The notes below the pieces were generated by a model. It did not search any database, was not told the DNA's origin, and saw nothing but the letters and a program-made list of their open reading frames with translations. A program made the position numbers and the translations under genes. A stretch of 64,000 bases of DNA, from NCBI RefSeq assembly GCF_029213205.1, contig NZ_JARGNH010000005.1:62001-126000 (forward strand), given 5' to 3'. How positions within the stretch are numbered: position 1 is the stretch's first letter; each line of letters begins with the position of its first letter. Shown piece by piece: positions 1 through 64,000 of this stretch. This stretch comes from Pseudooceanicola sp. Its GTDB lineage: Bacteria; Pseudomonadota; Alphaproteobacteria; Rhodobacterales; Rhodobacteraceae.

Positions 1-200
1 TGGAGAATGGGCTGCCATTTCCAGCGCGGATAGTCGATTACCCGGCGGTCAGACAGGAATTCATTCAGATAGCGCCGCATTGACCAGTAATCGGTGGCGT
101 CCGGGGTGCCGAGATTGGCAATCAGAACGCCGACCTTTTCGCGCGGCAGCGCGGGGTGATTCGCGGGCGCATGGGGTGGGCGGCTGGCGTCGGCTGGCAT
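1..200 (-). CDS. hemH: Ferrochelatase, N-terminal part
   Basis: Only the first 66 codons are in the window; the gene runs off the left edge. Ferrochelatase inserts ferrous iron into protoporphyrin IX, the last step of haem synthesis, at the inner membrane. The translation contains the family's N-terminal signature: [18 protein letters not shown] at about residues 24-41, followed by a [12 protein letters not shown] stretch. The start is the ATG read leftward from position 200, after a short Pro/His-rich lead typical of alphaproteobacterial HemH. The catalytic His and Glu lie outside the window. Identification rests on this N-terminal match alone but the signature is distinctive. Confidence 0.9.
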
Positions 201-250
201 CTTGGTTCTCCTGATCGTCCTGGCCGCAGATAGAGTCTTTTGCCGCCCGG

Positions 251-1072
251 TCAATCCTTGAGCGGCGTTTCCGTTGCCCCGAGCGCTGAGGCGAGGCGAT
301 GGGTCGCGCTGCCGGGACGCAGCGGCTGTGGCTGGCTGTCGTCGGGGGCCCAGCCGGACAGGTGGATGATTTCGAAGGTGGCGCCAATGCGCCCGTCGGC
401 ATTGGCGTGCGCCTCGGCATAGATCTCGGCGGCGCGGGTCAGCACCGCGCGCCGGGTCGGGCGCCGCAGCCGGTGCTGCAGCGCATTCGCCTCGCCCATC
501 GCCCGCAGGTCGCGCATCAGGTGAAAGGCGCTGTCATAGGTGACGCTCAACCGGTCGCAATCGGCCACCGGCAGGGCCAGGCCGGCGCGCTGCATCAGCC
601 CACCCAGGTCGCGGATTTCGGCCATTGGCGCCACTCGGGGCGACAGGCCGCCGGTGATCTGACTCTCAGCTTCGGCCAGCGTGGCGCGCAGTTCATGCAG
701 GGTCTGCCCGCCAAACAGGCAAGCCAGCAGCAAACCATCCGGGCGCAGGGCGCGGCGGGCCTGGATCAGCTGTCCGACGGGGTCAGAGGACCAGTGCAGC
801 CCAAGCGCGTGAATCGCCAGATCATGGGCGCCGGGCGTGATGGCCAGCGTGTCGGTATCGGCAATGGCCCGCGGGTTCGGCAGGCCCAGCCCGGCGGCCC
901 AATAGGAGGCGAAAGGGCCAATGATCAGCGGCGTCGTAAACGTCCTGTTAACCATGGCGAGGCGAGCCTGAATATCGTCCATCGCCCGGTCATGCAGAAA
1001 CAGGGCCTCGGGCCGCGCGCGGGCGCGGTTGCGGGTCAGGGCGGTGGGGTCGGACAGGCGCGGTGTGGTCAT
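251..1072 (-). CDS. SAM-methyltransferase-like protein (BioC / NDUFAF5-like)
   Basis: A 273-residue protein starting at the ATG read leftward from 1072; the longer open frame upstream overlaps comF on the other strand and is not coding. Residues 80-125 ([17 protein letters not shown], then [16 protein letters not shown]) match the post-motif region of class I methyltransferases of the BioC/NDUFAF5 group. The glycine-rich SAM motif is weak ([12 protein letters not shown] at about 50-61), so methyl transfer is not certain; NDUFAF5 itself is known as an arginine hydroxylase of complex I. It is divergent from comF, with about 25 bases between starts. Confidence 0.72.
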
Positions 1073-1096
1073 GGCGGCCAGAATAGAAGGGCGGGG

Positions 1097-1819
1097 ATGA
1101 ATATTCAAACGGCTCTCAGGGTTCTGTATCCGCCACGCTGCCTGACCTGTGGCGAAATCGTCGACAGCGATCAGGGCCTCTGCGGGCCCTGCTGGCGCGA
1201 GACACCGTTTATCACTGGATTCACCTGTGATCTCTGCGGGCTGCCGTTGCCCGGTGGCGGGCCGGGTGAAATTGCCCATTGTGATGAATGTCTTTCGCGC
1301 GCCCGGCCCTGGGTGCAGGGGCGGGCGGCGATGCTCTATGACGGCAATGGGCGGCGGCTGGTGCTGGCGCTGAAACATGGCGACCGGCAGGATATGGTGG
1401 CGCCCTGCGGTCATTGGCTGGCGCAGGGGCTGCGCGGGCTCGACCTGAGCGGGGTGCTGATCGCGCCGGTGCCGCTGCACCGTTGGCGGCTGATCCGGCG
1501 GCGCTACAACCAATCGGCGCTTCTGGCCCGGGCCTTGGCAGCCGAAATCGGCGCGGAATGTTGCCCGGATCTGTTGTGGCGCCCGCGTGCGACCCGGGCT
1601 CTGGAAGGGTTGGGGGCCGAGGCGCGGTTCGCGATGCTGGATAGCGCGATTGTGCTGGCCGAGCGAAACCGGGCGCGGATCAGCGGCCGTAAGGTGCTGC
1701 TGGTGGATGATGTGATGACCACCGGCGCGACTCTGGCCGCCGCCAGCCGCGCCTGTCTTGAGGCGGGCGCAGGCCCGGTATCGGTGGTGACTCTGGCGCG
1801 GGCGGCAAAAGCGGCTTAA
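1097..1819 (+). CDS. comF: ComF family phosphoribosyltransferase-like protein
   Basis: A 240-residue protein. The N-terminal third carries the ComF double zinc finger: four Cys-X2-Cys-type pairs (CLTC, CGPC, CDLC, and HCDEC) in residues 14-64. The C-terminal part is a type I phosphoribosyltransferase fold with the PRPP-binding motif VLLVDDVMTTGAT near residues 200-212. ComF proteins act in DNA uptake in competent bacteria; in alphaproteobacteria the role is less clear. The start is the ATG at 1097, chosen because the zinc finger begins just after it; the upstream frame is antisense to the methyltransferase gene. It probably shares a transcript with grxC. Confidence 0.88.
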   Translation: MNIQTALRVLYPPRCLTCGEIVDSDQGLCGPCWRETPFITGFTCDLCGLPLPGGGPGEIAHCDECLSRARPWVQGRAAMLYDGNGRRLVLALKHGDRQDMVAPCGHWLAQGLRGLDLSGVLIAPVPLHRWRLIRRRYNQSALLARALAAEIGAECCPDLLWRPRATRALEGLGAEARFAMLDSAIVLAERNRARISGRKVLLVDDVMTTGATLAAASRACLEAGAGPVSVVTLARAAKAA

Positions 1820-1851
1820 GTTCCGGCAACTACCTTGCTGTCGGAGGCCAT

Positions 1852-2112
1852 ATGAAACCCGTCGAAATCTACACCACGCCGTATTGTGGGTTCTGTCATG
1901 CAGCCAAACGGCTGCTGAAATCAAAAGGTGTGAGCTTTAGCGAAGTCGATGTGGCGCGCGAGCCGAACCGACGGGCCGAGATGATGCAGCGGGCCAATGG
2001 CGGACGCACGGTGCCACAGATCTTTATCGGCGACACTCATGTCGGTGGCTGTGACGAACTTTACGCCTTGGAGCAGGCGGGCAAACTCGACCCGCTGCTG
2101 GCCGAGGCATGA
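1852..2112 (+). CDS. grxC: Glutaredoxin 3
   Basis: An 86-residue glutaredoxin, the normal length for GrxC, a cytosolic glutathione-dependent disulfide and mixed-disulfide reductase. The active site is Cys12-Gly-Phe-Cys15 in a YTTPYCGFC context, instead of the common CPYC. The cis-proline and glutathione-binding segments are present as TVPQIFIGDTHVGGCDEL at about residues 58-75. The start ATG is preceded by GGAGG nine bases upstream. The stop overlaps the next ORF's start by four bases, so translation is probably coupled to the nitrilase-family gene. Confidence 0.95.
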   Translation: MKPVEIYTTPYCGFCHAAKRLLKSKGVSFSEVDVAREPNRRAEMMQRANGGRTVPQIFIGDTHVGGCDELYALEQAGKLDPLLAEA

Positions 2113-2942
2113 AGACCGCGCTGCTACAGATCACCTCTTCTGACATTCCGGAGGAAAATCTGGCGCTGGTGTCGGATCTCTTGCGCGAGGCAGCCGGACA
2201 GGGTGCCGGATTCGTGCTGACGCCCGAGGTCACCAATTGCGTCTCCGCCAGCCGCAGCCAGCAAGAGGCGGTGTTGTCTCAGCCCGCCGAAGACCCGTTT
2301 CTGGCGGTGATGCCGGATCTGTGCCGGGAGCTGGGGATCTGGCTGTTGCTGGGATCGCTTGGGCTAAAGACCAGCGACCCCGATGGCCGCTTTGCCAACC
2401 GGTCGTTCCTGATCTCACCCGAGGGTGCGCAGGTCGCCTGGTATGACAAGATCCACATGTTCGATGTGCAGGTCAGCGAAACCGAAACCTACCGCGAATC
2501 AGCAGGCTATCGGCCCGGCGACAGGGCGGTTCTGGCTGAGGCTGATTTTGCCCGGATCGGGATGAGCGTCTGTTACGACATCCGGTTTCCGCATCTCTAC
2601 CGCACCCTGGCACAGGCCGGGGCGCAGGTGTTGACGATTCCGGCGGCGTTTTCGCCGCTGACCGGACAGGCGCATTGGGAAAGCCTGCTGCGGGCGCGGG
2701 CGATCGAAACCGGCTGCTGGGTTCTGGCCCCGGCGCAATGCGGCACCCACAGTGTCAGCCGTGGCCGGGCGCGCAGCACCCATGGTCATGGCATGGTGGT
2801 CGCACCCTGGGGCGAGGTGGTGGTCGATCAAGGGATCGAGCCGGGCATCGCCTGTTTCGATCTCGACATCGCCCAGGTGGACGCGGCGCGCGGCAAGGTG
2901 CCGTCGCTGTCGCATGATCGGGAATTTCGGCTGGACCGATGA
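2109..2942 (+). CDS. Carbon-nitrogen hydrolase, Nit1/Nit2-like amidase
   Basis: A 277-residue nitrilase-superfamily enzyme with the full catalytic triad in place: Glu40 (LTPEVTN), Lys114 (WYDKIHMFD) and Cys155 (GMSVCYDIRFP). The C-D-I-R-F motif and length fit the Nit1/Nit2 branch, whose members hydrolyse deaminated glutathione or omega-amides such as alpha-ketoglutaramate. Being translationally coupled to glutaredoxin (four-base overlap) supports a deaminated-glutathione repair role, but this is inference. It also overlaps the following marR-type gene by four bases, making a three-gene operon. Confidence 0.88.
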   Translation: MKTALLQITSSDIPEENLALVSDLLREAAGQGAGFVLTPEVTNCVSASRSQQEAVLSQPAEDPFLAVMPDLCRELGIWLLLGSLGLKTSDPDGRFANRSFLISPEGAQVAWYDKIHMFDVQVSETETYRESAGYRPGDRAVLAEADFARIGMSVCYDIRFPHLYRTLAQAGAQVLTIPAAFSPLTGQAHWESLLRARAIETGCWVLAPAQCGTHSVSRGRARSTHGHGMVVAPWGEVVVDQGIEPGIACFDLDIAQVDAARGKVPSLSHDREFRLDR

Positions 2943-3379
2943 CCGACAGTTCAAATTCCCTGGCGGTGACGTTGTTCAGCGAGATCCTGACCTCGGACCA
3001 ACTGGTCCGCAACCGGCTGAGCCGGGTGTTGCCCAAGGGGATGGAGATTTCGCATTTCTCGGTTCTCAATCATCTGGCGCGGTCCGGCGAGGAACGCAGC
3101 CCCGCGCAATTGGCCAAGACCTTTCACGTCACCCGGGGGGCGATGACCAACACCCTGAACCGGCTGGAACTGTCCGGTTACATCCACATCCGCCCCGATT
3201 GGGACGATGCCAGGCGCAAGATGGTGGCCATTTCCCCCGCCGGGACCCTGGCCCGGGATACGGCGTTGAACGCGATCACCCCGATGGTGCATGCGCTGAT
3301 CGGCGACATGGGTGAGGACAAGGTCCGCGCGGCGCTGCCGATCCTGCGCGAATTGCGCCTGCGCCTTGCGGGCGACTAG
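2939..3379 (+). CDS. MarR family transcriptional regulator
   Basis: A 146-residue MarR-type winged-helix protein. The recognition region is ERSPAQLAKTFHVTRGAMTNTLNRLE at about residues 52-77, followed by the beta-wing with the conserved Asp-Arg-like stretch IRPDWDDARRKMVAIS. The start overlaps the amidase stop by four bases (ATGA), so it is the last gene of the comF/grxC/amidase run. Its ligand and targets cannot be read from sequence; autoregulation of this operon is possible. It converges with ubiG, with only about 12 bases between the stops. Confidence 0.88.
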   Translation: MTDSSNSLAVTLFSEILTSDQLVRNRLSRVLPKGMEISHFSVLNHLARSGEERSPAQLAKTFHVTRGAMTNTLNRLELSGYIHIRPDWDDARRKMVAISPAGTLARDTALNAITPMVHALIGDMGEDKVRAALPILRELRLRLAGD

Positions 3380-3391
3380 CGCAAATAGGCT

Positions 3392-4138
3392 CTATTCCGG
3401 GCGCAGCGCGGCGGTGACGTAATTCACCGACAGGTCGCGATCAGAAATCCGCCATTGCCAGGACACCGGGTTGAACAGGTATCCCTTGCGATCCACCGGC
3501 TCCAGCCCGGCGCGGCGCAGCAGGTCGAACAATTCGTCCGGGGTGATGAATTTCTGCCAGTCATGGGTGCCGCGCGGCAGCCAGCGCATGACGAATTCGG
3601 CCCCGACGATGGCCATGGCAAAGCTCTTGGGATTGCGGTTGATCGTCGAACACAGATGCAGCCCGCCGGGTTTCAGCAGGTCATGGCAGGCGCTGAGATA
3701 GGTCAGCGGGTCGGCGACATGCTCGACCACCTCCATATTCAGCACCACGTCGAATTGCTCGCCCGCCTCCGCCAGCGCCTCGGCGGTGGTGTGACGATAG
3801 TCGATCGTGAGCCCGGAGAGTTCGGCATGGATCTGCGCCACCGGGATATTGCCGGCGGCGGCGTCGGCCCCGACCACCTCAGCGCCGAGTCGCGCCATCG
3901 GTTCGCAGAGCAGGCCGCCACCACAGCCGATATCGAGAATCCGCAGCCCGGCAAATGGTTGCGGCTGCTGCAAATCGCGGTCGAATTCGGCGGCGATCTG
4001 GCTGCTGATATAATCCAGCCGCACCGGATTCATCATGTGCAGGGGCTTGAACTTGCCGGTCGGATCCCACCAATCGGCGGCCATCGCTTCGAATTTGGCA
4101 ACTTCGGTCGGATCGATAGTGGTCTGTGTCGCGCGCAT
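3392..4138 (-). CDS. ubiG: Ubiquinone biosynthesis O-methyltransferase
   Basis: A 248-residue class I SAM methyltransferase. UbiG carries out both O-methylations in ubiquinone synthesis. The family hallmarks are present: the N-terminal [18 protein letters not shown] lead, SAM motif [19 protein letters not shown] at about 67-85, [12 protein letters not shown] at about 130, and the lipid-binding-type segment [14 protein letters not shown] near residue 190. Length is normal. It is divergent from pip, with a 50-base shared promoter region. Confidence 0.96.
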
Positions 4139-4188
4139 GGCCTATCTCTTGGGTAACCTCGGCATGTCAGCGTCTATATAGGACGAGA

Positions 4189-5160
4189 ATGGATAAATAC
4201 TCGGGCAAAAAGAGCGCAGTCCAATTTCTGCACCCGCCGATCGACCCGTTCGACCGGCGAATGCTGGACGTGGGCGATGGCCATTCGCTCTATGTTGAAC
4301 AATCCGGCAACCCCGAGGGGCAGCCGGTGGTGGTGTTGCATGGTGGTCCGGGGGGCGGCTGCAGCCCGGCGATGCGGCGTTATTTTGATCCGTCGTTTTA
4401 CCGAATCATCCTATTCGATCAGCGTGGCTGCGGTCGGTCACGGCCACATGCCAGCGTCGAGGCGAACACCACCTGGCATCTGGTCGGCGATATCGAACGG
4501 ATCCGCGAGGTTCTGGGGATCAAGGACTGGATCGTGTTCGGCGGCAGCTGGGGCGCGACCCTGTCGCTGATCTATGCTCAGACCCATCCCAGCCGGACCA
4601 AGCGGCTGGTGCTGCGCGGTGTCTTTCTGATGACGCGAGACGAGCTTGACTGGTTCTACGCGGGTGGCGCCGGACGGTTCTGGCCCGAGGTCTGGGCCCG
4701 GTTCGAGGGGCTGATCCCTGAGGCAGAGCGGGACGATCTGATCGCCGCCTATCACAAACGGCTGTTTTCCGGAGATATGGCCGAAGAGGTGCGCTATGGC
4801 CGCGCCTGGTCGCAATGGGAAAACGCGCTGGCCTCGATTGCCTCGAACGGTCAGGGCGGCGAGCCGCCGGGCGATTATGCCCGTGCCTTTGCCCGGCTGG
4901 AGAACCATTATTTCAGCCATGCTGGATTCCTGGCCGAGGATGGGCATATTCTGAACCGGATGGACCGGATCGCCGATATTCCCGGCATCATCGTGCAGGG
5001 CCGTTATGACATGATCTGCCCGCCGCGCATGGCCTATGAGCTGGCGGCGCGCTGGCCGCGCAGCGAATTGCGGATGATCCCGAATGCAGGCCACGCCCTG
5101 TCCGAGCCCGAAATCAGCGCCGAGCTGGTGCGGGCGATGAACCGGATTGCGATGGGGTAG
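4189..5160 (+). CDS. pip: Proline iminopeptidase
   Basis: A 323-residue alpha/beta hydrolase that removes N-terminal proline from peptides (peptidase family S33). HGGPGGG at residues 51-57 forms the oxyanion loop, FDQRGCGRS at 77-85 is a family signature, and the nucleophile is Ser120 in GGSWG. GRYDMICPP near residue 270 and NAGHALSEPE near 305 supply the Asp and His. The ATG at 4189 was chosen over the longer frame from 4126, which would overlap the ubiG start and matches no family sequence. Confidence 0.93.
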   Translation: MDKYSGKKSAVQFLHPPIDPFDRRMLDVGDGHSLYVEQSGNPEGQPVVVLHGGPGGGCSPAMRRYFDPSFYRIILFDQRGCGRSRPHASVEANTTWHLVGDIERIREVLGIKDWIVFGGSWGATLSLIYAQTHPSRTKRLVLRGVFLMTRDELDWFYAGGAGRFWPEVWARFEGLIPEAERDDLIAAYHKRLFSGDMAEEVRYGRAWSQWENALASIASNGQGGEPPGDYARAFARLENHYFSHAGFLAEDGHILNRMDRIADIPGIIVQGRYDMICPPRMAYELAARWPRSELRMIPNAGHALSEPEISAELVRAMNRIAMG

Positions 5161-5164
5161 GGCC

Positions 5165-5608
5165 TCAGGTCGCGGCGTCGGCGCGGAATTTTTTCCACAC
5201 GCCATTGGCGCGACCGATCACTTTGCCATCCGCAATGACCTGTCCTTCCATGAAGCACAGGCTTTTGGTTTCGCGGGCGATTCTCGAGTGCAGTTCGATG
5301 AACGCCCCGATTTCGCCTGCGCCCATGAAATCATAGCTGAAATGTATCGTTGCTGTCGGGGCGCCGTTGGAGTCGCGCACGATGCGGCCCAAGCCTCGGT
5401 CGGCCAGGGTCATCAACATACCGCCCTGCACGACACCGTTCAGGTTGCGGTGCCGGTCGGCGGCACGAAAACCGACGATTTGCGGCGCATCCTCGACGTT
5501 AAGAGCCCAGATCGGGCCGACCAGGCCGACGAACCCCTCATCGTCAACGAGCACCCAACTGTCGTTGGGGGGCATGTCGTCCTTGGTCGGAATTCTCTGG
5601 TGGTTCAT
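5165..5608 (-). CDS. PaaI-type hotdog-fold thioesterase
   Basis: A 147-residue hotdog-fold protein. The PaaI/YbgC-like region is NLNGVVQGGMLMTLADRGLG at about residues 58-77, with the Asp on the central helix and the G-G-M motif typical of acyl-CoA thioesterases; the second half has the expected ATIHFSYDFMGAGEIG strand pattern. Substrate is unknown, and the His-Gly-Gly of classical PaaI is Gln-Gly-Gly here. The start ATG at 5608 was preferred because upstream in-frame codons read through the rimP promoter region. It converges with pip, four bases apart. Confidence 0.8.
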   Translation of the reverse strand: MNHQRIPTKDDMPPNDSWVLVDDEGFVGLVGPIWALNVEDAPQIVGFRAADRHRNLNGVVQGGMLMTLADRGLGRIVRDSNGAPTATIHFSYDFMGAGEIGAFIELHSRIARETKSLCFMEGQVIADGKVIGRANGVWKKFRADAAT

Positions 5609-5752
5609 CGCTCTCTGTCCTTTGTTGCTGTCCCGCTCGGTCCGGGCCTCTAGCATGATCCCTGACCGGGTGGGAGAGGGCGGGCGAAGCTTGTGCATTC
5701 CTGTTTTGGCGACCGCGCCTTCCCCGGCCTGGGCCCGGTGCAGGAATGTGAC

Positions 5753-5781
5753 TTGCGCCGGGGGGTGATTCTGCCTATATC
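5753..5781 (+). promoter_or_regulatory. Predicted sigma-70 promoter of the rimP-nusA-infB operon
   Basis: TTGCGC at 5753-5758 and TATATC at 5776-5781 are separated by exactly 17 bases. It lies about 95 bases before rimP and just upstream of the leader terminator. The pattern is seen in the sequence; activity is inferred. Confidence 0.55.
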
Positions 5782-5835
5782 CGCCTCAACAGCGGCGCGC
5801 CGGGCTCTGGTCCAAAGCACCACCGACATAATCGA

Positions 5836-5857
5836 CGGGCCGCGCGCCCGTTTTTTT
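5836..5857 (+). terminator. Leader terminator / attenuator before rimP
   Basis: CGGGC, a five-base loop and GCCCG form a GC-rich hairpin at 5836-5850, followed directly by seven T residues. It lies between the predicted promoter and the rimP start, 17 bases from the ATG, so it terminates no upstream plus-strand gene. This position is what an attenuator would have; NusA autoregulation through leader termination is known in other bacteria. Confidence 0.6.
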
Positions 5858-5874
5858 GTGTCCAAAGGACTCCG

Positions 5875-6453
5875 ATGACCGACCTGATCGCCAAAGCAGC
5901 CATCGACCGGCGCCTGGCCGAAATCGTGACCCCCGTGATCGAAGATCTGGGCTTCGAATTGGTGCGCTTGCGCCTGACCGGTGGAAACGTGACGGCCAAG
6001 ACGCTGCAGATCATGGCCGAACGCCCCGGCGGCGGCATCGAAGTCGCCGAATGCGCCCGGATTTCCACCGCGATTTCGGCGGTTCTGGATGTCGAGGATC
6101 CGATCACCGACCCCTATACGCTGGAAGTGTCGAGCCCGGGCATTGACCGGCCGCTGACCCGGCTGAAGGATTTCGAGACCTTTGAAGGCTACGAGGCCCG
6201 GATCGAGACCAGTCAGATGATCGACGGGCAAAAACGCTTCAAGGGCGTGCTGGCCGGAGTCGAGGATGACGAGATCTTGATCAATATCGAGGCCGGGACG
6301 GTTGGGCTAAAGCTCGACTGGCTGGCGGATGCCAAGCTGGTCCTGACCGACGAGTTGATCAAGGAAATGCTGAAAGCCCGCAAAGACGCGGAAACCCTGA
6401 ACGAAGACGCCTTTGACGAGATCAAGGCCGATGATGGTTCCGAGGAGGACTAA
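5875..6453 (+). CDS. rimP: Ribosome maturation factor RimP
   Basis: A 192-residue RimP, needed for assembly of the 30S subunit. The N-terminal domain shows the signature [14 protein letters not shown] with ADECARIS-like and [21 protein letters not shown] motifs in residues 20-100, followed by the SH3-like C-terminal domain ([15 protein letters not shown]). The acidic tail is longer than in E. coli, as usual in Rhodobacterales. It is the first gene of the conserved rimP-nusA-ylxR-infB operon and ends five bases before nusA. Confidence 0.97.
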
Positions 6454-6458
6454 GACCA

Positions 6459-8084
6459 ATGGCTATCACCTCTGCCAACCAGCTTGAGCTGTTGCAAACC
6501 GCCGAAGCCGTGGCGCGGGAAAAGATGATCGACCCCGTGCTGGTCATCGAAGCGATGGAAGAATCGCTCGCCCGGGCCGCCAAGAGCCGCTACGGCAGCG
6601 AAATGGACATTCAGGTGACCATCGACCGCAAGACCGGTCGCGCCCGCTTTACCCGGGTTCGCACCGTGGTCGCGGATGAAGATCTTGAGAATTATCAGGC
6701 CGAGATGACGGTTGAGCAGGCCAAGCAATACATGGCCGATCCCAAGGTGGGTGACGAGTTCGTCGAAGAGGTGCCGCCGGTCGAAATGGGCCGGATCGCG
6801 GCGCAATCGGCCAAGCAGGTGATCCTGCAAAAGGTCCGCGAAGCCGAACGCGACCGCCAGTTCGAGGAATTCAAGGACCGCGTCGGCACGATCATCAACG
6901 GTCAGGTCAAGCGCGAGGAATATGGCAACGTCATCGTCGATGTTGGGTCCGGCGAGGCGATTCTGCGCCGTAACGAAAAGATCGGGCGCGAGGCGTACCG
7001 CCCGAACGATCGCATCCGCTGCTATATCAAGGACGTCCGCCGCGAAGTGCGCGGGCCGCAAATCTTCCTGTCGCGCACCGATCCGCAATTCATGGCGGAG
7101 CTGTTCAAGATGGAAGTCCCGGAAATCTATGACAACATCATCGAAATCAAGGCCGTGGCCCGTGACCCGGGCAGCCGCGCCAAGATTGCGGTGATTTCCT
7201 ATGACAGCAGCATCGACCCGGTCGGCGCTTGTGTCGGGATGCGCGGCAGCCGGGTGCAGGCCGTGGTGAACGAACTGCAGGGTGAAAAGATCGACATCAT
7301 CCCCTGGTCCGAAGATGTGCCGACCTTCCTGGTGAACGCATTGCAGCCCGCCGAAGTTTCCAAGGTGGTGTTCGACGAGGAAGCGGAGCGAATCGAAGTG
7401 GTGGTGCCCGATGAACAGCTGTCGCTGGCGATTGGTCGGCGCGGTCAGAACGTGCGGTTGGCGTCGCAGCTGACCGGGCTCGACATCGATATCATGACCG
7501 AGGCCGAGGAATCCGAGCGTCGGCAGAAGGAATTCGAAGAACGCACCAAGCTGTTCATGGACACGCTCGACCTCGACGAATTCTTTGCGCAACTGCTGGT
7601 CTCCGAAGGCTTCACCAGTCTCGAAGAGGTCGCCTATGTCGATCAGGACGAATTGTTGGTGATCGACGGCGTCGATGACAGCACCGCCGCCGAACTTCAG
7701 GCCCGGGCCCGCGACTTCATCGAAGCCAAGGCCAAGGCGGCGCTGGCCCATGCCCGCGAACTCGGGGTCGAGGACAGCCTGATCGAATTCGAAGGCCTGA
7801 CCCCGCAAATGGTCGAGGCGCTGGCGGAGGACGGGGTGAAAACCCTCGAAGATTTCGCCACCTGCGCCGATTGGGAATTGGCGGGCGGCTGGACCACGGT
7901 GAACGGCGAGCGGGTCAAGGATGACGGTCTGCTTGAGAAATACGATATGTCGCTGGACGAGGCGCAACACTTGATCATGACCGCGCGGGTGTCGCTGGGG
8001 TGGGTCGATCCTGCCGATCTGGTGGCCGATTCTGCCGAAGCGGATGAAGAAGCGGATGAAACTGACGAGGAAGCCGAGGCCTGA
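6459..8084 (+). CDS. nusA: Transcription termination/antitermination factor NusA
   Basis: A 541-residue NusA, which binds RNA polymerase and nascent RNA to control pausing, termination and antitermination. Domain order: N-terminal polymerase-binding domain (1-130), S1 domain (about 135-200), KH1 with [14 protein letters not shown] near 258-271 and KH2 with [14 protein letters not shown] near 325-338, then two C-terminal acidic helix-hairpin-helix repeats ([20 protein letters not shown]-like and a second copy near 440), as in other proteobacteria. A short acidic tail follows. It lies in operon with rimP and ylxR. Confidence 0.98.
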
Positions 8085-8109
8085 GGTCTCGGTGAACGGA
8101 GCCTGAGGC

Positions 8110-8733
8110 ATGACCCGCGGCGGAGCAAAGAAAGATCGGTCCGACGATTCCGAACGCAAGTGCATTGTCACGGGCGAGGCGGCGCCGAAGGCTGGGCTGA
8201 TCCGATTCGTGGTGTCGCCGGACGGGCAGCTGGTGCCGGACGTGCTGGAAAAGCTGCCGGGTCGCGGGATCTGGGTGACGGCGGAACGTGGCGCGCTGGA
8301 ACAGGCAGAGAAGAAAAAGCTGTTTGCCCGCGCCGCGCGGCAGCCGGTGGTGGTGCCAAAAGCGATCGCGGACCTTGTCGAAGGCGCCGTGGCACGCCAT
8401 CTGGTGGACTTGATCGCGCTGGCGCGAAAGTCCGGCGCGGCGGTATCGGGCTATGAAAAGGTCAAGGGCTGGCTCGAAACCGAACGGGCGCGAATCCTGA
8501 TTCAGGCCATTGATGGATCGGGGCGCGGCAAGTCAAAATTGTCCACCCCTGAGGGTGGGCGCTTTGTCGGATGCCTGACGGCGGATGAAATCGGACAGGC
8601 CTTTGGCCGCCAAACAACGGTTCATGCCGCTTTGGCGGCTGGCGGTCTGGCGAAACGTGTTGTAGATGAGGCGCAACGGCTCAAGGGCCTGCGTGCCGAC
8701 CCCGGCGGGCAAGCCCCGCCTGAAAGGAAGTAA
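8110..8733 (+). CDS. YlxR (DUF448) - L7Ae fusion RNA-binding protein
   Basis: A 207-residue protein. Residues 15-90 are a YlxR/DUF448 domain (CIVTGEAAPKAGLIRF, then GRGIWVT); residues 100-170 look like an L7Ae/L30e-type RNA-binding fold (ARHLVDLIALARKSGAAVSGYEKV). This two-domain form is standard in alphaproteobacteria, where the gene always lies between nusA and infB. The exact function is not settled: the fold binds RNA, and a YlxR nucleoid or tRNA-processing role has been reported in other bacteria. A stretch of 25 bases separates it from nusA and seven bases from infB. Confidence 0.9.
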   Translation: MTRGGAKKDRSDDSERKCIVTGEAAPKAGLIRFVVSPDGQLVPDVLEKLPGRGIWVTAERGALEQAEKKKLFARAARQPVVVPKAIADLVEGAVARHLVDLIALARKSGAAVSGYEKVKGWLETERARILIQAIDGSGRGKSKLSTPEGGRFVGCLTADEIGQAFGRQTTVHAALAAGGLAKRVVDEAQRLKGLRADPGGQAPPERK

Positions 8734-8740
8734 TACGTAG

Positions 8741-11245
8741 ATGAGTGACCAAGACGGCAAACGAACTCTCGGCGTGCATGGTGGGCCCCGGTCGGGGAAT
8801 GTGAAGCAGAGCTTCAGCCACGGCCGGACCAAGAACGTCGTGGTGGAAACCAAACGCAAGCGCGTCGTCGTGCCCAAGCCCGGGCAAGGCGCGGGCGGCG
8901 CATCTGCGTCCGGTTCCAACCGCCCAGGTGGCAACCCCTCGAAACGTCCCGCCGGGATAACCGACGCGGAGATGGAGCGTCGGATGAAGGCGCTGCAGGC
9001 TGCCAAGCAGCGCGAAGCCGGCGAAGCCGCCGAACGTCTGGCCGAGGAAAAGGCCCGCGAGGCAGATCGCAAGCGCCGCCGCGAAGAAGCCGAAGCCAAG
9101 GAGCGCGAAGAGCGTGAGCGCGAAGAAGCGCTGAAGGCCAAGGCCGCCGAAGAGGAACGCGTCAAGCGTGAGGCCGAAGAGGCCGCCAAACGCGCCGCCG
9201 CCCCGCCTCCGGCACCAGGCGAAGAACAACCCCAGCGTAGCGGTGGCCGTGGTGCCCCTGCGGCGCGTGGCAAACCGGCAACGCCGGAACGCAACGACCG
9301 CGACGATCGCGGCGGTCGCAAGACCCGCACCGATGATGGCAACCGCCGCGCCGGCAAGCTGACGCTGAATCAGGCGCTGTCGGGCGGCGAAGGTGGCCGG
9401 CAACGGTCGATGGCTGCGATGAAGCGCAAGCAAGAGCGCGCCCGGCAAAAAGCCATGGGCGGCCCGGTTGCGCGCGAAAAGGTCGTGCGCGACGTGCAGG
9501 TGCCCGAGGCGATCATGGTCGGCGAATTGGCCAACCGGATGGCGGAACGGGTCGGCGACGTGGTCAAGGCGCTGATGAACAACGGCATGATGGTCACACA
9601 GAATCAGTCGATCGATGCCGACACCGCCGAGCTGATTGTCGAGGAATTCGGTCACAACATCGTTCGGGTGTCTGATTCGGACGTCGAACAGGTGATCGCC
9701 TCATCCGAAGACAGCCCCAGTGATCTGCAACCACGGCCGCCGGTCGTGACGATCATGGGCCATGTCGATCACGGCAAGACCTCGCTGCTCGACGCGATTC
9801 GCAAAGCCAAGGTGGTGGCCGGTGAAGCCGGGGGAATCACCCAGCATATCGGTGCCTACCAGGTTGAAACCGACACCGGTGCCAAGCTGACCTTCCTCGA
9901 CACGCCGGGTCACGCGGCCTTTACATCGATGCGGTCGCGCGGTGCGCATGTCACCGATATCGTGGTTCTGGTTGTGGCCGCAGACGACGCGGTGATGCCG
10001 CAGACCATCGAGGCGATCAATCACGCCAAGGCGGCCAAGGTGCCGATGATCGTGGCGATCAACAAGATCGACAAGCACGAGGCGAACCCGAACAAGGTGC
10101 GCACCGATCTGCTGCAACATGAAATCATTGTCGAAAAACTGTCTGGTGAAGTTCAGGACGTCGAAGTTTCGGCCGTCACCGGTCAGGGGCTTGATGAGCT
10201 GCTCGAAGCGATTGCGCTGCAATCCGAGATTCTTGAGCTGAAGGCCAACCCGAATCGGGCGGCCGAAGGCGCGGTGATCGAGGCGCAGCTGGACGTTGGC
10301 CGTGGCCCTGTCGCCACGGTTCTGGTGCAGCGCGGCACCCTGCGTCAGGGCGATATCTTTGTCGTCGGCGAACAATGGGGCAAGGTCCGGGCGTTGATCA
10401 ACGACCGTGGCGAGCGCATTCCCGAAGCCGGACCTTCGATCCCGGTCGAGGTTCTGGGCCTGAACGGCACCCCGGAAGCCGGCGATGTTCTGAACGTGGT
10501 GACGACCGAATCGCAGGCCCGTGAAATCGCCGAGTATCGGGCGCAGGTGTCGAAAGACAAACGCGCCGCTGCCGGCGCGGCTACGACGCTCGAGCAGCTG
10601 ATGCAAAAGGCGAAAGATAGCGAGAATCTGACCGAAATGCCGATCGTCGTTAAGGCGGATGTGCAGGGTTCGGCCGAGGCCATCGTTCAAGTGATGGAAA
10701 AGATCGGCAACGAAGAGGTCCGGGTGCGGGTGCTGCATTCCGGTGTTGGCGCGATCACCGAATCGGACATCTCGCTGGCCGAAGCCTCCGGCGCGCCGGT
10801 GATTGGCTTTAACGTGCGTGCCAATGCCCCGGCCCGCAATTCGGCCAACCAGAAGGGCGTCGAGATTCGCTATTACAGCGTCATCTACGACCTTGTGGAT
10901 GATATAAAAGCCGCTGCCGAAGGTCTGCTTTCGGCCGAGATCCGCGAAACCTTTATTGGCTACGCGCAGATCAAAGAGGTGTTCAAGGTCACCGGCGTCG
11001 GCAAGGTTGCGGGCTGCCTGGTTACCGAAGGCACCGCGCGCCGCTCGGCGGGTGTGCGTCTGCTGCGCGACGATGTGGTGGTGCACGAGGGCACGCTGAA
11101 AACCCTGAAGCGGTTCAAGGACGAAGTCTCAGAAGTCCAGTCCGGTCAGGAATGCGGTATGGCGTTCGAGAATTACGACGATATTCGCGCCGGCGATGTC
11201 ATCGAGATCTTTGAGCGTGAGGAAGTGGCGCGGACGCTGGCCTAA
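8741..11245 (+). CDS. infB: Translation initiation factor IF-2
   Basis: An 834-residue IF-2, the GTPase that places fMet-tRNA on the 30S subunit and joins the 50S. The first ~200 residues are a highly charged Ala/Glu/Arg coiled-coil region of variable sequence. The IF2_N region follows, then the G domain with G1 GHVDHGKTS near residue 340, G3 DTPGHAAF and G4 NKIDK, then domains II, III and the fMet-tRNA-binding C2 domain ending in [14 protein letters not shown]. Length is normal for Rhodobacterales. It closes the rimP operon. Confidence 0.98.
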
Positions 11246-11268
11246 AGCCGGCGCCCGCCGCCTTTTTC

Positions 11269-12129
11269 CTAGACTGACAGAACCAGCGCCACCCCGGCGA
11301 CCGATATCGCAATGCCGATAAAGGTCAGCCGGGTCAGCGTCCGGTCGCCGTGGATCACCCGGTTCAATGCCATCACGATCAGCGGATAGGTGGCCACCAA
11401 CGGCGCCACCTTGGTGACCGGACCCAGCGACAGCGCGCTGTAGAGAAAAATCACTGACAGCCCGTTGCAGACCCCGATCACGCAATACCACAGCATCCGC
11501 GGGTCACGCGGCAGCGGCGCGGGCGATACAAAGCGGCGCACGGTGATCAGCATCACAGCCGAGGCGACATAGCCGATGGTGGTTGCGGCAAAGGCATCTG
11601 GCCAGCTTTCCAGCCCCAGCTTGACCACCGGTTGCATGGTGCCACGCAGCACCGCCGCCGCCAGCGGAATCGTCAGCGCCCAGAGCGCGGCGCGGCTATG
11701 CAGGCGCATCCGCTCCGCCGCCAGCAGCAACAGACCGCCGCAGACCGCCAGGATGCCGATCAATTGCCAGGGACCGGGCACATCATCCAGCAGCAGGGTC
11801 GCGGCGCCGACTGCGAAAATCGGAGTGAGGTTGCCCAGGGCGCCCGACAGGTTCGGACCCAGCCGGATATTGCCAGCGAAATTCAGCAGGGTGACCATCG
11901 CCGGAAACACCAGCCCGGCGAACATGAACAGCAGCGCACCCTTCTGCGTCCAGCTGGAGAAATCTATGGTGAATGGCGCCAGGATCAGGAAAAACAGCGC
12001 CGCGCTGGGCACGCTGACCGATCCGCCGACGACTGGCGGCGCGACCCGCAGGCCCAGGGGGGCCAGAACGATACCAAGCGCGTAAAAAAAAGCCCCGGCG
12101 AGGGCAATCAGAACAAATACCGAATCCAT
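11269..12129 (-). CDS. EamA/DMT family membrane transporter
   Basis: A 286-residue, strongly hydrophobic protein with about ten predicted membrane segments in two repeats of five, the layout of EamA (drug/metabolite) exporters. The first repeat contains AGLVFPAMVTLLNFAGNIRLGPNLSGALGN with the helix-4 small-residue pattern; the second ends SALSLGPVTKVAPLVATYPLIV, matching the classic second EamA motif. The exported substrate cannot be inferred. It converges with infB 23 bases away. A GC-rich stretch followed by five T at 11247-11268 is only a weak terminator for infB. Confidence 0.85.
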   Translation of the reverse strand: MDSVFVLIALAGAFFYALGIVLAPLGLRVAPPVVGGSVSVPSAALFFLILAPFTIDFSSWTQKGALLFMFAGLVFPAMVTLLNFAGNIRLGPNLSGALGNLTPIFAVGAATLLLDDVPGPWQLIGILAVCGGLLLLAAERMRLHSRAALWALTIPLAAAVLRGTMQPVVKLGLESWPDAFAATTIGYVASAVMLITVRRFVSPAPLPRDPRMLWYCVIGVCNGLSVIFLYSALSLGPVTKVAPLVATYPLIVMALNRVIHGDRTLTRLTFIGIAISVAGVALVLSV

Positions 12130-12272
12130 GGGAGCCTGACCAAGTGACGAGTCAGGCGATCCTACCCGCTCTGCCGCGGCAGGCCAGCGGGAAACACATC
12201 TCAGGCAATGTTGGCGCGAAAGGCAGGCTTAGCGACCTACCCTCGGGCGGCTGTTCACGGATCAGTTGCGGT

Positions 12273-12416
12273 TCAGGCGACCGAGGCGGTTTGCGTCACA
12301 GGCGTGCCTGCGAAAATCTTGTCACCGACCTGTACCTCGATCCGGCCATCCGACAATTGGCGGACAAACGTGCCCTGAACCGAGACGTAGTTTCCCAGTG
12401 TTATTGTTCTGGTCAT
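12273..12416 (-). CDS. Conserved small protein, 47 residues
   Basis: A 47-codon frame beginning MTRTITLGNYVSVQG and ending TPVTQTASVA. The sequence alternates polar and aliphatic residues (DGRIEVQVGDKIFAG), giving a beta-strand, SH3-like look. The frame is closed by clear start and stop codons and shows ordinary third-position G+C bias. It resembles small uncharacterised proteins common in roseobacters, but no function can be given. It stands alone between the EamA gene and mutT, all on the minus strand. Confidence 0.6.
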   Translation of the reverse strand: MTRTITLGNYVSVQGTFVRQLSDGRIEVQVGDKIFAGTPVTQTASVA

Positions 12417-12494
12417 GATTTCGAATCCCCCCCACAGAGACGGCCACCATTATAACAAAACCGAATCAAAATTACATGATTCGTTGATTGCTGG

Positions 12495-12893
12495 TCACAG
12501 CCAATCGCGCAGGATCGGGATCAGCGGAATATCTGCGGGCGGCATCGGGTGGGACTTCAAGTCATGCGCCCGCACCCATTTCAGCGCCTGGCCCTCGCGG
12601 CCGCGCGGGGTGCCGTTCCACTTGCGGCAGGCGAACAGCGGCATCAGCAGGTGAAAATCGTCATAGCCATGCGAGGCAAAGGTCAGCGGCGCCAGGCAGG
12701 AGGACCAGGTGTCGATGCCAAGCTCCTCGTGCAATTCGCGGATCAGTGCCGCCTCGGGGGTTTCGCCCGGTTCCACCTTGCCGCCGGGAAATTCCCAGAG
12801 CCCGGCCATCGATTTGCCCTCGGGCCGTTGCGCCAGCAGCACCCGCCCATCGACATCGATCAGCGCGACGGCAGAGACCAGGACAATGGTCAC
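12495..12893 (-). CDS. mutT: MutT-type Nudix hydrolase, 8-oxo-dGTP diphosphatase
   Basis: A 132-residue Nudix protein. The box is complete: GGKVEPGETPEAALIRELHEELGI at about residues 37-60 fits G-x5-E-x7-R-E-U-x-E-E-x-G-U. Length and the EGKSMAGLWEFPGGK lead match MutT, which removes oxidised guanine nucleotides from the pool. Substrate range of Nudix enzymes varies, so the symbol is by family resemblance. Its start overlaps the argJ stop by four bases, as in many Rhodobacterales, giving translational coupling. Confidence 0.92.
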   Translation of the reverse strand: MTIVLVSAVALIDVDGRVLLAQRPEGKSMAGLWEFPGGKVEPGETPEAALIRELHEELGIDTWSSCLAPLTFASHGYDDFHLLMPLFACRKWNGTPRGREGQALKWVRAHDLKSHPMPPADIPLIPILRDWL

Positions 12894-14116
12894 GAGCGAT
12901 AGTCGGCGTTGATGGTGATGTATTGATGGGTCAGGTCGCAGGTCCAGACCGTGGCGCTGCCACTGCCAAGACCGAGGTCGACAGCGATCTTCAGGTTCTG
13001 GCCCTTCATGTAATTGGCGCCATCGGCCTCACGATAGCTGTCCGCGACCCAGCCTTTTTCTGCGACCAGCACCTCGCCAAAGCGAATGGTGATCAGATCG
13101 CGGTCGGCCTCGGCCCCGGACTTGCCGATTGCCATCACCACGCGGCCCCAATTCGGATCCTCACCGGCAATCGCGGTCTTCACCAGCGGCGAATTGGCGA
13201 TGGATTTGCCATGGATCCGCGCCTCCTGGTCACTGGTGGCACCGGTCACTTCGATTTCGACGAATTTGGTTGCGCCCTCGCCGTCCCTGACCACCTGATG
13301 CGCCAGGTCGAGCATGACGGAGTGCAAGGCGTCGCGGAATGGCCCTTCGGTGCTGGTAACCGCGGCACCCGATGTGCCCGTCGCCGCGACCAGCAGGGTG
13401 TCAGAGGTCGAGGTGTCGCTGTCGACGGTGATGCAGTTGAAGCTGCGGTCGGAGAGCTCGGACACCATCTGTTGCAGCAGCGGGCGCGCCACCTTGGCGT
13501 CGGTAAAGATATAAACCAGCATGGTGCCCATATCCGGCTCGATCATGCCCGATCCTTTGGCGAATCCGGCGATCTGCACGGTTTTGCCGCCCAGTTCGAC
13601 CTGCGCCGAGGCGCCCTTGGGAAAGGTGTCGGTGGTCATGATCGCCTGCGCCGCTTCGGCGATCTTGCCGGGGTCCAGCGCGGCGGACAAATCATGGACC
13701 TTGTCAGTGATCCGCCCGGCGGGCAGCTTTTCCCCGATCACCCCGGTGGATGAGGAAAACACCCGTGTTTCCGGCAGGCCCAGCTCCGCGGCCACGGCAC
13801 GGGTCACGGCGCGGGTGGCGTCAATGCCGCTGCGCCCGGTAAAGGCGTTGGCGTTGCCGGAATTCACGATGATCGCGGCGCCGGCATCGCTGTCGCCGCC
13901 GATCTTGGCCTGGCAATCCAGCACCGGTGCCGCGCGGGTGGAGGAGCGGGTGAACACCCCGGCGATGGTGGTGCCGGGGGCCAGTCGGGCCAACATCACA
14001 TCTGTCCGGCCCGCGTATCGAACCCCTGCCGCGATGGTGGCAAAGGCGACGCCCTCGATCACCGGCAAAGCCGGAAAGGCTGCGGGTGCGAGCGGAGAGA
14101 CAGGATATTTGCCCAT
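12890..14116 (-). CDS. argJ: Bifunctional ornithine acetyltransferase / N-acetylglutamate synthase
   Basis: A 408-residue ArgJ of normal length. It transfers acetyl from N-acetylornithine to glutamate and, in bifunctional forms, also makes N-acetylglutamate from acetyl-CoA, in arginine synthesis. The self-cleavage region [15 protein letters not shown] is intact, with the Thr of the G-T-M-L motif as the expected nucleophile of the beta chain; the C-terminal [15 protein letters not shown] is the family's usual ending. It lies between the parvulin gene and mutT. Confidence 0.97.
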
Positions 14117-14121
14117 TCGGA

Positions 14122-15024
14122 TTACTCCACGAGTTGCATATTGGTCAGCTGGGTCGGGTCGATGCCTTCGGCACCGCTGCGGTCGACATTGGCTTTTTCC
14201 ACCAGCCCGTCAATCAGCTCTTGAACCTTGGTGCGCTGAAGTTCGACTTCGATCTCGCCGCGCACCTCGTCCAGCGACGGGGCGGCTTTGGCGCGGGTCT
14301 CTTCCAGCAGGATGACATGCCAGCCGAACTGGGTCTGCACCGGTTCCTTGGTGTAGCTGCCTGGCGCAAGGGCGACCACCGCATCCTCGAAGGGTTTGAC
14401 CATCATGCCCTGGCCGAACCAGCCCAGATCGCCACCGTTGGGGCCGGAGGGGCCGGTCGATTTTTCCTTGGCCAGGGTGGCGAAATCGGCGCCACCGTCC
14501 AGCGCTTCGATCAGCGCTTTGGCCTCGTCCTCGGTCTCGACCAGGATGTGGCGCGCCTTGTATTCGCTTTCATCCGAAGCGGCGGAATAATTCTCGTCGT
14601 AAGCGGCCTGGATCTCGGCCTCGCTCAGCGCGGTTTTCAAGAAGTCCTCGACCGCGGCGCTGGCGATCTGGCCGCTGCGCTCATTGTCCAGTGTCAGGGT
14701 GACCGCCTTGGGCAGATCACCGGTCCAGGATTGGGCCAGGGCCTCCTGCTGAACCAGTTGATCCAGGATGCCGGTGAACAGCACGTCGGCTGGCAATTGC
14801 GCATATTGATCGGGCAGGCCGGCGCGGATCATGATCATGTGACCCAGCGTGATATCGGTGCCGTTCACGGTGGCGACGACGGTGTCCGCGGTGGCCGGTT
14901 TGGCATCGGGATTGACCTGACTTTCATCCGGCTTGGTGATGGTTTCGCTCTGTGCCAGGGCAAAGCCGGGCAAGGTCAGAGCGGCGGCAATAAGTCCGGC
15001 ACGCAGGGTCGTGGTGATGGGCAT
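14122..15024 (-). CDS. Periplasmic parvulin-type peptidylprolyl isomerase
   Basis: A 300-residue protein with an N-terminal signal peptide ([18 protein letters not shown], cleavage probably after FALAQ). The chaperone-like N domain is followed by a parvulin domain at about residues 150-240: [17 protein letters not shown], then [22 protein letters not shown] and [11 protein letters not shown]. It should assist folding of exported or outer-membrane proteins. The ATG at 15024 precedes the signal peptide; seven further in-frame codons upstream are not needed. It is divergent from secA, which exports such proteins, and ends five bases before argJ. Confidence 0.9.
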
Positions 15025-15070
15025 TGTGTTCCTTCCTTGGCGCATGTGCCGAATGGTCCGGCGCGTGGCG

Positions 15071-15099
15071 TTGACACTATCCGGCCGCCCCCTTACATC
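15071..15099 (+). promoter_or_regulatory. Predicted sigma-70 promoter of secA
   Basis: A perfect TTGACA (15071-15076) and TACATC (15094-15099) with a 17-base spacer, the best consensus promoter seen in the window. It lies 112 bases upstream of the secA start. A seven-base-pair stem-loop (CGCCTTA / TAAGGCG, 15099-15116) directly follows it in the leader. Confidence 0.65.
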
Positions 15100-15210
15100 G
15101 CCTTATGTTTAAGGCGTGAGTGGCCATTGCGGCCCGTTCTATGGGGGCCGTGGCGGCCATTCAACCCCGCGCTTTTGCACGTTGTCGTCAATGACCGGAT
15201 CGGAATTGCC

Positions 15211-17919
15211 ATGTTAGGTATCGGGACACTCGCCAAAAAGGTCTTCGGAACGCCGAATGACCGGAAGGTAAAGGCGACCCGGCCGCTGGTGGAAAAGATC
15301 AACGCGCTGGAGCCCGAATTCGAGGCGCTGAGTGACGCGGGATTGAAGGACAAGACCGAGGAACTGGCCAAGCGGGCGATGGGCGGTGAAAGCCTGGACG
15401 ACCTGCTGCCCGAAGCCTTTGCCAATTGCCGTGAGGCGGCGAAACGGGCGCTGGGCCTGCGGGCCTTTGATGTTCAACTGATGGGCGGGATTTTCCTGCA
15501 CCAGGGCAATATCGCCGAGATGAAGACCGGTGAGGGCAAGACCCTGGTCGCCACCTTTCCGGCCTATCTGAACGCGCTGACCGGCAAGGGCGTGCATATC
15601 GTCACGGTCAACGATTACCTGGTCAGACGCGACGCGGATTGGATGAGCAAGGTGTTCGGGGCGCTGGGCCTGACCACCGGCGCGGTCTATCCGCAGCAGC
15701 CCAATGACGAAAAGATCGCCGCCTATCGCTGTGACGTGACCTATGCCACCAACAACGAACTGGGCTTTGACTATCTGCGCGACAACATGAAATCCGACCT
15801 GTCGGAGATGAATCAGCGCGGCCACAACTTCGCGATTGTCGATGAGGTCGACAGCATCCTGATCGACGAGGCGCGCACGCCGCTGATCATCTCGGGCCCG
15901 TCGGAGGACCGCAGCGATCTCTATCAGAGCATCAACGCGCTGATCCCGTTGATCGACGAGGGCATGTACACCGTCGACGAAAAGATGCGGCAGGCGACCT
16001 TTACCGACGAAGGCAATGAATTCCTTGAGGCCGAGCTGCACAAGCGCGGCCTGCTGCCCGAGGATCAGACGCTCTACGATCCCGAAAGCACCACGGTGAT
16101 CCACCATGTCAATCAGGCGCTGCGGGCCCATAAGCTGTTCCAGCGCGACAAGGATTACATGGTGCGCGGCGATGACGTCGTGCTGGTCGATGAATTCACC
16201 GGGCGGATGATGGCCGGTCGGCGGTTGTCTGACGGTTTGCATCAGGCGATCGAGGCCAAGGAAGGCGTGACCATCCAGCCAGAAAACGTGACGCTGGCGC
16301 AGGTGACGTTCCAGAACTATTTCCGGCTGTATGACAAGCTGGCGGGGATGACCGGAACCGCGGCGACCGAGGCCGAGGAATTTCAGGAAATCTACAAGCT
16401 GGGCGTGGTCGAAGTGCCGACCAACATGCCGATTTTGCGCAAAGACGATGATGATGCCGTCTATCGCACCACCGCCGAGAAATACGCGGCGATTGTCGAG
16501 ACCATCAAGGAATCCCACGCCAAGGGTCAGCCGATCCTGGTCGGCACCACCTCGATCGAGAAATCCGAAAGCCTGTCCGATCTGCTGAAACAGGCGGATC
16601 TGCCGCATAATGTTCTGAACGCCCGCCAGCACGAGCAAGAGGCGCAGATCGTTGCCGATGCCGGCAAGCTGGGTGCGATCACCATAGCCACCAACATGGC
16701 CGGGCGCGGCACCGACATCAAACTCGGCGGCAATGTCGAGATGAAGGTGATGCAGGCGCTGGCCGCCGATCCCGAGGCGAATCCCGATGAGGTGCGCGCC
16801 CGGATCGAGGCCGAGCATGCCGAGGAAGAGGCCAATGTGAAAGCCGCCGGCGGGCTGTTTGTTCTGGCCACCGAACGCCACGAAAGCCGCCGCATCGACA
16901 ACCAGCTGCGCGGCCGCTCGGGCCGTCAGGGCGATCCGGGGCGCTCCAGCTTCTACCTGTCGCTTGAGGATGACCTGATGCGGATCTTCGGATCCGAGCG
17001 GCTCGACAAAGTGCTGTCAACGCTGGGGATGAAAGACGGTGAGGCGATTGTGCACCCGTGGGTGAACAAATCGCTGGAACGCGCCCAGGCCAAGGTTGAG
17101 GGCCGCAACTTTGACTCGCGCAAGAACGTCCTGAAATTCGACGATGTGATGAATGAACAGCGCAAGCTGGTGTTCGCGCAGCGGATGGAGATCATGGAGG
17201 CCAAGGATCTTTCCGAAACCGTGAAAGAGATGCGCCATGAAGTGATCGACGACCTGGTCGATCATCACATCCCGCCCAAGGCCTATGCCGATCAATGGGA
17301 TGTCGAGGGGCTGCAGGCCGCCTGCGTCGAAAAGCTGGCGCTGGATGTGCCGGTGCTGGAATGGGCCGCCGAAGAAGGCGTTGATGACGAGGCCATCGTT
17401 CAGCGGCTGGAAAAAGCCGGTGACGAGATGATGGCGAAAAAAGCCGCCGCATTCGGCGCCGACAGCATGCGCCAAATCGAAAAGCAGATCCTGCTGCAGA
17501 CCATCGACCAGAAATGGCGCGACCATCTGATGACGATGGAGCATCTGCGTTCGGTCATCGGGTTCCGGGGCTATGCCCAACGCGATCCGCTGAACGAATA
17601 CAAGAAGGAGGCGTTCCAGCTGTTCGAGGGCATGCTTGAATCCTTGCGCGAGGATGTGACCGAGACTCTGTCGCGGATCCGTCCGATGACCGAAGAGGAA
17701 CAGCAGCAGCAGATGGCGGCCTTTCAGGCGCAGCTGGCTGCGCAGCAAGCCGCGCTGACATCGGATCAGTCCACCGAAGACGCGGCGCAGCCGGTCGAGG
17801 CAGCGGTGCCAGGGTTTGACGAAAACGACCGCGCCACCTGGGGAAATCCGGGCCGCAATGACCTCTGCCCCTGCGGATCGGGCAAGAAATTCAAGCATTG
17901 CCACGGCAAGATCGGTTGA
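15211..17919 (+). CDS. secA: Preprotein translocase ATPase SecA
   Basis: A 902-residue SecA, the ATP-driven motor that pushes unfolded preproteins through SecYEG. Walker [14 protein letters not shown] lies near residues 103-115, the DEAD-type [13 protein letters not shown] near 210, and the second helicase domain has [14 protein letters not shown]. The C-terminal zinc site [14 protein letters not shown], which binds SecB and lipids, is intact. The ATG at 15211 gives the standard [13 protein letters not shown] start; a longer in-frame extension to 14086 is antisense to the isomerase gene and was rejected. Confidence 0.98.
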
Positions 17920-18025
17920 TCTTGCAGCCTTGCAATCGCCTTAATGGTTTCCCGGCGCGGCCACAGACCGGCCTCGATTTTTGATCATGCTTACACCAAG
18001 CGAAATGTAAGCCATGGAGGGAATC

Positions 18026-19033
18026 GTGGCCCGTTCCAATAAAGTTCTAGTCGTCGCCGGTGCCTTGGGCACTGCCGCAGCCGTTGGGTTTCTGATGCAG
18101 ATCGGCAGTACGCAGGTCGTGCAACAACAGAGCCCGGCCGAACCGATGCAAACCGCCGCGCTTGCGATGCCGGAACCGGCACATCCCGGTGTGGCAAAGC
18201 CGCTCGAATTGTCCGGCATTGCGCTGACCTCATCGTTGAGCGACCGGCCTGATGCGCCGCGCTCTCTGGCCGCGCCGACCCGGGCACCGCAGGTCACCGC
18301 GATGGTCGACCGGATCCCGGATGCCCTGCCAAATGCAGAGCGTCTGGATTCCGAATGCCCGGTGACGTTGAAGGCGGAAAATTCGATTGCCGCCCTGGTG
18401 AACCTCAAGTTCAGCTCAAAATGCGACCCCTATACACGGGTGACCTTTACCCACGAAGGGCTGGTATTCAGCGAGTTGACCGACAGCACCGGCAGCATTG
18501 AAATCGCAGTTCCGGCGCTGGTCGAAAACGCCCGTTTCACTGCCGACCTGCCGGTTGGCGATGCGGCGGTCGCCCTCGTTACAGTTGAATCCGTGGTGTT
18601 TTACGACCGCGCCGTGCTGCAAGGCATCGGTCAAACCGGGATGACGCTGCATGCGCTGGAATTTGGCGCCGGTTATGACGCCGATGGCCATGTCTGGGTG
18701 GATACCCCCCGCGATCCGACGATCGCGGCGCGTGGCGAAGGCGGCTTCATGATGACGCTGGGCGATCCGACTCTGCCAGAATCGACCATCGCCCAAGTCT
18801 ATACCTTTCCCTCGGGCACCGCCCGCAACGGCGGCAAGGTCCGTCTTTCGGTTGAGGCCGAGGTTCTGGCCGAAACCTGTGAGCGCGACGTTTCGGCACA
18901 GGTTTTCCAGATCAGCAGCGGCGCCCGGATCAATTCACAGGAATTGACCATCGCAATGCCCACTTGTGATGCGGTTGGTGACTATCTCCTGTTGAATACT
19001 CCGCTGAATGACCTGAAAATCGCCAGCAGATAA
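18026..19033 (+). CDS. Membrane-anchored envelope protein of unknown function
   Basis: A 335-residue protein starting at GTG 18026, which has a strong GGAGGG four bases upstream; the ATG at 18014 overlaps that ribosome-binding site and is unlikely. Residues 5-24 form one hydrophobic segment (signal anchor), followed by a Pro/Ala-rich linker and a mostly beta-strand domain from about residue 110 with several Cys (SECPV, SKCDPY, ETCERD, PTCDA), suitable for periplasmic disulfides. Related proteins are sometimes annotated translocase because of the secA neighbourhood, which has no sequence support. It is followed 22 bases on by the PstS-OmpA fusion gene. Confidence 0.72.
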   Translation: MARSNKVLVVAGALGTAAAVGFLMQIGSTQVVQQQSPAEPMQTAALAMPEPAHPGVAKPLELSGIALTSSLSDRPDAPRSLAAPTRAPQVTAMVDRIPDALPNAERLDSECPVTLKAENSIAALVNLKFSSKCDPYTRVTFTHEGLVFSELTDSTGSIEIAVPALVENARFTADLPVGDAAVALVTVESVVFYDRAVLQGIGQTGMTLHALEFGAGYDADGHVWVDTPRDPTIAARGEGGFMMTLGDPTLPESTIAQVYTFPSGTARNGGKVRLSVEAEVLAETCERDVSAQVFQISSGARINSQELTIAMPTCDAVGDYLLLNTPLNDLKIASR

Positions 19034-19055
19034 GCCGACCGACCGAGGCCCTCAC

Positions 19056-20630
19056 ATGCGATTTTACTGTGCGGCGAGATTCGCCGCACATTTCCTTTTC
19101 CGGATATGTCTGTTGGCCTGCGCTGCGCCGCTGGCGGCACAGGACGTTACCCTGACCTCGCGCGATGGCTCGATCGAGATCGCGGGCAATATCCTCGGCT
19201 ATGACGGACAATTCTACCGGGTCGACACGATCTATGGCGAATTGACCATTGACGGCTCGGGGGTGAATTGTGACGGCCCTGGCTGTCCCGATCTGGAAAG
19301 CTTTGTTGCCGAGCTTGAGATTTCCGGCGCGGCGACGGCAGGCGAGGTGCTGATCCCGGCGCTGATCGACGGCTTTGCCCGGCGCAACCGGTTCAGCATG
19401 GCTGAAGAGACGGACGGGCCAACGCGCACCACCTTTGTGCTGACCCAGCGCGAAACCGGCAAGGTGGTGGCGCGGTTTTCGGTGCACAGCACCAACACCG
19501 ACGAAGGCTTTGCCGATTTGCTGGTCAATGAGGCCGACGTGGTGCTGTCGCGCCGCGAAATCCGCAATGAAGAGGCCCAGCGCGCCTATCAGGCCGGGAT
19601 GGGCGAGATGCGTGCCGCCAATCGGGCGCGGGTGCTGGCACTGGATGCGCTGGTGCCGATCGTCGCGCCGGGTAGTCCGCTGACCGAAATCACCCTGGCC
19701 GATCTGGCGGCGGTGTTTTCCGGGCGAATCACCAGTTGGGCGGCGCTCGGCGGCCCGGATGCGCCGATCAGCGTGCATATGCGCGATGCCGCCGCCGGGC
19801 TGGCCCAGGCTGCTGAGGACAAGCTGTTGGCGCCAATCGGGGCCGATCTGCGCGCGGATGCACAACGCCATAACAGCGATGCGGCATTGTGGCGCGCGGT
19901 GGTGGCTGATCCTTTTTCCATCGGGCTGTCAACGGTGTCGGGCATTGGCAATGCGGTGCCGCTGGGCCTGTCGGGCGATTGTGGCTTTGCCATCCATGCC
20001 AGTCGTCGCAACGCCAAGACCGAGGATTACCCGCTGACCGTGCCGCTGTTCCTCTACACCCCGGCCCGGCGTCTGCCGCGTCTGGCGCGGGAATTCCTGG
20101 CCTATGCCCGCAGCGCCCCGGCGCAGCTGGTGATCCGGCGCGCCGGGTTCATCGACCAATCCCCTGAGGAAATGCCGATCGACGATCAGGGCGACCGCTT
20201 TGCCAATGCCATTGCCCGCGCCGGTGACGGTGTCGGGCTTGAGGAATTGCAACGCATGGTAGCGGCTCTGACGCCGCTCAGCCGCCTAACCCTGTCGTTC
20301 CGGTTTCAGGCCGGGTCGGCGGCGCTGGACGCGCAGAGCAGCTCGAACATCCGGCAGTTGGCAGTGGCGCTGGAATCCGGGCAGTTCGACGGGCGCAAGC
20401 TGGTGTTTGTCGGCTTCTCGGATGGTGCCGGACCGGCCGAGGCCAATCGCAAAATCTCGATGCGTCGAGCTGAAAGCCTGCGCCGGGCGGTGGTCGCCGC
20501 CACCGAAGCGATGGATCTGACCCGGGTTGAGCTCCAGGTCGAGGCCTTTGGCGAGGCGATGCCAATGGCCTGTGACGACACCACCTGGGGCCGGCAGGCG
20601 AACCGGCGGGTCGAGGTCTGGCTGCGCTAA
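19056..20630 (+). CDS. PstS-like substrate-binding / OmpA fusion lipo- or periplasmic protein
   Basis: A 524-residue exported protein with a signal peptide (hydrophobic residues 10-28, cleavage probably after PLAAQ). The middle (about 90-370) resembles PstS/PBP-like phosphate-type binding proteins, including PLTEITLADLAAVFSGRITSWAALGG, the usual PstS hallmark. The C-terminal ~130 residues are an OmpA-like peptidoglycan-binding domain: LVFVGFSDGAGPAEANRKISMRRAE and QANRRVEVWL. Binding of phosphate is not proved; the combination suggests a peptidoglycan-tethered binding protein. The stop overlaps the convergent polA stop by four bases. Confidence 0.82.
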   Translation: MRFYCAARFAAHFLFRICLLACAAPLAAQDVTLTSRDGSIEIAGNILGYDGQFYRVDTIYGELTIDGSGVNCDGPGCPDLESFVAELEISGAATAGEVLIPALIDGFARRNRFSMAEETDGPTRTTFVLTQRETGKVVARFSVHSTNTDEGFADLLVNEADVVLSRREIRNEEAQRAYQAGMGEMRAANRARVLALDALVPIVAPGSPLTEITLADLAAVFSGRITSWAALGGPDAPISVHMRDAAAGLAQAAEDKLLAPIGADLRADAQRHNSDAALWRAVVADPFSIGLSTVSGIGNAVPLGLSGDCGFAIHASRRNAKTEDYPLTVPLFLYTPARRLPRLAREFLAYARSAPAQLVIRRAGFIDQSPEEMPIDDQGDRFANAIARAGDGVGLEELQRMVAALTPLSRLTLSFRFQAGSAALDAQSSSNIRQLAVALESGQFDGRKLVFVGFSDGAGPAEANRKISMRRAESLRRAVVAATEAMDLTRVELQVEAFGEAMPMACDDTTWGRQANRRVEVWLR

Positions 20631-23425
20631 TGCGCCTCGGCCCAATTGGCACCCTGTCCGGCATCAACAGTCAGCGGCACCGAGAGTTTCACCGCCGGGT
20701 CGGCGGCATTCTCCATTACATCGCGGGCCGCTTTGATCAGCGCCTCTTCGGCGCCCTGCTCGACCTCGAACACCAGTTCGTCATGCACTTGCAACAGCAT
20801 CCGCGCAGGCAGCCCGACAATGGCGTCATCCATGCGGATCATCGCCCGGCGGATCACATCGGCGGCCGAGCCCTGGATCGGTGCGTTGATCGCGGCGCGA
20901 TGCGAAAAGCCTGAGCGTGGCCCCTTGGCGTTGATCTCTGGCGTGTTGATGCGCCGCCCGAACAGCGTCTGGACAAAGCCGTGTTCCTTGGCAAAGGCCA
21001 CCGTCTCATCCATATATTCGCGAATGCCGGGAAAGCGTTCGAAGTAGCGGTCGATGAATCCCTTGGCCTGATCTCGCGGAATCCGCAGGTTGCGCGCCAG
21101 TCCAAAGGCCGAAATGCCATAGATCACCCCGAAATTGATCGCCTTGGCCTGGCGGCGCACATCCGGGGTCATCTGATCGAGCGGCACGTTGAACATTTCG
21201 GATGCGGTGGCGGCGTGAATGTCCTGACCTTCGTGAAAGGCCTGTTTCAGCGCGTCGATCTCGGCAATATGCGCCAGGATCCGCAGTTCGATCTGGCTGT
21301 AGTCGAGCGAGATCAGAACCTTGCCCGGCTCGGCGACAAAGGCCTCGCGGATGCGCCGCCCCTCTTCGCTGCGCACGGGAATGTTCTGCAGGTTCGGATC
21401 GGTCGAGGCCAGCCGCCCGGTGTTCGCCCCGGCAATCACGTAAGAGGTATGGACCCGCCCGGTCTCGGGGTTGATGTGGTCCTGCAGCGCATCGGTATAG
21501 GTCGACTTCAGCTTCTGCAGCTGCCGCCAGTCCAACACCCGGCCGGGCAGTTCGTGCTCGGTCGCGAGATCCTCCAGCACATCCGCCGGGGTGGAATACT
21601 TGCCGGTCTTGCCTTTCTTGCCGCCTTCGAGGCCCATCTTCTCGAACAGGATCTCGCCCACCTGCGCCGGGGAGCCGACGTTAAACGTCTCGCCCGCAAG
21701 CTCCTGTATCTCGTCCTCGAGCTGCGCCATCTTCTGGGCAAAGGCATTCGACATCCGGCTCAGCGTGTCGCGATCCACCTTGATCCCTGCCGTCTCCATC
21801 CGGGCCAGAACCGGCACCAGCGGCCGTTCTAGCGTCTCGTAAACCGTGGTGACCTTGCGCCGATGCAATTGCGGCTTCATCAACAGCCAGAGCCGCAGGG
21901 TGATATCGGCATCCTCGGCGGCGTATTTCACCGCGTCCTCGATTGGCACCAGATCAAAGGTGATCTGGCTCTTGCCGCTGCCCAGCAGGGTCTTGATCGG
22001 AATCGGTGAATGGCCGAGGTAGCGCTCGCTCAGCGTGTCCATGCCGTGATTGTGCTCGCCCGCGTGCTGGGCATAGCTGATCAGCATGGTGTCATCAAAA
22101 GGCGCGATGTCGATGCCATAGCGTTTCAGGATCTTGGCGTCGTATTTCATGTTCTGCCCGATCTTGAGGACCGCATCATCCTCAAGCACCGGTTTCAGCG
22201 CGGCCAGAACGTCGTTCAGCGGCAATTGTCCCCCGGCCAGATCGTCATTGGCAAACAGGCCCTCGCCGCCGCTGGCCTTGTGGGTCAGCGGAATGTAGCA
22301 GGCCTGCCCGGGCTCAACCGCCAGACAGATGCCGACCAGATCGACGCGCATTTCGTCCAGCCCGGTGGTTTCGGTGTCGACGGCGACATAGCCGCGCTCG
22401 CGGATCCGGGCGATCCATTTGTCCAACGCTGCCATCTCGATCACGCATTCATAGGCCGCGGGATCAATCGGCGGCATCTCGGGCGCGGCGGCGTCTGCAT
22501 TGGCGGCGGTCGCGGGTTCGGCGATTACCGGCGCGGCAACCCCCAGCGCGTCAGAGATCCGCTTGGTCAGGTTGCGAAACTCCATCTCGGTCAGGAATTT
22601 CAACAAGGTTTCGGGGTCGGGGTCGCGAACCTCGAGATCGTCGAGGGTGAAGTCCAGCGGCGTGGCGCAATCGAGCTGCACCAGGGTCCGTGACAGCCGG
22701 ATCTGATCGACATTGTCGATCAGGGTCTGGCGGCGCTTGGGTTGCTTGATCTCTTCGGCCCGGGCCAGCAGCGTATCCAGATCACCATATTCGTTGATCA
22801 GCAGCGCTGCGGTCTTGACCCCGATCCCCGGCGCGCCGGGCACGTTATCGACACTGTCACCGGCCAGCGCCTGCACATCGACCACCCGTTCGGGATAGAC
22901 GCCGAATTTCTCCAGCACCCCGTCGCGGTCGATCCGCAGGTTCTTCATCGCGTCGAGCATTTCGACTCCGCCGCCGACCAGCTGCATCAGATCCTTGTCC
23001 GATGAGATGATCGTCACCCGGCCACCGGCGTCGCGGGCCTGGCAGGACAGGGTGGCAATGATGTCGTCGGCCTCAAACCCCTCCAGCTCCTTGCTGGCGA
23101 TGTTGAACGCCTCGGTCGCCGCCCGTGTCAGTGGCATCTGCGGGCGCAGATCCTCTGGCATCGCCTCGCGGTTGGCCTTGTAGAGATCGTAAAGGTCGTT
23201 GCGAAAGGTGTGGCTGCCCTTGTCAAAAATCACTGCGACATGGGTCGGAGCATCGGGGCCCGTGTTGCCCTCGACATAGCGCTGCAACATGTTGCAGAAC
23301 CCGGCCACTGCGCCGATCGGCAACCCGTCGGATTTGCGGGTCAGCGGCGGCAGCGCGTGATAGGCGCGAAAGATGAATGCCGATCCGTCGATCAGGTGCA
23401 GGTGGCACCCCTTGCCGAAACTCAT
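20627..23425 (-). CDS. polA: DNA polymerase I
   Basis: A 932-residue full-length enzyme for gap filling and Okazaki fragment maturation. All three domains are present: 5'-3' exonuclease (1-290; LIDGSAFIFRAYHALPP, then DKDLMQLV), 3'-5' proofreading exonuclease with VAVDTETTGLDE near 345 and the DDTMLISY motif, and family A polymerase with ISLDYSQIELRILAH near 690, the O-helix KAINFGVIYGISAFGL and LQVHDELVFEV near 885. Proofreading acids are intact, unlike in many Gram-positives. Confidence 0.98.
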   Translation of the reverse strand: MSFGKGCHLHLIDGSAFIFRAYHALPPLTRKSDGLPIGAVAGFCNMLQRYVEGNTGPDAPTHVAVIFDKGSHTFRNDLYDLYKANREAMPEDLRPQMPLTRAATEAFNIASKELEGFEADDIIATLSCQARDAGGRVTIISSDKDLMQLVGGGVEMLDAMKNLRIDRDGVLEKFGVYPERVVDVQALAGDSVDNVPGAPGIGVKTAALLINEYGDLDTLLARAEEIKQPKRRQTLIDNVDQIRLSRTLVQLDCATPLDFTLDDLEVRDPDPETLLKFLTEMEFRNLTKRISDALGVAAPVIAEPATAANADAAAPEMPPIDPAAYECVIEMAALDKWIARIRERGYVAVDTETTGLDEMRVDLVGICLAVEPGQACYIPLTHKASGGEGLFANDDLAGGQLPLNDVLAALKPVLEDDAVLKIGQNMKYDAKILKRYGIDIAPFDDTMLISYAQHAGEHNHGMDTLSERYLGHSPIPIKTLLGSGKSQITFDLVPIEDAVKYAAEDADITLRLWLLMKPQLHRRKVTTVYETLERPLVPVLARMETAGIKVDRDTLSRMSNAFAQKMAQLEDEIQELAGETFNVGSPAQVGEILFEKMGLEGGKKGKTGKYSTPADVLEDLATEHELPGRVLDWRQLQKLKSTYTDALQDHINPETGRVHTSYVIAGANTGRLASTDPNLQNIPVRSEEGRRIREAFVAEPGKVLISLDYSQIELRILAHIAEIDALKQAFHEGQDIHAATASEMFNVPLDQMTPDVRRQAKAINFGVIYGISAFGLARNLRIPRDQAKGFIDRYFERFPGIREYMDETVAFAKEHGFVQTLFGRRINTPEINAKGPRSGFSHRAAINAPIQGSAADVIRRAMIRMDDAIVGLPARMLLQVHDELVFEVEQGAEEALIKAARDVMENAADPAVKLSVPLTVDAGQGANWAEAH

Positions 23426-23533
23426 GCCGATCCCTTCCTGCGGTTGCCCTGTGTTGCGGTCTCCCGCTTCATCTTGCCAAAAATATTCCCGCCGGAGGCA
23501 TCGCGCAGGCTTGCCGGCGCGACCAAACGGATA

Positions 23534-23725
23534 TCAGGCCGCGCTGCCCTGGTCTGCCTTGCCGCCCTTCAACACATATTTCGCGTCGCAATAGCCACAT
23601 TCGACCCAGCCGATGTCGTCGGGAATATGCAGCCAGACCCTTGGATGGCCAAGCGCCCCTTCACCACCGTCGCAGGCGATCTTGTGGCTTTCGACGATTT
23701 TGGTTTCTGGCGCTTCGATGGGCAT
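23534..23725 (-). CDS. Small zinc-finger protein, NDUFS6-like
   Basis: A 63-residue protein with the zinc ligands of the zf-CHCC family: Cys18 (HKIACDG), His27 (ALGHPRVWL) and the pair CGYC near residues 43-46. The family includes NDUFS6, an assembly/accessory subunit of mitochondrial complex I, and free-standing alphaproteobacterial homologues. A complex I role here is by homology only; no nuo genes are in the window. It follows polA by about 110 bases on the same strand and faces the GFA-family gene. Confidence 0.85.
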
Positions 23726-23834
23726 GGCGGATGGTCCTTTGCACGGGCGATTGATCGGCCAAACTATGGTCGATCAGCCGGGTCTGGGCAAGAGCGGGCA
23801 GGGCGCCTATCCTGATCAAAACCGGGAGGATGCC

Positions 23835-24242
23835 ATGAAATTCGAAGGTGGATGCTATTGCGGCGCGGTTCGCTACGCGGTCGAAGGCGAGGTGCTGTTT
23901 CAGGCGCAATGCCAGTGTCGGCCCTGCCAATATGTGTCGGGCGGCGGCCCGAACTTCTTCATGATGTTCGCCGTCGATGCGCTGACCTATACCAAGGGCA
24001 CCCCGGCGCGGTTCACCCGCAGCGATCTTGAGGCGCCGCGCAGTCGAGACTTCTGTCCGACCTGCGGCACCCACCTGACCACCCGGCAGCCGAACGGCAA
24101 GACGCTGGTGGTCAAGGTCGGGACGATGGACGATCCGTCGCTCTATTCCGGCCCCTCGGCGGCGATCTTCATGGGCGAGGCGCAGCCGTTCCACTGCATC
24201 GCCGAGGGCGTGCCGCAATTCGACACCCTGCCGCCGCGTTAA
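23835..24242 (+). CDS. GFA family zinc protein (glutathione-dependent formaldehyde-activating type)
   Basis: A 135-residue protein with the GFA/CENP-V fold's zinc ligands: CYCGAVRY near residue 7, CQCRPC near 30 and FCPTCGTHL near 75. Family members are named for a glutathione-dependent formaldehyde-activating enzyme but most have no tested activity, so no reaction is assigned. The start is the ATG at 23835, behind GGGAGGA about six bases upstream. It converges with the DUF1294 gene, overlapping by four bases. Confidence 0.85.
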   Translation: MKFEGGCYCGAVRYAVEGEVLFQAQCQCRPCQYVSGGGPNFFMMFAVDALTYTKGTPARFTRSDLEAPRSRDFCPTCGTHLTTRQPNGKTLVVKVGTMDDPSLYSGPSAAIFMGEAQPFHCIAEGVPQFDTLPPR

Positions 24243-24559
24243 AGCAGTGGTTTCAGCCAGGCGATAAGAAACTCCCGGAAAAAGATCGCTGCCGCGCCAG
24301 CGACCACGACCCATAGCAGCGGCACCATGTCGAGGTTGGTGCGAAACGGTTCTTTGCGCGTCTTGTGTCGAAAGTGCCGCTGGCCCAGCTTCGCCCCGAG
24401 CCAGCCACCGAGAAAGGCGATCAGGATCAGATTTGACTCGGCGACCCGCCAGCCGCCTGCGCGCGCCTGCGCCTTGTCATAGCCAAAGGCGCCATAGGCC
24501 AGGACGTTTGCCGCAATCAGCCAGAAGGCCAAAAGGCCAAAGGCCTGGCCCAGCGTCAC
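24239..24559 (-). CDS. DUF1294 small membrane protein
   Basis: A 106-residue protein with three predicted membrane helices and the DUF1294 core between them: AYGAFGYDKAQARAGGWRVAE, then LGGWLGAKLGQRHFRHKTRK (Arg/Lys/His-rich loop). The function of the family is unknown; nearest described relatives are cold-shock-fusion membrane domains. Its start overlaps the stop of the HIT-family gene by four bases, so the two are probably co-translated. Confidence 0.82.
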   Translation of the reverse strand: MTLGQAFGLLAFWLIAANVLAYGAFGYDKAQARAGGWRVAESNLILIAFLGGWLGAKLGQRHFRHKTRKEPFRTNLDMVPLLWVVVAGAAAIFFREFLIAWLKPLL

Positions 24560-24945
24560 GGCTGTTCGCGCGGACGTTCCAGCATCCGGCCAAGGCGGCG
24601 ACCGCCGAGGATATGCAGGTGGTAATGCGGCACCTCCTGCACCCCGTGCTCACCGGCGTTGGAGATGAACCGGCAGCCTTCGCCGATGTCCGAGGTCACC
24701 CCGACCATCTTGCAGATCGCCGCGATGGCGCGGTTGAAATCGACGATTTCGGCATCGCTCGCGGCCTCGGCGAAATGGTCATAGGTGACATAGGGCCCCT
24801 TGGGGATCACCAGCACATGCACCGGCGCCTGCGGGCGGATGTCTTCGAAGGCCAGGGTGTGCTCGGTCTCCAGCACCGTCCGGTTCGGGATCTCGCCGCG
24901 CAGGATCTTGGCAAAGATGTTTTGGTCGTCATAGGCATAGGGCAT
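24556..24945 (-). CDS. HIT family nucleotide-binding hydrolase (HinT type)
   Basis: A 129-residue histidine-triad protein. The active-site triad VPHYHLHILGGR near residues 103-114 fits His-x-His-x-His-x-x, and the N-terminal FAKILRGEIPNRTVLE and LVIPKGPYVTYDHF segments match the HinT/PKCI branch, which hydrolyses purine nucleoside phosphoramidates. The C-terminus is slightly shortened and ends in ERPREQP. It lies in the minus-strand run GT-HIT-DUF1294, only eight bases downstream of the glycosyltransferase gene. Confidence 0.92.
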   Translation of the reverse strand: MPYAYDDQNIFAKILRGEIPNRTVLETEHTLAFEDIRPQAPVHVLVIPKGPYVTYDHFAEAASDAEIVDFNRAIAAICKMVGVTSDIGEGCRFISNAGEHGVQEVPHYHLHILGGRRLGRMLERPREQP

Positions 24946-24953
24946 TGCGTACC

Positions 24954-26531
24954 TCAGTCGTTGAACAGGTAATCCATTTCCGCGATTTCGCGGGCTTTTT
25001 CGGGGGTGATCGACAGAAAGGCGGCCAGTGGTGCCGCGTTCTGTGCCGGAGTGTCGACCTCGCGTATCCGGTACATATTTTCGAAACCGGCATCGCGCAG
25101 CCGGTCAGATTCGAAATCCATGTCGTTGCGGATGGTGGGCAGCAGCCGTTCCATGGTTTCGCGCGGGGTGCTTTCGCCGGCCAGCCCGACCCGCTTGGCA
25201 TGGCCAATCAGGTAATCGTCGCTGAACTGGCACTCGATGTCGAGCAGCCGGGTCACCGAGCGGTCGGAGCAGAAGTCATGCAGCAGATCGATGCCATTCG
25301 GGTCGAGGCAGAGGAGCAGCCGGTCGGAATTGTAATAGTCGAACAGCATCCGCACCAGCGCCCGCCGGTGCCGGGTGCGCTTACCCAAAGTGCTTTGAAT
25401 GCCGCCGAGGTCGGGTAGCGGCGTGCTTTCCTCGTGAAACAGGTATTCAATGGCCGGGACATTGGTGACCTGGCGAATGCGCTCAAGCAGCCGTTTGGCG
25501 ACGTGCCATTTCTTGGAGATCACGATCAGCAGCTCGCGCTCGCGGCCCAGGGTCGATTCGGTTTCCCAGAACCGCATTCCAAAGCGGCGTCCGAGCCGAC
25601 CCTGGCCGGTCAGGAACTTGAACAGGCTGGGGCCCTCGTTGCTGACGTCAAAGCGGATGTTCTTGGCGGCGTAGAGTTGGCCCAGACGGCGCTTGAGCTG
25701 ATGCGCATCCGGCGAAATCTTGCGTGCGAACAGGAAATCCTGACTGAGCAGCAGATCGTAGTGGTCGTTGTAGAAGGTCACCGGCATGCCGTAGTCGGTG
25801 AACATCAGGAATGTCAGGGAGCGCGACCGGATCTCTTCTCGCGGCACGATGTGGTGCACGACGGTTTGGAAAAACGTTTCGTCCGGGATCCAGGTGGTAC
25901 GGAAAAACCGGACCACGTCGCGCCGGGACTTGCAGAATTCCAGAACCGATTCAATGGTTTGACGCCTCAGGCACCACCATTGACTGCCGATCATGATTTG
26001 CAGGTCAGGCGGCACTTTCCGAGTCAGGCGCAGCCGTTTCTGCAGCCCGATCGAGGCATAGAACCACCATTTGTGTTTGCGTTCGTTGAACAGGTGGCGA
26101 TAGATCAGCCGCTCTTGCTTGAACCCGGTCTTGATCCAGTCGCTTTCAAAGAAATCAAAGCTTTCGATGAAGTCATGGTCGGTGCTTTCCAGGTAATCAT
26201 GGGCAAATTCAGCGGATTTGATCGCCATGCAATCGCCCGAGAGCATGTAGAAATGGGTGGCACGGGGAAAGGCCTCGACCGCGGCCTCGATGGCGTTCAG
26301 GGTGGCCCGCACCAGCGACCATTCCCCCCAGCCGCATTTGATCCGCTGTTTGGCAAATGTGACGTTGGGATTGTCGGCCAGGGCGTCGCGGATTTTCTGG
26401 TAATGTGCGGGGTCAGAGCGGCCGTCAAAGTGAATCGACATGTAGTCGCCCACGGCCGTCAGGCGCTCAGCCTGTTGGATGATCGCCTCCGGGTCCTTGT
26501 GGCAGAGCAATATGAAAGCGATTCGGGCCAT
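24954..26531 (-). CDS. GT14-type (core-2/I-branching) glycosyltransferase with DUF5928 C-terminal domain
   Basis: A 525-residue protein. The first ~300 residues match core-2/I-branching beta-1,6-GlcNAc-transferase-like enzymes (LLCHKDPEAIIQQAERL near 8-24, then HFYMLSGDCMAIKS near 105 and GSQWWCLRR near 195). Residues ~310-525 are the extra region seen in roseobacter homologues and called DUF5928. It probably builds part of a surface polysaccharide in the cytoplasm or at the inner membrane. It is divergent from the sulfotransferase gene, separated by an AT-rich gap of about 150 bases. Confidence 0.8.
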   Translation of the reverse strand: MARIAFILLCHKDPEAIIQQAERLTAVGDYMSIHFDGRSDPAHYQKIRDALADNPNVTFAKQRIKCGWGEWSLVRATLNAIEAAVEAFPRATHFYMLSGDCMAIKSAEFAHDYLESTDHDFIESFDFFESDWIKTGFKQERLIYRHLFNERKHKWWFYASIGLQKRLRLTRKVPPDLQIMIGSQWWCLRRQTIESVLEFCKSRRDVVRFFRTTWIPDETFFQTVVHHIVPREEIRSRSLTFLMFTDYGMPVTFYNDHYDLLLSQDFLFARKISPDAHQLKRRLGQLYAAKNIRFDVSNEGPSLFKFLTGQGRLGRRFGMRFWETESTLGRERELLIVISKKWHVAKRLLERIRQVTNVPAIEYLFHEESTPLPDLGGIQSTLGKRTRHRRALVRMLFDYYNSDRLLLCLDPNGIDLLHDFCSDRSVTRLLDIECQFSDDYLIGHAKRVGLAGESTPRETMERLLPTIRNDMDFESDRLRDAGFENMYRIREVDTPAQNAAPLAAFLSITPEKAREIAEMDYLFND

Positions 26532-26682
26532 GTTCCGGCGTGCGTAGGGGCAACTAAGTTAAGGTTTGCACTGTGATAAGCGTGAAGGTGCGTTGATTAA
26601 ACCTCATTAGTTTGCTTTTTTGTTTAGCAAAGCACGAAGGCCGCACAAAAGCGGTCGCCAAGTCGGAGGCTTAGGGCAGTTT

Positions 26683-27501
26683 ATGGGGTTTCCAGGTACT
26701 TGGATGACCGAGAGCGAGAGCGTCGTCTATCGGGTGGTTCCGAAATGCGCCTGCTCGACCATCGGGCAGATCATGTTCTATGCGGATCATGGTGAATTTT
26801 TTGACGGTGACATCCATGACGCCGATTACGGCATGCACAAATGGGCGATGGAGAACAGTCACCAGCTGATCGAGGACAATGTCCGCAATCACAGATCCTA
26901 TGCCTTCACCTGCGTGCGCAATCCCTACGCCAGGATCCTGTCGTCATTCTTTGACAAGATCTGTGGCATCCAGCGCAACGGCAACCGCTATCGTGGCAAT
27001 CTGGTGCCGCTGCTGATCCAGAAATACGGGGTCGAGGTCGGCGGTGACGATGGCAAGGAAGAGTTCGACCAGATCAAATCCTTCCGCCGGTTCCTGCTGT
27101 TCGCCCGCGACACCATCCGTTGGCGGCGCCCGATGGAGCCGGATATCCACTGGTCAGCGATGTCCGGCCATATCTCGACCTTCATCGTCAACGGCGGTCA
27201 CTACGACAAGATTTTCTGGACCGAGTCGTTCAACGACGGCATGCAGGAGGTGCTGAACAGCATCGAAACCAAGCATCCGATTGATCTGAAACAGATTCCG
27301 CGCTTCAACGAATCCGAAGGCCATGGGCCCAAGCGTCTGCACCCGGTCGAAGATTACTTCGACGATCTGTCGAAGCATCTGGTCTACGAGATCTACAAGC
27401 GCGACTTTGAGTTGTTCAAATACGATTTCAACGATCCGTCGAACAAGATGCCGATCGGTGAGATCGATCTGGACGAGGTGCATGCCAAGCTGGGCGAATA
27501 G
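26683..27501 (+). CDS. Sulfotransferase family 2 protein
   Basis: A 272-residue protein with the PAPS-binding motifs of family 2 carbohydrate sulfotransferases: 5'-phosphosulfate loop VPKCACSTIG (residues 19-28) and 3'-phosphate motif CVRNPYARILSSF near 80-92. It should move sulfate from PAPS to a sugar. GGAGG at 26665-26669 lies 13 bases before the ATG at 26683; a TTG start at 26620 or the ATG at 26704 are alternatives. Being head to head with a GT14-like enzyme suggests sulfation of the same surface glycan. Codons GC-rich, but the upstream region is AT-rich. Confidence 0.78.
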   Translation: MGFPGTWMTESESVVYRVVPKCACSTIGQIMFYADHGEFFDGDIHDADYGMHKWAMENSHQLIEDNVRNHRSYAFTCVRNPYARILSSFFDKICGIQRNGNRYRGNLVPLLIQKYGVEVGGDDGKEEFDQIKSFRRFLLFARDTIRWRRPMEPDIHWSAMSGHISTFIVNGGHYDKIFWTESFNDGMQEVLNSIETKHPIDLKQIPRFNESEGHGPKRLHPVEDYFDDLSKHLVYEIYKRDFELFKYDFNDPSNKMPIGEIDLDEVHAKLGE

Positions 27502-27559
27502 CGTTCAGCCCGGCCGCAGCCCCGGATAGCCGCGCATCGCACAATCCGGACCCGCCAGC

Positions 27560-27733
27560 ATGTCCGCGCGCGCCGCCCAGGCGATCCTGGACGGCCTCGC
27601 TGGGCGCCGCGATGAGGTGGTCATCGGCAAGGCGGCGTGGCTTTGGCGGATTTACCGCCTTTTTCCGTTGCTGGCGCATCGGTTCATGCGCCGGATGTCG
27701 CGATCAGCTGTCATGCTCACCCAGGGTCGGTGA
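27560..27733 (+). pseudogene. C-terminal remnant of a short-chain dehydrogenase
   Basis: A 57-codon frame whose residues 1-46 (MSARAAQAILDGLAGRRDEV, then VIGKAAWLWRIYRLFPLL and AHRFMRRM) look like the C-terminal helix region of DltE-like SDR enzymes. The Rossmann domain and the Y-x3-K site are absent upstream, where the sulfotransferase gene ends at 27501. The last 30 bases overlap the end of the convergent CoA-transferase gene. Read as a deletion remnant rather than a working gene. Confidence 0.5.
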
Positions 27734-28819
27734 TGGCGTGGTCAATTTCAGCTCGGCATCCGAGAACACGAAGGGCGAACGCACTGTCGGCACCCCGTCG
27801 AGGTCGAGCTTCATGCCACGGGCGATCACCTGCGGATCGGCAAACACCTCGCCCATGTCGTTGATCGGCCCGGCGGGGACATTGTTGGCCTCGCAGGCGG
27901 CCAGCAGATCGGCCTTGGTAAAGGTCCGACAGGCGGCGGCCAATTGCGGGATCAGCGTCGCGCGGTTGCTGATCCGGTCGCCATTGCTGCGATACAGTGG
28001 ATCGTCCTTCAGCGCCGACAGGTTCAGCACATCACAGAGCCGCTGATACTGACCGTCATTGCCGGTGGCGATGATGATATGGCCGTCAGCGGTGGCAAAG
28101 ACCTGATAGGGCACCACATTCGGATGGGTGTTGCCGGTGCGCTGCGGCGGGTTGCCCGAGGCGAAGTAGTTCATCGCCTGGTTGGCCATCACCGAAACCG
28201 CGCAATCCAGCAGCGCCATGTCGATATGCTGACCACGCCCGGTGGTGTGGCGCTGTTGCAGCGCCGCCAGGATCGCGGTGGTGGAATAGACCCCGGTGAA
28301 CAGATCGGTGATTGCCACCCCAGCGCGCAGCGGCTGGCCATCCGGTTCGCCGGTGATCGACATGAAGCCGGACATGCCCTGAATGATGTAATCGTATCCG
28401 GGCCGATGGGCATAGGGGCCGGTCTGGCCAAAGCCGGTGATCGAGCAATAGATCAGCTTTGGGTTCAGCGCGCTCAGGCTGGCGTAGTCCAGCCCGTATT
28501 TGGCCAGCCCGCCGACCTTGAAATTCTCGATCAGGATATCGGCATCCTTGACCAGATCGCGGACAAAGGCCTGCCCCTCAGGGGTGCGGAAATCACAGGT
28601 GACCGATTGCTTGCCGCGATTGGCGGAATGGTAATAGGCGGCGGTGGTTTCGCCGTTGCGCGTGATATGCGGCGGCCCCCAGGTGCGGGTGTCGTCGCCA
28701 TCCGGCGCTTCGACCTTGATCACGTCGGCGCCGAGGTCGGACAGGGTTTGACCGGCCCAGGGACCGGCGAGAATGCGAGCGAGTTCAACGACCTTGAGGC
28801 CGGTTAGGGGCGTGGTCAT
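27704..28819 (-). CDS. CaiB/BaiF family CoA-transferase
   Basis: A 371-residue type III CoA-transferase, which moves CoA between organic acids. The N-terminal LTGLKVVELARILAGPWAGQTLSDLGADVIKVE is the family signature; HSANRGKQSVT, and GYDYIIQGMSGFMSITGEPDG near 136-157 (containing the conserved Asp region), follow. Donor and acceptor are unknown. The ATG at 28819 shares one base with the DsbA-like gene's stop (TGATG), so the two are coupled; a TTG one codon earlier is the only alternative. The product is slightly shorter than many relatives, and its 3' end overlaps the SDR remnant. Confidence 0.88.
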   Translation of the reverse strand: MTTPLTGLKVVELARILAGPWAGQTLSDLGADVIKVEAPDGDDTRTWGPPHITRNGETTAAYYHSANRGKQSVTCDFRTPEGQAFVRDLVKDADILIENFKVGGLAKYGLDYASLSALNPKLIYCSITGFGQTGPYAHRPGYDYIIQGMSGFMSITGEPDGQPLRAGVAITDLFTGVYSTTAILAALQQRHTTGRGQHIDMALLDCAVSVMANQAMNYFASGNPPQRTGNTHPNVVPYQVFATADGHIIIATGNDGQYQRLCDVLNLSALKDDPLYRSNGDRISNRATLIPQLAAACRTFTKADLLAACEANNVPAGPINDMGEVFADPQVIARGMKLDLDGVPTVRSPFVFSDAELKLTTPSPTLGEHDS

Positions 28820-29487
28820 CAATCCTCCAGTGCCGTATCTATCAGCTTCTTGAAATCGGCCCAGTTCATGTTGGAATGTTTGGTTCCATTGATGAACAGG
28901 GTCGGGGTGCCGCTGACGTCATCGGCGGCGGTGTTCTTTTCATACCAAGCAACCAGGGTCTTGGCGGTGTCTTCGTTGGCGAGGCAGGTTTCGACCTGAT
29001 CGTCGGTCAGGCCTGCGACCTTGCCGATCTTGCGCAGATTGTCGGCAATCGCCGCCGGGCTTTCGCCGCCCAGCCAGTCCTTTTGCTGTTTGTAGAGCAG
29101 CGAGGAAATGCCGAAGAACCGGTTCGGATCACAGCGCGCGATCATCGAGGCCCAGAGGCCGAACCGATCGAAATAGACATCGCGGTAGATGAACCTGACC
29201 TTGCCGGTGTCGATATAGTCGGATTTCAGTTGTTGATAGGGGCCGGCGTGAAAGCTGGCGCAATGCGGGCAGGTAAAGCTGGCGTATTCCAGCACCGTCA
29301 CCTTGGCGTCAGGCGTGCCCTGTACCATTTCGATGACTGAAGAGGTGTCGATTGCTTCAAGATCCTCGGTCGTCGAGGCGTTGATTTGGGTGGTGGCCGG
29401 GGCGGCTTCGCGGCGGGACCAGTAAACGCCCCCGGCGCCGATGGCCGCGACGGCGGCAGCGCCCGCGATAAGTGTCCTGCGATCCAA
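28819..29487 (-). CDS. DsbA-family thioredoxin-fold protein, exported
   Basis: A 222-residue protein. It opens with a twin-Arg-containing hydrophobic leader (MDRRTLIAGAAAVAAIGAGG), so it is exported and probably anchored. The thioredoxin-fold active site is Cys73-Pro-His-Cys76 in FTCPHCASFH, the DsbA/DsbG-like form; the cis-Pro is in VSGTPTLFINGT near 190-201. It resembles the thiol oxidoreductases next to dciA/mutY in Rhodobacter-type genomes. It follows the DciA-like gene by 14 bases and is coupled to the CoA-transferase. Confidence 0.9.
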   Translation of the reverse strand: MDRRTLIAGAAAVAAIGAGGVYWSRREAAPATTQINASTTEDLEAIDTSSVIEMVQGTPDAKVTVLEYASFTCPHCASFHAGPYQQLKSDYIDTGKVRFIYRDVYFDRFGLWASMIARCDPNRFFGISSLLYKQQKDWLGGESPAAIADNLRKIGKVAGLTDDQVETCLANEDTAKTLVAWYEKNTAADDVSGTPTLFINGTKHSNMNWADFKKLIDTALED

Positions 29488-29501
29488 AATGCGATCCTTT
29501 C

Positions 29502-30017
29502 CTAGGTCTTTTGCTTGCTTAGAACATTCCGGGCCAGAGCCTCAAGCGCTGCCCGCAGGTCAGTGTCGCCAATCCCGGTTGTGCTGGCGCTGGCCCTGGC
29601 CAGAGTTTCGGGGTCTGGTGTCGCCGCAACCGGCGGTTTCGCAGGCTCAAACGCCACCTGACCATCGACGAATCCGGTGGCCGCAGTCTGGGTGATGCGG
29701 ATGCGGGCAATGGCGTTATAGCCATAGACGCCGTTCACCCGCTCGCGCAGCTTTTCCTTTTGCATTTCGATCAGTTGCGCGCGGGCGCCATCGGTGAGCA
29801 GGGTCAGCGTCGCGCCCAGCCCCTGACGGCCATATTTGACATCGACAGGCCGGGCGAGGCCGGCCAGATCCGGCCCGGCAATCTCGTCCCAATGGGTCAG
29901 CAACCGGGTCACGGCAAAGCCCCGGCTTTCGCCAGCCCGGCGAATCCGGCTTTCCAGCAGGTTTGCGGTGCGCTTGAACCCGTAGGTGGTGGTGCTGCGG
30001 CGGGTCATGTCTTGCAT
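29502..30017 (-). CDS. dciA: DciA-like (DUF721) protein
   Basis: A 171-residue protein with the DUF721/DciA core GFKRTANLLESRIRRAGE, LTHWDEIAGPDLAGLARPV and LTLLTDGARAQLIEMQKEKL in the first ~100 residues. DciA loads or helps the replicative helicase DnaB in most bacteria that lack DnaC. The Ala/Pro/Thr-rich C-terminus is variable. Starts at 30017 or, four codons later, at 30005 are both possible. It is divergent from mutY, with 73 bases between. Confidence 0.82.
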   Translation of the reverse strand: MQDMTRRSTTTYGFKRTANLLESRIRRAGESRGFAVTRLLTHWDEIAGPDLAGLARPVDVKYGRQGLGATLTLLTDGARAQLIEMQKEKLRERVNGVYGYNAIARIRITQTAATGFVDGQVAFEPAKPPVAATPDPETLARASASTTGIGDTDLRAALEALARNVLSKQKT

Positions 30018-30090
30018 CCCTCTTCCTGCGGCTATTCTAGTGACCGAGGCGGCGGTTGCCAGCCGCGAAACAGGAGCGGGGACATAAAGA

Positions 30091-31206
30091 TTGCGTGACG
30101 GGGAGCTGAGCGAGGCGTTGCTGACCTGGTATGACCAGCATGCGCGCGACCTGCCGTGGCGGATCGGCCCGGCGGCACGGGCGGCCGGGGTGTTGCCCGA
30201 TCCCTATCGCATCTGGCTGTCCGAGGTGATGCTGCAACAGACCACCGTTGCCGCGGTTCGTGACTATTTCACCCGGTTCACCACGCTCTGGCCGCGGGTT
30301 GGCGATCTGGCGGCGGCGGCGGATGGGCAGGTGATGGCGGAATGGGCCGGGCTTGGCTATTACGCCCGCGCCCGCAACCTGCTGGCCTGCGCCAGGGCGG
30401 TGGTCAATGACCATGGCGGTGTCTTTCCCGATACGCGGGCGGCGCTGATGGAGCTGCCAGGGATCGGCCCCTATACCGCCGCCGCGATTACCGCGATTGC
30501 CTTTGACAGGGTCGAAACCGTGGTTGATGGCAATGTCGAACGGGTGATGGCGCGGCTGTTTGACCGGCATGAGCCGCTGCCGGGGGCCAAGCGCGAGCTG
30601 ACCGTGCTGGCGGCGAGGCTGACCCCCGAAGCGCGCAGCGGCGATTACGCCCAGGCGGTGATGGATCTGGGGGCGACGATCTGCACCCCGAAATCACCGA
30701 GTTGCGGGATTTGTCCCTGGCGTGATCCCTGTGCGGCACGATCTGCCGGAACTGCCGCGCTGCTGCCGCGCAGGATGGCGAAAAAGCCCAAGCCGGTGCG
30801 CCATGGCGCGGTCTACCTGGCCCGGCGCGCGGATGGGGCGCTGTTGCTGGAACGGCGGCCGGACACGGGGTTGCTCGGCGGCACCCTGGGTTGGCCCGGC
30901 GGCGATTGGGTGCCCGTGAGCGACCCTGTTCCGCCCGAAGTGCCGCCTGTCCCCGCCGATTGGCAGCGCCTGCCGGGCGAGGTGCGCCATACTTTCACCC
31001 ATTTCCATCTGCGGCTGACGCTTTTCGTCGCGGATATCGACATGGACAGCCGCACGGGCCGCGCCGCCCATCCCGAGTCCACCACGATTGCCCTGAAGCC
31101 CGGGGAAAGTGCCTTTGTCCCGCGTCAGGATTTCCGCCCCGCCGACCTGCCGACGGTGATGCGCAAGGCATTTGACCTTTGGCGTGGTGGCGCTGACAAT
31201 GGTTGA
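30091..31206 (+). CDS. mutY: A/G-specific adenine DNA glycosylase
   Basis: A 371-residue MutY, which removes adenine mispaired with 8-oxoguanine. Family features: LPWRIGPAARAAGVLPDPYRIWLSEVMLQQTTV near the start with the catalytic Glu in SEVMLQQT, helix-hairpin-helix ELPGIGPYTAAAI with catalytic Asp in VVDGNVERV, the [4Fe-4S] cluster Cys set in CTPKSPSCGICPWRDPC, and a C-terminal Nudix-like domain that reads 8-oxoG. The TTG at 30091 matches the usual N-terminus and is taken as the start. Confidence 0.95.
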   Translation: MRDGELSEALLTWYDQHARDLPWRIGPAARAAGVLPDPYRIWLSEVMLQQTTVAAVRDYFTRFTTLWPRVGDLAAAADGQVMAEWAGLGYYARARNLLACARAVVNDHGGVFPDTRAALMELPGIGPYTAAAITAIAFDRVETVVDGNVERVMARLFDRHEPLPGAKRELTVLAARLTPEARSGDYAQAVMDLGATICTPKSPSCGICPWRDPCAARSAGTAALLPRRMAKKPKPVRHGAVYLARRADGALLLERRPDTGLLGGTLGWPGGDWVPVSDPVPPEVPPVPADWQRLPGEVRHTFTHFHLRLTLFVADIDMDSRTGRAAHPESTTIALKPGESAFVPRQDFRPADLPTVMRKAFDLWRGGADNG

Positions 31207-31242
31207 AACTCTGCGTCTTCCCGTTCAACCCCAGAGGCCCGG

Positions 31243-32370
31243 ATGACCGCTCCCGATCGCACCGCGAAACTCACCTCGGCCTTGCCGTTTGCGCTGTCGA
31301 TGCTGAACGTGCCGCTGGCCTGGATCGGTGCCGTCCATGGCGGCTGGTCGGTGGTTCTGCTGCCGCTCTATAGCTATTTCACCTTCAGCATTCTGGACGC
31401 GTTGACCGGGCTGAATCTGGACAATCCAGACCCGAACACGCCGGATTCCGATCTGTTCTGGTATCGCGCGATCACCATGATCTGGTTTCCGATCCAGGCG
31501 ATCACGGTGTTTTCGCTGATCTATTACGTCACCCACAGCGACCATCTGAGCCTGCTGGAAGTGCTGGTGCTGTTTTACGGCGTCGGGATCATGGCCGGGG
31601 CGACCGGGATCGTGTTCTCGCATGAGCTGATGCATCAGAAGAACAAGCTTGAGCGCTGGCTCGGCGACCTGCTGCTGGCGAATGTGCTCTATTCACATTT
31701 TCGCAGCGAACATCTGCTGGTGCATCATGTCGATGTCGCCACCCCGCGCGATGCGGTGACCGCCCGCTACAACGAAGGCTTTCCGCGCTATTTCCTCCGG
31801 GTGCTGCGGCAATGCCCGCGCTCGGCCTGGGCTGCGGAGAAGCGGATGCTGGCGCGGCGCGGCGCCTCCATGTTCGACCGGCGCAATCCGTTCTGGCGCT
31901 ATGCGGCGCTGCAGGCGCTGATGCTGGGGCTGGCGCTGTTGGCCGGTGGTTGGGCCGGGCTGGGGCTGTTCCTGTTCCTGGCCTTTGTCGCGATCTGGCA
32001 GCTGGAGCTGACCAATTACGTCGAACATTACGGGCTGACCCGCAAATACCTGGGCGACGGTAAATTCGAACGGGTGATGCCACATCATTCCTGGAATGCC
32101 TCGCACAGGGCGACGAACTGGCTGCTGATCAACCTGCAACGGCATTCCGATCACCATTACAAACCTGACCGGCGGTTCCCGTTGTTGCAGACCTATGGCG
32201 CGGATCAGGCGCCGCAATTGCCCTATGGCTATCCGATCATGGCCTCGGTGGCGATGGTGCCTCCGCTGTGGCGACGCTGGATGAATCCCCGGGTGCGCAA
32301 GTGGCGGGCGATGTATTACCCCGAGATCACCGATTGGGCGCCTTACAAGCGCGGCCTGCATACGGGGTGA
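31243..32370 (+). CDS. alkB: AlkB-type alkane 1-monooxygenase
   Basis: A 375-residue integral-membrane diiron monooxygenase with about six membrane helices and all histidine boxes: HELMH (127-131), HLLVHH (157-162), HSDHH near 304-308, plus NYVEHYG near 259. AlkB converts medium-chain n-alkanes to primary alcohols. Electron donors (rubredoxin and its reductase) are not in the window, so they must be encoded elsewhere. The ATG at 31243 follows mutY by 36 bases on the same strand; there is no strong terminator between. Confidence 0.9.
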   Translation: MTAPDRTAKLTSALPFALSMLNVPLAWIGAVHGGWSVVLLPLYSYFTFSILDALTGLNLDNPDPNTPDSDLFWYRAITMIWFPIQAITVFSLIYYVTHSDHLSLLEVLVLFYGVGIMAGATGIVFSHELMHQKNKLERWLGDLLLANVLYSHFRSEHLLVHHVDVATPRDAVTARYNEGFPRYFLRVLRQCPRSAWAAEKRMLARRGASMFDRRNPFWRYAALQALMLGLALLAGGWAGLGLFLFLAFVAIWQLELTNYVEHYGLTRKYLGDGKFERVMPHHSWNASHRATNWLLINLQRHSDHHYKPDRRFPLLQTYGADQAPQLPYGYPIMASVAMVPPLWRRWMNPRVRKWRAMYYPEITDWAPYKRGLHTG

Positions 32371-32570
32371 GCGATAGTATATGTCGCGTATCCGACAGTC
32401 AGAATAGTCCACACACACCCGATAATGAGCGCCGTTAGTCTTTTTTACTGCCGACCGCTTCCTGCTTCTTGGTCAGGCCCGACTTTTTCGTGACCGGTCA
32501 AGCGCGTCGTCGGATGTGTCTGCTTTGAGTTAGTCGTGACGCGCTTATTCGCGCCTATCCCATTAAATTA

Positions 32571-32599
32571 TTGTACGCGCCTAGTATTGGCGCTATGTA
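32571..32599 (+). promoter_or_regulatory. Promoter with palindromic operator upstream of the 166-residue gene
   Basis: TTGTAC (32571-32576) and TATGTA (32594-32599) with a 17-base spacer. The spacer itself begins and ends in an inverted repeat, GCGCC (32577-32581) and GGCGC (32589-32593), a typical repressor site placed between the two boxes. It lies about 45 bases before the start of the hypothetical gene, in AT-richer DNA. Confidence 0.5.
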
Positions 32600-32644
32600 T
32601 GCGATGAATCGGGGTCTCTCCCGCTAAATCTAGTTGGGCTGGTT

Positions 32645-33145
32645 ATGAGCATTGCATCTATAACTTCTGAAATTGAGGCTCTTATCAAGAGGGCATCAGA
32701 TGAAGCTTACGCGCGTGGAAAAGAGGACGCGAAGCGCGAGATGCTGATGCTGCTATCGCCTGGCGTCACCGCAGCGCAATCCGAGGACGAGCAGAATAAT
32801 ACCTTCGATCAGGAAGATGATGACGCCACACCTCAGCGCAAGCGCGCGCCTAGAGGTTTGCCCAAAGCTCTGACGATGCGAATGCTTTCTGCGTCACGCA
32901 CAGGACTCACGCCACAACAAATAGTTGATGGGGCGCAAACCGAAAACGAACAGATGATCGCAGTTTCAACAATCCGCAGTGAACTTCGAAAGGGCCAGAA
33001 GTCTGGTCTGTATAAAGAGGTCAACGGACTTTGGTTTTTATGTGAAGCGGAGGACAATTCCGTGGAAGGCTCGCCCTCCGCTTCGAACTTTAGCCACGAA
33101 AGGAAACAAGATGCCCCCTCCGTAAAGTCTACAATCTGGGACTAA
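32645..33145 (+). CDS. Hypothetical protein, possible winged-helix regulator
   Basis: A 166-residue protein not assigned to a family. Residues 5-35 look like a charged coiled coil (IEALIKRASDEAYARGKEDAK); a Glu/Asp-rich linker follows, then a basic patch (QRKRAPRGLPK) and from about residue 85 a winged-helix-like region: GLTPQQIVDGAQ as a helix pair and IAVSTIRSELRKG as a possible recognition helix, then GLYKEVNGLWFL as a wing. G+C is clearly lower than the neighbours, and third-position bias is weak, which suggests recent transfer. A palindromic operator just upstream fits autoregulation. Confidence 0.6.
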   Translation: MSIASITSEIEALIKRASDEAYARGKEDAKREMLMLLSPGVTAAQSEDEQNNTFDQEDDDATPQRKRAPRGLPKALTMRMLSASRTGLTPQQIVDGAQTENEQMIAVSTIRSELRKGQKSGLYKEVNGLWFLCEAEDNSVEGSPSASNFSHERKQDAPSVKSTIWD

Positions 33146-33153
33146 TCCCAGAA

Positions 33154-33192
33154 GCCCGCTCCTGACATGGGAAATCCTGTCAAGGGGCGGGC
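33154..33192 (+). terminator. Strong hairpin after the hypothetical gene
   Basis: GCCCGCTCCTGACA and TGTCAAGGGGCGGGC form a nearly perfect 14-15 base pair stem with a 10-base loop. It begins nine bases after the 166-residue gene's stop and ends nine bases before the class II tRNA gene. No T-run follows, so it could also act as a processing signal or barrier. Confidence 0.5.
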
Positions 33193-33200
33193 ACTTCAAC

Positions 33201-33301
33201 GCGGACGTGGTGGAATGGTAGACACAGTAGCCTTGGAAGCTACGGGGGCCGCCGTAGGAAGCACTTGCCCCGTGCCGGTTCAAGTCCGGTCGTCCGCACC
33301 A
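33201..33301 (+). tRNA. Class II, leucine-like tRNA with Pro (UGG) anticodon and oversized variable arm
   Basis: The 101-base gene folds as a tRNA with CCA encoded. Acceptor stem: GCGGACG (33201-33207) pairs with CGTCCGC (33291-33297), then A73. Short D-stem GTG/CAC. Anticodon stem GTAGC/GCTAC (33227-33231, 33239-33243) with loop CTTGGAA, giving anticodon TGG. T-arm GCCGG-TTCAAGT-CCGGT (33274-33290). Between them is a 30-base variable arm with a GGGGC/GCCCC stem (33245-33249, 33267-33271), twice the normal length. The body resembles tRNA-Leu, but the anticodon reads proline CCN codons. A true gene, a decoding-altered tRNA or a mobile-element relic are all possible. Confidence 0.75.
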
Positions 33302-33322
33302 TTTTTATACAACACTCTGACT

Positions 33323-33359
33323 CCATTGGCAAATCCCAAGTAAAGAGATCTGCCAATGG
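33323..33359 (+). repeat. Inverted repeat after the unusual tRNA
   Basis: CCATTGGCAAATC (33323-33335) and GATCTGCCAATGG (33347-33359) form a 13-base-pair stem with one mismatch and an 11-base loop, 21 bases downstream of the tRNA CCA. It may be a terminator, processing site or element end. The rest of 33302-33440 shows no gene; GGCGAC (33371-33376) and GTCGCC (33439-33444) can also pair at longer range. Confidence 0.5.
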
Positions 33360-33444
33360 GTTAGTATTACGGCGACTTTTTTTGGTGCATCCCTCAGTGA
33401 TTTCGTGGCCGCTTCAGAGTGGGTGATTCAGGTCTAACGTCGCC

Positions 33445-33502
33445 AAAAAAAGGCCCCGCCGATGAGGGCGGGGCGCAAAGTTGCATCGCACGGGTGCGAT
33501 GC
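33445..33502 (-). terminator. Terminator of ccrM (double hairpin)
   Basis: Read on the minus strand from the ccrM stop: a perfect stem GCATCGCA/TGCGATGC (33483-33502), then GCCCCGCC/GGCGGGGC (33453-33474) with a six-base loop, followed by seven T (33451-33445). This is a classic factor-independent terminator oriented for ccrM. Confidence 0.85.
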
Positions 33503-33523
33503 TGGCGGTAAGCCGATGTTGGA

Positions 33524-34660
<1,137 letters not shown>

Positions 34661-34677
34661 TCATTGCCGAGAAAGAT

Positions 34678-34716
34678 GAGTCAAACCTGATTCGCGGTCA
34701 ATTTCTTTTTTGAATC
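34678..34716. promoter_or_regulatory. Cluster of three GANTC sites upstream of ccrM
   Basis: GAGTC (34678-34682), GATTC (34689-34693) and GAATC (34712-34716) lie within 39 bases, between rnhB and ccrM. GANTC is the CcrM target, so the gene's own promoter is likely under methylation control, as in Caulobacter. The three sites are seen directly; regulation is inferred. Confidence 0.6.
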
Positions 34717-34726
34717 AATCACTTAC

Positions 34727-35347
34727 CTAAATATCTTTACACAAGATATTGTGGATGGGGGCAAAGCTGCGTCTATGATGTGGGGTTATCCCCAGATCTA
34801 GGAGCGCCGCCTTGTGGCTTTTTGACGGGTATCCGGCGTTTGTCTCCCAGCCGTAACCGGGAAAGTGTTGCGCAAGATCCCGCATGATCGCATCGCGTGC
34901 TACTTTGGCCACGATCGAGGCGGCGGCAATCGACAGGCTGCGCCCGTCGCCTTTGACAATCGCCTCGGCTGGGAGGGTCAGGCCACGCGGGATCATATTG
35001 CCGTCGATCAACAGGTGATCGGGGGCGCTGGGCAGCCCGTCGATGGCCCGGCACATGGCGATATGGCTGGCGCGCAGGATATTGTGGCGGTCGATTTCCT
35101 CGACCGTGCAATGGGCGATGCTGACCTCGGCGCAGGCGTGCAGCTCTGCCGCCAGGATATCGCGGCGCTTTGCGCTCAGCTTTTTGGAATCGTTGAGCCC
35201 GGCAGGGATGCGGGCGGGGTCGAGGATCACCGCCGCTGCGGTGACCGGCCCGGCAATAGGCCCGCGCCCGACCTCATCGACCCCGGCGACACGCAGGGCG
35301 CCCGCAGTATGGGCGGCGGTTTCGAAACTGTAATCCGGCTGGTTCAT
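34727..35347 (-). CDS. rnhB: Ribonuclease HII
   Basis: A 206-residue RNase HII, which nicks at ribonucleotides misincorporated into DNA and removes RNA primers. The first catalytic Asp and Glu are in VAGVDEVGRGPIAGPV at about residue 20, and the third Asp in LLIDGNMIP near 110, with the family motif SIAAASIVAKVARD near 140. The ATG at 35347 gives the standard N-terminus; an ATG 30 bases upstream (35377) is possible but not preceded by a better ribosome-binding site. The gene lies downstream of a bidirectional hairpin. Confidence 0.94.
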   Translation of the reverse strand: MNQPDYSFETAAHTAGALRVAGVDEVGRGPIAGPVTAAAVILDPARIPAGLNDSKKLSAKRRDILAAELHACAEVSIAHCTVEEIDRHNILRASHIAMCRAIDGLPSAPDHLLIDGNMIPRGLTLPAEAIVKGDGRSLSIAAASIVAKVARDAIMRDLAQHFPGYGWETNAGYPSKSHKAALLDLGITPHHRRSFAPIHNILCKDI

Positions 35348-35386
35348 AGGCCGGTTCAATCGGAGAGGCGTCGGCATGGCAAGGTA

Positions 35387-35418
35387 AAAGGGGAAGGGCA
35401 TCGGTGCCCTTCCCCTTT
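35387..35418. terminator. Strong 14-base-pair terminator hairpin
   Basis: AAAGGGGAAGGGCA (35387-35400) pairs fully with TGCCCTTCCCCTTT (35405-35418) over a TCGG tetraloop. It lies downstream of the 161-residue secreted protein gene and upstream of rnhB, both on the minus strand, so it most likely ends the former's transcript. The T and A flanks allow action in either direction. Confidence 0.75.
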
Positions 35419-35495
35419 GCTGGAGGTGACCCCGGCGCTGCTCACCCGCCGGGGCCTGGCCCGCGCCAACTGGACGGCGCGGGTGTTCGATCCGC

Positions 35496-35981
35496 TTAGC
35501 GGGTGCGGATGCCGGCGCCTTGCAGGCATTGACCGGAATAGACCATCTGGGTGCCACGGCGGGTGTGGGCGTTTGTCACGCAGCGGCCAGGCAGGTTGGC
35601 GGCAACGCGCGGATGTTTCTGCACGCAGCTATAGCCAAAGGCCTCGACCGGGCCGCGCCTGGTATTGATCGTCGTCCGGCAGGTCGAGGGCATGGTGCGG
35701 GCCGTGTCGCGACCGCGCCGGTCGTTGCGGCTGTCATGGCGATTGTCATAGCGGTCATCGCGATGCCCGGAATTATGGGCCTTGGGGGGCACATAACGGT
35801 TTTCGTAGCGGGTGGTGGTGCGGCCGCGGTTGCTCTGTTCAATGGCGGTGCCGATGATCACCAGAGCGGTGGCGCCAGCCAGGAATTTCACCAGGTCGTC
35901 GTTGCCGGCCTTGGCGGGCGCGGTGAAGGTGGTGACGGCCAGCGAGGCGGCGAGGATGGTGGCGATGAATTTGCGTGACAT
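35496..35981 (-). CDS. Small secreted basic protein, unknown function
   Basis: A 161-residue protein. The ATG at 35981 opens a clear signal peptide (FIATILAASLAVTTFTAPAKAG). A second hydrophobic stretch (FLAGATALVIIGTAIEQ) follows, then a low-complexity Arg/Asp/His/Asn region and a Cys-containing tail with four Cys (TCRTT, YSCVQ, GRCVT, GQCLQG), presumably two disulfides. The long ORF upstream of 35981 is antisense and not coding. No family recognised; similar two-hydrophobic-segment Arg-rich proteins occur in roseobacter genomes. Confidence 0.7.
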   Translation of the reverse strand: MSRKFIATILAASLAVTTFTAPAKAGNDDLVKFLAGATALVIIGTAIEQSNRGRTTTRYENRYVPPKAHNSGHRDDRYDNRHDSRNDRRGRDTARTMPSTCRTTINTRRGPVEAFGYSCVQKHPRVAANLPGRCVTNAHTRRGTQMVYSGQCLQGAGIRTR

Positions 35982-36098
35982 GGGGTAGGTCCTTTCGGTG
36001 GCGGGCGGCGTGCCCTGGGTTGTGACCCCGGACGTTGCGGCCCGAGAGGTGATGACCCAAGCCTCGCCCCGATCGGTGAAATCAGGCAATAACAGCGC

Positions 36099-36117
36099 GT
36101 GGTTATCCGATAACCAC
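36099..36117. promoter_or_regulatory. Palindrome between divergent secreted-protein genes
   Basis: GTGGTTAT-CCG-ATAACCAC is a perfect eight-base inverted repeat in the AT-richer gap between the minus-strand gene starting at 35981 and the plus-strand gene starting at 36174. Its place suits an operator acting on one or both promoters; a hairpin role is also possible. Confidence 0.4.
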
Positions 36118-36173
36118 CACGCCAACCCCCTTTGGTTATTGAATATCATCCGGGTTGCGCGCATTTTCGAGTG

Positions 36174-36461
36174 ATGAAAAACCTCGCCCCCCTCCTGCTG
36201 GCCGCGGCCCTGAGTCTCGCCACCCCGTTGGCCGCTCAGGCCGCCTGCTATGCCGATTACAAGGCGCGCCGCGACAGCCCGCTGAAACTGCATTACGGTG
36301 TGATGCAGGTGTCGTCCTGCAGCAGCGGTGCGGCGAAATCCGAAGTGGCGGCACGGCTTGCACAGAACGGCTGGACGCTGCTCAATGTGCTGAGTGTCTT
36401 TGACGACACCGGGCTGGAGCAGAGGAAGGCCAATGCCGGACAATACTACCTTCGCTTCTGA
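36174..36461 (+). CDS. Small secreted protein, unknown function
   Basis: A 95-residue protein with a signal peptide (MKNLAPLLLAAALSLATP, cleavage probably after AAQAA) and a mature chain of about 73 residues that starts CYADYKARRDSPLKLHYGVMQ and holds a second Cys in SSCSSG. The ATG at 36174 was chosen since the frame upstream adds no signal-peptide-like sequence. It overlaps the start of the next gene by 29 bases, in a different frame, so the two are translated together. Family not recognised. Confidence 0.7.
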   Translation: MKNLAPLLLAAALSLATPLAAQAACYADYKARRDSPLKLHYGVMQVSSCSSGAAKSEVAARLAQNGWTLLNVLSVFDDTGLEQRKANAGQYYLRF

Positions 36462-37137
36462 CGCGCGGCGCACGGGCACCCGCACCGTCGCCTATGGGCT
36501 GGCGGTGATCGTCGGGTTGTTGCTGGTCGCTGGTGTCTTGCTGTTCCTGAACCTGCCGGATGCCAACGCCTTCAACGACCGGGTGGCGCGGATATTCGCC
36601 GAGAATGATGGGCTGACCAGCCAGGCCGAGGTCAAGCTGCTGGAGATTCTCGGCCAATCCGGCACCGCCTTTTCCGAAGTGCTGGAGAGCTATCGTACGG
36701 TGATCTTCGTGCTGCTGGTGTTTGCCACAGCGCTGCTGCTGGCGGCGCTGGTGTTTCTGGTGCTGTTGATTACCCTGAACCGGCGTATGGCACAGATCGA
36801 ACGCTCCGGCATCGAGGTGAATTCACTGCTGATCAGCCGCGATGAGAAGACCATCTACCTCAACAACATGGCGTTCAAACTGACCGACGCCGCGCTGGAA
36901 ACCCTGACCATCCTGGCCGAGGCGCGGATGGATGACGATGTGATGTCGGGGATCGAGATCGAATCGGCCATCTCGGGTCGCCCCGTCGGCGATTGCGACG
37001 AGGCCGCCGGTGCCACCCGAATCAAACGCCTGCGCGACACCTTGGGCAACCAGATGGTCAGCGAACTCCTTGTGCGCAACATTGCCCGCAAGGGATACAT
37101 GCTGGCGATCGACAAATCGGTGATCAAGATCGTTTGA
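36433..37137 (+). CDS. Membrane-anchored protein with C-terminal winged-helix domain
   Basis: A 234-residue protein. Residues 19-40 and 91-115 are membrane helices with a ~50-residue periplasmic loop between; the C-terminal ~100 residues, in the cytoplasm, resemble an OmpR/PhoB-type winged helix: a short strand pair (ISRDEKTIYLNNMAFKLT), a long helix region, RIKRLRDTLGNQ where the recognition helix would be, and ARKGYMLAI as the wing. This is the reverse of ToxR/CadC order. It could be a one-component membrane sensor. The start overlaps the preceding secreted-protein gene. Confidence 0.68.
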   Translation: MPDNTTFASDARRTGTRTVAYGLAVIVGLLLVAGVLLFLNLPDANAFNDRVARIFAENDGLTSQAEVKLLEILGQSGTAFSEVLESYRTVIFVLLVFATALLLAALVFLVLLITLNRRMAQIERSGIEVNSLLISRDEKTIYLNNMAFKLTDAALETLTILAEARMDDDVMSGIEIESAISGRPVGDCDEAAGATRIKRLRDTLGNQMVSELLVRNIARKGYMLAIDKSVIKIV

Positions 37138-37156
37138 GCGGGCGGGACCCGTGAAA

Positions 37157-37233
37157 TGGCGACCCCGGCAGGATTCGAACCTGCAACCTGCCCCTTAGGA
37201 GGGGGCTGCTCTATCCAGTTGAGCCACGGGGCC
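37157..37233 (-). tRNA. tRNA-Arg (CCT)
   Basis: A 77-base minus-strand tRNA with CCA encoded. Acceptor GGCCCCG pairs with CGGGGTC, D-arm GGCTCAACTGGATAGAGCA, anticodon stem GCCCC/GGGGC with loop CTCCTAA giving CCT, and T-loop TTCGAAT. It reads the rare AGG arginine codon. Normal class I structure. Confidence 0.95.
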
Positions 37234-37372
37234 GTTGACGCCCTCTTAGCCCGGGTTGGCGGGCTTGTCATCCTTGTGGCGGCGGCTGGATCGGCATTTT
37301 CGCGATGCCAAGCCGCTTGAACCGGCGCGGGGCATGGCGCAAACTGAAAGTCACCAACTTCAGGACAATGCC

Positions 37373-38392
37373 GTGACCAAGCAAGATCCGCGCCCTCTGA
37401 CGCTCCGCGACGTTTCCGAGGCGTCTGGCGTTTCGGAAATGACGGTCAGCCGGGTGCTGCGCAATCGCGGCGATGTCTCGGCGGCGACCCGCGAAAAGGT
37501 GCTGCAGGCGGCGAAACGGCTGGGCTATGTGCCCAACAAGATCGCCGGGGCGCTGGCCAGTCAACGCGTCAACCTGGTGGCGGTGATCATTCCGTCGATG
37601 TCCAACCTGGTGTTTCCCGAGGTGATGACCGGCATCAATCGGGTGCTTGAAACCACTGATCTGCAGCCGGTGGTCGGGCTGACCGATTATTTGCCGGAAA
37701 AAGAGGAAAAGGTGCTCTACGAGATGCTCTCGTGGCGGCCCTCGGGGGTGATTATCGCCGGGTTGGAGCATTCCGACGCCGCCCGGGCGATGCTGAAGGC
37801 GGCCGGGATTCCGGTGGTCGAGGTCATGGATACCGATGGCCTACCGATCGATTCGATGGTCGGGATTTCGCACCGGCGGGCGGGCCGTGAAATGGGCCGC
37901 GCGATCCTTGAGGCCGGGTATCGGCGGATCGGGTTTCTGGGCACCGGGCTGGGGCTCGATCATCGTGCCCGCAAACGCTTTGAGGGTCTTACCGAGGCTC
38001 TGGCCAAGGGGGGAATCGAGATCGCCGATCAGGAGTTTTATTCCGGCGGTTCGGCGCTGGCCAAGGGGCGTGAGATGACGGCGGCGATGATGACGCGCAA
38101 TCCGGACCTCGATTTCCTTTATTATTCCAACGATCTGATCGGTGCCGGTGGGCTGCTGTGGATGATCGAAAAGGGCTATGACGTACCCGGCAGCATCGGC
38201 ATGGCCGGGTTCAACGGGGTGCGGCTGCTGAAGGGTCTGCCGCGGCAGCTGGCGACGATGGATTCCTGTCGCGATGAAATCGGCAGCCTTGCGGCCCAGA
38301 TCATTGCCGACCGGATGAAGGATGGCGGCGAGGCGCAGAGTATTGAGCTGACGCCGAAGATTGATTTCGGCGACACCCTGCGCCGGGGCTGA
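37373..38392 (+). CDS. LacI-family repressor, GntR (gluconate)-like
   Basis: A 339-residue regulator. Helix-turn-helix TLRDVSEASGVSEMTVSRVLRNRG at residues 9-32 is followed by the hinge LGYVPNKIAGALAS and a periplasmic-binding-type sensor domain. Sequence features (RVNLVAVIIPSMSNLVFPEV, EKVLYEMLSWRPSGVII, VVEVMDTDGLPID) resemble the gluconate repressor GntR. No gluconate genes are adjacent, so it acts elsewhere. GTG 37373, with AGGA eight bases upstream, is preferred to the longer frame. Confidence 0.88.
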   Translation: MTKQDPRPLTLRDVSEASGVSEMTVSRVLRNRGDVSAATREKVLQAAKRLGYVPNKIAGALASQRVNLVAVIIPSMSNLVFPEVMTGINRVLETTDLQPVVGLTDYLPEKEEKVLYEMLSWRPSGVIIAGLEHSDAARAMLKAAGIPVVEVMDTDGLPIDSMVGISHRRAGREMGRAILEAGYRRIGFLGTGLGLDHRARKRFEGLTEALAKGGIEIADQEFYSGGSALAKGREMTAAMMTRNPDLDFLYYSNDLIGAGGLLWMIEKGYDVPGSIGMAGFNGVRLLKGLPRQLATMDSCRDEIGSLAAQIIADRMKDGGEAQSIELTPKIDFGDTLRRG

Positions 38393-38395
38393 GCA

Positions 38396-39592
38396 ATGGT
38401 GCCGCCGGTTCTGGACAATGGCGCCGCCCGGCGGGTGTTTCTGCACCGGCATCTGCTCGGCGATACCCCGCAGGGGCCTGGACGTGGCGATGATCTGAGA
38501 CAGCTGATCCGCCGCCTCGGGTTCGTGCAGGTGGACAGCGTCAACACGGTGGAACGCGCCCATCACATGATCCTGTTCGCGCGTCGCCCGGCCTATCGCC
38601 CGGCCAATTTGCGCCCGCTGGTGGAACGGCACCGGCATCTGTTCGAGCATTGGACCCATGACGCGGCGGTGGTGCCGTCCGAGTTTTTCCCGCATTGGCG
38701 GCTCAGGTTTCAACGCGACGGTGAACGGCTGCATGAGAAATGGACGAATTGGCAGGGCGGCGCCTATCTGGATGAGGTTGCCCGGGTGCTGGCGCATATC
38801 CGCGAGTCCGGGGCCGTGCGCTCAGGCGATCTGACGGCGCCGGAGCACAAGGGCAAGAGCGGTGGCTGGTGGGACTGGCATCCGTCGAAAACCGCGCTGG
38901 AATATCTTTGGCGCACCGGGAAATTGGCGGTGGCGCGGCGTGATGGCTTTACCAAGATTTATGACCTGACCGAGCGGGTGTTGCCCGCGCCCGAAGCACC
39001 ACTGGATCCGGCGGCGACGGTGGATTTCTTTAACCACGCGGCATTGGATCGGTTGGGGTTTGCCACCTCGGGCCAGATCGCGGCGTTCTGGGGCCATGTG
39101 AAACCCGCCGAAACGGCAGACTGGTGTCGGGCAGAGGTCGCCGCCGGGCGGATCGAGCCAGTTACGATTCTTGGCGCTGATGGCCAGCCACGGCGGCATT
39201 TCGCCCGCCCCGGGTTGCTGGACGAAGCCGCGGAGCTGGCGCCGCCGTCGGCGCGGCTCAGGGTGCTCAGCCCGTTTGATCCGGCGATCCGTGACCGCAA
39301 TCGCACCGAATTCCTGTTTGGCTATCACTACCGGATCGAGATTTTCGTGCCCGAGGCCAAGCGCCAGTACGGCTATTACGTGTTTCCGCTGCTGGAGGGC
39401 GACCGGCTGATCGGGCGGATCGACATGAAGGCGCGGCGCGGCGACGATGTGCTGGCAATCACCCGGCTCTGGCTGGAACCCGGGGTGCGGGCCAGCAAGG
39501 GGCGGCTGGCAAGGCTGGATGCGGAACTGACCCGCGTCGCCCGCTTTGCGGCGGTGTCGCGGATCGCGTATGCGTCCGGCTGGCTGGGGTGA
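38396..39592 (+). CDS. YcaQ/AlkX-type winged-helix DNA glycosylase
   Basis: A 398-residue protein of the YcaQ family (DUF1006), winged-helix glycosylases that excise bulky or cross-linked bases. Matching features: LGFVQVDSVNTVERAHHMILFARRP near 40-64, EHWTHDAAVVPSEFFPHWR near 82, GGWWDWHPSKTALEYLWRTGKLAVARRDGF near 160, and LSPFDPAIRDRNRTEFLFGYHYRIE near 282-306. The start ATG lies four bases past the stop of the LacI-type gene, so they may be co-transcribed. Catalytic residue positions were not assigned. Confidence 0.88.
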   Translation: MVPPVLDNGAARRVFLHRHLLGDTPQGPGRGDDLRQLIRRLGFVQVDSVNTVERAHHMILFARRPAYRPANLRPLVERHRHLFEHWTHDAAVVPSEFFPHWRLRFQRDGERLHEKWTNWQGGAYLDEVARVLAHIRESGAVRSGDLTAPEHKGKSGGWWDWHPSKTALEYLWRTGKLAVARRDGFTKIYDLTERVLPAPEAPLDPAATVDFFNHAALDRLGFATSGQIAAFWGHVKPAETADWCRAEVAAGRIEPVTILGADGQPRRHFARPGLLDEAAELAPPSARLRVLSPFDPAIRDRNRTEFLFGYHYRIEIFVPEAKRQYGYYVFPLLEGDRLIGRIDMKARRGDDVLAITRLWLEPGVRASKGRLARLDAELTRVARFAAVSRIAYASGWLG

Positions 39593-39606
39593 TCAGGCTT
39601 GGTTTG

Positions 39607-40395
39607 TCAGCTGGCCGCAGCGACGGCGCGGCCGGTCATAACCTTGATCAGATGGGCGCGGTAGTCCGGGGTGCCATGCAGATCGGCGATCAACCCCTCG
39701 CTGGAATGGCTGAGTCCGGCAATCGCGGCGGCAGAGAAATCAGCGCTCAGCGCCGCCTCGGCCTCAGCCCAGCGGAACACGCCGTCTTCGCTGGCGCCGG
39801 TGACGGCAACCCGGACACCATCGGGATATTTGGCGACGAAGACACCGGTCAGGGCAAAGCGCGACGCGGGTTGTTCGAATTTCTGGTAATTCGACACTTC
39901 GGGAATCGGGAACCTGACGGCGGTGATGATCTCGCTCTCGCGCAGAATTGTGGTGAACAGCCCGTCAAAGAAGTCATCGGCGGCGATTTCGCGGCTGTTG
40001 GTGACAATGGTCGCACCGGTACCCAGCGCCGCCGCCGGATAGCAGGCGGCGGGGTCGTTATTGGCCAGCGAGCCGCCGATGGTGCCACGGTTGCGCACTG
40101 CCGGATCACCGATATGCCCGGCCAGACCGGACAGGCCGGGAAAGCTGGTGGCGGTTTCACGCGCCACGCTGTCGTGGTTGGTGATCGCGCCGATGGTCAC
40201 GGTTCCACCGCTGATCGAAACGCCTTTCAGCGCCGCGATGCCGAGCAGGCTGACCAGCTTTTCCGGTGAGGCCAGCCGTTGTTTCATTGTCGGAATCAGG
40301 GTCTGACCGCCGGACAGCGGCAGCGCCTCGTCCGATTGCAGGGCGTCGATGGCCTCGTCCACGGTTTTTGGCTTGACCAGTTCAAAGTCATACAT
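39607..40395 (-). CDS. Molybdo-hydroxylase FAD-binding (CoxM/CutM-type) subunit, orphan
   Basis: A 262-residue protein with the two FAD motifs of the xanthine dehydrogenase/CO dehydrogenase medium subunit: LSGGQTLIPTMKQRL at about residues 27-41 and IGDPAVRNRGTIGGSLANNDP near 94-114. The C-terminal domain is typical. Such a subunit normally works with a molybdenum (CoxL/CutL) and an iron-sulfur (CoxS) subunit; neither is next to it, the neighbours being a quinone-reductase-like gene and a convergent glycosylase gene. Start ATG at 40395. Confidence 0.9.
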   Translation of the reverse strand: MYDFELVKPKTVDEAIDALQSDEALPLSGGQTLIPTMKQRLASPEKLVSLLGIAALKGVSISGGTVTIGAITNHDSVARETATSFPGLSGLAGHIGDPAVRNRGTIGGSLANNDPAACYPAAALGTGATIVTNSREIAADDFFDGLFTTILRESEIITAVRFPIPEVSNYQKFEQPASRFALTGVFVAKYPDGVRVAVTGASEDGVFRWAEAEAALSADFSAAAIAGLSHSSEGLIADLHGTPDYRAHLIKVMTGRAVAAAS

Positions 40396-40584
40396 CGGCG
40401 CTCTCCCAGACTCTTCGACCCCGGCATCGTCGCATTTGGTATGCCAAAGCAAGGGCCGGTTCCATTCGTCGATACCCTCATGTGCGCAGAAGGGCATGTC
40501 AATATGGCGGCGGCTTGGTCTATGCTTATGGCTGGAGAATTCGACCCGAGGGACATCGGGCGCAACTTTAGGAGGAGATTTCGG

Positions 40585-41502
40585 ATGCGGGTGATGGAGC
40601 TTGCGGAACATGGCGGGCCTGAGGTTCTGAAACTGGCAGAGCGCCCCGATCCGGTGCCCGGCGCCGGTCAGGTGCTGATCGAGATTCGTGCCGCCAGCGT
40701 CAATGCCGCCGACTGGAAGGTGCGGCGCGGCAAATCGTTGCAACAGCATGTTCTGCCGCATGTGCTGGGGCGCGATTTCTCCGGCGTGGTGATCGGGTTG
40801 GGCGAAGGTGCCGATCTGGCGATTGGCGATGAGGTGTTCGGGGTCTGCCCGCAGGAAACCGAGGGCGCCTATGCCTCGCGTATCGTGATGGATGCCGGGC
40901 TGGTGGCGCTGAAACCGCGCAGCCTCAGCCATGTGGAAACCGCCGCGATTGCGCTGGCCGGACTGACCGCGATGGTCGCGATCGAGGACACGCTGGGCCT
41001 GAAGCCGGGCGAGAACCTGTTGGTGCAGGGCGGTGCCGGTGGGGTTGGCGGCATGGCGGTGCAGCTGGGCCATTACATTGGTGCCAAGGTCGCCGCGACG
41101 GCGCGCAGCGACAACCATGATTACCTGCGCGGGCTGGGTGCGGATCAGCCGATTGACTACCGCGACGCCGATCTCGGGCAGGTGCTTGGCGATCGTGACG
41201 CGGTGTTCGATTGCGTCGGCGGTGACACCGTGGCCAGCAGCTTTGCAGCGTTGCGGCCCGGCGGGCGGGCGGCGTTTGTCGGCTCTGGCGGGACAGCACC
41301 CGAACCGACCCGCGCCGACGTCACGTCACTGCGCCCGGCGGTGGGCCGCAGCCGCGCGCGGATGGCGCGGGTGGCTGAACTGGCCGATGCCGGGGCCTGG
41401 AAACCACCGGTGATCGAGACCATGCCGCTGACCGAGGCGGTCAAGGCGCATGCGCTGAGCGAGGCCGGACATGTGCGCGGCAAGATCGTTTTGATCCCTT
41501 GA
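40585..41502 (+). CDS. NADP-dependent quinone/zeta-crystallin-like oxidoreductase
   Basis: A 305-residue medium-chain dehydrogenase of the zinc-free quinone-oxidoreductase type. No zinc-binding Cys set; the Rossmann motif is VQGGAGGVGGMAVQLG near 145-160. The N-terminal MELAEHGGPEVLKLAERPDPVPGAGQVLI is the family's opening. It reduces quinones or enones with NADPH. The ATG at 40585 is preceded by a strong AGGAGG. TetR starts 53 bases after its stop, so TetR may control it. Confidence 0.87.
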   Translation: MRVMELAEHGGPEVLKLAERPDPVPGAGQVLIEIRAASVNAADWKVRRGKSLQQHVLPHVLGRDFSGVVIGLGEGADLAIGDEVFGVCPQETEGAYASRIVMDAGLVALKPRSLSHVETAAIALAGLTAMVAIEDTLGLKPGENLLVQGGAGGVGGMAVQLGHYIGAKVAATARSDNHDYLRGLGADQPIDYRDADLGQVLGDRDAVFDCVGGDTVASSFAALRPGGRAAFVGSGGTAPEPTRADVTSLRPAVGRSRARMARVAELADAGAWKPPVIETMPLTEAVKAHALSEAGHVRGKIVLIP

Positions 41503-41555
41503 GGGCAGGTCCAGGTCCGGTTGACAGAACCTGTGGATCGGCGAATACCGAAAAC

Positions 41556-42260
41556 ATGAGTTTGAAACGCATTCAGGACCTGGACGCCCCAACCGCCTTG
41601 CGGATACTCGCCGCCGCCGAAAAACTGTTTGCCGAGCAGGGGGTCGAGTTGACCTCGGTGCGCGAGATCACCCGTCAGGCAGGCGCCAATGTGGCGTCGG
41701 TGAATTACCATTTCGGATCAAAGGACGATCTGACGGTGGCGGTGTTCGAACGGGCCATCGCCCGGGCCAGCGAGCTGCGTATGAATGCGCTGAACCGCTG
41801 CCTGCGGGCCGCCGAGGCGCGGAAATCGCCGCCCGATCTGGCCGAGCTGGTTTCGATTTTCATCGAACCCTATATGGGCGACGGCAATGAGGCGCAGGGC
41901 GCGCTGATGGCGCGGTTCATCCTGATGCACCGGGTGACACCGGATGATTCCACCCGGCGGATCGTGGCAACCTATCTGAACCCGCTGGCCGACAGTTTTA
42001 TCGCCGCTTTCGCCCTGGCCTGTCCCGATGCGGGCCCGGGTGATCTGTCGGCGCGCTATCTGTTTTTGGTGAATTCCACCGTTCTGACCTGTGCTGAGGA
42101 TCGCGGCGCGGATCGACTGGCGGTGTTGTCGCGGGGTGCGCTGTCGCAGGTTGACCGGGTGGCGATGCGCGATCAGCTGGTGCGCTTTGCGGTCTCCGGT
42201 CTGATTGGCCATCAATCCAAGGGTTACATGCGGCCCGACATGGGGGAAGCTGTCGGGTGA
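41556..42260 (+). CDS. TetR family transcriptional regulator
   Basis: A 234-residue TetR-type regulator. The helix-turn-helix is ILAAAEKLFAEQGVELTSVREITRQAGANVASVNYHFGSKDDL (residues ~15-58), near-perfect to the TetR consensus. The C-terminal ligand domain (SIFIEPYMGDGNEAQGALMARFI) resembles the DUF1956/CecR-like group. The ATG at 41556 avoids a poorly matched upstream extension. It sits on the same strand, just after the quinone-reductase-like gene; it converges with ackA. Confidence 0.88.
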   Translation: MSLKRIQDLDAPTALRILAAAEKLFAEQGVELTSVREITRQAGANVASVNYHFGSKDDLTVAVFERAIARASELRMNALNRCLRAAEARKSPPDLAELVSIFIEPYMGDGNEAQGALMARFILMHRVTPDDSTRRIVATYLNPLADSFIAAFALACPDAGPGDLSARYLFLVNSTVLTCAEDRGADRLAVLSRGALSQVDRVAMRDQLVRFAVSGLIGHQSKGYMRPDMGEAVG

Positions 42261-42273
42261 TTTGTGTTTGCGG

Positions 42274-43449
42274 CTAACTCGCGGTGGCGCGGGCGATCAC
42301 CAGTTCTTCGTTGGTGGGCAGCACCAGGACCTGGACCGGGCTATCGCCGGTGCTGATCCGTCTGGCCCGGCTTTGATTGGCTCCACCGGCATTGGCAGCC
42401 GCGTCCAGGGTGATGCCGATCCAATCCATCCCGGCGCAGACCTCAGCCCGGATCGGCGCGGCGTTTTCACCGATGCCGCCGGTGAACACCAGCGCATCCA
42501 GCCCGCCCAGCGCCGCAGCCAGCCCGCCCAGTTCGCGGCGGATGCGAAAGGTGAAATACTCGATCGCCTGACGCGCGGCGGGATCGTCTGAGGCCAGCAA
42601 TTGCCGCATGTCGTGGCTGATGCCGGACAGGCCGAGCAGACCGGAGCGCTTGTAAAGCATCTCGGTCACTTCAGCCGGGCTCAGCCCCTCTTGTTCAATC
42701 AGGTACAGCACCACGCCGGGGTCGATCTGGCCAGAGCGGGTGCCCATCGGCAGCCCGTCCAGCGCGGTGAACCCCATCGACGAGGCGATCGAGCGTCCGG
42801 CCTTCATCCCGCACATCGAGGCGCCGTTGCCCAGATGCGCCACCACCACCCGCCCGGCAAAGAGATCGGGGGCGGTCGCGGCCAGGTGCCCGGCGATATA
42901 TTCATAGCTCAGCCCGTGAAAACCATAGCGGCGCACGCCCTTGTCGTAAAAGGCGCGGGGTAGAGCAAAGGTGTCATTGACGAAGGGATGGTTGCGGTGA
43001 AAGGCGGTGTCGAAACAGGCGATCTGCCTTGCCTCGGGAAAGGCCGCAATCGCAGCGCGCACCCCGGCCAGGTTGTGCGGCTGGTGCAGCGGCGCAAAGG
43101 GGATCAGGGTTTCCAGCCTGGCGATCACCTCGGGTGTCAGGGCGACGGGCGCGGTGAACTTCAGCCCGCCATGCACCACCCGATGGCCGACGGCACCGAT
43201 CCTGGCTCCGGGAAAATGCGTCTCTAACGCGCCTAAAACCGCGATGAGCGCGGCGGCATGATCCTGTCCGGCGGTGTCCAGTTCGGCGGCGGCCAGGGTC
43301 TCGCCAGCGGCGTCCTTCAGCTTCAGCCGGGGGGTGCTGCCGATCCGTTCGACCTGGCCCGAGGCCAGCGCCTGCGGCTCTGGGGCATTGCTGAACAGCC
43401 CGAATTTCAGCGACGAGGATCCGGCATTCAAGACCAACACATGTGCCAT
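42274..43449 (-). CDS. ackA: Acetate kinase
   Basis: A 391-residue acetate kinase, making acetyl phosphate from acetate and ATP or the reverse. N-terminal ALNAGSSSLKFGLF-type motif (VLNAGSSSLKFGLF, 5-18), HRVVHGG near 88, catalytic-region FDTAFH near 144, GNGASMCGMKAGRSIASSMG near 203 and FTGGIGENA near 318 are all present. It overlaps the bifunctional MaoC-Pta gene by one base (shared boundary at 43449), giving the acetyl-phosphate pathway as one operon. Confidence 0.96.
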   Translation of the reverse strand: MAHVLVLNAGSSSLKFGLFSNAPEPQALASGQVERIGSTPRLKLKDAAGETLAAAELDTAGQDHAAALIAVLGALETHFPGARIGAVGHRVVHGGLKFTAPVALTPEVIARLETLIPFAPLHQPHNLAGVRAAIAAFPEARQIACFDTAFHRNHPFVNDTFALPRAFYDKGVRRYGFHGLSYEYIAGHLAATAPDLFAGRVVVAHLGNGASMCGMKAGRSIASSMGFTALDGLPMGTRSGQIDPGVVLYLIEQEGLSPAEVTEMLYKRSGLLGLSGISHDMRQLLASDDPAARQAIEYFTFRIRRELGGLAAALGGLDALVFTGGIGENAAPIRAEVCAGMDWIGITLDAAANAGGANQSRARRISTGDSPVQVLVLPTNEELVIARATAS

Positions 43450-44834
43450 CAGTGCTTGCCCGTCCGCGCGTGATGCAGTGCCGCCACCGCGCAGGAGGCA
43501 AGGCGGCTCATGTCGTCGTCCGCGCGGCTGTTCAGGATGATCGGCACCTTGGCGCCCAGCACCAGCCCGGCGCTCTCGGCATGGCTGATATAGGTCAGTT
43601 GCTTGGCCAGCATATTGCCCGCGTCGATATTCGGCGCCACCAGAATCTCGGCCCGTCCGGCGACCGGAGAGGTCAGTCCCTTGGTCCGGGCGGCGGCGAT
43701 ATCCACCGCGTTGTCCATCGCCAGAGGCCCGTCAACCAGACCGCCCTTGATCTGGCCGCGCTCGGCCATTTTTGACAGCAGCGCGGCGTCAATCGACGAG
43801 GGGATATCGGGATTCACCGTCTCGACCGCCGACAGCACCCCGACCTTGGGTTCGGCGATCCCAATCGACAGCGCCAGGTCGATGGCGTTCTGCACGATGT
43901 CCATCTTGGTGCGCAGATCCGGCGCGATGTTGATCGCCGCATCGGTGACCAGGATCGGGTGGCTGACCCCGGGCACGTCCATGACAAAGATATGGGTCAG
44001 GCGGCGGCCTATCCGCAGGCCGCGATCCTTATCAAGCGCGGCGCGCAGCAGGTCATCTGTGTGCAGATGCCCCTTCATCAGCGCAGTGGCGCGACCCTCA
44101 TGCACCAGAGCGACCCCGCGCCGAGCGGCAGCGGCATGGTCAGGTTCGTCGATGACCTCGATCCCGGTCAGATCGGCCGCCAGTTCGGCGGCGACTTCGG
44201 CGATCTTGCGCGCGTCACCAATCAGGATCGGGGTGATCAGGGTGTGGTCGCGGGCCAGCAGGGCGCCGCCGAGCGAATTCGGCTCTTCCGGGCAGATCAC
44301 CGCCGTGACCAGCGCGGGCAGCGGCGCGGCCAGTTTCAGAAGTTTTTCGAAATGGCGATGACGCTGCACGATCAGGCCGGGCAGGTCGTGACTGTCATAG
44401 GACAGCTTGACCCGCGGCGCCTCGACCTCGGCGACACCGCTGAGGATCAGCGCATCGTCAGACAGGCGGCGCACCTCGGTGGCCAGGGTCACGCACATGG
44501 TGCGGTCATTCTTGTCGGTCACCGTGACCCGGCTGACCAGTTCATCTCCGGCATGGGCGCGGCTGTGAAATTCCAGGCTCTGCGCATGATAAAGCGATCC
44601 GGCGCCGGGCAGCACATTGCCAAGCACCGCCGAGACCAACGCGCCGATGAACATGCCCGGCGCCAGCGCCTCGGGCATGCCGTCGCCATCGCCATCGGCG
44701 TTGAAAATATGCATCGGATTGTGGTTGCCCGAGACATTGGCAAATACGATCAGGTCGTCGACGGTCACCAGTCGTCGCAGCTCGGAATGGTCGCCGACCT
44801 GCAGTTCCTCGAATGTGCGGTTTTCGATCTTCAT
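43449..44834 (-). CDS. MaoC (enoyl-CoA hydratase) - phosphate acetyl/butyryltransferase fusion
   Basis: A 461-residue fusion. Residues 1-140 are a MaoC-type hotdog enoyl-CoA hydratase (ANVSGNHNPMHIFNADGDGDGMPEALAPGMFIGALVSAVLG; the hydratase Asp/His region); residues 160-461 are a phosphotransacetylase/phosphotransbutyrylase domain (TAVICPEEPNSLGGALLARDH, FVMDVPGVSHPILVTDAAINIAPD, SPVAGRAEILVAPNIDAGNMLAKQL). It is coupled to ackA, so it can turn an acyl-CoA to an acyl phosphate and then to the acid with ATP gain. This fusion is known in roseobacters. ATG at 44834 gives the best N-terminus. Confidence 0.9.
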   Translation of the reverse strand: MKIENRTFEELQVGDHSELRRLVTVDDLIVFANVSGNHNPMHIFNADGDGDGMPEALAPGMFIGALVSAVLGNVLPGAGSLYHAQSLEFHSRAHAGDELVSRVTVTDKNDRTMCVTLATEVRRLSDDALILSGVAEVEAPRVKLSYDSHDLPGLIVQRHRHFEKLLKLAAPLPALVTAVICPEEPNSLGGALLARDHTLITPILIGDARKIAEVAAELAADLTGIEVIDEPDHAAAARRGVALVHEGRATALMKGHLHTDDLLRAALDKDRGLRIGRRLTHIFVMDVPGVSHPILVTDAAINIAPDLRTKMDIVQNAIDLALSIGIAEPKVGVLSAVETVNPDIPSSIDAALLSKMAERGQIKGGLVDGPLAMDNAVDIAAARTKGLTSPVAGRAEILVAPNIDAGNMLAKQLTYISHAESAGLVLGAKVPIILNSRADDDMSRLASCAVAALHHARTGKH

Positions 44835-44948
44835 ACTGCCCCCATGTTGCCTGCGCCCATCCCGACGTTTTGCATCGGCGAAGTCAATGGGCAGTGGCGC
44901 GCGACCCGGCGCTGACTTGTGAATAACTGCGCGTTGAGGCGGGGATTT

Positions 44949-44982
44949 TGGTTGCGGAGGACGGACTTGACCCCTCGGCACG
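44949..44982 (-). repeat. Degenerate 3' tRNA-Met fragment, possible island attachment remnant
   Basis: Aligned to the intact tRNA-Met 3' end at 62322 (same strand), about 31 of 36 positions match: the CCA end, acceptor 3' strand TCCTCCGC, T-loop TCAAGTCC and T-stem, with four substitutions and one missing base. The 5' half of the tRNA is absent. It lies at the edge of the gene-poor gap 44835-45305, before the catabolic cluster. A direct repeat of the tRNA 3' end is what integration would leave; the mismatches mean it could also be another tRNA's relic. Confidence 0.5.
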
Positions 44983-45305
44983 GTGAGGACAGGCCGAGGA
45001 CGAATGCAGTGCCGGTGGTGCGTCAAACGCGGCGACTGCAGCGAGCGTGACTACGGCAAAGTTTGTCTCATCAATCTTCCTTCGCTTCCATGAGTTGATG
45101 GGGAGGCTAAACCGACGATGCAATTCGGTCACCAAAGAACAACGTCAAAATAGAACGATGTGGGGAAAACAGATCTCAACCGAGACAGGTGTTCCCGGGT
45201 CCGAGCCCCTAGGTCGCGCAGCCTTATCAAACCAATGGTTAGGCTTTGAACCCTTCACCTGCAGCATCCCGCAGGCCTAGGGTCACTGCAAGCGCGAGGG
45301 ATTTC
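44983..45305. other. Gene-poor gap at left edge of catabolic island
   Basis: No convincing gene. Both strands hold frames of up to ~80 codons without family matches, ribosome-binding sites or coding bias. The sequence is AT-richer than its surroundings from about 45040 to 45160. It holds the region between the tRNA fragment and the racemase-fold gene, and may keep decayed mobile-element DNA. Confidence 0.5.
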
Positions 45306-46157
45306 ATGATCAGCATCTGGCATCAGGGCTTTGTCGATTTTGACCAGGTCCCGATTTATCGAAACAGTTTCGAGGATCATATCACCGCGATCCTTCCCGC
45401 CGACACGCGGATCCGGTTGCATGGGCTGATGCCCGACACTTTCGGGCCCGGTGTCACCCCGATCGACGCGCTGCGCTTTCCCGCTGTCGAGGCATTGCTG
45501 GAGGATCAGATCGTTGCTTCGGCTGAACTGGCCGAAGCCGAGGGGTTTGACGCGGTTGCGATCAATTGTTTTTACGATCCGGGCCTGCGCATCGCGCGCA
45601 GCCTTGTCGGTATCCCGGTGGTCAGCCTGTTCGAAAGCTGCACCCTGACGGCGATGTCTCTGGGCGCGCGCTTTGGGATGCTGGCGCTGAACGGTGATCA
45701 GTGCCGCAAGCACCACGAACTGGTTGCCGCCTATGGGCTGAACGACCGCTTTGCCGGCACCCGTGCCGTCAGCCCCGCCCTGAACGAGGCGATGCTCGAG
45801 GCCGAGGCCGAGGCTGCTGCGCCGGTCATTGCCGGGATTGAGCGCGCCTGCCGTGATCTGGCGCAGTCAGGGGCCGAGGTGATCATTCCCGGTGACGGGG
45901 TGATGAACGATTTCATCTGGCGGCACCGGATTCGCACGTCCGGGGTCGAGTTGCTGGATGCCGCCGCGGTGCTGATGCACCACGCGCGTTACATGGCGCA
46001 GCTTCGCGCCTCGACGGGGCTGGGCGTCAGCCGGGCAGGGCATTATGCAACACCGGCGCGCGCAATGCTGGAGCATTCGCGTGCGCTGCTTGCAGCACGG
46101 CCTGCCCGTGAGGACCGGTTCAGCGGCATTGGCTGGATCGGCGCGACGGTCGAATGA
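45306..46157 (+). CDS. Asp/Glu/hydantoin racemase-fold enzyme with altered catalytic Cys
   Basis: A 283-residue protein of the Asp/Glu racemase superfamily. The first active-site Cys is present (Cys88 in AVAINCFYDPGL, like hydantoin racemase). The second, normally in a G-C-x-G segment, is Asp197 here (IPGDGVM). A one-Cys arrangement is found in non-racemase members such as arylmalonate decarboxylase, though there the remaining Cys is the second one. So racemisation is doubtful. It opens the catabolic cluster, 27 bases ahead of the SDR gene. Confidence 0.8.
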   Translation: MISIWHQGFVDFDQVPIYRNSFEDHITAILPADTRIRLHGLMPDTFGPGVTPIDALRFPAVEALLEDQIVASAELAEAEGFDAVAINCFYDPGLRIARSLVGIPVVSLFESCTLTAMSLGARFGMLALNGDQCRKHHELVAAYGLNDRFAGTRAVSPALNEAMLEAEAEAAAPVIAGIERACRDLAQSGAEVIIPGDGVMNDFIWRHRIRTSGVELLDAAAVLMHHARYMAQLRASTGLGVSRAGHYATPARAMLEHSRALLAARPAREDRFSGIGWIGATVE

Positions 46158-46184
46158 CAGAGATAAATGAATAGGGAGAATACG

Positions 46185-46958
46185 ATGAGATTTGTGGGAA
46201 AAGCAGGGCTGATCACTGCGGCGGCCTCCGGCATGGGCCGCGCCGGGGCGATGCGGATCGCTGCCGAGGGGGGCAAGGTTGCCGTGGTCGATCGAGACGC
46301 CGCCGCCGCCGAGGCCGTGGTGGCCGAGATCACCAAGGCGGGCGGCACCGCCATCGCCATCGCTGCCGATCTGCGTGATCTGGACGTGGCGGCAGGCATC
46401 GTCGCCCAGACGGTCGACACCTTCGGTCAGCTCGATTTCGCCTGGAACCACCTGGGCCATCCTGGCCCCAGCAAGGTCGAGGGTATGGACGAGGATCTGT
46501 TCCAATTGTCCTTTGACATCAACGTCCGCTCGGTCATCGCGACCACGCAGGCGGCGCTCCCCGAGATGCGAAATGCCGGTGGCGGCGCGTTGCTTTATAC
46601 CTCGTCCAGCGCCGGGTTGATCGGGTCGCGCTATTCACCGTCCTATTCGCTGATGAAGCACGGCATCGTCGGCTGGACCAAGGCGCTGGCGCTGAAATAT
46701 GCCGCCGAGAATATCCGTGCGAACGTGGTCTGCCCCGGCTCGATCGACACGCCGATGTTCACCGCTTTTGGTGCGCGCCCCGATCAGGATCCCCGCACCC
46801 CCGAGGAAATTCGCGCGACCACGACCGCAGGCATCCCGATGCGCCGTCTTGGCCAGCCCGAAGAGGTCGGCGCAGCCGCCGCGTTCCTGTTGTCGGGCGA
46901 TGCGTCCTTCATCACCGGGGCGGTCCTGCCGATCGATGGCGGCTTTGTCGCGCAATAA
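46185..46958 (+). CDS. Short-chain dehydrogenase/reductase
   Basis: A 257-residue classical SDR. Cofactor motif is ITAAASGMGRA (residues 10-20), with VVDRD placing Asp at the NAD-preferring position; catalytic Ser141, Tyr154 and Lys158 (SYSLMK) are intact. The usual N-N-A-G is WNHLG here, a variant. C-terminal GQPEEVGAAAAFLLSGDASFITGAVLPIDGG is standard. ATG 46185, behind GGGAG, is preferred to one six codons earlier. It lies 17 bases before the alcohol dehydrogenase gene. Confidence 0.9.
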   Translation: MRFVGKAGLITAAASGMGRAGAMRIAAEGGKVAVVDRDAAAAEAVVAEITKAGGTAIAIAADLRDLDVAAGIVAQTVDTFGQLDFAWNHLGHPGPSKVEGMDEDLFQLSFDINVRSVIATTQAALPEMRNAGGGALLYTSSSAGLIGSRYSPSYSLMKHGIVGWTKALALKYAAENIRANVVCPGSIDTPMFTAFGARPDQDPRTPEEIRATTTAGIPMRRLGQPEEVGAAAAFLLSGDASFITGAVLPIDGGFVAQ

Positions 46959-46974
46959 TAGAAGAGTGACCGAC

Positions 46975-48111
46975 ATGAAAACCAAGGCCATCGTTCTGCG
47001 AGACCTCGCTCTGCCCCGTCCCTATACCGACAGTCAGCCGTTGCGGATCGAGGAGGTCACGCTGATGCCACCAGCCCCGACCGACCTGGTCGTTCAGGTT
47101 TCGGGCGCGGGTCTGTGCCATTCCGACCTCTCGGTCATCAATGGCACGCGCGGTCGCGATGTGCCGATGGTGCTGGGTCACGAAGGCGCGGGCGTCGTGG
47201 TCGAGGTCGGCGCGGCGATCACTGACGTCAAGGTCGGCGACCCGGTGGTGTTCCAGTTCTCGGTTTCCTGCGGGCGTTGCCGCAACTGCCTGGGCGGGCG
47301 GCCACAAATCTGCGAAGAGGCCCCGAAAGCCCGCGCCAAGGGCGAGCTGATCTCGGGCGGGTCGCGCCTGCGCGACGGCGACGGCAAGGTTCTGCGGCAT
47401 CAGGCCGGAGTCTCGTGTTTCGCTGAATATTCGGTGGTCAATCGCGGTTCTGTCGTGGTGATCGACGACTCGATCGCGCCCGAGGATGCGGCAATCTTTG
47501 GCTGTGCCGTGATGACCGGCGTCGGCGCGCTGGTGAATACTGCGAAGATTGCGCCGGGACAGAGCGTGGCGATCTTCGGCATGGGCGGCGTCGGGCTCTG
47601 CGGGTTGATGGGGGCCAAGGTCTCGGGCGCCCAGGTGATCATCGCCGTCGATCTCGATGACCACAAACTGACCAAGGCGCGTGCCCTTGGCGCGACCTAC
47701 ACCTTCAACGCCCGCGATCCCGAGCTTGTCGAAAAGGTCAGGGACCTGACCGGCGGCGGCGTCGACGTGGCCGTCGAACTGGCCGGGGCGGTGGCCGCGA
47801 TGGAAAGCGCCTATGCCATCACCGTGCGCGGCGGGCGGCTGGTCACGGCGGGGCTTTCACCGATCGGGGCCAAATTCGCCTTTGAACACGGTGATCTGGT
47901 GAGCAATGAAAAGGCGATCATCGGCAGCTACATGGGCTCTTGCGTTCCGGTCCGCGACATCCCGCGCTTTCTGGCGATGTATCGCAGTGGCGCGCTGCCG
48001 GTGAACCAGCTAATCGACAGCAAGATCGGCTTTGCCGACATGAATGCAGGCTTTGAGAAACTGGCGGCAGGCGAGGCCTTGCGGCAGATCCTCGTGCCAG
48101 CGTTAGGCTGA
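46975..48111 (+). CDS. Zinc-dependent alcohol dehydrogenase, class III-like
   Basis: A 378-residue medium-chain zinc dehydrogenase. Catalytic zinc ligands: Cys in GLCHSDL near residue 46 and His in LGHEGAG near 69; structural zinc set CGRCRNCLGGRPQIC near 98-112 is complete. NAD site is FGMGGVGLCGLMGAK near 199-213. It resembles NDMA-type/ formaldehyde-like bacterial alcohol dehydrogenases. It should oxidise an alcohol intermediate of the cluster; the aldehyde dehydrogenase downstream could take the product. Confidence 0.92.
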   Translation: MKTKAIVLRDLALPRPYTDSQPLRIEEVTLMPPAPTDLVVQVSGAGLCHSDLSVINGTRGRDVPMVLGHEGAGVVVEVGAAITDVKVGDPVVFQFSVSCGRCRNCLGGRPQICEEAPKARAKGELISGGSRLRDGDGKVLRHQAGVSCFAEYSVVNRGSVVVIDDSIAPEDAAIFGCAVMTGVGALVNTAKIAPGQSVAIFGMGGVGLCGLMGAKVSGAQVIIAVDLDDHKLTKARALGATYTFNARDPELVEKVRDLTGGGVDVAVELAGAVAAMESAYAITVRGGRLVTAGLSPIGAKFAFEHGDLVSNEKAIIGSYMGSCVPVRDIPRFLAMYRSGALPVNQLIDSKIGFADMNAGFEKLAAGEALRQILVPALG

Positions 48112-48197
48112 CAATTTGTTATGGTATGGGGATCTTGGCGTTGGTTTTCGACGCCACCCTGCCATGGCATGCCAGTCAGAACTGACAGGAGGATGCA

Positions 48198-49358
48198 ATG
48201 ACCGATACCCCCAAACTATTTACCCCGCTGACATTGCGTGGCGTGACCTTGCGCAATCGCATCGCGGTATCGCCGATGGCCATGTATCGTGCCGAAGACG
48301 GATATCCGACCGACTTTCATCGCACCCATTACGGAAAGTTCGGCATGGGCGGCGCAGGGCTGGTCTTTGTCGAGGAGACCGCCGTCACCCGCACCGGCCG
48401 GATCACCAATGGTTGCCTGGGCCTGTGGAACGATAACCAGACCGAAGCCTATCGTCCGATCGCCGCGCAATTGCGCGATCAGGGCGCGGTATCCTGCATG
48501 CAGATCGCTCATGGCGGGCGCAAGTCCAGCGCGCAGCGGGCGTGGGAGGGCAACGGCCCGCTTACCGCCGAGAACCTGGCCAATGGTGACGAGCAATGGA
48601 CGCCCGTCGCGCCTTCGGACAATCCGTTCTCGGCCGGATGGCCGGTGCCGGAGCCGCTGGACCGCGCCGGGATGGACACCATCCGTGACGCCTTTGTCGC
48701 CAGTTGCCTGCGGGCGCTGGAGGCCGGGTTCGACATGGTCGAGCTGCATATGGCGCATGGCTATCTGCTGCAAAGCTTCCTGTCGCCGCTGGCCAACAAG
48801 CGCACCGATGACTATGGCGGATCGCTGGAAAACCGTATGCGCTTTCCGGTCGAGGTCGCCACGGCGGTGCGCAAGGCGCTGCCCGACGATGTGCCATTGC
48901 TGGCCCGGATCTCGGCCACCGACTGGATCGATGGGGGCTGGCAGATGGACGACAGTGTTGCACTCGCCAAGGCGTTGGAAGGCGCGGGTGTCGACCTGAT
49001 CGATTGTTCTTCGGGCGGCAACCTGGAAAAGGGCGCGACCAATTCCAACCTGACCCGCAGCCCCGGCTATCAAGCACCCTTCGCCGCACGCATCCGCGCC
49101 GAAACCGGTCTGAAGTCGCAGGCGGTCGGGCTGATCCGCACACCGGAACTGGCCGAGCAACTGCTGCAGGATGGCGCCGCCGATATTATCGCACTTGGGC
49201 GGCAGATGCTGTTCAACCCGTTCTGGGCGCATCACGCCGCCGAACATTTCGGCGTCACCGGTCATTTTGAGAACTGGCCAAAACCCTATGCCTGGTGGTT
49301 GGACAAATGGTCCGCCGGCCTGCGCAGCATGGGAGAGGAGCCCCTTGCCCATGGCTAG
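48198..49358 (+). CDS. Old Yellow Enzyme-family NADH:flavin oxidoreductase (YqjM-like, Cys replaced by Ala)
   Basis: A 386-residue FMN enzyme of OYE class III. The barrel motifs are clear: MQIAHGGRKSSAQRAW near 97, and FDMVELHMAHGYLLQSFLSPLANKRTDDYGGSLENR near 176-211, containing the substrate-binding His pair. The N-terminal SPMxMY motif has Ala28 where YqjM-type ene-reductases have a redox-tuning Cys. Likely reduces an activated C=C bond (enone or enoate). Start ATG follows GACAGGAGG. The last eight bases overlap the next gene. Confidence 0.9.
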   Translation: MTDTPKLFTPLTLRGVTLRNRIAVSPMAMYRAEDGYPTDFHRTHYGKFGMGGAGLVFVEETAVTRTGRITNGCLGLWNDNQTEAYRPIAAQLRDQGAVSCMQIAHGGRKSSAQRAWEGNGPLTAENLANGDEQWTPVAPSDNPFSAGWPVPEPLDRAGMDTIRDAFVASCLRALEAGFDMVELHMAHGYLLQSFLSPLANKRTDDYGGSLENRMRFPVEVATAVRKALPDDVPLLARISATDWIDGGWQMDDSVALAKALEGAGVDLIDCSSGGNLEKGATNSNLTRSPGYQAPFAARIRAETGLKSQAVGLIRTPELAEQLLQDGAADIIALGRQMLFNPFWAHHAAEHFGVTGHFENWPKPYAWWLDKWSAGLRSMGEEPLAHG

Positions 49359-50241
49359 CTTGCGAATCGGCACCCTGCGCATCGATCTGGTGACGGAAAT
49401 CCGCCACCGGATGATGCCGCTCGGGTTCCTGTTCAACGATCTGACCCGCGCCGAGGCCGAACGCAACTTCGACTGGCTGGGCCCCGAGTTCATCGACCGC
49501 GAGTCGTTGGATGTCGGCATGGCCTTTCAGGCCTTCGTGATCCGCGCCCATGGCCGGACGATTCTGGTCGATACCTGCAACGGCAATCACAAACAGCGCC
49601 CGACCGCGCCGTGGCAGCATGACTTGCGGGCGCATGACTTCATGCGCTCGTTGGCGGGGCTTGGCCTGGCGCCTGGCGATATCGACATGGTTCTGTGCAC
49701 GCATCTGCATTGTGATCACGTCGGTTGGAATACCCGGCTGGTGGATGGCCGATGGGTGCCGACATTCCCGAACGCCCGCTATGTGATGAACCGCGCCGAA
49801 TACGATCATTATGCCGCGCGCTTTGCCACGGAAGAAAGCACCGCGGTCAATCATGGTGCGTTCGAGGACAGTGTTTTGCCCGTCGTCAATGCAGGCCTTG
49901 CGGATTTCGTCGATGCCGATCACCGTGTCCTTCATGAGATCGAGGAAGAGGTGTTTCTGCGCCCGTCGCCGGGCCATTCCTTTGGCCATTGCTGCATCTA
50001 TGCCCGTGCCGGGCAGGCCGAGGCGATCGTGACCGGTGACCTCGTTCACCACCCGATCCAGTTCGACCTGCCAGACCTGCACATGCGTGCCGATCTCGAT
50101 CCTGACTTGGCGGTGCAAAGCCGCCGCCGCGTGATGGAATATTGCGCCGGCAGCGGGGCCTTCCTGCTGGCTGGCCATATCCCGTTCTGGTCGATGGCCC
50201 AGGTCGAGGCCAAGGGCAGTGCCTTCAGGTTGGCAATCTAA
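49351..50241 (+). CDS. Metallo-beta-lactamase-fold hydrolase
   Basis: A 296-residue MBL-fold enzyme. Metal motif H118-x-H120-x-D122-H123 in CTHLHCDHVGW, later His in SPGHSFGHCC near 212 and Asp in VTGDLVHHP near 229, and His near AGHIPFWS 270. Length and sequence fit AttM/AiiA-like lactonases or related esterases, so it may open a lactone in the pathway. Its ATG overlaps the OYE gene's stop by eight bases; a longer frame upstream was rejected as it lies inside that gene. Confidence 0.88.
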   Translation: MASLRIGTLRIDLVTEIRHRMMPLGFLFNDLTRAEAERNFDWLGPEFIDRESLDVGMAFQAFVIRAHGRTILVDTCNGNHKQRPTAPWQHDLRAHDFMRSLAGLGLAPGDIDMVLCTHLHCDHVGWNTRLVDGRWVPTFPNARYVMNRAEYDHYAARFATEESTAVNHGAFEDSVLPVVNAGLADFVDADHRVLHEIEEEVFLRPSPGHSFGHCCIYARAGQAEAIVTGDLVHHPIQFDLPDLHMRADLDPDLAVQSRRRVMEYCAGSGAFLLAGHIPFWSMAQVEAKGSAFRLAI

Positions 50242-50365
50242 CCCCGAGGCAAACAGAAAGTTTGGCAACGGCAATTTTTCACCAGTGTGCCGGACCTTTC
50301 CAACAAGGCAACCATTCCAGCAATTCAAAGAAAAGTTCGCCAGTGAAAGCGACTAGGGGAGAAAC

Positions 50366-50911
50366 ATGAACCTTATCGAGGCCATAGTGGGCCGCGCGTC
50401 CAAGATACTTCTCTTCGTCGCGACGCTCTGTATCGCGGCGATGATGCTGCATGTCTGCCTGGACGTTCTGGCGGACAATTTCATTGGTCGACCGATAGCC
50501 GGAACCGCTGAGATCGTGGCGTTCTACTATATGACCGGCGCCGTCTTCCTGCCGCTGCCCTATGTCGAGATGCGAAACGAGGCGATCTTTGTCGACCTGT
50601 TCTTCAACATGGGCGGCAAGCGTGCCAAGCGCATCATGCTGGGCTTGGCCTATCTGGCGCAGGCCATTTTCTTTGTCATTCTGGGCTGGCAGACCGGCAC
50701 CGACGCCATCGCCGCCTTTCTCAAGGGCGAGGTGGTCGAGGCGCAGATCAACGTGATGATCTGGCCTGGCCGGTTCTTCCTGCCGCTGGCCTTCCTGCTG
50801 GCCGGTGTCATCAGCATGCTGATGCTGCTGCGCGTGCTGTTCAAGCCTGGCTTTGACCCCGAGGAAACCTTGCACGGCGAAGATCACCTTGGCGGAGGGC
50901 GTGCAGCATGA
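50366..50911 (+). CDS. dctQ: TRAP transporter small membrane subunit
   Basis: A 181-residue DctQ-type membrane protein with four predicted helices. Family features: a membrane-entry ASKILLFVATLCIAAMMLHVCLDVL, followed by IAGTAEIVAFYYMTGAVFLPLPYVE, and the usual cytoplasmic loop. It joins DctM and DctP in a sodium-driven organic-acid uptake system. The start overlaps nothing upstream (125-base gap); it overlaps dctM by four bases (ATGA), standard for TRAP operons. Confidence 0.9.
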   Translation: MNLIEAIVGRASKILLFVATLCIAAMMLHVCLDVLADNFIGRPIAGTAEIVAFYYMTGAVFLPLPYVEMRNEAIFVDLFFNMGGKRAKRIMLGLAYLAQAIFFVILGWQTGTDAIAAFLKGEVVEAQINVMIWPGRFFLPLAFLLAGVISMLMLLRVLFKPGFDPEETLHGEDHLGGGRAA

Positions 50912-52224
50912 TGGGTCTCGATCGTCTCGAAATCGGTATCGCGGGCGTTGTCGTCGCGCTGATCCTGATTGCCATGCGGGTGCAGATCGGTGCGGTGCTG
51001 GGCATCGTCGCCTTCGTCGGCATCGCCATGATCACTTCGATGAAAGCGGCCTGGGGCATCGTCACCGCCCTGCCGCATAACTTCGTCTCGGACTGGAGCC
51101 TGTCCGCCGTGCCGATGTTCCTATTGATGGGATATATTGCGGCGCGTTCTGGGCTGACCAACGACATCTTTGCCTCGGCGCGGATTCTGATCGGCCGGGT
51201 GCCGGGCGGGCTGGCTTCGTCCACTGTTGTCGCCTCGGCGATCTTTGCCTCGGCCTCGGGGTCCTCGGTCGCAACGGCGGCGGCTTTCAGTCGGATTGCG
51301 GTGCCCGAGATGCTGAAGGCGGGCTATGCGCCGTCATTGGCGACCGGCGCGGTGGCGGCCTCGGGCACGCTTGGCTCGCTGATCCCGCCTTCGGTGCTGA
51401 TGATCCTTTTCGGCATCTTCACCGACACCTCGATCGGCGGGCTGTTCGTGGCCGGCGTGATCCCGGGGATCCTGTCCGCCGTGGCCTATATCGCGATGAT
51501 CACCATTCGGGCCTGGCGCACCCCGTCGCTCGCCCCGCGTGAAACCGCAACCTTTACCCGCGCCGAGCGCATGGCCGCCTTTCGCGATATCTGGCCCCTG
51601 CCGGTGCTGATCCTCGGCGTCCTTGGCGGCATGTTCGCCGGGCTGTTCTCACCGACCGAGGGCGGGGCCATCGGTGCCGGGCTGGCCGCCCTGATCGCCC
51701 TGGCCCGTGGCGCGCTGAATCGCGAGGCGATCAAGCAGGCCTTGATCGAAACCGCCGTCGGCACCTCGACGATCTTCATCATCGCCATCGGCGCCTCGAT
51801 GTTCGCGGCCTTCATGGGCCTCTCGACCCTGCCGAATTCGCTGGCGAACCTGATGCTCAGCTATGTCTCGTCGCCGGTCGCGGTGATCGCCTGCCTGGCG
51901 GTGCTGTTCGTGATCCTGGGCATGTTCGTCGACGGTATCTCACTGCTGTTGCTGACCGTGCCGATCATCCTGCCGGTGCTGACCAATCTCGGCATCGACA
52001 TGATCTGGTTCGGGATCATCACCATCAAGCTGCTGGAGATTGGCCTGATCACCCCGCCGGTCGGGATGAATGTCTACGTCATCAAGAGCGCACTCGGCCG
52101 CACGGTATCGCTGGCTGAGATTTTCAAGGGCGCGTTCTGGTTCATCGCGATGGACCTGATCACCCTCAGTCTGCTGATCGCCTTTCCCGCACTTTCGCTG
52201 TTCCTGCCGAGCCTCATGAACTGA
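50908..52224 (+). CDS. dctM: TRAP transporter large membrane subunit
   Basis: A 438-residue DctM-type permease with about 12 membrane segments. Signature stretches are GLVASSTVVASAIFASASGSSVATAAAFSRI-like (residues ~92-125), ASGTLGSLIPPSVLMILFGIFTDTSIGGLFVAGVIPG near 145 and LLTVPIILPVLTNLGIDMIWFG near 345. This subunit carries the substrate across the inner membrane using the sodium gradient. It lies four bases over dctQ and 35 bases ahead of dctP. Confidence 0.95.
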   Translation: MMGLDRLEIGIAGVVVALILIAMRVQIGAVLGIVAFVGIAMITSMKAAWGIVTALPHNFVSDWSLSAVPMFLLMGYIAARSGLTNDIFASARILIGRVPGGLASSTVVASAIFASASGSSVATAAAFSRIAVPEMLKAGYAPSLATGAVAASGTLGSLIPPSVLMILFGIFTDTSIGGLFVAGVIPGILSAVAYIAMITIRAWRTPSLAPRETATFTRAERMAAFRDIWPLPVLILGVLGGMFAGLFSPTEGGAIGAGLAALIALARGALNREAIKQALIETAVGTSTIFIIAIGASMFAAFMGLSTLPNSLANLMLSYVSSPVAVIACLAVLFVILGMFVDGISLLLLTVPIILPVLTNLGIDMIWFGIITIKLLEIGLITPPVGMNVYVIKSALGRTVSLAEIFKGAFWFIAMDLITLSLLIAFPALSLFLPSLMN

Positions 52225-52259
52225 GTCGGCCCCATTACGACAAACCGAGGAGGACCCTG

Positions 52260-53381
52260 ATGACCCTGATGAAACTCAAAGGCGCGGTTGCCGCACTGGC
52301 CTTGCTGCCCGCGATGGCGCAAGCCGAAAATTACACCGCCGCCGTGACCTGGAACGACCTGCACGCGATCACGATGAACCATTTCGTCAACTTTGCCAAA
52401 TATGTGAAGGACGCCACCAACGGCGAGATCAACTTCGAGGTCTATACCAACTCGTCCCTGCTGCCGCCGCGCTCGGCGCTCAAAGGCACTGCCGATGGCA
52501 TCGCTCAATATAGCCATGTCACCGGCGCTTATGTGCCGGCCGACCTGCCGCTGGACAATGTGCTGAATGACATCGCCTTCAACGCCGACGACCAGCTGGC
52601 CGTCACTTTTGCTCAGACCGAGATGAAGGCGCTGCACCCCAAGATGCAGGCGGAATACAAGAAGAATGGCGTGGTCTTTTCCGCCAGCTATTCGACCAAC
52701 CCCTATCTCTACATCTGCGCCACGCCGATCCGCACCGTAGAAGATCTGAAGGGCAAGAAGATCCGCACCGGCAGCACCGCACAGGTGAACTGGGTCAAGG
52801 CCACCGGCGGCACCGCCGTGTCGGTTCCGGCGACCGAGATGTACACGGGCCTGCAACGCGGATCGGTCGATTGCGCCCTGGGCGATGCGACCTTCATGAC
52901 CACCAGCTTCAAGTTGCAGGAGGTGGCCAAGGCTTCGACCACCCTCGGGCTTGGCACCCACACCTCGGGCGGCAACTTCTTCAATGCCGATTTCTGGCAG
53001 TCGATCACGCCGGAGCAACGCCGCGTGCTGCTGGATCAAGCTTCGCAGACCTTTGTCGAGCTTGCGATTGACTGGAAAAATCGCGGCGACGAGGCCCTGG
53101 CCGAAGCGAAATCGAACGGTGTCGAGATCATCGAACCGGATGAGACGCTGAAGGCGGCGCTGGCCGACTTCCGCGCCGATCTGGCCAAAACCATGCCTAA
53201 GGTTGCGATGGAAGAGCGCAAGGTCGAGGATCCGACCGACCTGCTGGACGCCTATGCCGCAGCCGTGGACAAATACAAGAGCCTGCTGGAGGGCGTGGAC
53301 CGCACCGACGCCGCCGCTCTGCGCAAAATCGCGGATGCAGAGATCTATTCCAAGATCGACGTGACCACTTACGGGATGTGA
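52260..53381 (+). CDS. dctP: TRAP transporter periplasmic solute-binding protein
   Basis: A 373-residue DctP/TAXI-type binding protein with a signal peptide (MKLKGAVAALALLPAMAQA), then a mature chain with LRGKKIRTGSTAQVNWVKATGGTAVSVPATEMYTGLQRGSVDC near 165-205, containing the Arg that binds carboxylates in DctP proteins. It therefore most likely binds an organic acid. ATG at 52260 follows GAGGAG; an ATG nine bases later is possible. A strong terminator follows, closing the transporter operon. Confidence 0.93.
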   Translation: MTLMKLKGAVAALALLPAMAQAENYTAAVTWNDLHAITMNHFVNFAKYVKDATNGEINFEVYTNSSLLPPRSALKGTADGIAQYSHVTGAYVPADLPLDNVLNDIAFNADDQLAVTFAQTEMKALHPKMQAEYKKNGVVFSASYSTNPYLYICATPIRTVEDLKGKKIRTGSTAQVNWVKATGGTAVSVPATEMYTGLQRGSVDCALGDATFMTTSFKLQEVAKASTTLGLGTHTSGGNFFNADFWQSITPEQRRVLLDQASQTFVELAIDWKNRGDEALAEAKSNGVEIIEPDETLKAALADFRADLAKTMPKVAMEERKVEDPTDLLDAYAAAVDKYKSLLEGVDRTDAAALRKIADAEIYSKIDVTTYGM

Positions 53382-53401
53382 TCCCTGCCACGGATTGAAT
53401 G

Positions 53402-53440
53402 GGGCCGCGCCGGATATCCGACGCGGCCCTTTCTTGTTTC
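53402..53440 (+). terminator. Terminator of the TRAP operon
   Basis: GGGCCGCG pairs with CGCGGCCC (53402-53409, 53422-53429) and CGGAT with ATCCG inside (53411-53420), a 13-base-pair stem with one mismatch, followed by TTTCTTGTTT. It is oriented for dctP; the minus-strand hydrolase gene ends eight bases beyond. Confidence 0.85.
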
Positions 53441-53447
53441 GCGTTGC

Positions 53448-54674
53448 TCAGCCTGCCGTTCGGATGCGATCCAGAACCGGGCGCAGGTAGGTCAGGAACC
53501 TCGCGGGGTTTTCGGACATCGGGAAATGCCCCATTTCCTTCATCACCGTCAGCTCGACCCCCAGCGTATTCGCCAGGGTGGTGCTGTCCTGCGGCGTGCA
53601 GGAATAATCGTATTCGCCAGTCAGCAGGTGGATCGGGCAGGCGCCGGTGTCGATCTTTGCAACCTCGTCGCGGAAATCCCCGTCAACCTTGTAGAACCAC
53701 ATATCGCCGCGAAACACCCCCGGCCCACCCTGCATGTAATGCCAGCGGGTTTCGTCGCGGTGCATTTCGGGGCTTTGCGGGGCCATGAGGCCATAGGCGA
53801 TGGCACCACAGACGCGGCCGCCATGCACATCCGCCCGGTCCAGCCATTGCGTGTCGTAATAGGGCGCCACATGGGCCGAGCTTTGCAGCCCGATCAATGC
53901 CCGGAACGCCTTTGGGTGGCGCTGGGCAAGGTGCAGCACGATCCGCCCCCCGATCGAGCATCCCATGACCACTGGCCGCTCCAGTTCCATTGCGGCGCAG
54001 AACGCCATGATCTGCGCGACATAGGCGTCCGAGGACAGCGTATAGGGCTGATCCACCGTGCCTGGCGCGGGCGAGGATTTGCCGTGGCGGGGCATGTCGA
54101 AGACCATGACCCGGAAATGGCGCGTCACCTCCGGGTCATTCAATACGGCGCGGTATTGGCGCCCGTCGCTGCCTGCGGTGTGCAGGCAGACCAGCGGAAT
54201 GCCTTGTCCGGCCTCCTCCCAGTAAATCCGGTGGCTGACGCCTTCGACGGCGATATGGGCATAGCGCCCGGTGATCGGTTCGATCCGGGGGGTCGTGTCC
54301 ATCTCGGTCGCCGGATGCGTGGTGGTCTCCCGCAGCGACTCGAACAGTTTCTTGACGTAGAGCAGGTTCGCCATCAGCGGATGCAGATCGCCTTCGAACC
54401 GGAGCACACCGCGCCGCAGCAGCGCGATGATGTCATGATGCCCTGGACCAGGCACCGGCGCCAGCAATGCCGCCCATTCCGCGTCTGACGCTACGATCCG
54501 TGTCTGCCAGCTGGGCATGACAAACGGCCCCGGCGTTACCTCGGTGACGGCGCCCTGCCGGATCGTGACGCGATGGTCGGTTTCGCCGGCCGTCAGCATC
54601 AGGTCCCAGTCGAGCGTTGCCATTGCAGCCGCGGCGCTGTCCGGCCCGGCGGTTTCAGTCAGTCTCTCGAACAT
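53448..54674 (-). CDS. Two-domain alpha/beta hydrolase with SCP2-like N-terminus
   Basis: A 408-residue protein. Residues 1-115 resemble a sterol-carrier-2-like domain (LMLTAGETDHRVTIRQGAVTEV, then LLRRGVLRFEGDLHPLMANL). Residues 135-408 are an alpha/beta hydrolase with nucleophile Ser240 in MGCSIGG, Asp in LTGEYDYSC near 355 and His in KEMGHFPMSE near 384. The pairing suggests a hydrolase for a bulky hydrophobic ester or ring. ATG 54674, behind AGGGGAG, is preferred to a longer frame. It is divergent from the aldehyde dehydrogenase gene. Confidence 0.85.
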   Translation of the reverse strand: MFERLTETAGPDSAAAAMATLDWDLMLTAGETDHRVTIRQGAVTEVTPGPFVMPSWQTRIVASDAEWAALLAPVPGPGHHDIIALLRRGVLRFEGDLHPLMANLLYVKKLFESLRETTTHPATEMDTTPRIEPITGRYAHIAVEGVSHRIYWEEAGQGIPLVCLHTAGSDGRQYRAVLNDPEVTRHFRVMVFDMPRHGKSSPAPGTVDQPYTLSSDAYVAQIMAFCAAMELERPVVMGCSIGGRIVLHLAQRHPKAFRALIGLQSSAHVAPYYDTQWLDRADVHGGRVCGAIAYGLMAPQSPEMHRDETRWHYMQGGPGVFRGDMWFYKVDGDFRDEVAKIDTGACPIHLLTGEYDYSCTPQDSTTLANTLGVELTVMKEMGHFPMSENPARFLTYLRPVLDRIRTAG

Positions 54675-54844
54675 GTGGATCTCCCCTTGTGGTTTCACGG
54701 CGATGCTACCCGCCCGACCAGCAGAGGAAAGAAGTCAACGCGCGGCCATGCCTAACCTGAAGTTCGCCATACCGGATCGCGGTTAAGTCGAACCTGACCA
54801 GCACCCGGGGCATTGTTCCGCCGAAGAAACCAGAAAGGCAGACT

Positions 54845-56299
54845 ATGACCAAACGCAGCGACGCGCATTCCCGCTATCCCGAGCCCGGCCAGATCATTGC
54901 TGGCGCATGGCTGCCCACCGGCGACCGTCAAACCGGAGAGGTCATGGACCCCACGACCGGCACCGTGCTCGGCTCCTACGCCCAGGCCACGGATGCTGAT
55001 ATTGACAAGGCGCTGGCGGCGGCAGCGTCAGGTTTTGCCATCTGGCGGGCGATGTCCGCCCATGCCCGTGGCCGAATCCTGCACGAGGTCGCCCGCACCA
55101 TGCGTGATCGGCGCGAGGCATTGGCTGAACTGGTGACCCTGGAGCTGGGCAAACCCTGGGCCGAGGCCCTGGGCGAGGTCGAGCAGGCCGCCGGGATGTG
55201 GGAATGGGCCGCCGAAGAGGGCAAACGCGCCTATGGCCGAATCATCCCGTCGCGCGAGGATGGTGGTCGGCAGATGGTGCTGGTCGAGCCGCTTGGTCCG
55301 ATTGCCGCCTTCGGGTCGTGGAATGCGCCGCTGATCACGCCGTCGCGCAAGATGGCCGGGGCGCTTGGTGCCGGATGCTCGATTGTCCTGAAGGCGTCGG
55401 AGGAGGTTCCGGCCTGCGCCCTCGCCATCGGGCGGATCGCCATCGACTGCGGGTTGCCCGAAGGCGCGCTGTCGATCCTGACCGGGGATGCGGTGCATAT
55501 TTCCGACCGGCTGCTGGACGCGCCGCAGATCAAGGGCATCAGCTTCACCGGCTCGACCCGGATCGGCAAGATTCTGGCCGCGAAGGCGGTCAGCCAGATG
55601 AAACGCCCGATCATGGAACTTGGGGGCCATGCGCCGGTGCTGATCTTTGATGATGTCGATGTCGAGGCGCTGGCGAAGACCGCCGTGGCGGCGAAGTTCC
55701 GCAATTCCGGTCAGATCTGCATCTGCCCCACCCGGTTCCTTGTGCAGCGTGGCGTTTACGCCGCCTTTACCGAGGCACTGACGGATCTGGCGAAAGACCA
55801 TACGCTGGGGGATGGATTTGACGAAAACGTCAAGATGGGCCCGGTGATCGATCCTCGCCGCATCGCCTCGATGGATGACTTCATTACCGACGCCAAGACG
55901 CGGGGTCTGAAGGTCACCACCGGCGGCAATCGGCTGGACCGCGAGGGGTTCTTCTATGCGCCGACCGTCATCGCCGATGTGACGCCGGATGCGCTGGTCG
56001 CCAATGTCGAACCCTTCGGCCCGATCGCCGCGCTTGCGCCGTTTGATACCTATGACGAAGCCATCGCCCAGGCCAACTGCCTGCCCTTCGCCTTGGCCGC
56101 CTATGTGCATTCCGAAAACGTCCACACGATCCACAAGGCGGTCAATGACGTTCAGGCGGGCAGCGTCATCTGCAACGGCTGGCGGGTCTCATTGCCCGAA
56201 ACGCCGTTCGGCGGGGTCAAGGACAGCGGGTTGTTCCAGGAAGGCGGGATCGAGGGCCTGCGTGCGTTCCAGAACGTCAAGTTCGCCTATGTCGCCTGA
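54845..56299 (+). CDS. NAD(P)-dependent aldehyde dehydrogenase
   Basis: A 484-residue ALDH. The catalytic set is complete: Cys292 in the FRNSGQICICPTR motif, Glu258 in MELGGHAPV, Asn160 in GSWNAPL. It resembles succinate-semialdehyde/medium-chain semialdehyde dehydrogenases. In the cluster it should oxidise the aldehyde made by the zinc dehydrogenase to an acid. It is divergent from the two-domain hydrolase (170-base gap, shared regulatory region) and converges with the LysR gene, overlapping its end by 13 bases. Confidence 0.95.
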   Translation: MTKRSDAHSRYPEPGQIIAGAWLPTGDRQTGEVMDPTTGTVLGSYAQATDADIDKALAAAASGFAIWRAMSAHARGRILHEVARTMRDRREALAELVTLELGKPWAEALGEVEQAAGMWEWAAEEGKRAYGRIIPSREDGGRQMVLVEPLGPIAAFGSWNAPLITPSRKMAGALGAGCSIVLKASEEVPACALAIGRIAIDCGLPEGALSILTGDAVHISDRLLDAPQIKGISFTGSTRIGKILAAKAVSQMKRPIMELGGHAPVLIFDDVDVEALAKTAVAAKFRNSGQICICPTRFLVQRGVYAAFTEALTDLAKDHTLGDGFDENVKMGPVIDPRRIASMDDFITDAKTRGLKVTTGGNRLDREGFFYAPTVIADVTPDALVANVEPFGPIAALAPFDTYDEAIAQANCLPFALAAYVHSENVHTIHKAVNDVQAGSVICNGWRVSLPETPFGGVKDSGLFQEGGIEGLRAFQNVKFAYVA

Positions 56300-57228
56300 C
56301 CGGCCTTGACGCGCCGGGATTGCCGAAAGAATTCCGGCGCTTCGCCGGACTGGACCAGCAGCCAGTCGATGAAGTGCCGGGTCTTGGTGCTGACCGAGGT
56401 CATTGTCGGCCAGATGGCATAAAAGGCCGCGCCAGTGACATGTGGTTTCTTGAGCGGTCGGACAAGTTCGCCTGCCGCGAGTTCGCTCTCGAGCAGGTCA
56501 AGCTGGCCGACGGCCAGGCCAAAGCCACGGCGGGTCGCGGAATAGGTCAGCAGGGAGGTGTCGAATTCCATCCCCTCCAGCGCATTGATTTCGGCGCCTG
56601 CCGCCTCGGCCCAGAGCTCCCATTCCCGGCGGCGATATTTGGAATGCAGCAGATCCGCACCCTCAAGATCCGAGACGGTGTTGATCGGCCCGTGGCGTTC
56701 CAGGTAATCGGGGCTGCAGACCACATCCACGACCTCCTCGAACAGCTTGCGCGCCTTGGCGTCCTTCCAGGCGCCATGGCCCAGCTGCAGCGCGACATCC
56801 AGATGGGTGCCGCGAAAATCCAGCGGCAGCACCGATGTATCCAGCCGGATCCGGTAGTCCGGGAAATCCTGCATGAACAGGCGCAGGCGGGGGAACAGCC
56901 AGTGATGCGCGAAGGTTGGGTAGATCCGCAGATTGATGGTGTTCTCGCGCTCGTTCGACAGAACACGGCGGGTGGCCATCTCGATCTGGTCGAACAGCCC
57001 CGCCACCTCCTGTCCGAAGGCGCGCCCCGCCTCGGTCAGCCGCACCGAGCGGGCGCCGCGTTCAAACAATTGCATGCCCAGATAACGTTCTAGAATCGAG
57101 ATCTGGCGGCTGATCGCCACCTGACTTACCCCCATCTCCTGCGCAGCCGCAGTGAATGTGCGCTGGCGCGAGGCCACCGCAAAGGCTCTGAGCGGGTTGA
57201 GCGGAAGGTTCTTGTAACGCTGATCCAT
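56287..57228 (-). CDS. LysR-type transcriptional regulator
   Basis: A 313-residue LysR regulator. The helix-turn-helix is LRAFAVASRQRTFTAAAQEMGVSQVAISRQISILERYLG (residues 13-51), including the typical V-S-Q-x-A-x-S-R-Q-I recognition helix, and the rest is a type 2 periplasmic-binding-like sensor domain. It is divergent from the acyl-CoA dehydrogenase gene across a 96-base gap, the usual LysR layout, so it most likely controls that operon with a pathway intermediate as co-inducer. The last 13 bases overlap the aldehyde dehydrogenase gene. Confidence 0.94.
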   Translation of the reverse strand: MDQRYKNLPLNPLRAFAVASRQRTFTAAAQEMGVSQVAISRQISILERYLGMQLFERGARSVRLTEAGRAFGQEVAGLFDQIEMATRRVLSNERENTINLRIYPTFAHHWLFPRLRLFMQDFPDYRIRLDTSVLPLDFRGTHLDVALQLGHGAWKDAKARKLFEEVVDVVCSPDYLERHGPINTVSDLEGADLLHSKYRRREWELWAEAAGAEINALEGMEFDTSLLTYSATRRGFGLAVGQLDLLESELAAGELVRPLKKPHVTGAAFYAIWPTMTSVSTKTRHFIDWLLVQSGEAPEFFRQSRRVKAGQAT

Positions 57229-57324
57229 AAACGATGGTTGTCCTTATCCGACAAATGCGTGGGGCAAAGCTGAGCGCAAGTCAGTGTAACGTCGTGCCAA
57301 GCGACAGGAAAGGACCCTCCCGGC

Positions 57325-58491
57325 ATGGATTTCAATCTCAGTGACGACCAGCAGATGTTCTACGACACGGTGCGCCGGTTTGCCGAAAAGGAGCTGGCCG
57401 CAGATGCCGCCAAGCGCGCGATGCAACCGCAATTCCCGCATGACATCGCGCGTCGCGCGGCCGAACTGGGCCTGATCGGGATCACCTTTGACGAAAAAGA
57501 CGGCGGCGCCGGTGGCTCGCTGATCGAGGCGATCCTGGCCATTCAGGGTGTCGCCCTGTCCTGTCCGCGTAGCGCCGACGTGGTGCAGGCCGGCAATTTC
57601 GGCCCGATCCGCACCTTTTACGAATACGCCACCCCGGCGCAGAAAGAGAAATATCTCAAGCCGCTGATGACTGGCGACGCGGTGATCTCGCTCGGCATGT
57701 CCGAACCCGGAGCGGGCTCGGCGGTGACGGAATTGACCACCTCGGCGGTGCAGGACGGCGATCACTACATCATCAACGGCACCAAGGTCTTTGGCACCCA
57801 CAGCCCCGAGGCCGACCTTTACCTTATCTATGTTCGCTTTGGCCCCGGCACCGGCGGCATCGGATCTGTGCTGATCGAAAAGGGCACGCCGGGCCTGATC
57901 GTCGGCAAACCGACCTCCTTCATGAACGGCGAGCAATGGGCGCAGGTCTATTTCGAGGATTGCCGCATCCACAAGGATGACGTCCTGCTGGGACCGGGTG
58001 GGTTCAAGAAGCAGATCTCGGGATTCAACGTCGAACGGCTGGGCAACTCGTCCCGCGCCGTGTCGGTCGGCCGCCATGCCTTCAATGTTGCCCGCGAGCA
58101 TGCGTTGACCCGCAAGCAGTTTGGCCGCGCCCTGTGTGAGTTCCAGGGCCTGCAATGGAAATTCGCCGAGATGGAGCTGAGGCTGACCTCGGCGCAATTG
58201 ATGCTGATGCGCGCCGCCGCGAATGCCAAGGACGGCTTGCCCTCGGCGCAGGACACCGCCCTGGCAAAACTCGCCTGTAACGAGGCCGGCTGGTTCGCCG
58301 CCAACGAAGCCTTGCAGATCATGGGCGGGCTCGGGTTTTCCGAGGACAGCACTGTGCAATATTGTCTGCGCCGTACCCGTGGTTGGATGATCGCCGGGGG
58401 ATCCACCGAGATCCTCAAGAACCGCATCGCCGAGGGCATTTTCGAGCGCCGCTTCGCGCAGCGCGCCCCCGAAGCGACGGCAGCGGGATAA
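57325..58491 (+). CDS. Acyl-CoA dehydrogenase
   Basis: A 388-residue FAD enzyme of the acyl-CoA dehydrogenase family. SEPGAGSAVTEL (residues ~130-141), LVGKPTSFMNGEQ near 190 and RKQFGRALCEFQGLQWKFAEME near 255 are family hallmarks. The C-terminal segment is GWMIAGGSTEILKNRIAEGIFE: the position of the medium-chain enzyme's catalytic Glu is Gly, as in many soil FadE-like proteins that use a residue elsewhere. Substrate unknown. It lies divergent from lysR and ten bases before the acyl-CoA synthetase gene. Confidence 0.92.
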   Translation: MDFNLSDDQQMFYDTVRRFAEKELAADAAKRAMQPQFPHDIARRAAELGLIGITFDEKDGGAGGSLIEAILAIQGVALSCPRSADVVQAGNFGPIRTFYEYATPAQKEKYLKPLMTGDAVISLGMSEPGAGSAVTELTTSAVQDGDHYIINGTKVFGTHSPEADLYLIYVRFGPGTGGIGSVLIEKGTPGLIVGKPTSFMNGEQWAQVYFEDCRIHKDDVLLGPGGFKKQISGFNVERLGNSSRAVSVGRHAFNVAREHALTRKQFGRALCEFQGLQWKFAEMELRLTSAQLMLMRAAANAKDGLPSAQDTALAKLACNEAGWFAANEALQIMGGLGFSEDSTVQYCLRRTRGWMIAGGSTEILKNRIAEGIFERRFAQRAPEATAAG

Positions 58492-58500
58492 GGTTCTGAC

Positions 58501-60594
58501 ATGACAAATCCCTTGCTCGAAGCGCTTCTGCGCCCTGCCACCGTCGCGCTTGTCGGGGCCTCTGACAATGTCGCGCGCCTGACCTCGCGCCCGCAACGGT
58601 TTCTTGCGCAGCATGGTTTCAAGGGCCGCGTTGTCCCGGTAAACCCGGGTCGCGACACCGTGCTCGGCGTGCCCGCCGTCAAATCGGTGCGCGACATCGA
58701 GGGCCCGATCGATCATGCCTATATTCTGCTGGATGCCGAATTGGGCATGGCGGCGCTGGACGATTGCGCTGCGAAGGGGGTCAAGGTCGTCTCGATGCTG
58801 GCCGACGGCTTTGCCGAGGCCGGCCCCGAGGGCCGCGCCCGGCAGGACCGGATCACCGCTGTCGCGCAAGAGGCCGGGATTCTGCTGATCGGTCCGAATT
58901 CTACCGGCGTGGTGAATGTGGGTTCGGGTTTTTCCTGCACTTCGAATGCCGCTTTTGCCGCCGAGACACTGCTGCCTGGCCGCACTGCCGTGCTGTCGCA
59001 ATCCGGTTCGATGATCGGCATGCTGGGCTCGCGTGGGGCGGCTCGGGGCGTCGGCTTTTCATCGATGATTTCGGTCGGGAACGAGGCCGGGGCCAATGTC
59101 GGCACCCTGGGCCAGCTTCTGCTGGACGATCCTGAAACCGACGCTTTTGCCCTGTTCCTGGAAACGGTGCGTGACACCGCCGCGCTGTCGACCTTTGCCC
59201 GTGCCGCCCATGCGCGCGGCAAACCCATCGTCGCCTACATGATCGGCCAATCCGCCGAGGGTCAGGCGCTGGCCGTTTCACATACCGGCGCATTGACCGG
59301 ATCGACCGAGGCGGTCGGGGCGCTGCTCGATAGTCTCGGCATCGCGCAGGTTGGTAACCTCGATGCGTTGATCGACGCCCCCGGCGCTATGGCGCGCGCC
59401 CAGATCCGGCCCGAACGTCCGCGCTCGGTCACCGTGCTCTCTACCACTGGCGGCGGCGGGGCGACGGTGCTCGACCAGATCAGCGCCCGTGGCATCGCCA
59501 TCGCCGGATGCAGCGATGCAGCCCGGTCCGTCCTGGAACCGCAAGGCATTCCCCTGGGCCATGGCAAGCTGGTCGACGTCACCATGGCCGGGACGAATTA
59601 TGCCTCGATGCGCGCCGTGGTTGAGACGTTGATGACCGACCCCGACACTGGCATGCTGGTCGTTGCCGTCGGATCCTCGGCGCAGTTCAACCCCGAACTC
59701 GCGGTGAAACCCATCCTCGACGCCCTTGCTGCCGCGCCCGAGGGCGCCGCGCCGGTCGTCGTCGTTCCCTTGCCCCATGCGCCGGAAAGCCTTGCCCTGC
59801 TGTCAGCAGGCGGGGTTGCGGCCTTTGGGTCGGTCGAAAGCGCGGCGGAGGGCGTTGCATCGATGATGCGTGCCCGTCCACCCGCGCCGCCGGTGACAGA
59901 GGTCCTCCCGTCCTCTGTCACCGGTCTCCTGGCTCAGGCGGCGTCCGGGGTGCTGGATGAGGTCACGTCGGCTCAGCTATACGCCGCGCTTGGCGTCAAC
60001 GGCCCCCGCGCCGTGGTCCTGGAACCGGATGCTGCCGGGCCGGGCGATCTGCCATTTGCCTATCCGGTCGTTGCCAAGCTGGTGTCGCCCGATCTGCCGC
60101 ACAAAACCGAGGCCGGTGCGATCGCGGTCAGTTTGGCGGATGCCGCCGCCGTGTCCGCTGCCATCGCGCGGATGAAAGCCTCGGCCGAAGGTCACGCCCC
60201 GGGCTATTGTCTGAAAGGTATCTTGATACAGGAAATGTGTGTGGGCCTTGGCGAAGCCCTGATCGGCGTGACCCGTGATCCATTGGTCGGCCCGGTGGTG
60301 ACTCTGGCCGCTGGTGGCGTGATGACCGAGATCTATCGCGACAGCAGCGTTCGTCCGGCCCCGGTGTCCCTGGACATCGCACGCGAAATGGTTGGTGACA
60401 TCAACGGTTTCGCCCCGCTGCGCGGGTATCGCGGCCTGCCGCCCGGCGATCTTGAGGCGCTGGCGCAGGCCGTCGCCCGGGTGTCGCTGCTTGCCATAAA
60501 TGACCGCGTGCAGGAGGCCGAGATCAACCCGGTGCTTATCCGTGCAGAGGGTCAAGGTACGGTCTTGCTCGACGCGCTGATCAAGATCGGATGA
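58501..60594 (+). CDS. ADP-forming acyl-CoA synthetase (acetate-CoA ligase family)
   Basis: A 697-residue one-chain enzyme of the NDP-forming acyl-CoA synthetase family. Order: CoA-binding Rossmann domain (VALVGASDNVARL, 16-28), succinyl-CoA-synthetase-like domain with ILLIGPNSTGVVN near 135 and the phospho-His loop in LAVSHTGALTGSTEA near 259, then an ATP-grasp domain from about 470 (AYPVVAKLVSPDLPHKTEAGAI, then EMCVGLGEALIGVTRDP). It activates an organic acid with ATP and CoA. It pairs with the acyl-CoA dehydrogenase gene, ten bases upstream. Confidence 0.93.
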   Translation: MTNPLLEALLRPATVALVGASDNVARLTSRPQRFLAQHGFKGRVVPVNPGRDTVLGVPAVKSVRDIEGPIDHAYILLDAELGMAALDDCAAKGVKVVSMLADGFAEAGPEGRARQDRITAVAQEAGILLIGPNSTGVVNVGSGFSCTSNAAFAAETLLPGRTAVLSQSGSMIGMLGSRGAARGVGFSSMISVGNEAGANVGTLGQLLLDDPETDAFALFLETVRDTAALSTFARAAHARGKPIVAYMIGQSAEGQALAVSHTGALTGSTEAVGALLDSLGIAQVGNLDALIDAPGAMARAQIRPERPRSVTVLSTTGGGGATVLDQISARGIAIAGCSDAARSVLEPQGIPLGHGKLVDVTMAGTNYASMRAVVETLMTDPDTGMLVVAVGSSAQFNPELAVKPILDALAAAPEGAAPVVVVPLPHAPESLALLSAGGVAAFGSVESAAEGVASMMRARPPAPPVTEVLPSSVTGLLAQAASGVLDEVTSAQLYAALGVNGPRAVVLEPDAAGPGDLPFAYPVVAKLVSPDLPHKTEAGAIAVSLADAAAVSAAIARMKASAEGHAPGYCLKGILIQEMCVGLGEALIGVTRDPLVGPVVTLAAGGVMTEIYRDSSVRPAPVSLDIAREMVGDINGFAPLRGYRGLPPGDLEALAQAVARVSLLAINDRVQEAEINPVLIRAEGQGTVLLDALIKIG

Positions 60595-60685
60595 TCTAAT
60601 CGGGGTATTGTGACGCCATTGATCGATACAACAGCCGGTTCGATGTGACATCAACGATCCAGGGAAATTTGACGAGGTCTTAGTG

Positions 60686-62077
60686 ATGCCTACAACAGCC
60701 AACAATGGTTCGACGCCGCCGCTGCCCACCACGGTCTCCGGGGCCTGCGCACAGCTTGCAATAGAGCAACGCGCGGGAAACCAGCCGCAAGAGGTGCTTC
60801 ATGCCGCCAAGCGCTGCGTCATTGATTGGTTTGCCGCCACGTTTCCCGGATCGGTCGACAAGCCCGCAAAGGCGCTGGAAAGTGGATTGACGGATGAGAT
60901 CGGCCATGGCGGGGCCTATACGCTTTCCGGCCTCAAGGCGCCGATGCGCACCGCGGCCCTGATCAACGGTATCGCGTCGCATTCGGTTGAATTTGACGAC
61001 ATCTTTGCCCCCGCGATCTATCACCCCGGCAGTCCGGTGATCGCGGCCGCTCTCGCTTCGGCTCAGGGATTGAATTGCAGCGGGCGCGACTTTCTGAACG
61101 CGGTGATCGCGGGCTACGAGGTCTCGACACGGATCGGTGAATGTATGGGGCCGGATCACTATCGGTTCTGGCACAACACCGGCACCATCGGCACCATTGG
61201 GGCGACAAGTGCGGTCGCCATGTTGCATTGCCTGGACTCATCTCGAATGCAGCATGCGATTTCCACCTGCGTCACCATGGCCGCAGGTCTTCAAGCGGCG
61301 TTTCGTGGCAATTCCGACATCAAACCGTTGCACGCCGGCCATGCCGCAGATGCCGCGCATATCGCGGTCGCTCTGGCACGGGGCGGGGTGCTTGCGCCTG
61401 CCGATATTTTTGAAAGCGATGTCGGCTTTGGTGCGGCCATGGCCGGACATGTCGATTGGAGCACGATCCTCGCGCCCGACCAAAGCTACAACATCACCCG
61501 CATGAGCGTGAAGAACCATGGCTGCTGTGGCCATATCTTTCCAGCCCTGGACGGTGCGTTGGCATTGCAGGACCGCCACGGATTTGCAGCGTCGGACATC
61601 GACTCGATCGCGGTTGGTGGCTATTCGGCCACTGTGAACGTCACCGGCAACCAGATCGCGGATACGCCGGGCGCCGCAAAGTTCTGCCTGCCGTTCATCG
61701 TCGCCAGCGGGTTGGTGCATGGCAGCATCCGTCTGGATGCCTATTCTGACGCGCGGTTGAGCGATCCGGTCGTGCGGCAATTGATGCCACGCATTTCGGT
61801 GCAACTTGACCCGGAAATCGATGCGCTGTTCCCGCATCAACGTGCCGCCAATGTCACGATCACGCTGAACGACGGCACCGTGCTGCATCACCTGCAACCG
61901 CATCGCATCGGCGATTCGGAACTGCCGCTCAGCGATCAGCAGCTGATGGAAAAGTACCACGAGCTGGCGGCGACCGTTACCGACCGTCCGCGCGCGCAGC
62001 AGCTGCTTGACCGGCTCTGGTTGCTTGAAAGCGCCGCCGATCTCGGCTTTGTCCAGGGCATCCTGCACGGCAGCTGA
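60686..62077 (+). CDS. MmgE/PrpD family protein
   Basis: A 463-residue MmgE/PrpD-fold protein. Family hallmarks include DWFAATFPGSVDKPAKALESG near 45, ALINGIASHSVEFDDIFAPAIYHPGSPVIAAALASA near 92-127, AGYEVSTRIGECMGPDHY near 145, and KNHGCCGHIFPALD near 275. Members include 2-methylcitrate dehydratase and cis-aconitate decarboxylase; no methylcitrate genes are near, so another hydroxy- or unsaturated acid is likely. Starts GTG 60683 and ATG 60686 are equivalent. It closes the catabolic cluster, 245 bases before tRNA-Met. Confidence 0.9.
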   Translation: MPTTANNGSTPPLPTTVSGACAQLAIEQRAGNQPQEVLHAAKRCVIDWFAATFPGSVDKPAKALESGLTDEIGHGGAYTLSGLKAPMRTAALINGIASHSVEFDDIFAPAIYHPGSPVIAAALASAQGLNCSGRDFLNAVIAGYEVSTRIGECMGPDHYRFWHNTGTIGTIGATSAVAMLHCLDSSRMQHAISTCVTMAAGLQAAFRGNSDIKPLHAGHAADAAHIAVALARGGVLAPADIFESDVGFGAAMAGHVDWSTILAPDQSYNITRMSVKNHGCCGHIFPALDGALALQDRHGFAASDIDSIAVGGYSATVNVTGNQIADTPGAAKFCLPFIVASGLVHGSIRLDAYSDARLSDPVVRQLMPRISVQLDPEIDALFPHQRAANVTITLNDGTVLHHLQPHRIGDSELPLSDQQLMEKYHELAATVTDRPRAQQLLDRLWLLESAADLGFVQGILHGS

Positions 62078-62321
62078 GATCAGATTGTCCCTGCGGACGA
62101 ATCGACACCCAGCGCCGTTGCGCATTGCCTGAACAGAGGGCCGGGTTTCGGTGCTGATGCGCAGGGATCTCCCGTCCCTTCGCGCGGCAAGCTGTGCTTG
62201 CACTGAAGTCGCCATCAGGCTGAGGCAAGCCGACACCGGGCCACAGCAACGTGGATGGCGTCATCATCGAGATCTGTTGAGACTGCTCTGGTGCAGAAAC
62301 AAGATTTTTCTTGGGAAAATT

Positions 62322-62398
62322 TGGTAGCGGAGGAGGGACTTGAACCCCCGACACGCGGATTATGATTCCGCTGCTCTAACCAACTGAGCTACTCCGCC
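62322..62398 (-). tRNA. tRNA-Met (CAT), elongator type
   Basis: A 77-base minus-strand tRNA with CCA encoded. Acceptor GGCGGAG/CTCCGCT, D-loop CTCAGTTGGTTAGAGC, anticodon stem GCGGA/TCCGC with loop ATCATAA giving CAT, T-loop TTCAAGT. Matches the canonical alphaproteobacterial elongator tRNA-Met; an isoleucine (lysidine) tRNA is less likely from the acceptor stem. Its 3' half recurs in degraded form at 44949-44982. Confidence 0.93.
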
Positions 62399-62547
62399 AA
62401 GCGATGCGTCGGATATGCCAACCACCCTGAGGCGTCAAGCGGAAATGGCGCAATGCCGGCCGGGCAAGCGTGGTTGCGCGGCTTCGGTGAAACCGTCAGC
62501 CTGGACTCGCGCGGGTGAGGGCGCTGATGCGAGGATGGGGGTGGGCG

Positions 62548-63516
62548 ATGATATTGTGCTGCGGTGAGGCGTTGATCGACATGGTTCCGGCCGAGTCGGC
62601 CGCGGGCGAGACGGGGTTTGTGCCGCTGCCTGGCGGGTCGGTGTTCAACACTGCGATTGCGCTGGCAAGGCTCGGGGCCGGGGTGGCGATGCTGACCGGG
62701 CTGTCGCGTGACAGCTTCGGTGTCCGGTTGGAGGCGGCGCTGATCGAGGCCGGGGTTGGCACCGATCTGCTGATCCGCTCGGACCGGCCAACAACGCTGG
62801 CCTTTGCGCATCTGGACCAGGGCCAGGCACGCTATGAATTCCATGATGAGAATTCCGCCGGGCGGATGATTTGCGATGCCGATATGCCACTGATTCCGGC
62901 AGAGGTGACCTGTCTTTATTTCGGTGGCATCAGTCTGATCGGTGAACCCGGTGCCGATACCTATGCCCGCTTTGCTGTGCGTATGGCGGCGCGCCATCTG
63001 CTGGTGGTCGATCCGAATATCCGTCCCGGGCTTATCGGCGATGAGGCCGGTTATCGCGCCCGGTTGCTGCGGCTGCTGGCGCTGGCGGATATCGCCAAAG
63101 CCTCGGGCGATGATCTGGACTGGCTGTTCCCGGATCTCACCGGCATCGCGGCGCAGGCGGATGCGTTGCGCCGTCTCGGCGCGACACTGGTGGTCATCAC
63201 CCGCGGCGCGGCGGGGGCCGTTGGGTTTGCGCGGGATTGGCAGGTCGCGGTTGCCGCGGTTCCCGGTCCGGTGGTCGACACGATTGGCGCTGGCGATATC
63301 TTTGCCGCCGGTCTGCTGGTCCGGCTGGGCGAGCTGGGGATCCGTGGCAAGGCCGATCTGGCTGGGATCGCCCGCGCGACGCTGAAGGATGCGATGGGCT
63401 ATGCTGCTCAGGTTGCGGCGTTGTCGATCCGCCATCGGGGCGCGGTGGCGCCCTGTCGCGATGAGGTCCAGATGACCTTGGACGCCGCCGCGCCGCAGGA
63501 TCTGCCAAAACATTAA
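62548..63516 (+). CDS. PfkB-family sugar kinase, fructokinase-like
   Basis: A 322-residue ribokinase-like kinase. The opening CCGEALIDMVP (residues 4-14), first PfkB motif GGSVFNTAIALARLGAGVA near 32-50 and the catalytic second motif VVDTIGAGDIFAAGLLVRLG near 246-265 are intact, with Asp of GAGD as base. This set fits fructokinase; the exact sugar is not proved. ATG at 62548 is preferred to one eleven codons earlier. It restarts core-like genes after the catabolic island. Confidence 0.9.
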   Translation: MILCCGEALIDMVPAESAAGETGFVPLPGGSVFNTAIALARLGAGVAMLTGLSRDSFGVRLEAALIEAGVGTDLLIRSDRPTTLAFAHLDQGQARYEFHDENSAGRMICDADMPLIPAEVTCLYFGGISLIGEPGADTYARFAVRMAARHLLVVDPNIRPGLIGDEAGYRARLLRLLALADIAKASGDDLDWLFPDLTGIAAQADALRRLGATLVVITRGAAGAVGFARDWQVAVAAVPGPVVDTIGAGDIFAAGLLVRLGELGIRGKADLAGIARATLKDAMGYAAQVAALSIRHRGAVAPCRDEVQMTLDAAAPQDLPKH

Positions 63517-63613
63517 TCACTCCGCGTGAATTCCGGGCAGGTCGGGGCGCTCAACAGCCACGCCTGACGCGCTATGGCTTTACTTCCCCCGGCGGGAATG
63601 GTGATCGCTGCTT

Positions 63614-64000
63614 ATGCCGAACACGATCTCGATCACGATTGTCGAGGCTGACCGCGACCGCGCCATGCAGATCGTGGACAGCCTGCGCGAGGCCGGGGAT
63701 TTTGACATTCACGTCGTCTCCGAACCCTCCAGCCTTGCCCGGCAGGTGGAACATCGGCAGCCCGATATCGTGCTGATCGACCTGACCAACCCATCCCGCG
63801 ATGTGCTAGAGGAAATGACTCTGGCCTCGGGGCCGCTGGATCGGCCGGTGGCGATGTTTGTCGACCGGTCCGACGCCGGGCTGTCCGCCGCCGCGATCGA
63901 GGCCGGGGTGTCGGCCTATGTGGTGGACGGGATGAAACCGGCGCGGGTCAAGCCGATCCTGGATGCGGCGATTGCCCGGTTCCGGATGTTTCAGAGAATG
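63614..64000 (+). CDS. NasT/AmiR-type response regulator, N-terminal part
   Basis: The first 129 codons of a gene that runs off the right edge. The receiver-like domain begins ISITIVEADRDRAMQIVDSL and contains IVLIDLTNPSRDVL, with Asp at the phospho-acceptor region, then AIEAGVSAYVVDGMKPARVKPILDAAIARFRMF. This matches NasT/AmiR regulators, which have a pseudo-receiver and an ANTAR RNA-binding domain that prevents transcription termination in nitrate/nitrite or amide operons. The ANTAR part lies beyond the window, so the call is from the N-terminal half only. Confidence 0.78.
   Translation, partial: MPNTISITIVEADRDRAMQIVDSLREAGDFDIHVVSEPSSLARQVEHRQPDIVLIDLTNPSRDVLEEMTLASGPLDRPVAMFVDRSDAGLSAAAIEAGVSAYVVDGMKPARVKPILDAAIARFRMFQRM

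Follow-up and report, generated by a model that had tools for sequence, protein, structure and literature searches.

A leucine-type tRNA gene with a proline anticodon in Pseudooceanicola, and related tRNAs carried by IS1595-family transposons

The tRNA gene and its setting

The window analyzed here is a 64 kb stretch of a 3.69 Mb Pseudooceanicola genome. Between a desaturase gene and ccrM it holds a lineage-specific stretch of ∼1.07 kb that contains one open reading frame (ORF166), two hairpins, and a tRNA gene, laid out as follows.

32372..33440, no strand: lineage-specific stretch, from the desaturase stop to the ccrM terminator (limits from comparison with L226 and L228; right limit approximate)
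32645..33145, +: ORF166, 166 codons, with predicted helices and strands (low-confidence model)
33111..33125, +: ATGCCCCCTCCGTAA, preceded by AAAGGA; either a Met-Pro-Pro-Pro mini-ORF or a DNA motif, unless due to chance
33136..33151, +: small hairpin CTGGGA-CTAA-TCCCAG, read from the sequence
33154..33192, +: strong GC-rich hairpin, 8 nt upstream of the tRNA, predicted by folding
33201..33298, +: class II tRNA gene with a Leu-type body and anticodon UGG (sequence, Rfam, and cloverleaf parse)
33234..33236, +: anticodon TGG (U34 G35 G36), in the loop CTTGGAA at 33232-33238 (cloverleaf parse)
33244..33273, +: variable arm, 30 nt (cloverleaf parse; shape from a single-sequence fold)
33299..33301, +: encoded 3' CCA

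The Rfam tRNA model matches the gene at 55.6 bits (E 2.8e-9), and the cloverleaf parse pairs the acceptor stem (7/7), the D stem (3/3), the anticodon stem (5/5, GTAGC/GCTAC), and the T stem (5/5, one pair being G-U). With A73 present and CCA encoded, the gene is too good for a chance match and is intact, in line with the earlier note. The anticodon loop reads C32 U33 UGG A37 A38, which bears out the proline anticodon that the note had described. ARAGORN labels the gene tRNA-Ala(AGC) and places the anticodon at position 38; a 5-bp stem closing a 7-nt loop sets UGG at 34-36, and for that reason we regard the ARAGORN anticodon as mis-registered. That the gene is an interrupted tRNA-Leu(UAA) was considered and rejected, as this stem and loop are uninterrupted.

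When the anticodon and variable arm are masked and the gene is compared with the 35 tRNAs parsed from the same genome, the nearest is Leu(UAA), at a score of 43 versus 25 for the next isotype, in agreement with the Leu-type body claimed before. G1-C72 and A15/U48 are leucine-type at the positions tested. By acceptor identity (A73, A15/U48, a class II arm, and a Leu-like D-arm) the gene is thus a tRNA-Leu; by decoding it is not, since G35 replaces A35. It shares G35 and G36 with bacterial tRNA-Pro and has C72, A15, and U48 where bacterial tRNA-Pro has G72 and G15:C48. The anticodon is two positions away from that of Leu(UAA). The variable arm is predicted to form an outer stem (GGGGC/GCCCC) that leaves bases unpaired on its 3' side, ahead of a weak 2-bp inner hairpin; its 30 nt are about twice the 15 and 18 nt of two ordinary class II tRNAs parsed likewise (L371, L379), as had been noted.

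A listing of the leucine and proline tRNAs of the genome, which the earlier note had suggested, gives five Leu isoacceptors (UAA, CAA, UAG, CAG, GAG) and three Pro isoacceptors (CGG, GGG, UGG) besides the window gene, which is therefore an extra gene. Such genes are rare. A pattern of Leu D-arm plus YTTGG occurs in 29 stretches among 84,980 species genomes, and five of these are uninterrupted UGG cloverleaves on Leu bodies: L075 (Acidobacteriaceae), L082, L083, and L084 (Ferruginivarius) by the parser and L077 by reading, with L082 and L083 from one assembly. The earlier note's claim that such a gene is absent from normal bacterial tRNA sets is thus close to right. Most of the other 24 stretches look like interrupted tRNA-Leu(UAA) genes, which would presumably hold introns; Rfam at gathering scores finds no group I intron in the 20 pattern-match loci scanned, two of which (L077, L084) were expected to be intron-free. 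Ten loci (L061, L062, L067, L070, L071, L073, L078-L080, L088) are tRNA-Leu genes seemingly interrupted after U34; the interruptions in L061, L062, L067, and similar loci are presumably introns, and no Rfam intron family reaches its cutoff there.

Closer to home, there is no full-length match to the window tRNA in 21 congeners. The pattern occurs in 2/394 family genomes (its own and one where the gene is seemingly interrupted) and in its own alone among 385 class genomes, the class-level pattern demanding a variable arm of ∼20 nt or more. BLAST of the window tRNA against phages and plasmids, and of two kin tRNAs against phages, finds no homologue. Three congeners (L033-L035) have an extra tRNA-Leu(UAA) with the acceptor sequence GCGGACA adjoining a tRNA-Met(CAT); at L032, the tRNA-Met is accompanied by a Leu-like match left uncalled by ARAGORN.

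The GC content of the stretch is 0.49-0.55, versus mostly 0.56-0.73 in the flanks, and ARAGORN finds a tRNA beside ccrM (∼1.5 kb each side) at 0/21 congener loci. In L226, which has the closest layout, homology to the window ends at 32360 and resumes at 33440, with ∼20 bases in place of ∼1.08 kb; in L228 it extends through 32371 and begins again from 33446, with 292 bases between. The desaturase and ccrM, both seen in eight congeners (L222, L223, L226, L228, L237, L239, L240, L241), are 119 to 915 bp apart there, compared to 1157 bp in the window, and because this spacing is variable a single discrete insertion is unproved. We read the stretch as a putative mobile insert.

ORF166 is predicted to have an N-terminal helix and a C-terminal helix-helix-strand-strand part, though the structure models are of low confidence (pLDDT 61, and 57 for the ORF of L435 discussed below). 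Searches of phages, plasmids, viral contigs, and 21 other genomes of the genus return no homologue of ORF166, and it matches no Pfam family; two PHROG matches (E 0.027 and 0.16) were disregarded. Compared with the small ORFs that adjoin transposon tRNAs, it shows no significant homology (hhalign probability 0.3%), and its best phmmer match among 11,678 ORFs, the L435 ORF, has E 0.44, versus 0.18 reached by a shuffled set. Strong hairpins also lie upstream of some other tRNAs, among them those of L084, L254, L255, L429, and L436; they are weak or non-adjacent in, e.g., L098, L338, and L075. The first 14 bases of ATGCCCCCTCCGTAA, followed by G, occur upstream of a class II tRNA in one phage record (L108/L244). 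The motif ATGCCCCCTCCGTAR is common to the window and L108, where the pattern that includes the SD has its sole match among the viral sequences. As a general feature, a Met-Pro-Pro-Pro mini-ORF was rejected: it precedes a class II tRNA in the window and L108 only, and two further pattern matches (L265, L266) have no tRNA by the parser.

Kin tRNAs as cargo of IS1595-family transposons

In addition to the genomic loci above, the pattern scans recover uninterrupted Leu-bodied UGG tRNAs from phage records (L094, L098, L254, L255). The search for homologues that the earlier note had recommended thus finds UGG recurring in 11 diverged tRNAs, several with long arms. G1, A15, U48, and A73 are invariant in 11/11 of the UGG tRNAs compared; position 72 is C in nine, U in two, and G in none, consistent with the absence of G72 that had been pointed out for the window gene (C72). 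A37 is present in 10/11, and the loop CTTGGAA is common to the window, L098, and L254. Across the acceptor, anticodon, and T stems of the 11, 184/187 cells are paired, with many two-sided changes. The variable arms measure 30-46 nt in the window, L084, L098, L254, L255, and L353, and 15-21 nt in L094, L075, L338, L356, and L280, where the anticodon is UGG too. Single-sequence folds predict an outer stem, 3' bulge, and inner hairpin in the arms of the window, L254, and L084; in L098 and L255 this layout appears only within a non-cloverleaf minimum. Some cargo tRNAs are imperfect: L286 pairs 3/5 of its anticodon stem, L280 has C33, and L356 has an odd T loop.

A tblastn search with two transposase queries against 180 sources places an IS1595-type transposase beside the tRNAs of L094, L098, L254, L255, and L075 (the frames of L254 and L255 being short) and, weakly, L108/L244. 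The Pfam family PF12762 occurs in 5/6 phage records with odd class II tRNAs, L130 being the record without it (5/6 were already transposase-positive earlier), and in 0/35 other phage records drawn from earlier scans. Those 35 include seven with GUU class II tRNAs, three with other odd anticodons (L124, L181, L193), and two with a UGG pattern match that lacks a normal cloverleaf (L096, L099). Three loci are complete IS1595 elements, with a transposase, end repeats matching at 19/20 positions, an 8-bp duplication, and a UGG tRNA inside: L094 (2978 bp, TCTTTCCT), L098 (2702 bp, AATTTTTT), and L075 (3192 bp, AAATGTTT). L254 has a 20-base perfect inverted repeat around the tRNA and a short transposase frame, without an 8-bp duplication.

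Mismatched tRNAs lie in or beside the element at 8/80 phage IS1595 loci, the sample being the best 80 of 152; five have UGG (L279, which is L098, and L280, L338, L353, L356), one AGG (L286), and two GGA (L319, L342), and L353 has a second tRNA with anticodon CGC. The family sample consists of 80 loci taken from the upper portion of the matches listed, 99/394 family genomes having a match, and in four of these 80 a tRNA lies between the repeats: a Leu-like UUA tRNA (L435), two Cys-like bodies with CGC (L429, L436), and a GCC tRNA with A73 and C33 (L381). The mismatches other than UGG include Leu bodies with AGG, GGA, and UUA and Cys-like bodies with CGC and GGA. The Cys-like assignment, made from U73 and a similar D-arm, is tentative, and for L436 the masked comparison favors Leu (29 versus 24). 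By the same comparison the L435 tRNA is nearest to Arg, and its Leu body is therefore read from the D-arm; seven tRNAs (the first copy in L353, and L356, L280, L286, L342, L429, L381) are unparsed in this comparison. In a strict set of 86 elements from the matches listed (30 phage, 56 family), defined by ≥16/20 end matches, an exact 8-bp duplication, and a transposase inside by position check, 8/86 hold a tRNA.

For these counts, spurious ARAGORN hits (L375, L405, L433) were dropped. Two phage tRNA arrays (L346, L358) are uncounted and outside the Rfam scans, which cover 78/80 phage loci; L280 and L356 were missed by those scans and called by ARAGORN. An ordinary tRNA-His at L421, where no element ends were found, is also uncounted, as are the mismatched tRNAs of L297 (UAU, Ser-like body) and L343 (GCU, nearest Arg body), which lie outside their elements. 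Ordinary tRNAs occur outside the repeats at L341, L371, and L379.

Several related observations were made in these scans. The UUA tRNA of L435 (5834-5920, −), which reads the stop codon UAA, sits in an IS1595 element with ends matching 20/20 and the duplication TAACCTTA, 16 nt upstream of an ORF that resembles a helix plus wHTH. The stop codons of the element's ORFs give no sign of its use: the transposase ends in TAG, the wHTH-like ORF in TGA, and one of two smaller ORFs in TAA. On contig C18 of the window's own genome lies a complete IS1595-family element (L276:5310-8810; ends 19/20, duplication GATATTTT). It encodes a probable membrane protein and has a small wHTH-like ORF, and the scans show no tRNA in it. 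In the phage record of L108, a Leu-bodied GUC tRNA (L244:1484-1602 region) is flanked by the inverted repeat TTATCCTTAGG / CCTAAGGATAA, and the record of L098 has two more odd tRNA matches, 103 and 92 nt long and without a clear anticodon (L248, L249). Many phage contigs also encode class II GUU tRNAs (L102-L106, L111-L113, and others; at least 49 parsed), which combine a Leu-like D-arm and a 28-41 nt variable arm with ends of Asn type (mostly U1-A72, G73); no IS1595 transposase was found in the seven GUU phage records tested.

The window stretch itself lacks the defining parts of such an element. No IS1595 transposase is found in the window by tblastn, the one PF12762 match of the genome being on contig C18, and neither terminal inverted repeats nor an 8-bp target duplication was found for the stretch. 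Its right end has possibly been lost, and at its left end the likeness to known ends is matched by 1 in 20 random 14-mers. The origin of this copy is therefore inferred from its kin. The link consists of the tRNA itself, the lineage-specific DNA, the ATGCCCCCTCCGTAR motif shared with L108, and the layout of ORF166, which is like that of small ORFs beside other cargo tRNAs, a likeness unconfirmed by profile comparison. The stretch may be a transposase-less relic or a non-autonomous relative of a tRNA-carrying IS1595 element.

Charging, decoding and alternative explanations

The host LeuRS would be expected to charge the window tRNA with leucine, because the E. coli enzyme reads A73, A15-U48, and the D-loop, not the anticodon. 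E. coli leucine identity comprises A73, A15-U48, G18G19, and A20a, with the anticodon and the variable-arm sequence dispensable, and proline identity comprises G72, A73, G35, G36, G15:C48, and others, position 37 appearing as G37 in the table and A37 in the text (PMC9976931), so that this position does not discriminate. Retention of A73, A15, and U48 in 11/11 UGG tRNAs therefore favors leucine acceptance and disfavors proline acceptance. The leucylated tRNA could pair with CCA, and by wobble perhaps with other CCN codons, so that low-level leucine at proline codons would follow. Candidate gains to the transposon are an altered transposase, stress, or defense against tRNA-targeting enzymes. CCA accounts for 89/890 proline codons across 36 long ORFs of the window; a missense tRNA would therefore meet an uncommon codon, although wobble could widen its range.

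Codon usage hints that these tRNAs may be used in translation. In nine UGG-element transposases, CCA encodes 27/94 prolines versus 93/835 in 72 others; for the nine, 12.9 would be expected after correction for general use of A-ending codons. The nine are related sequences, two of them fragments, and the comparison is post hoc. Two columns are proline in each of the first three elements, and CCA encodes 6/6 of these residues. That CCA is read as leucine in the transposases was rejected: the CCA columns of the larger set hold mostly N, D, A, S, E, I, T, and V in relatives rather than Leu, and we therefore claim no reassignment. A reassigned CCA is also absent from the available part of the Codetta paper (PMC8629427).

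Taken together, these observations suggested to us that the gene is mobile cargo whose tRNA probably receives leucine from LeuRS and decodes CCA, and this is our best reading. In full, an intact Leu-type tRNA whose anticodon was switched to UGG would have arrived in a mobile insert, with its kin as IS1595 cargo, and would be charged by LeuRS and place leucine at proline codons; we give this a probability of roughly 0.5. The interpretation in the earlier note is partly supported. A broader proposal, which we advance more tentatively, is that IS1595 elements recurrently carry tRNAs whose identity and anticodon disagree, and would locally rewrite or blur the code of the recipient cell, with the window gene as a chromosomal descendant; Leu bodies would then read proline, serine, aspartate, and even stop codons, and Cys-like bodies alanine and serine codons.

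Other explanations appear less probable. The tRNA may be a non-decoding or protective RNA, that is, a tRNA-like decoy or regulator acting with a small DNA-binding protein, with the long arm as the working part. The arms of 30-46 nt would suit such a role, as would the helix-plus-wHTH-like ORFs (a likeness judged by eye) beside the tRNAs of the window, L108, L075, L356, and L435 and the Schlafen/AlbA_2 protein adjoining that of L094. However, five UGG members have short arms, and all keep acceptor-identity elements that a decoy would not obviously need, so we consider this role unlikely. Somewhat more doubtful still is charging with proline, by which the tRNA would supply CCA decoding to its mobile element, in the manner proposed for phage tRNAs and phage genes. 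The CCA excess and the presence of G35, G36, A73, and G49 agree with proline charging; yet G72 is found in 0/11, A15/U48 replaces G15:C48 in 11/11, and the excess is subject to the limits given above, with A-ending codons of Ala, Gly, and Arg also somewhat raised.

Alternatively, the gene might be a copy of an ordinary tRNA-Leu that has no role and is decaying or newly mutated, or else an assembly error; this is already disfavored and is the least probable of these explanations. Its rarity (0/21 congeners, 2/394 family genomes, and 1/385 class genomes, the arm being ∼20 nt or more) speaks in its favor. Against this stand the fully paired stems, an anticodon two positions removed from Leu(UAA), and the recurrence of UGG across 11 diverged tRNAs whose stem changes are compensatory.

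Comparison with known systems

Our best reading remains that of mobile cargo probably charged by LeuRS. If charged and used, the window tRNA would amount to a missense tRNA occurring naturally in bacteria, comparable to the mistranslating tRNAs made in the laboratory and to the nev-tRNAs of nematodes. It would tie missense-type tRNAs to a transposon family, and horizontal transfer could then import codon ambiguity in one step, which, if true, bears on the origin of genetic-code changes. The kin provide a set of natural, diverged molecules open to testing. A specialist would find the recurrent IS1595 cargo pattern the most surprising part; in the open-access literature searched, there is no report of tRNA cargo on IS1595 or of comparable mismatched cargo.

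IS1595/ISXO2-like transposons (PF12762) hold kin of the window tRNA together with end repeats and 8-bp duplications, in contrast to the window stretch, which is without a transposase or provable ends. Phage suppressor tRNAs are reportedly mobile-element tRNAs that alter decoding at stop codons; here a sense codon is concerned, and the Leu-bodied UUA tRNA of L435 comes closer to them. Allo-tRNAs and the selC* tRNA-Cys are likewise bacterial and of non-canonical shape, and most allo-tRNAs have an anticodon that does not match the acceptor type, as in the window tRNA; however, they have an 8/4 or 9/3 acceptor branch and serine identity, whereas the window tRNA has a 7/5 branch and A73 (PMC7609411).

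The nearest precedent is provided by the nev-tRNAs of nematodes, which have a variable arm and non-leucine anticodons (CCC, UAU) and are leucylated in vitro; they are eukaryotic, have other anticodons, and are not described as mobile cargo in the available portion of the source, and kinship is not implied (PMC4300185). The same portion reports no detectable mistranslation by similar Leu-type nematode tRNAs (PMC4300185). The sequence elements of the window tRNA would fit misacylation of the kind seen with nev-tRNAs.
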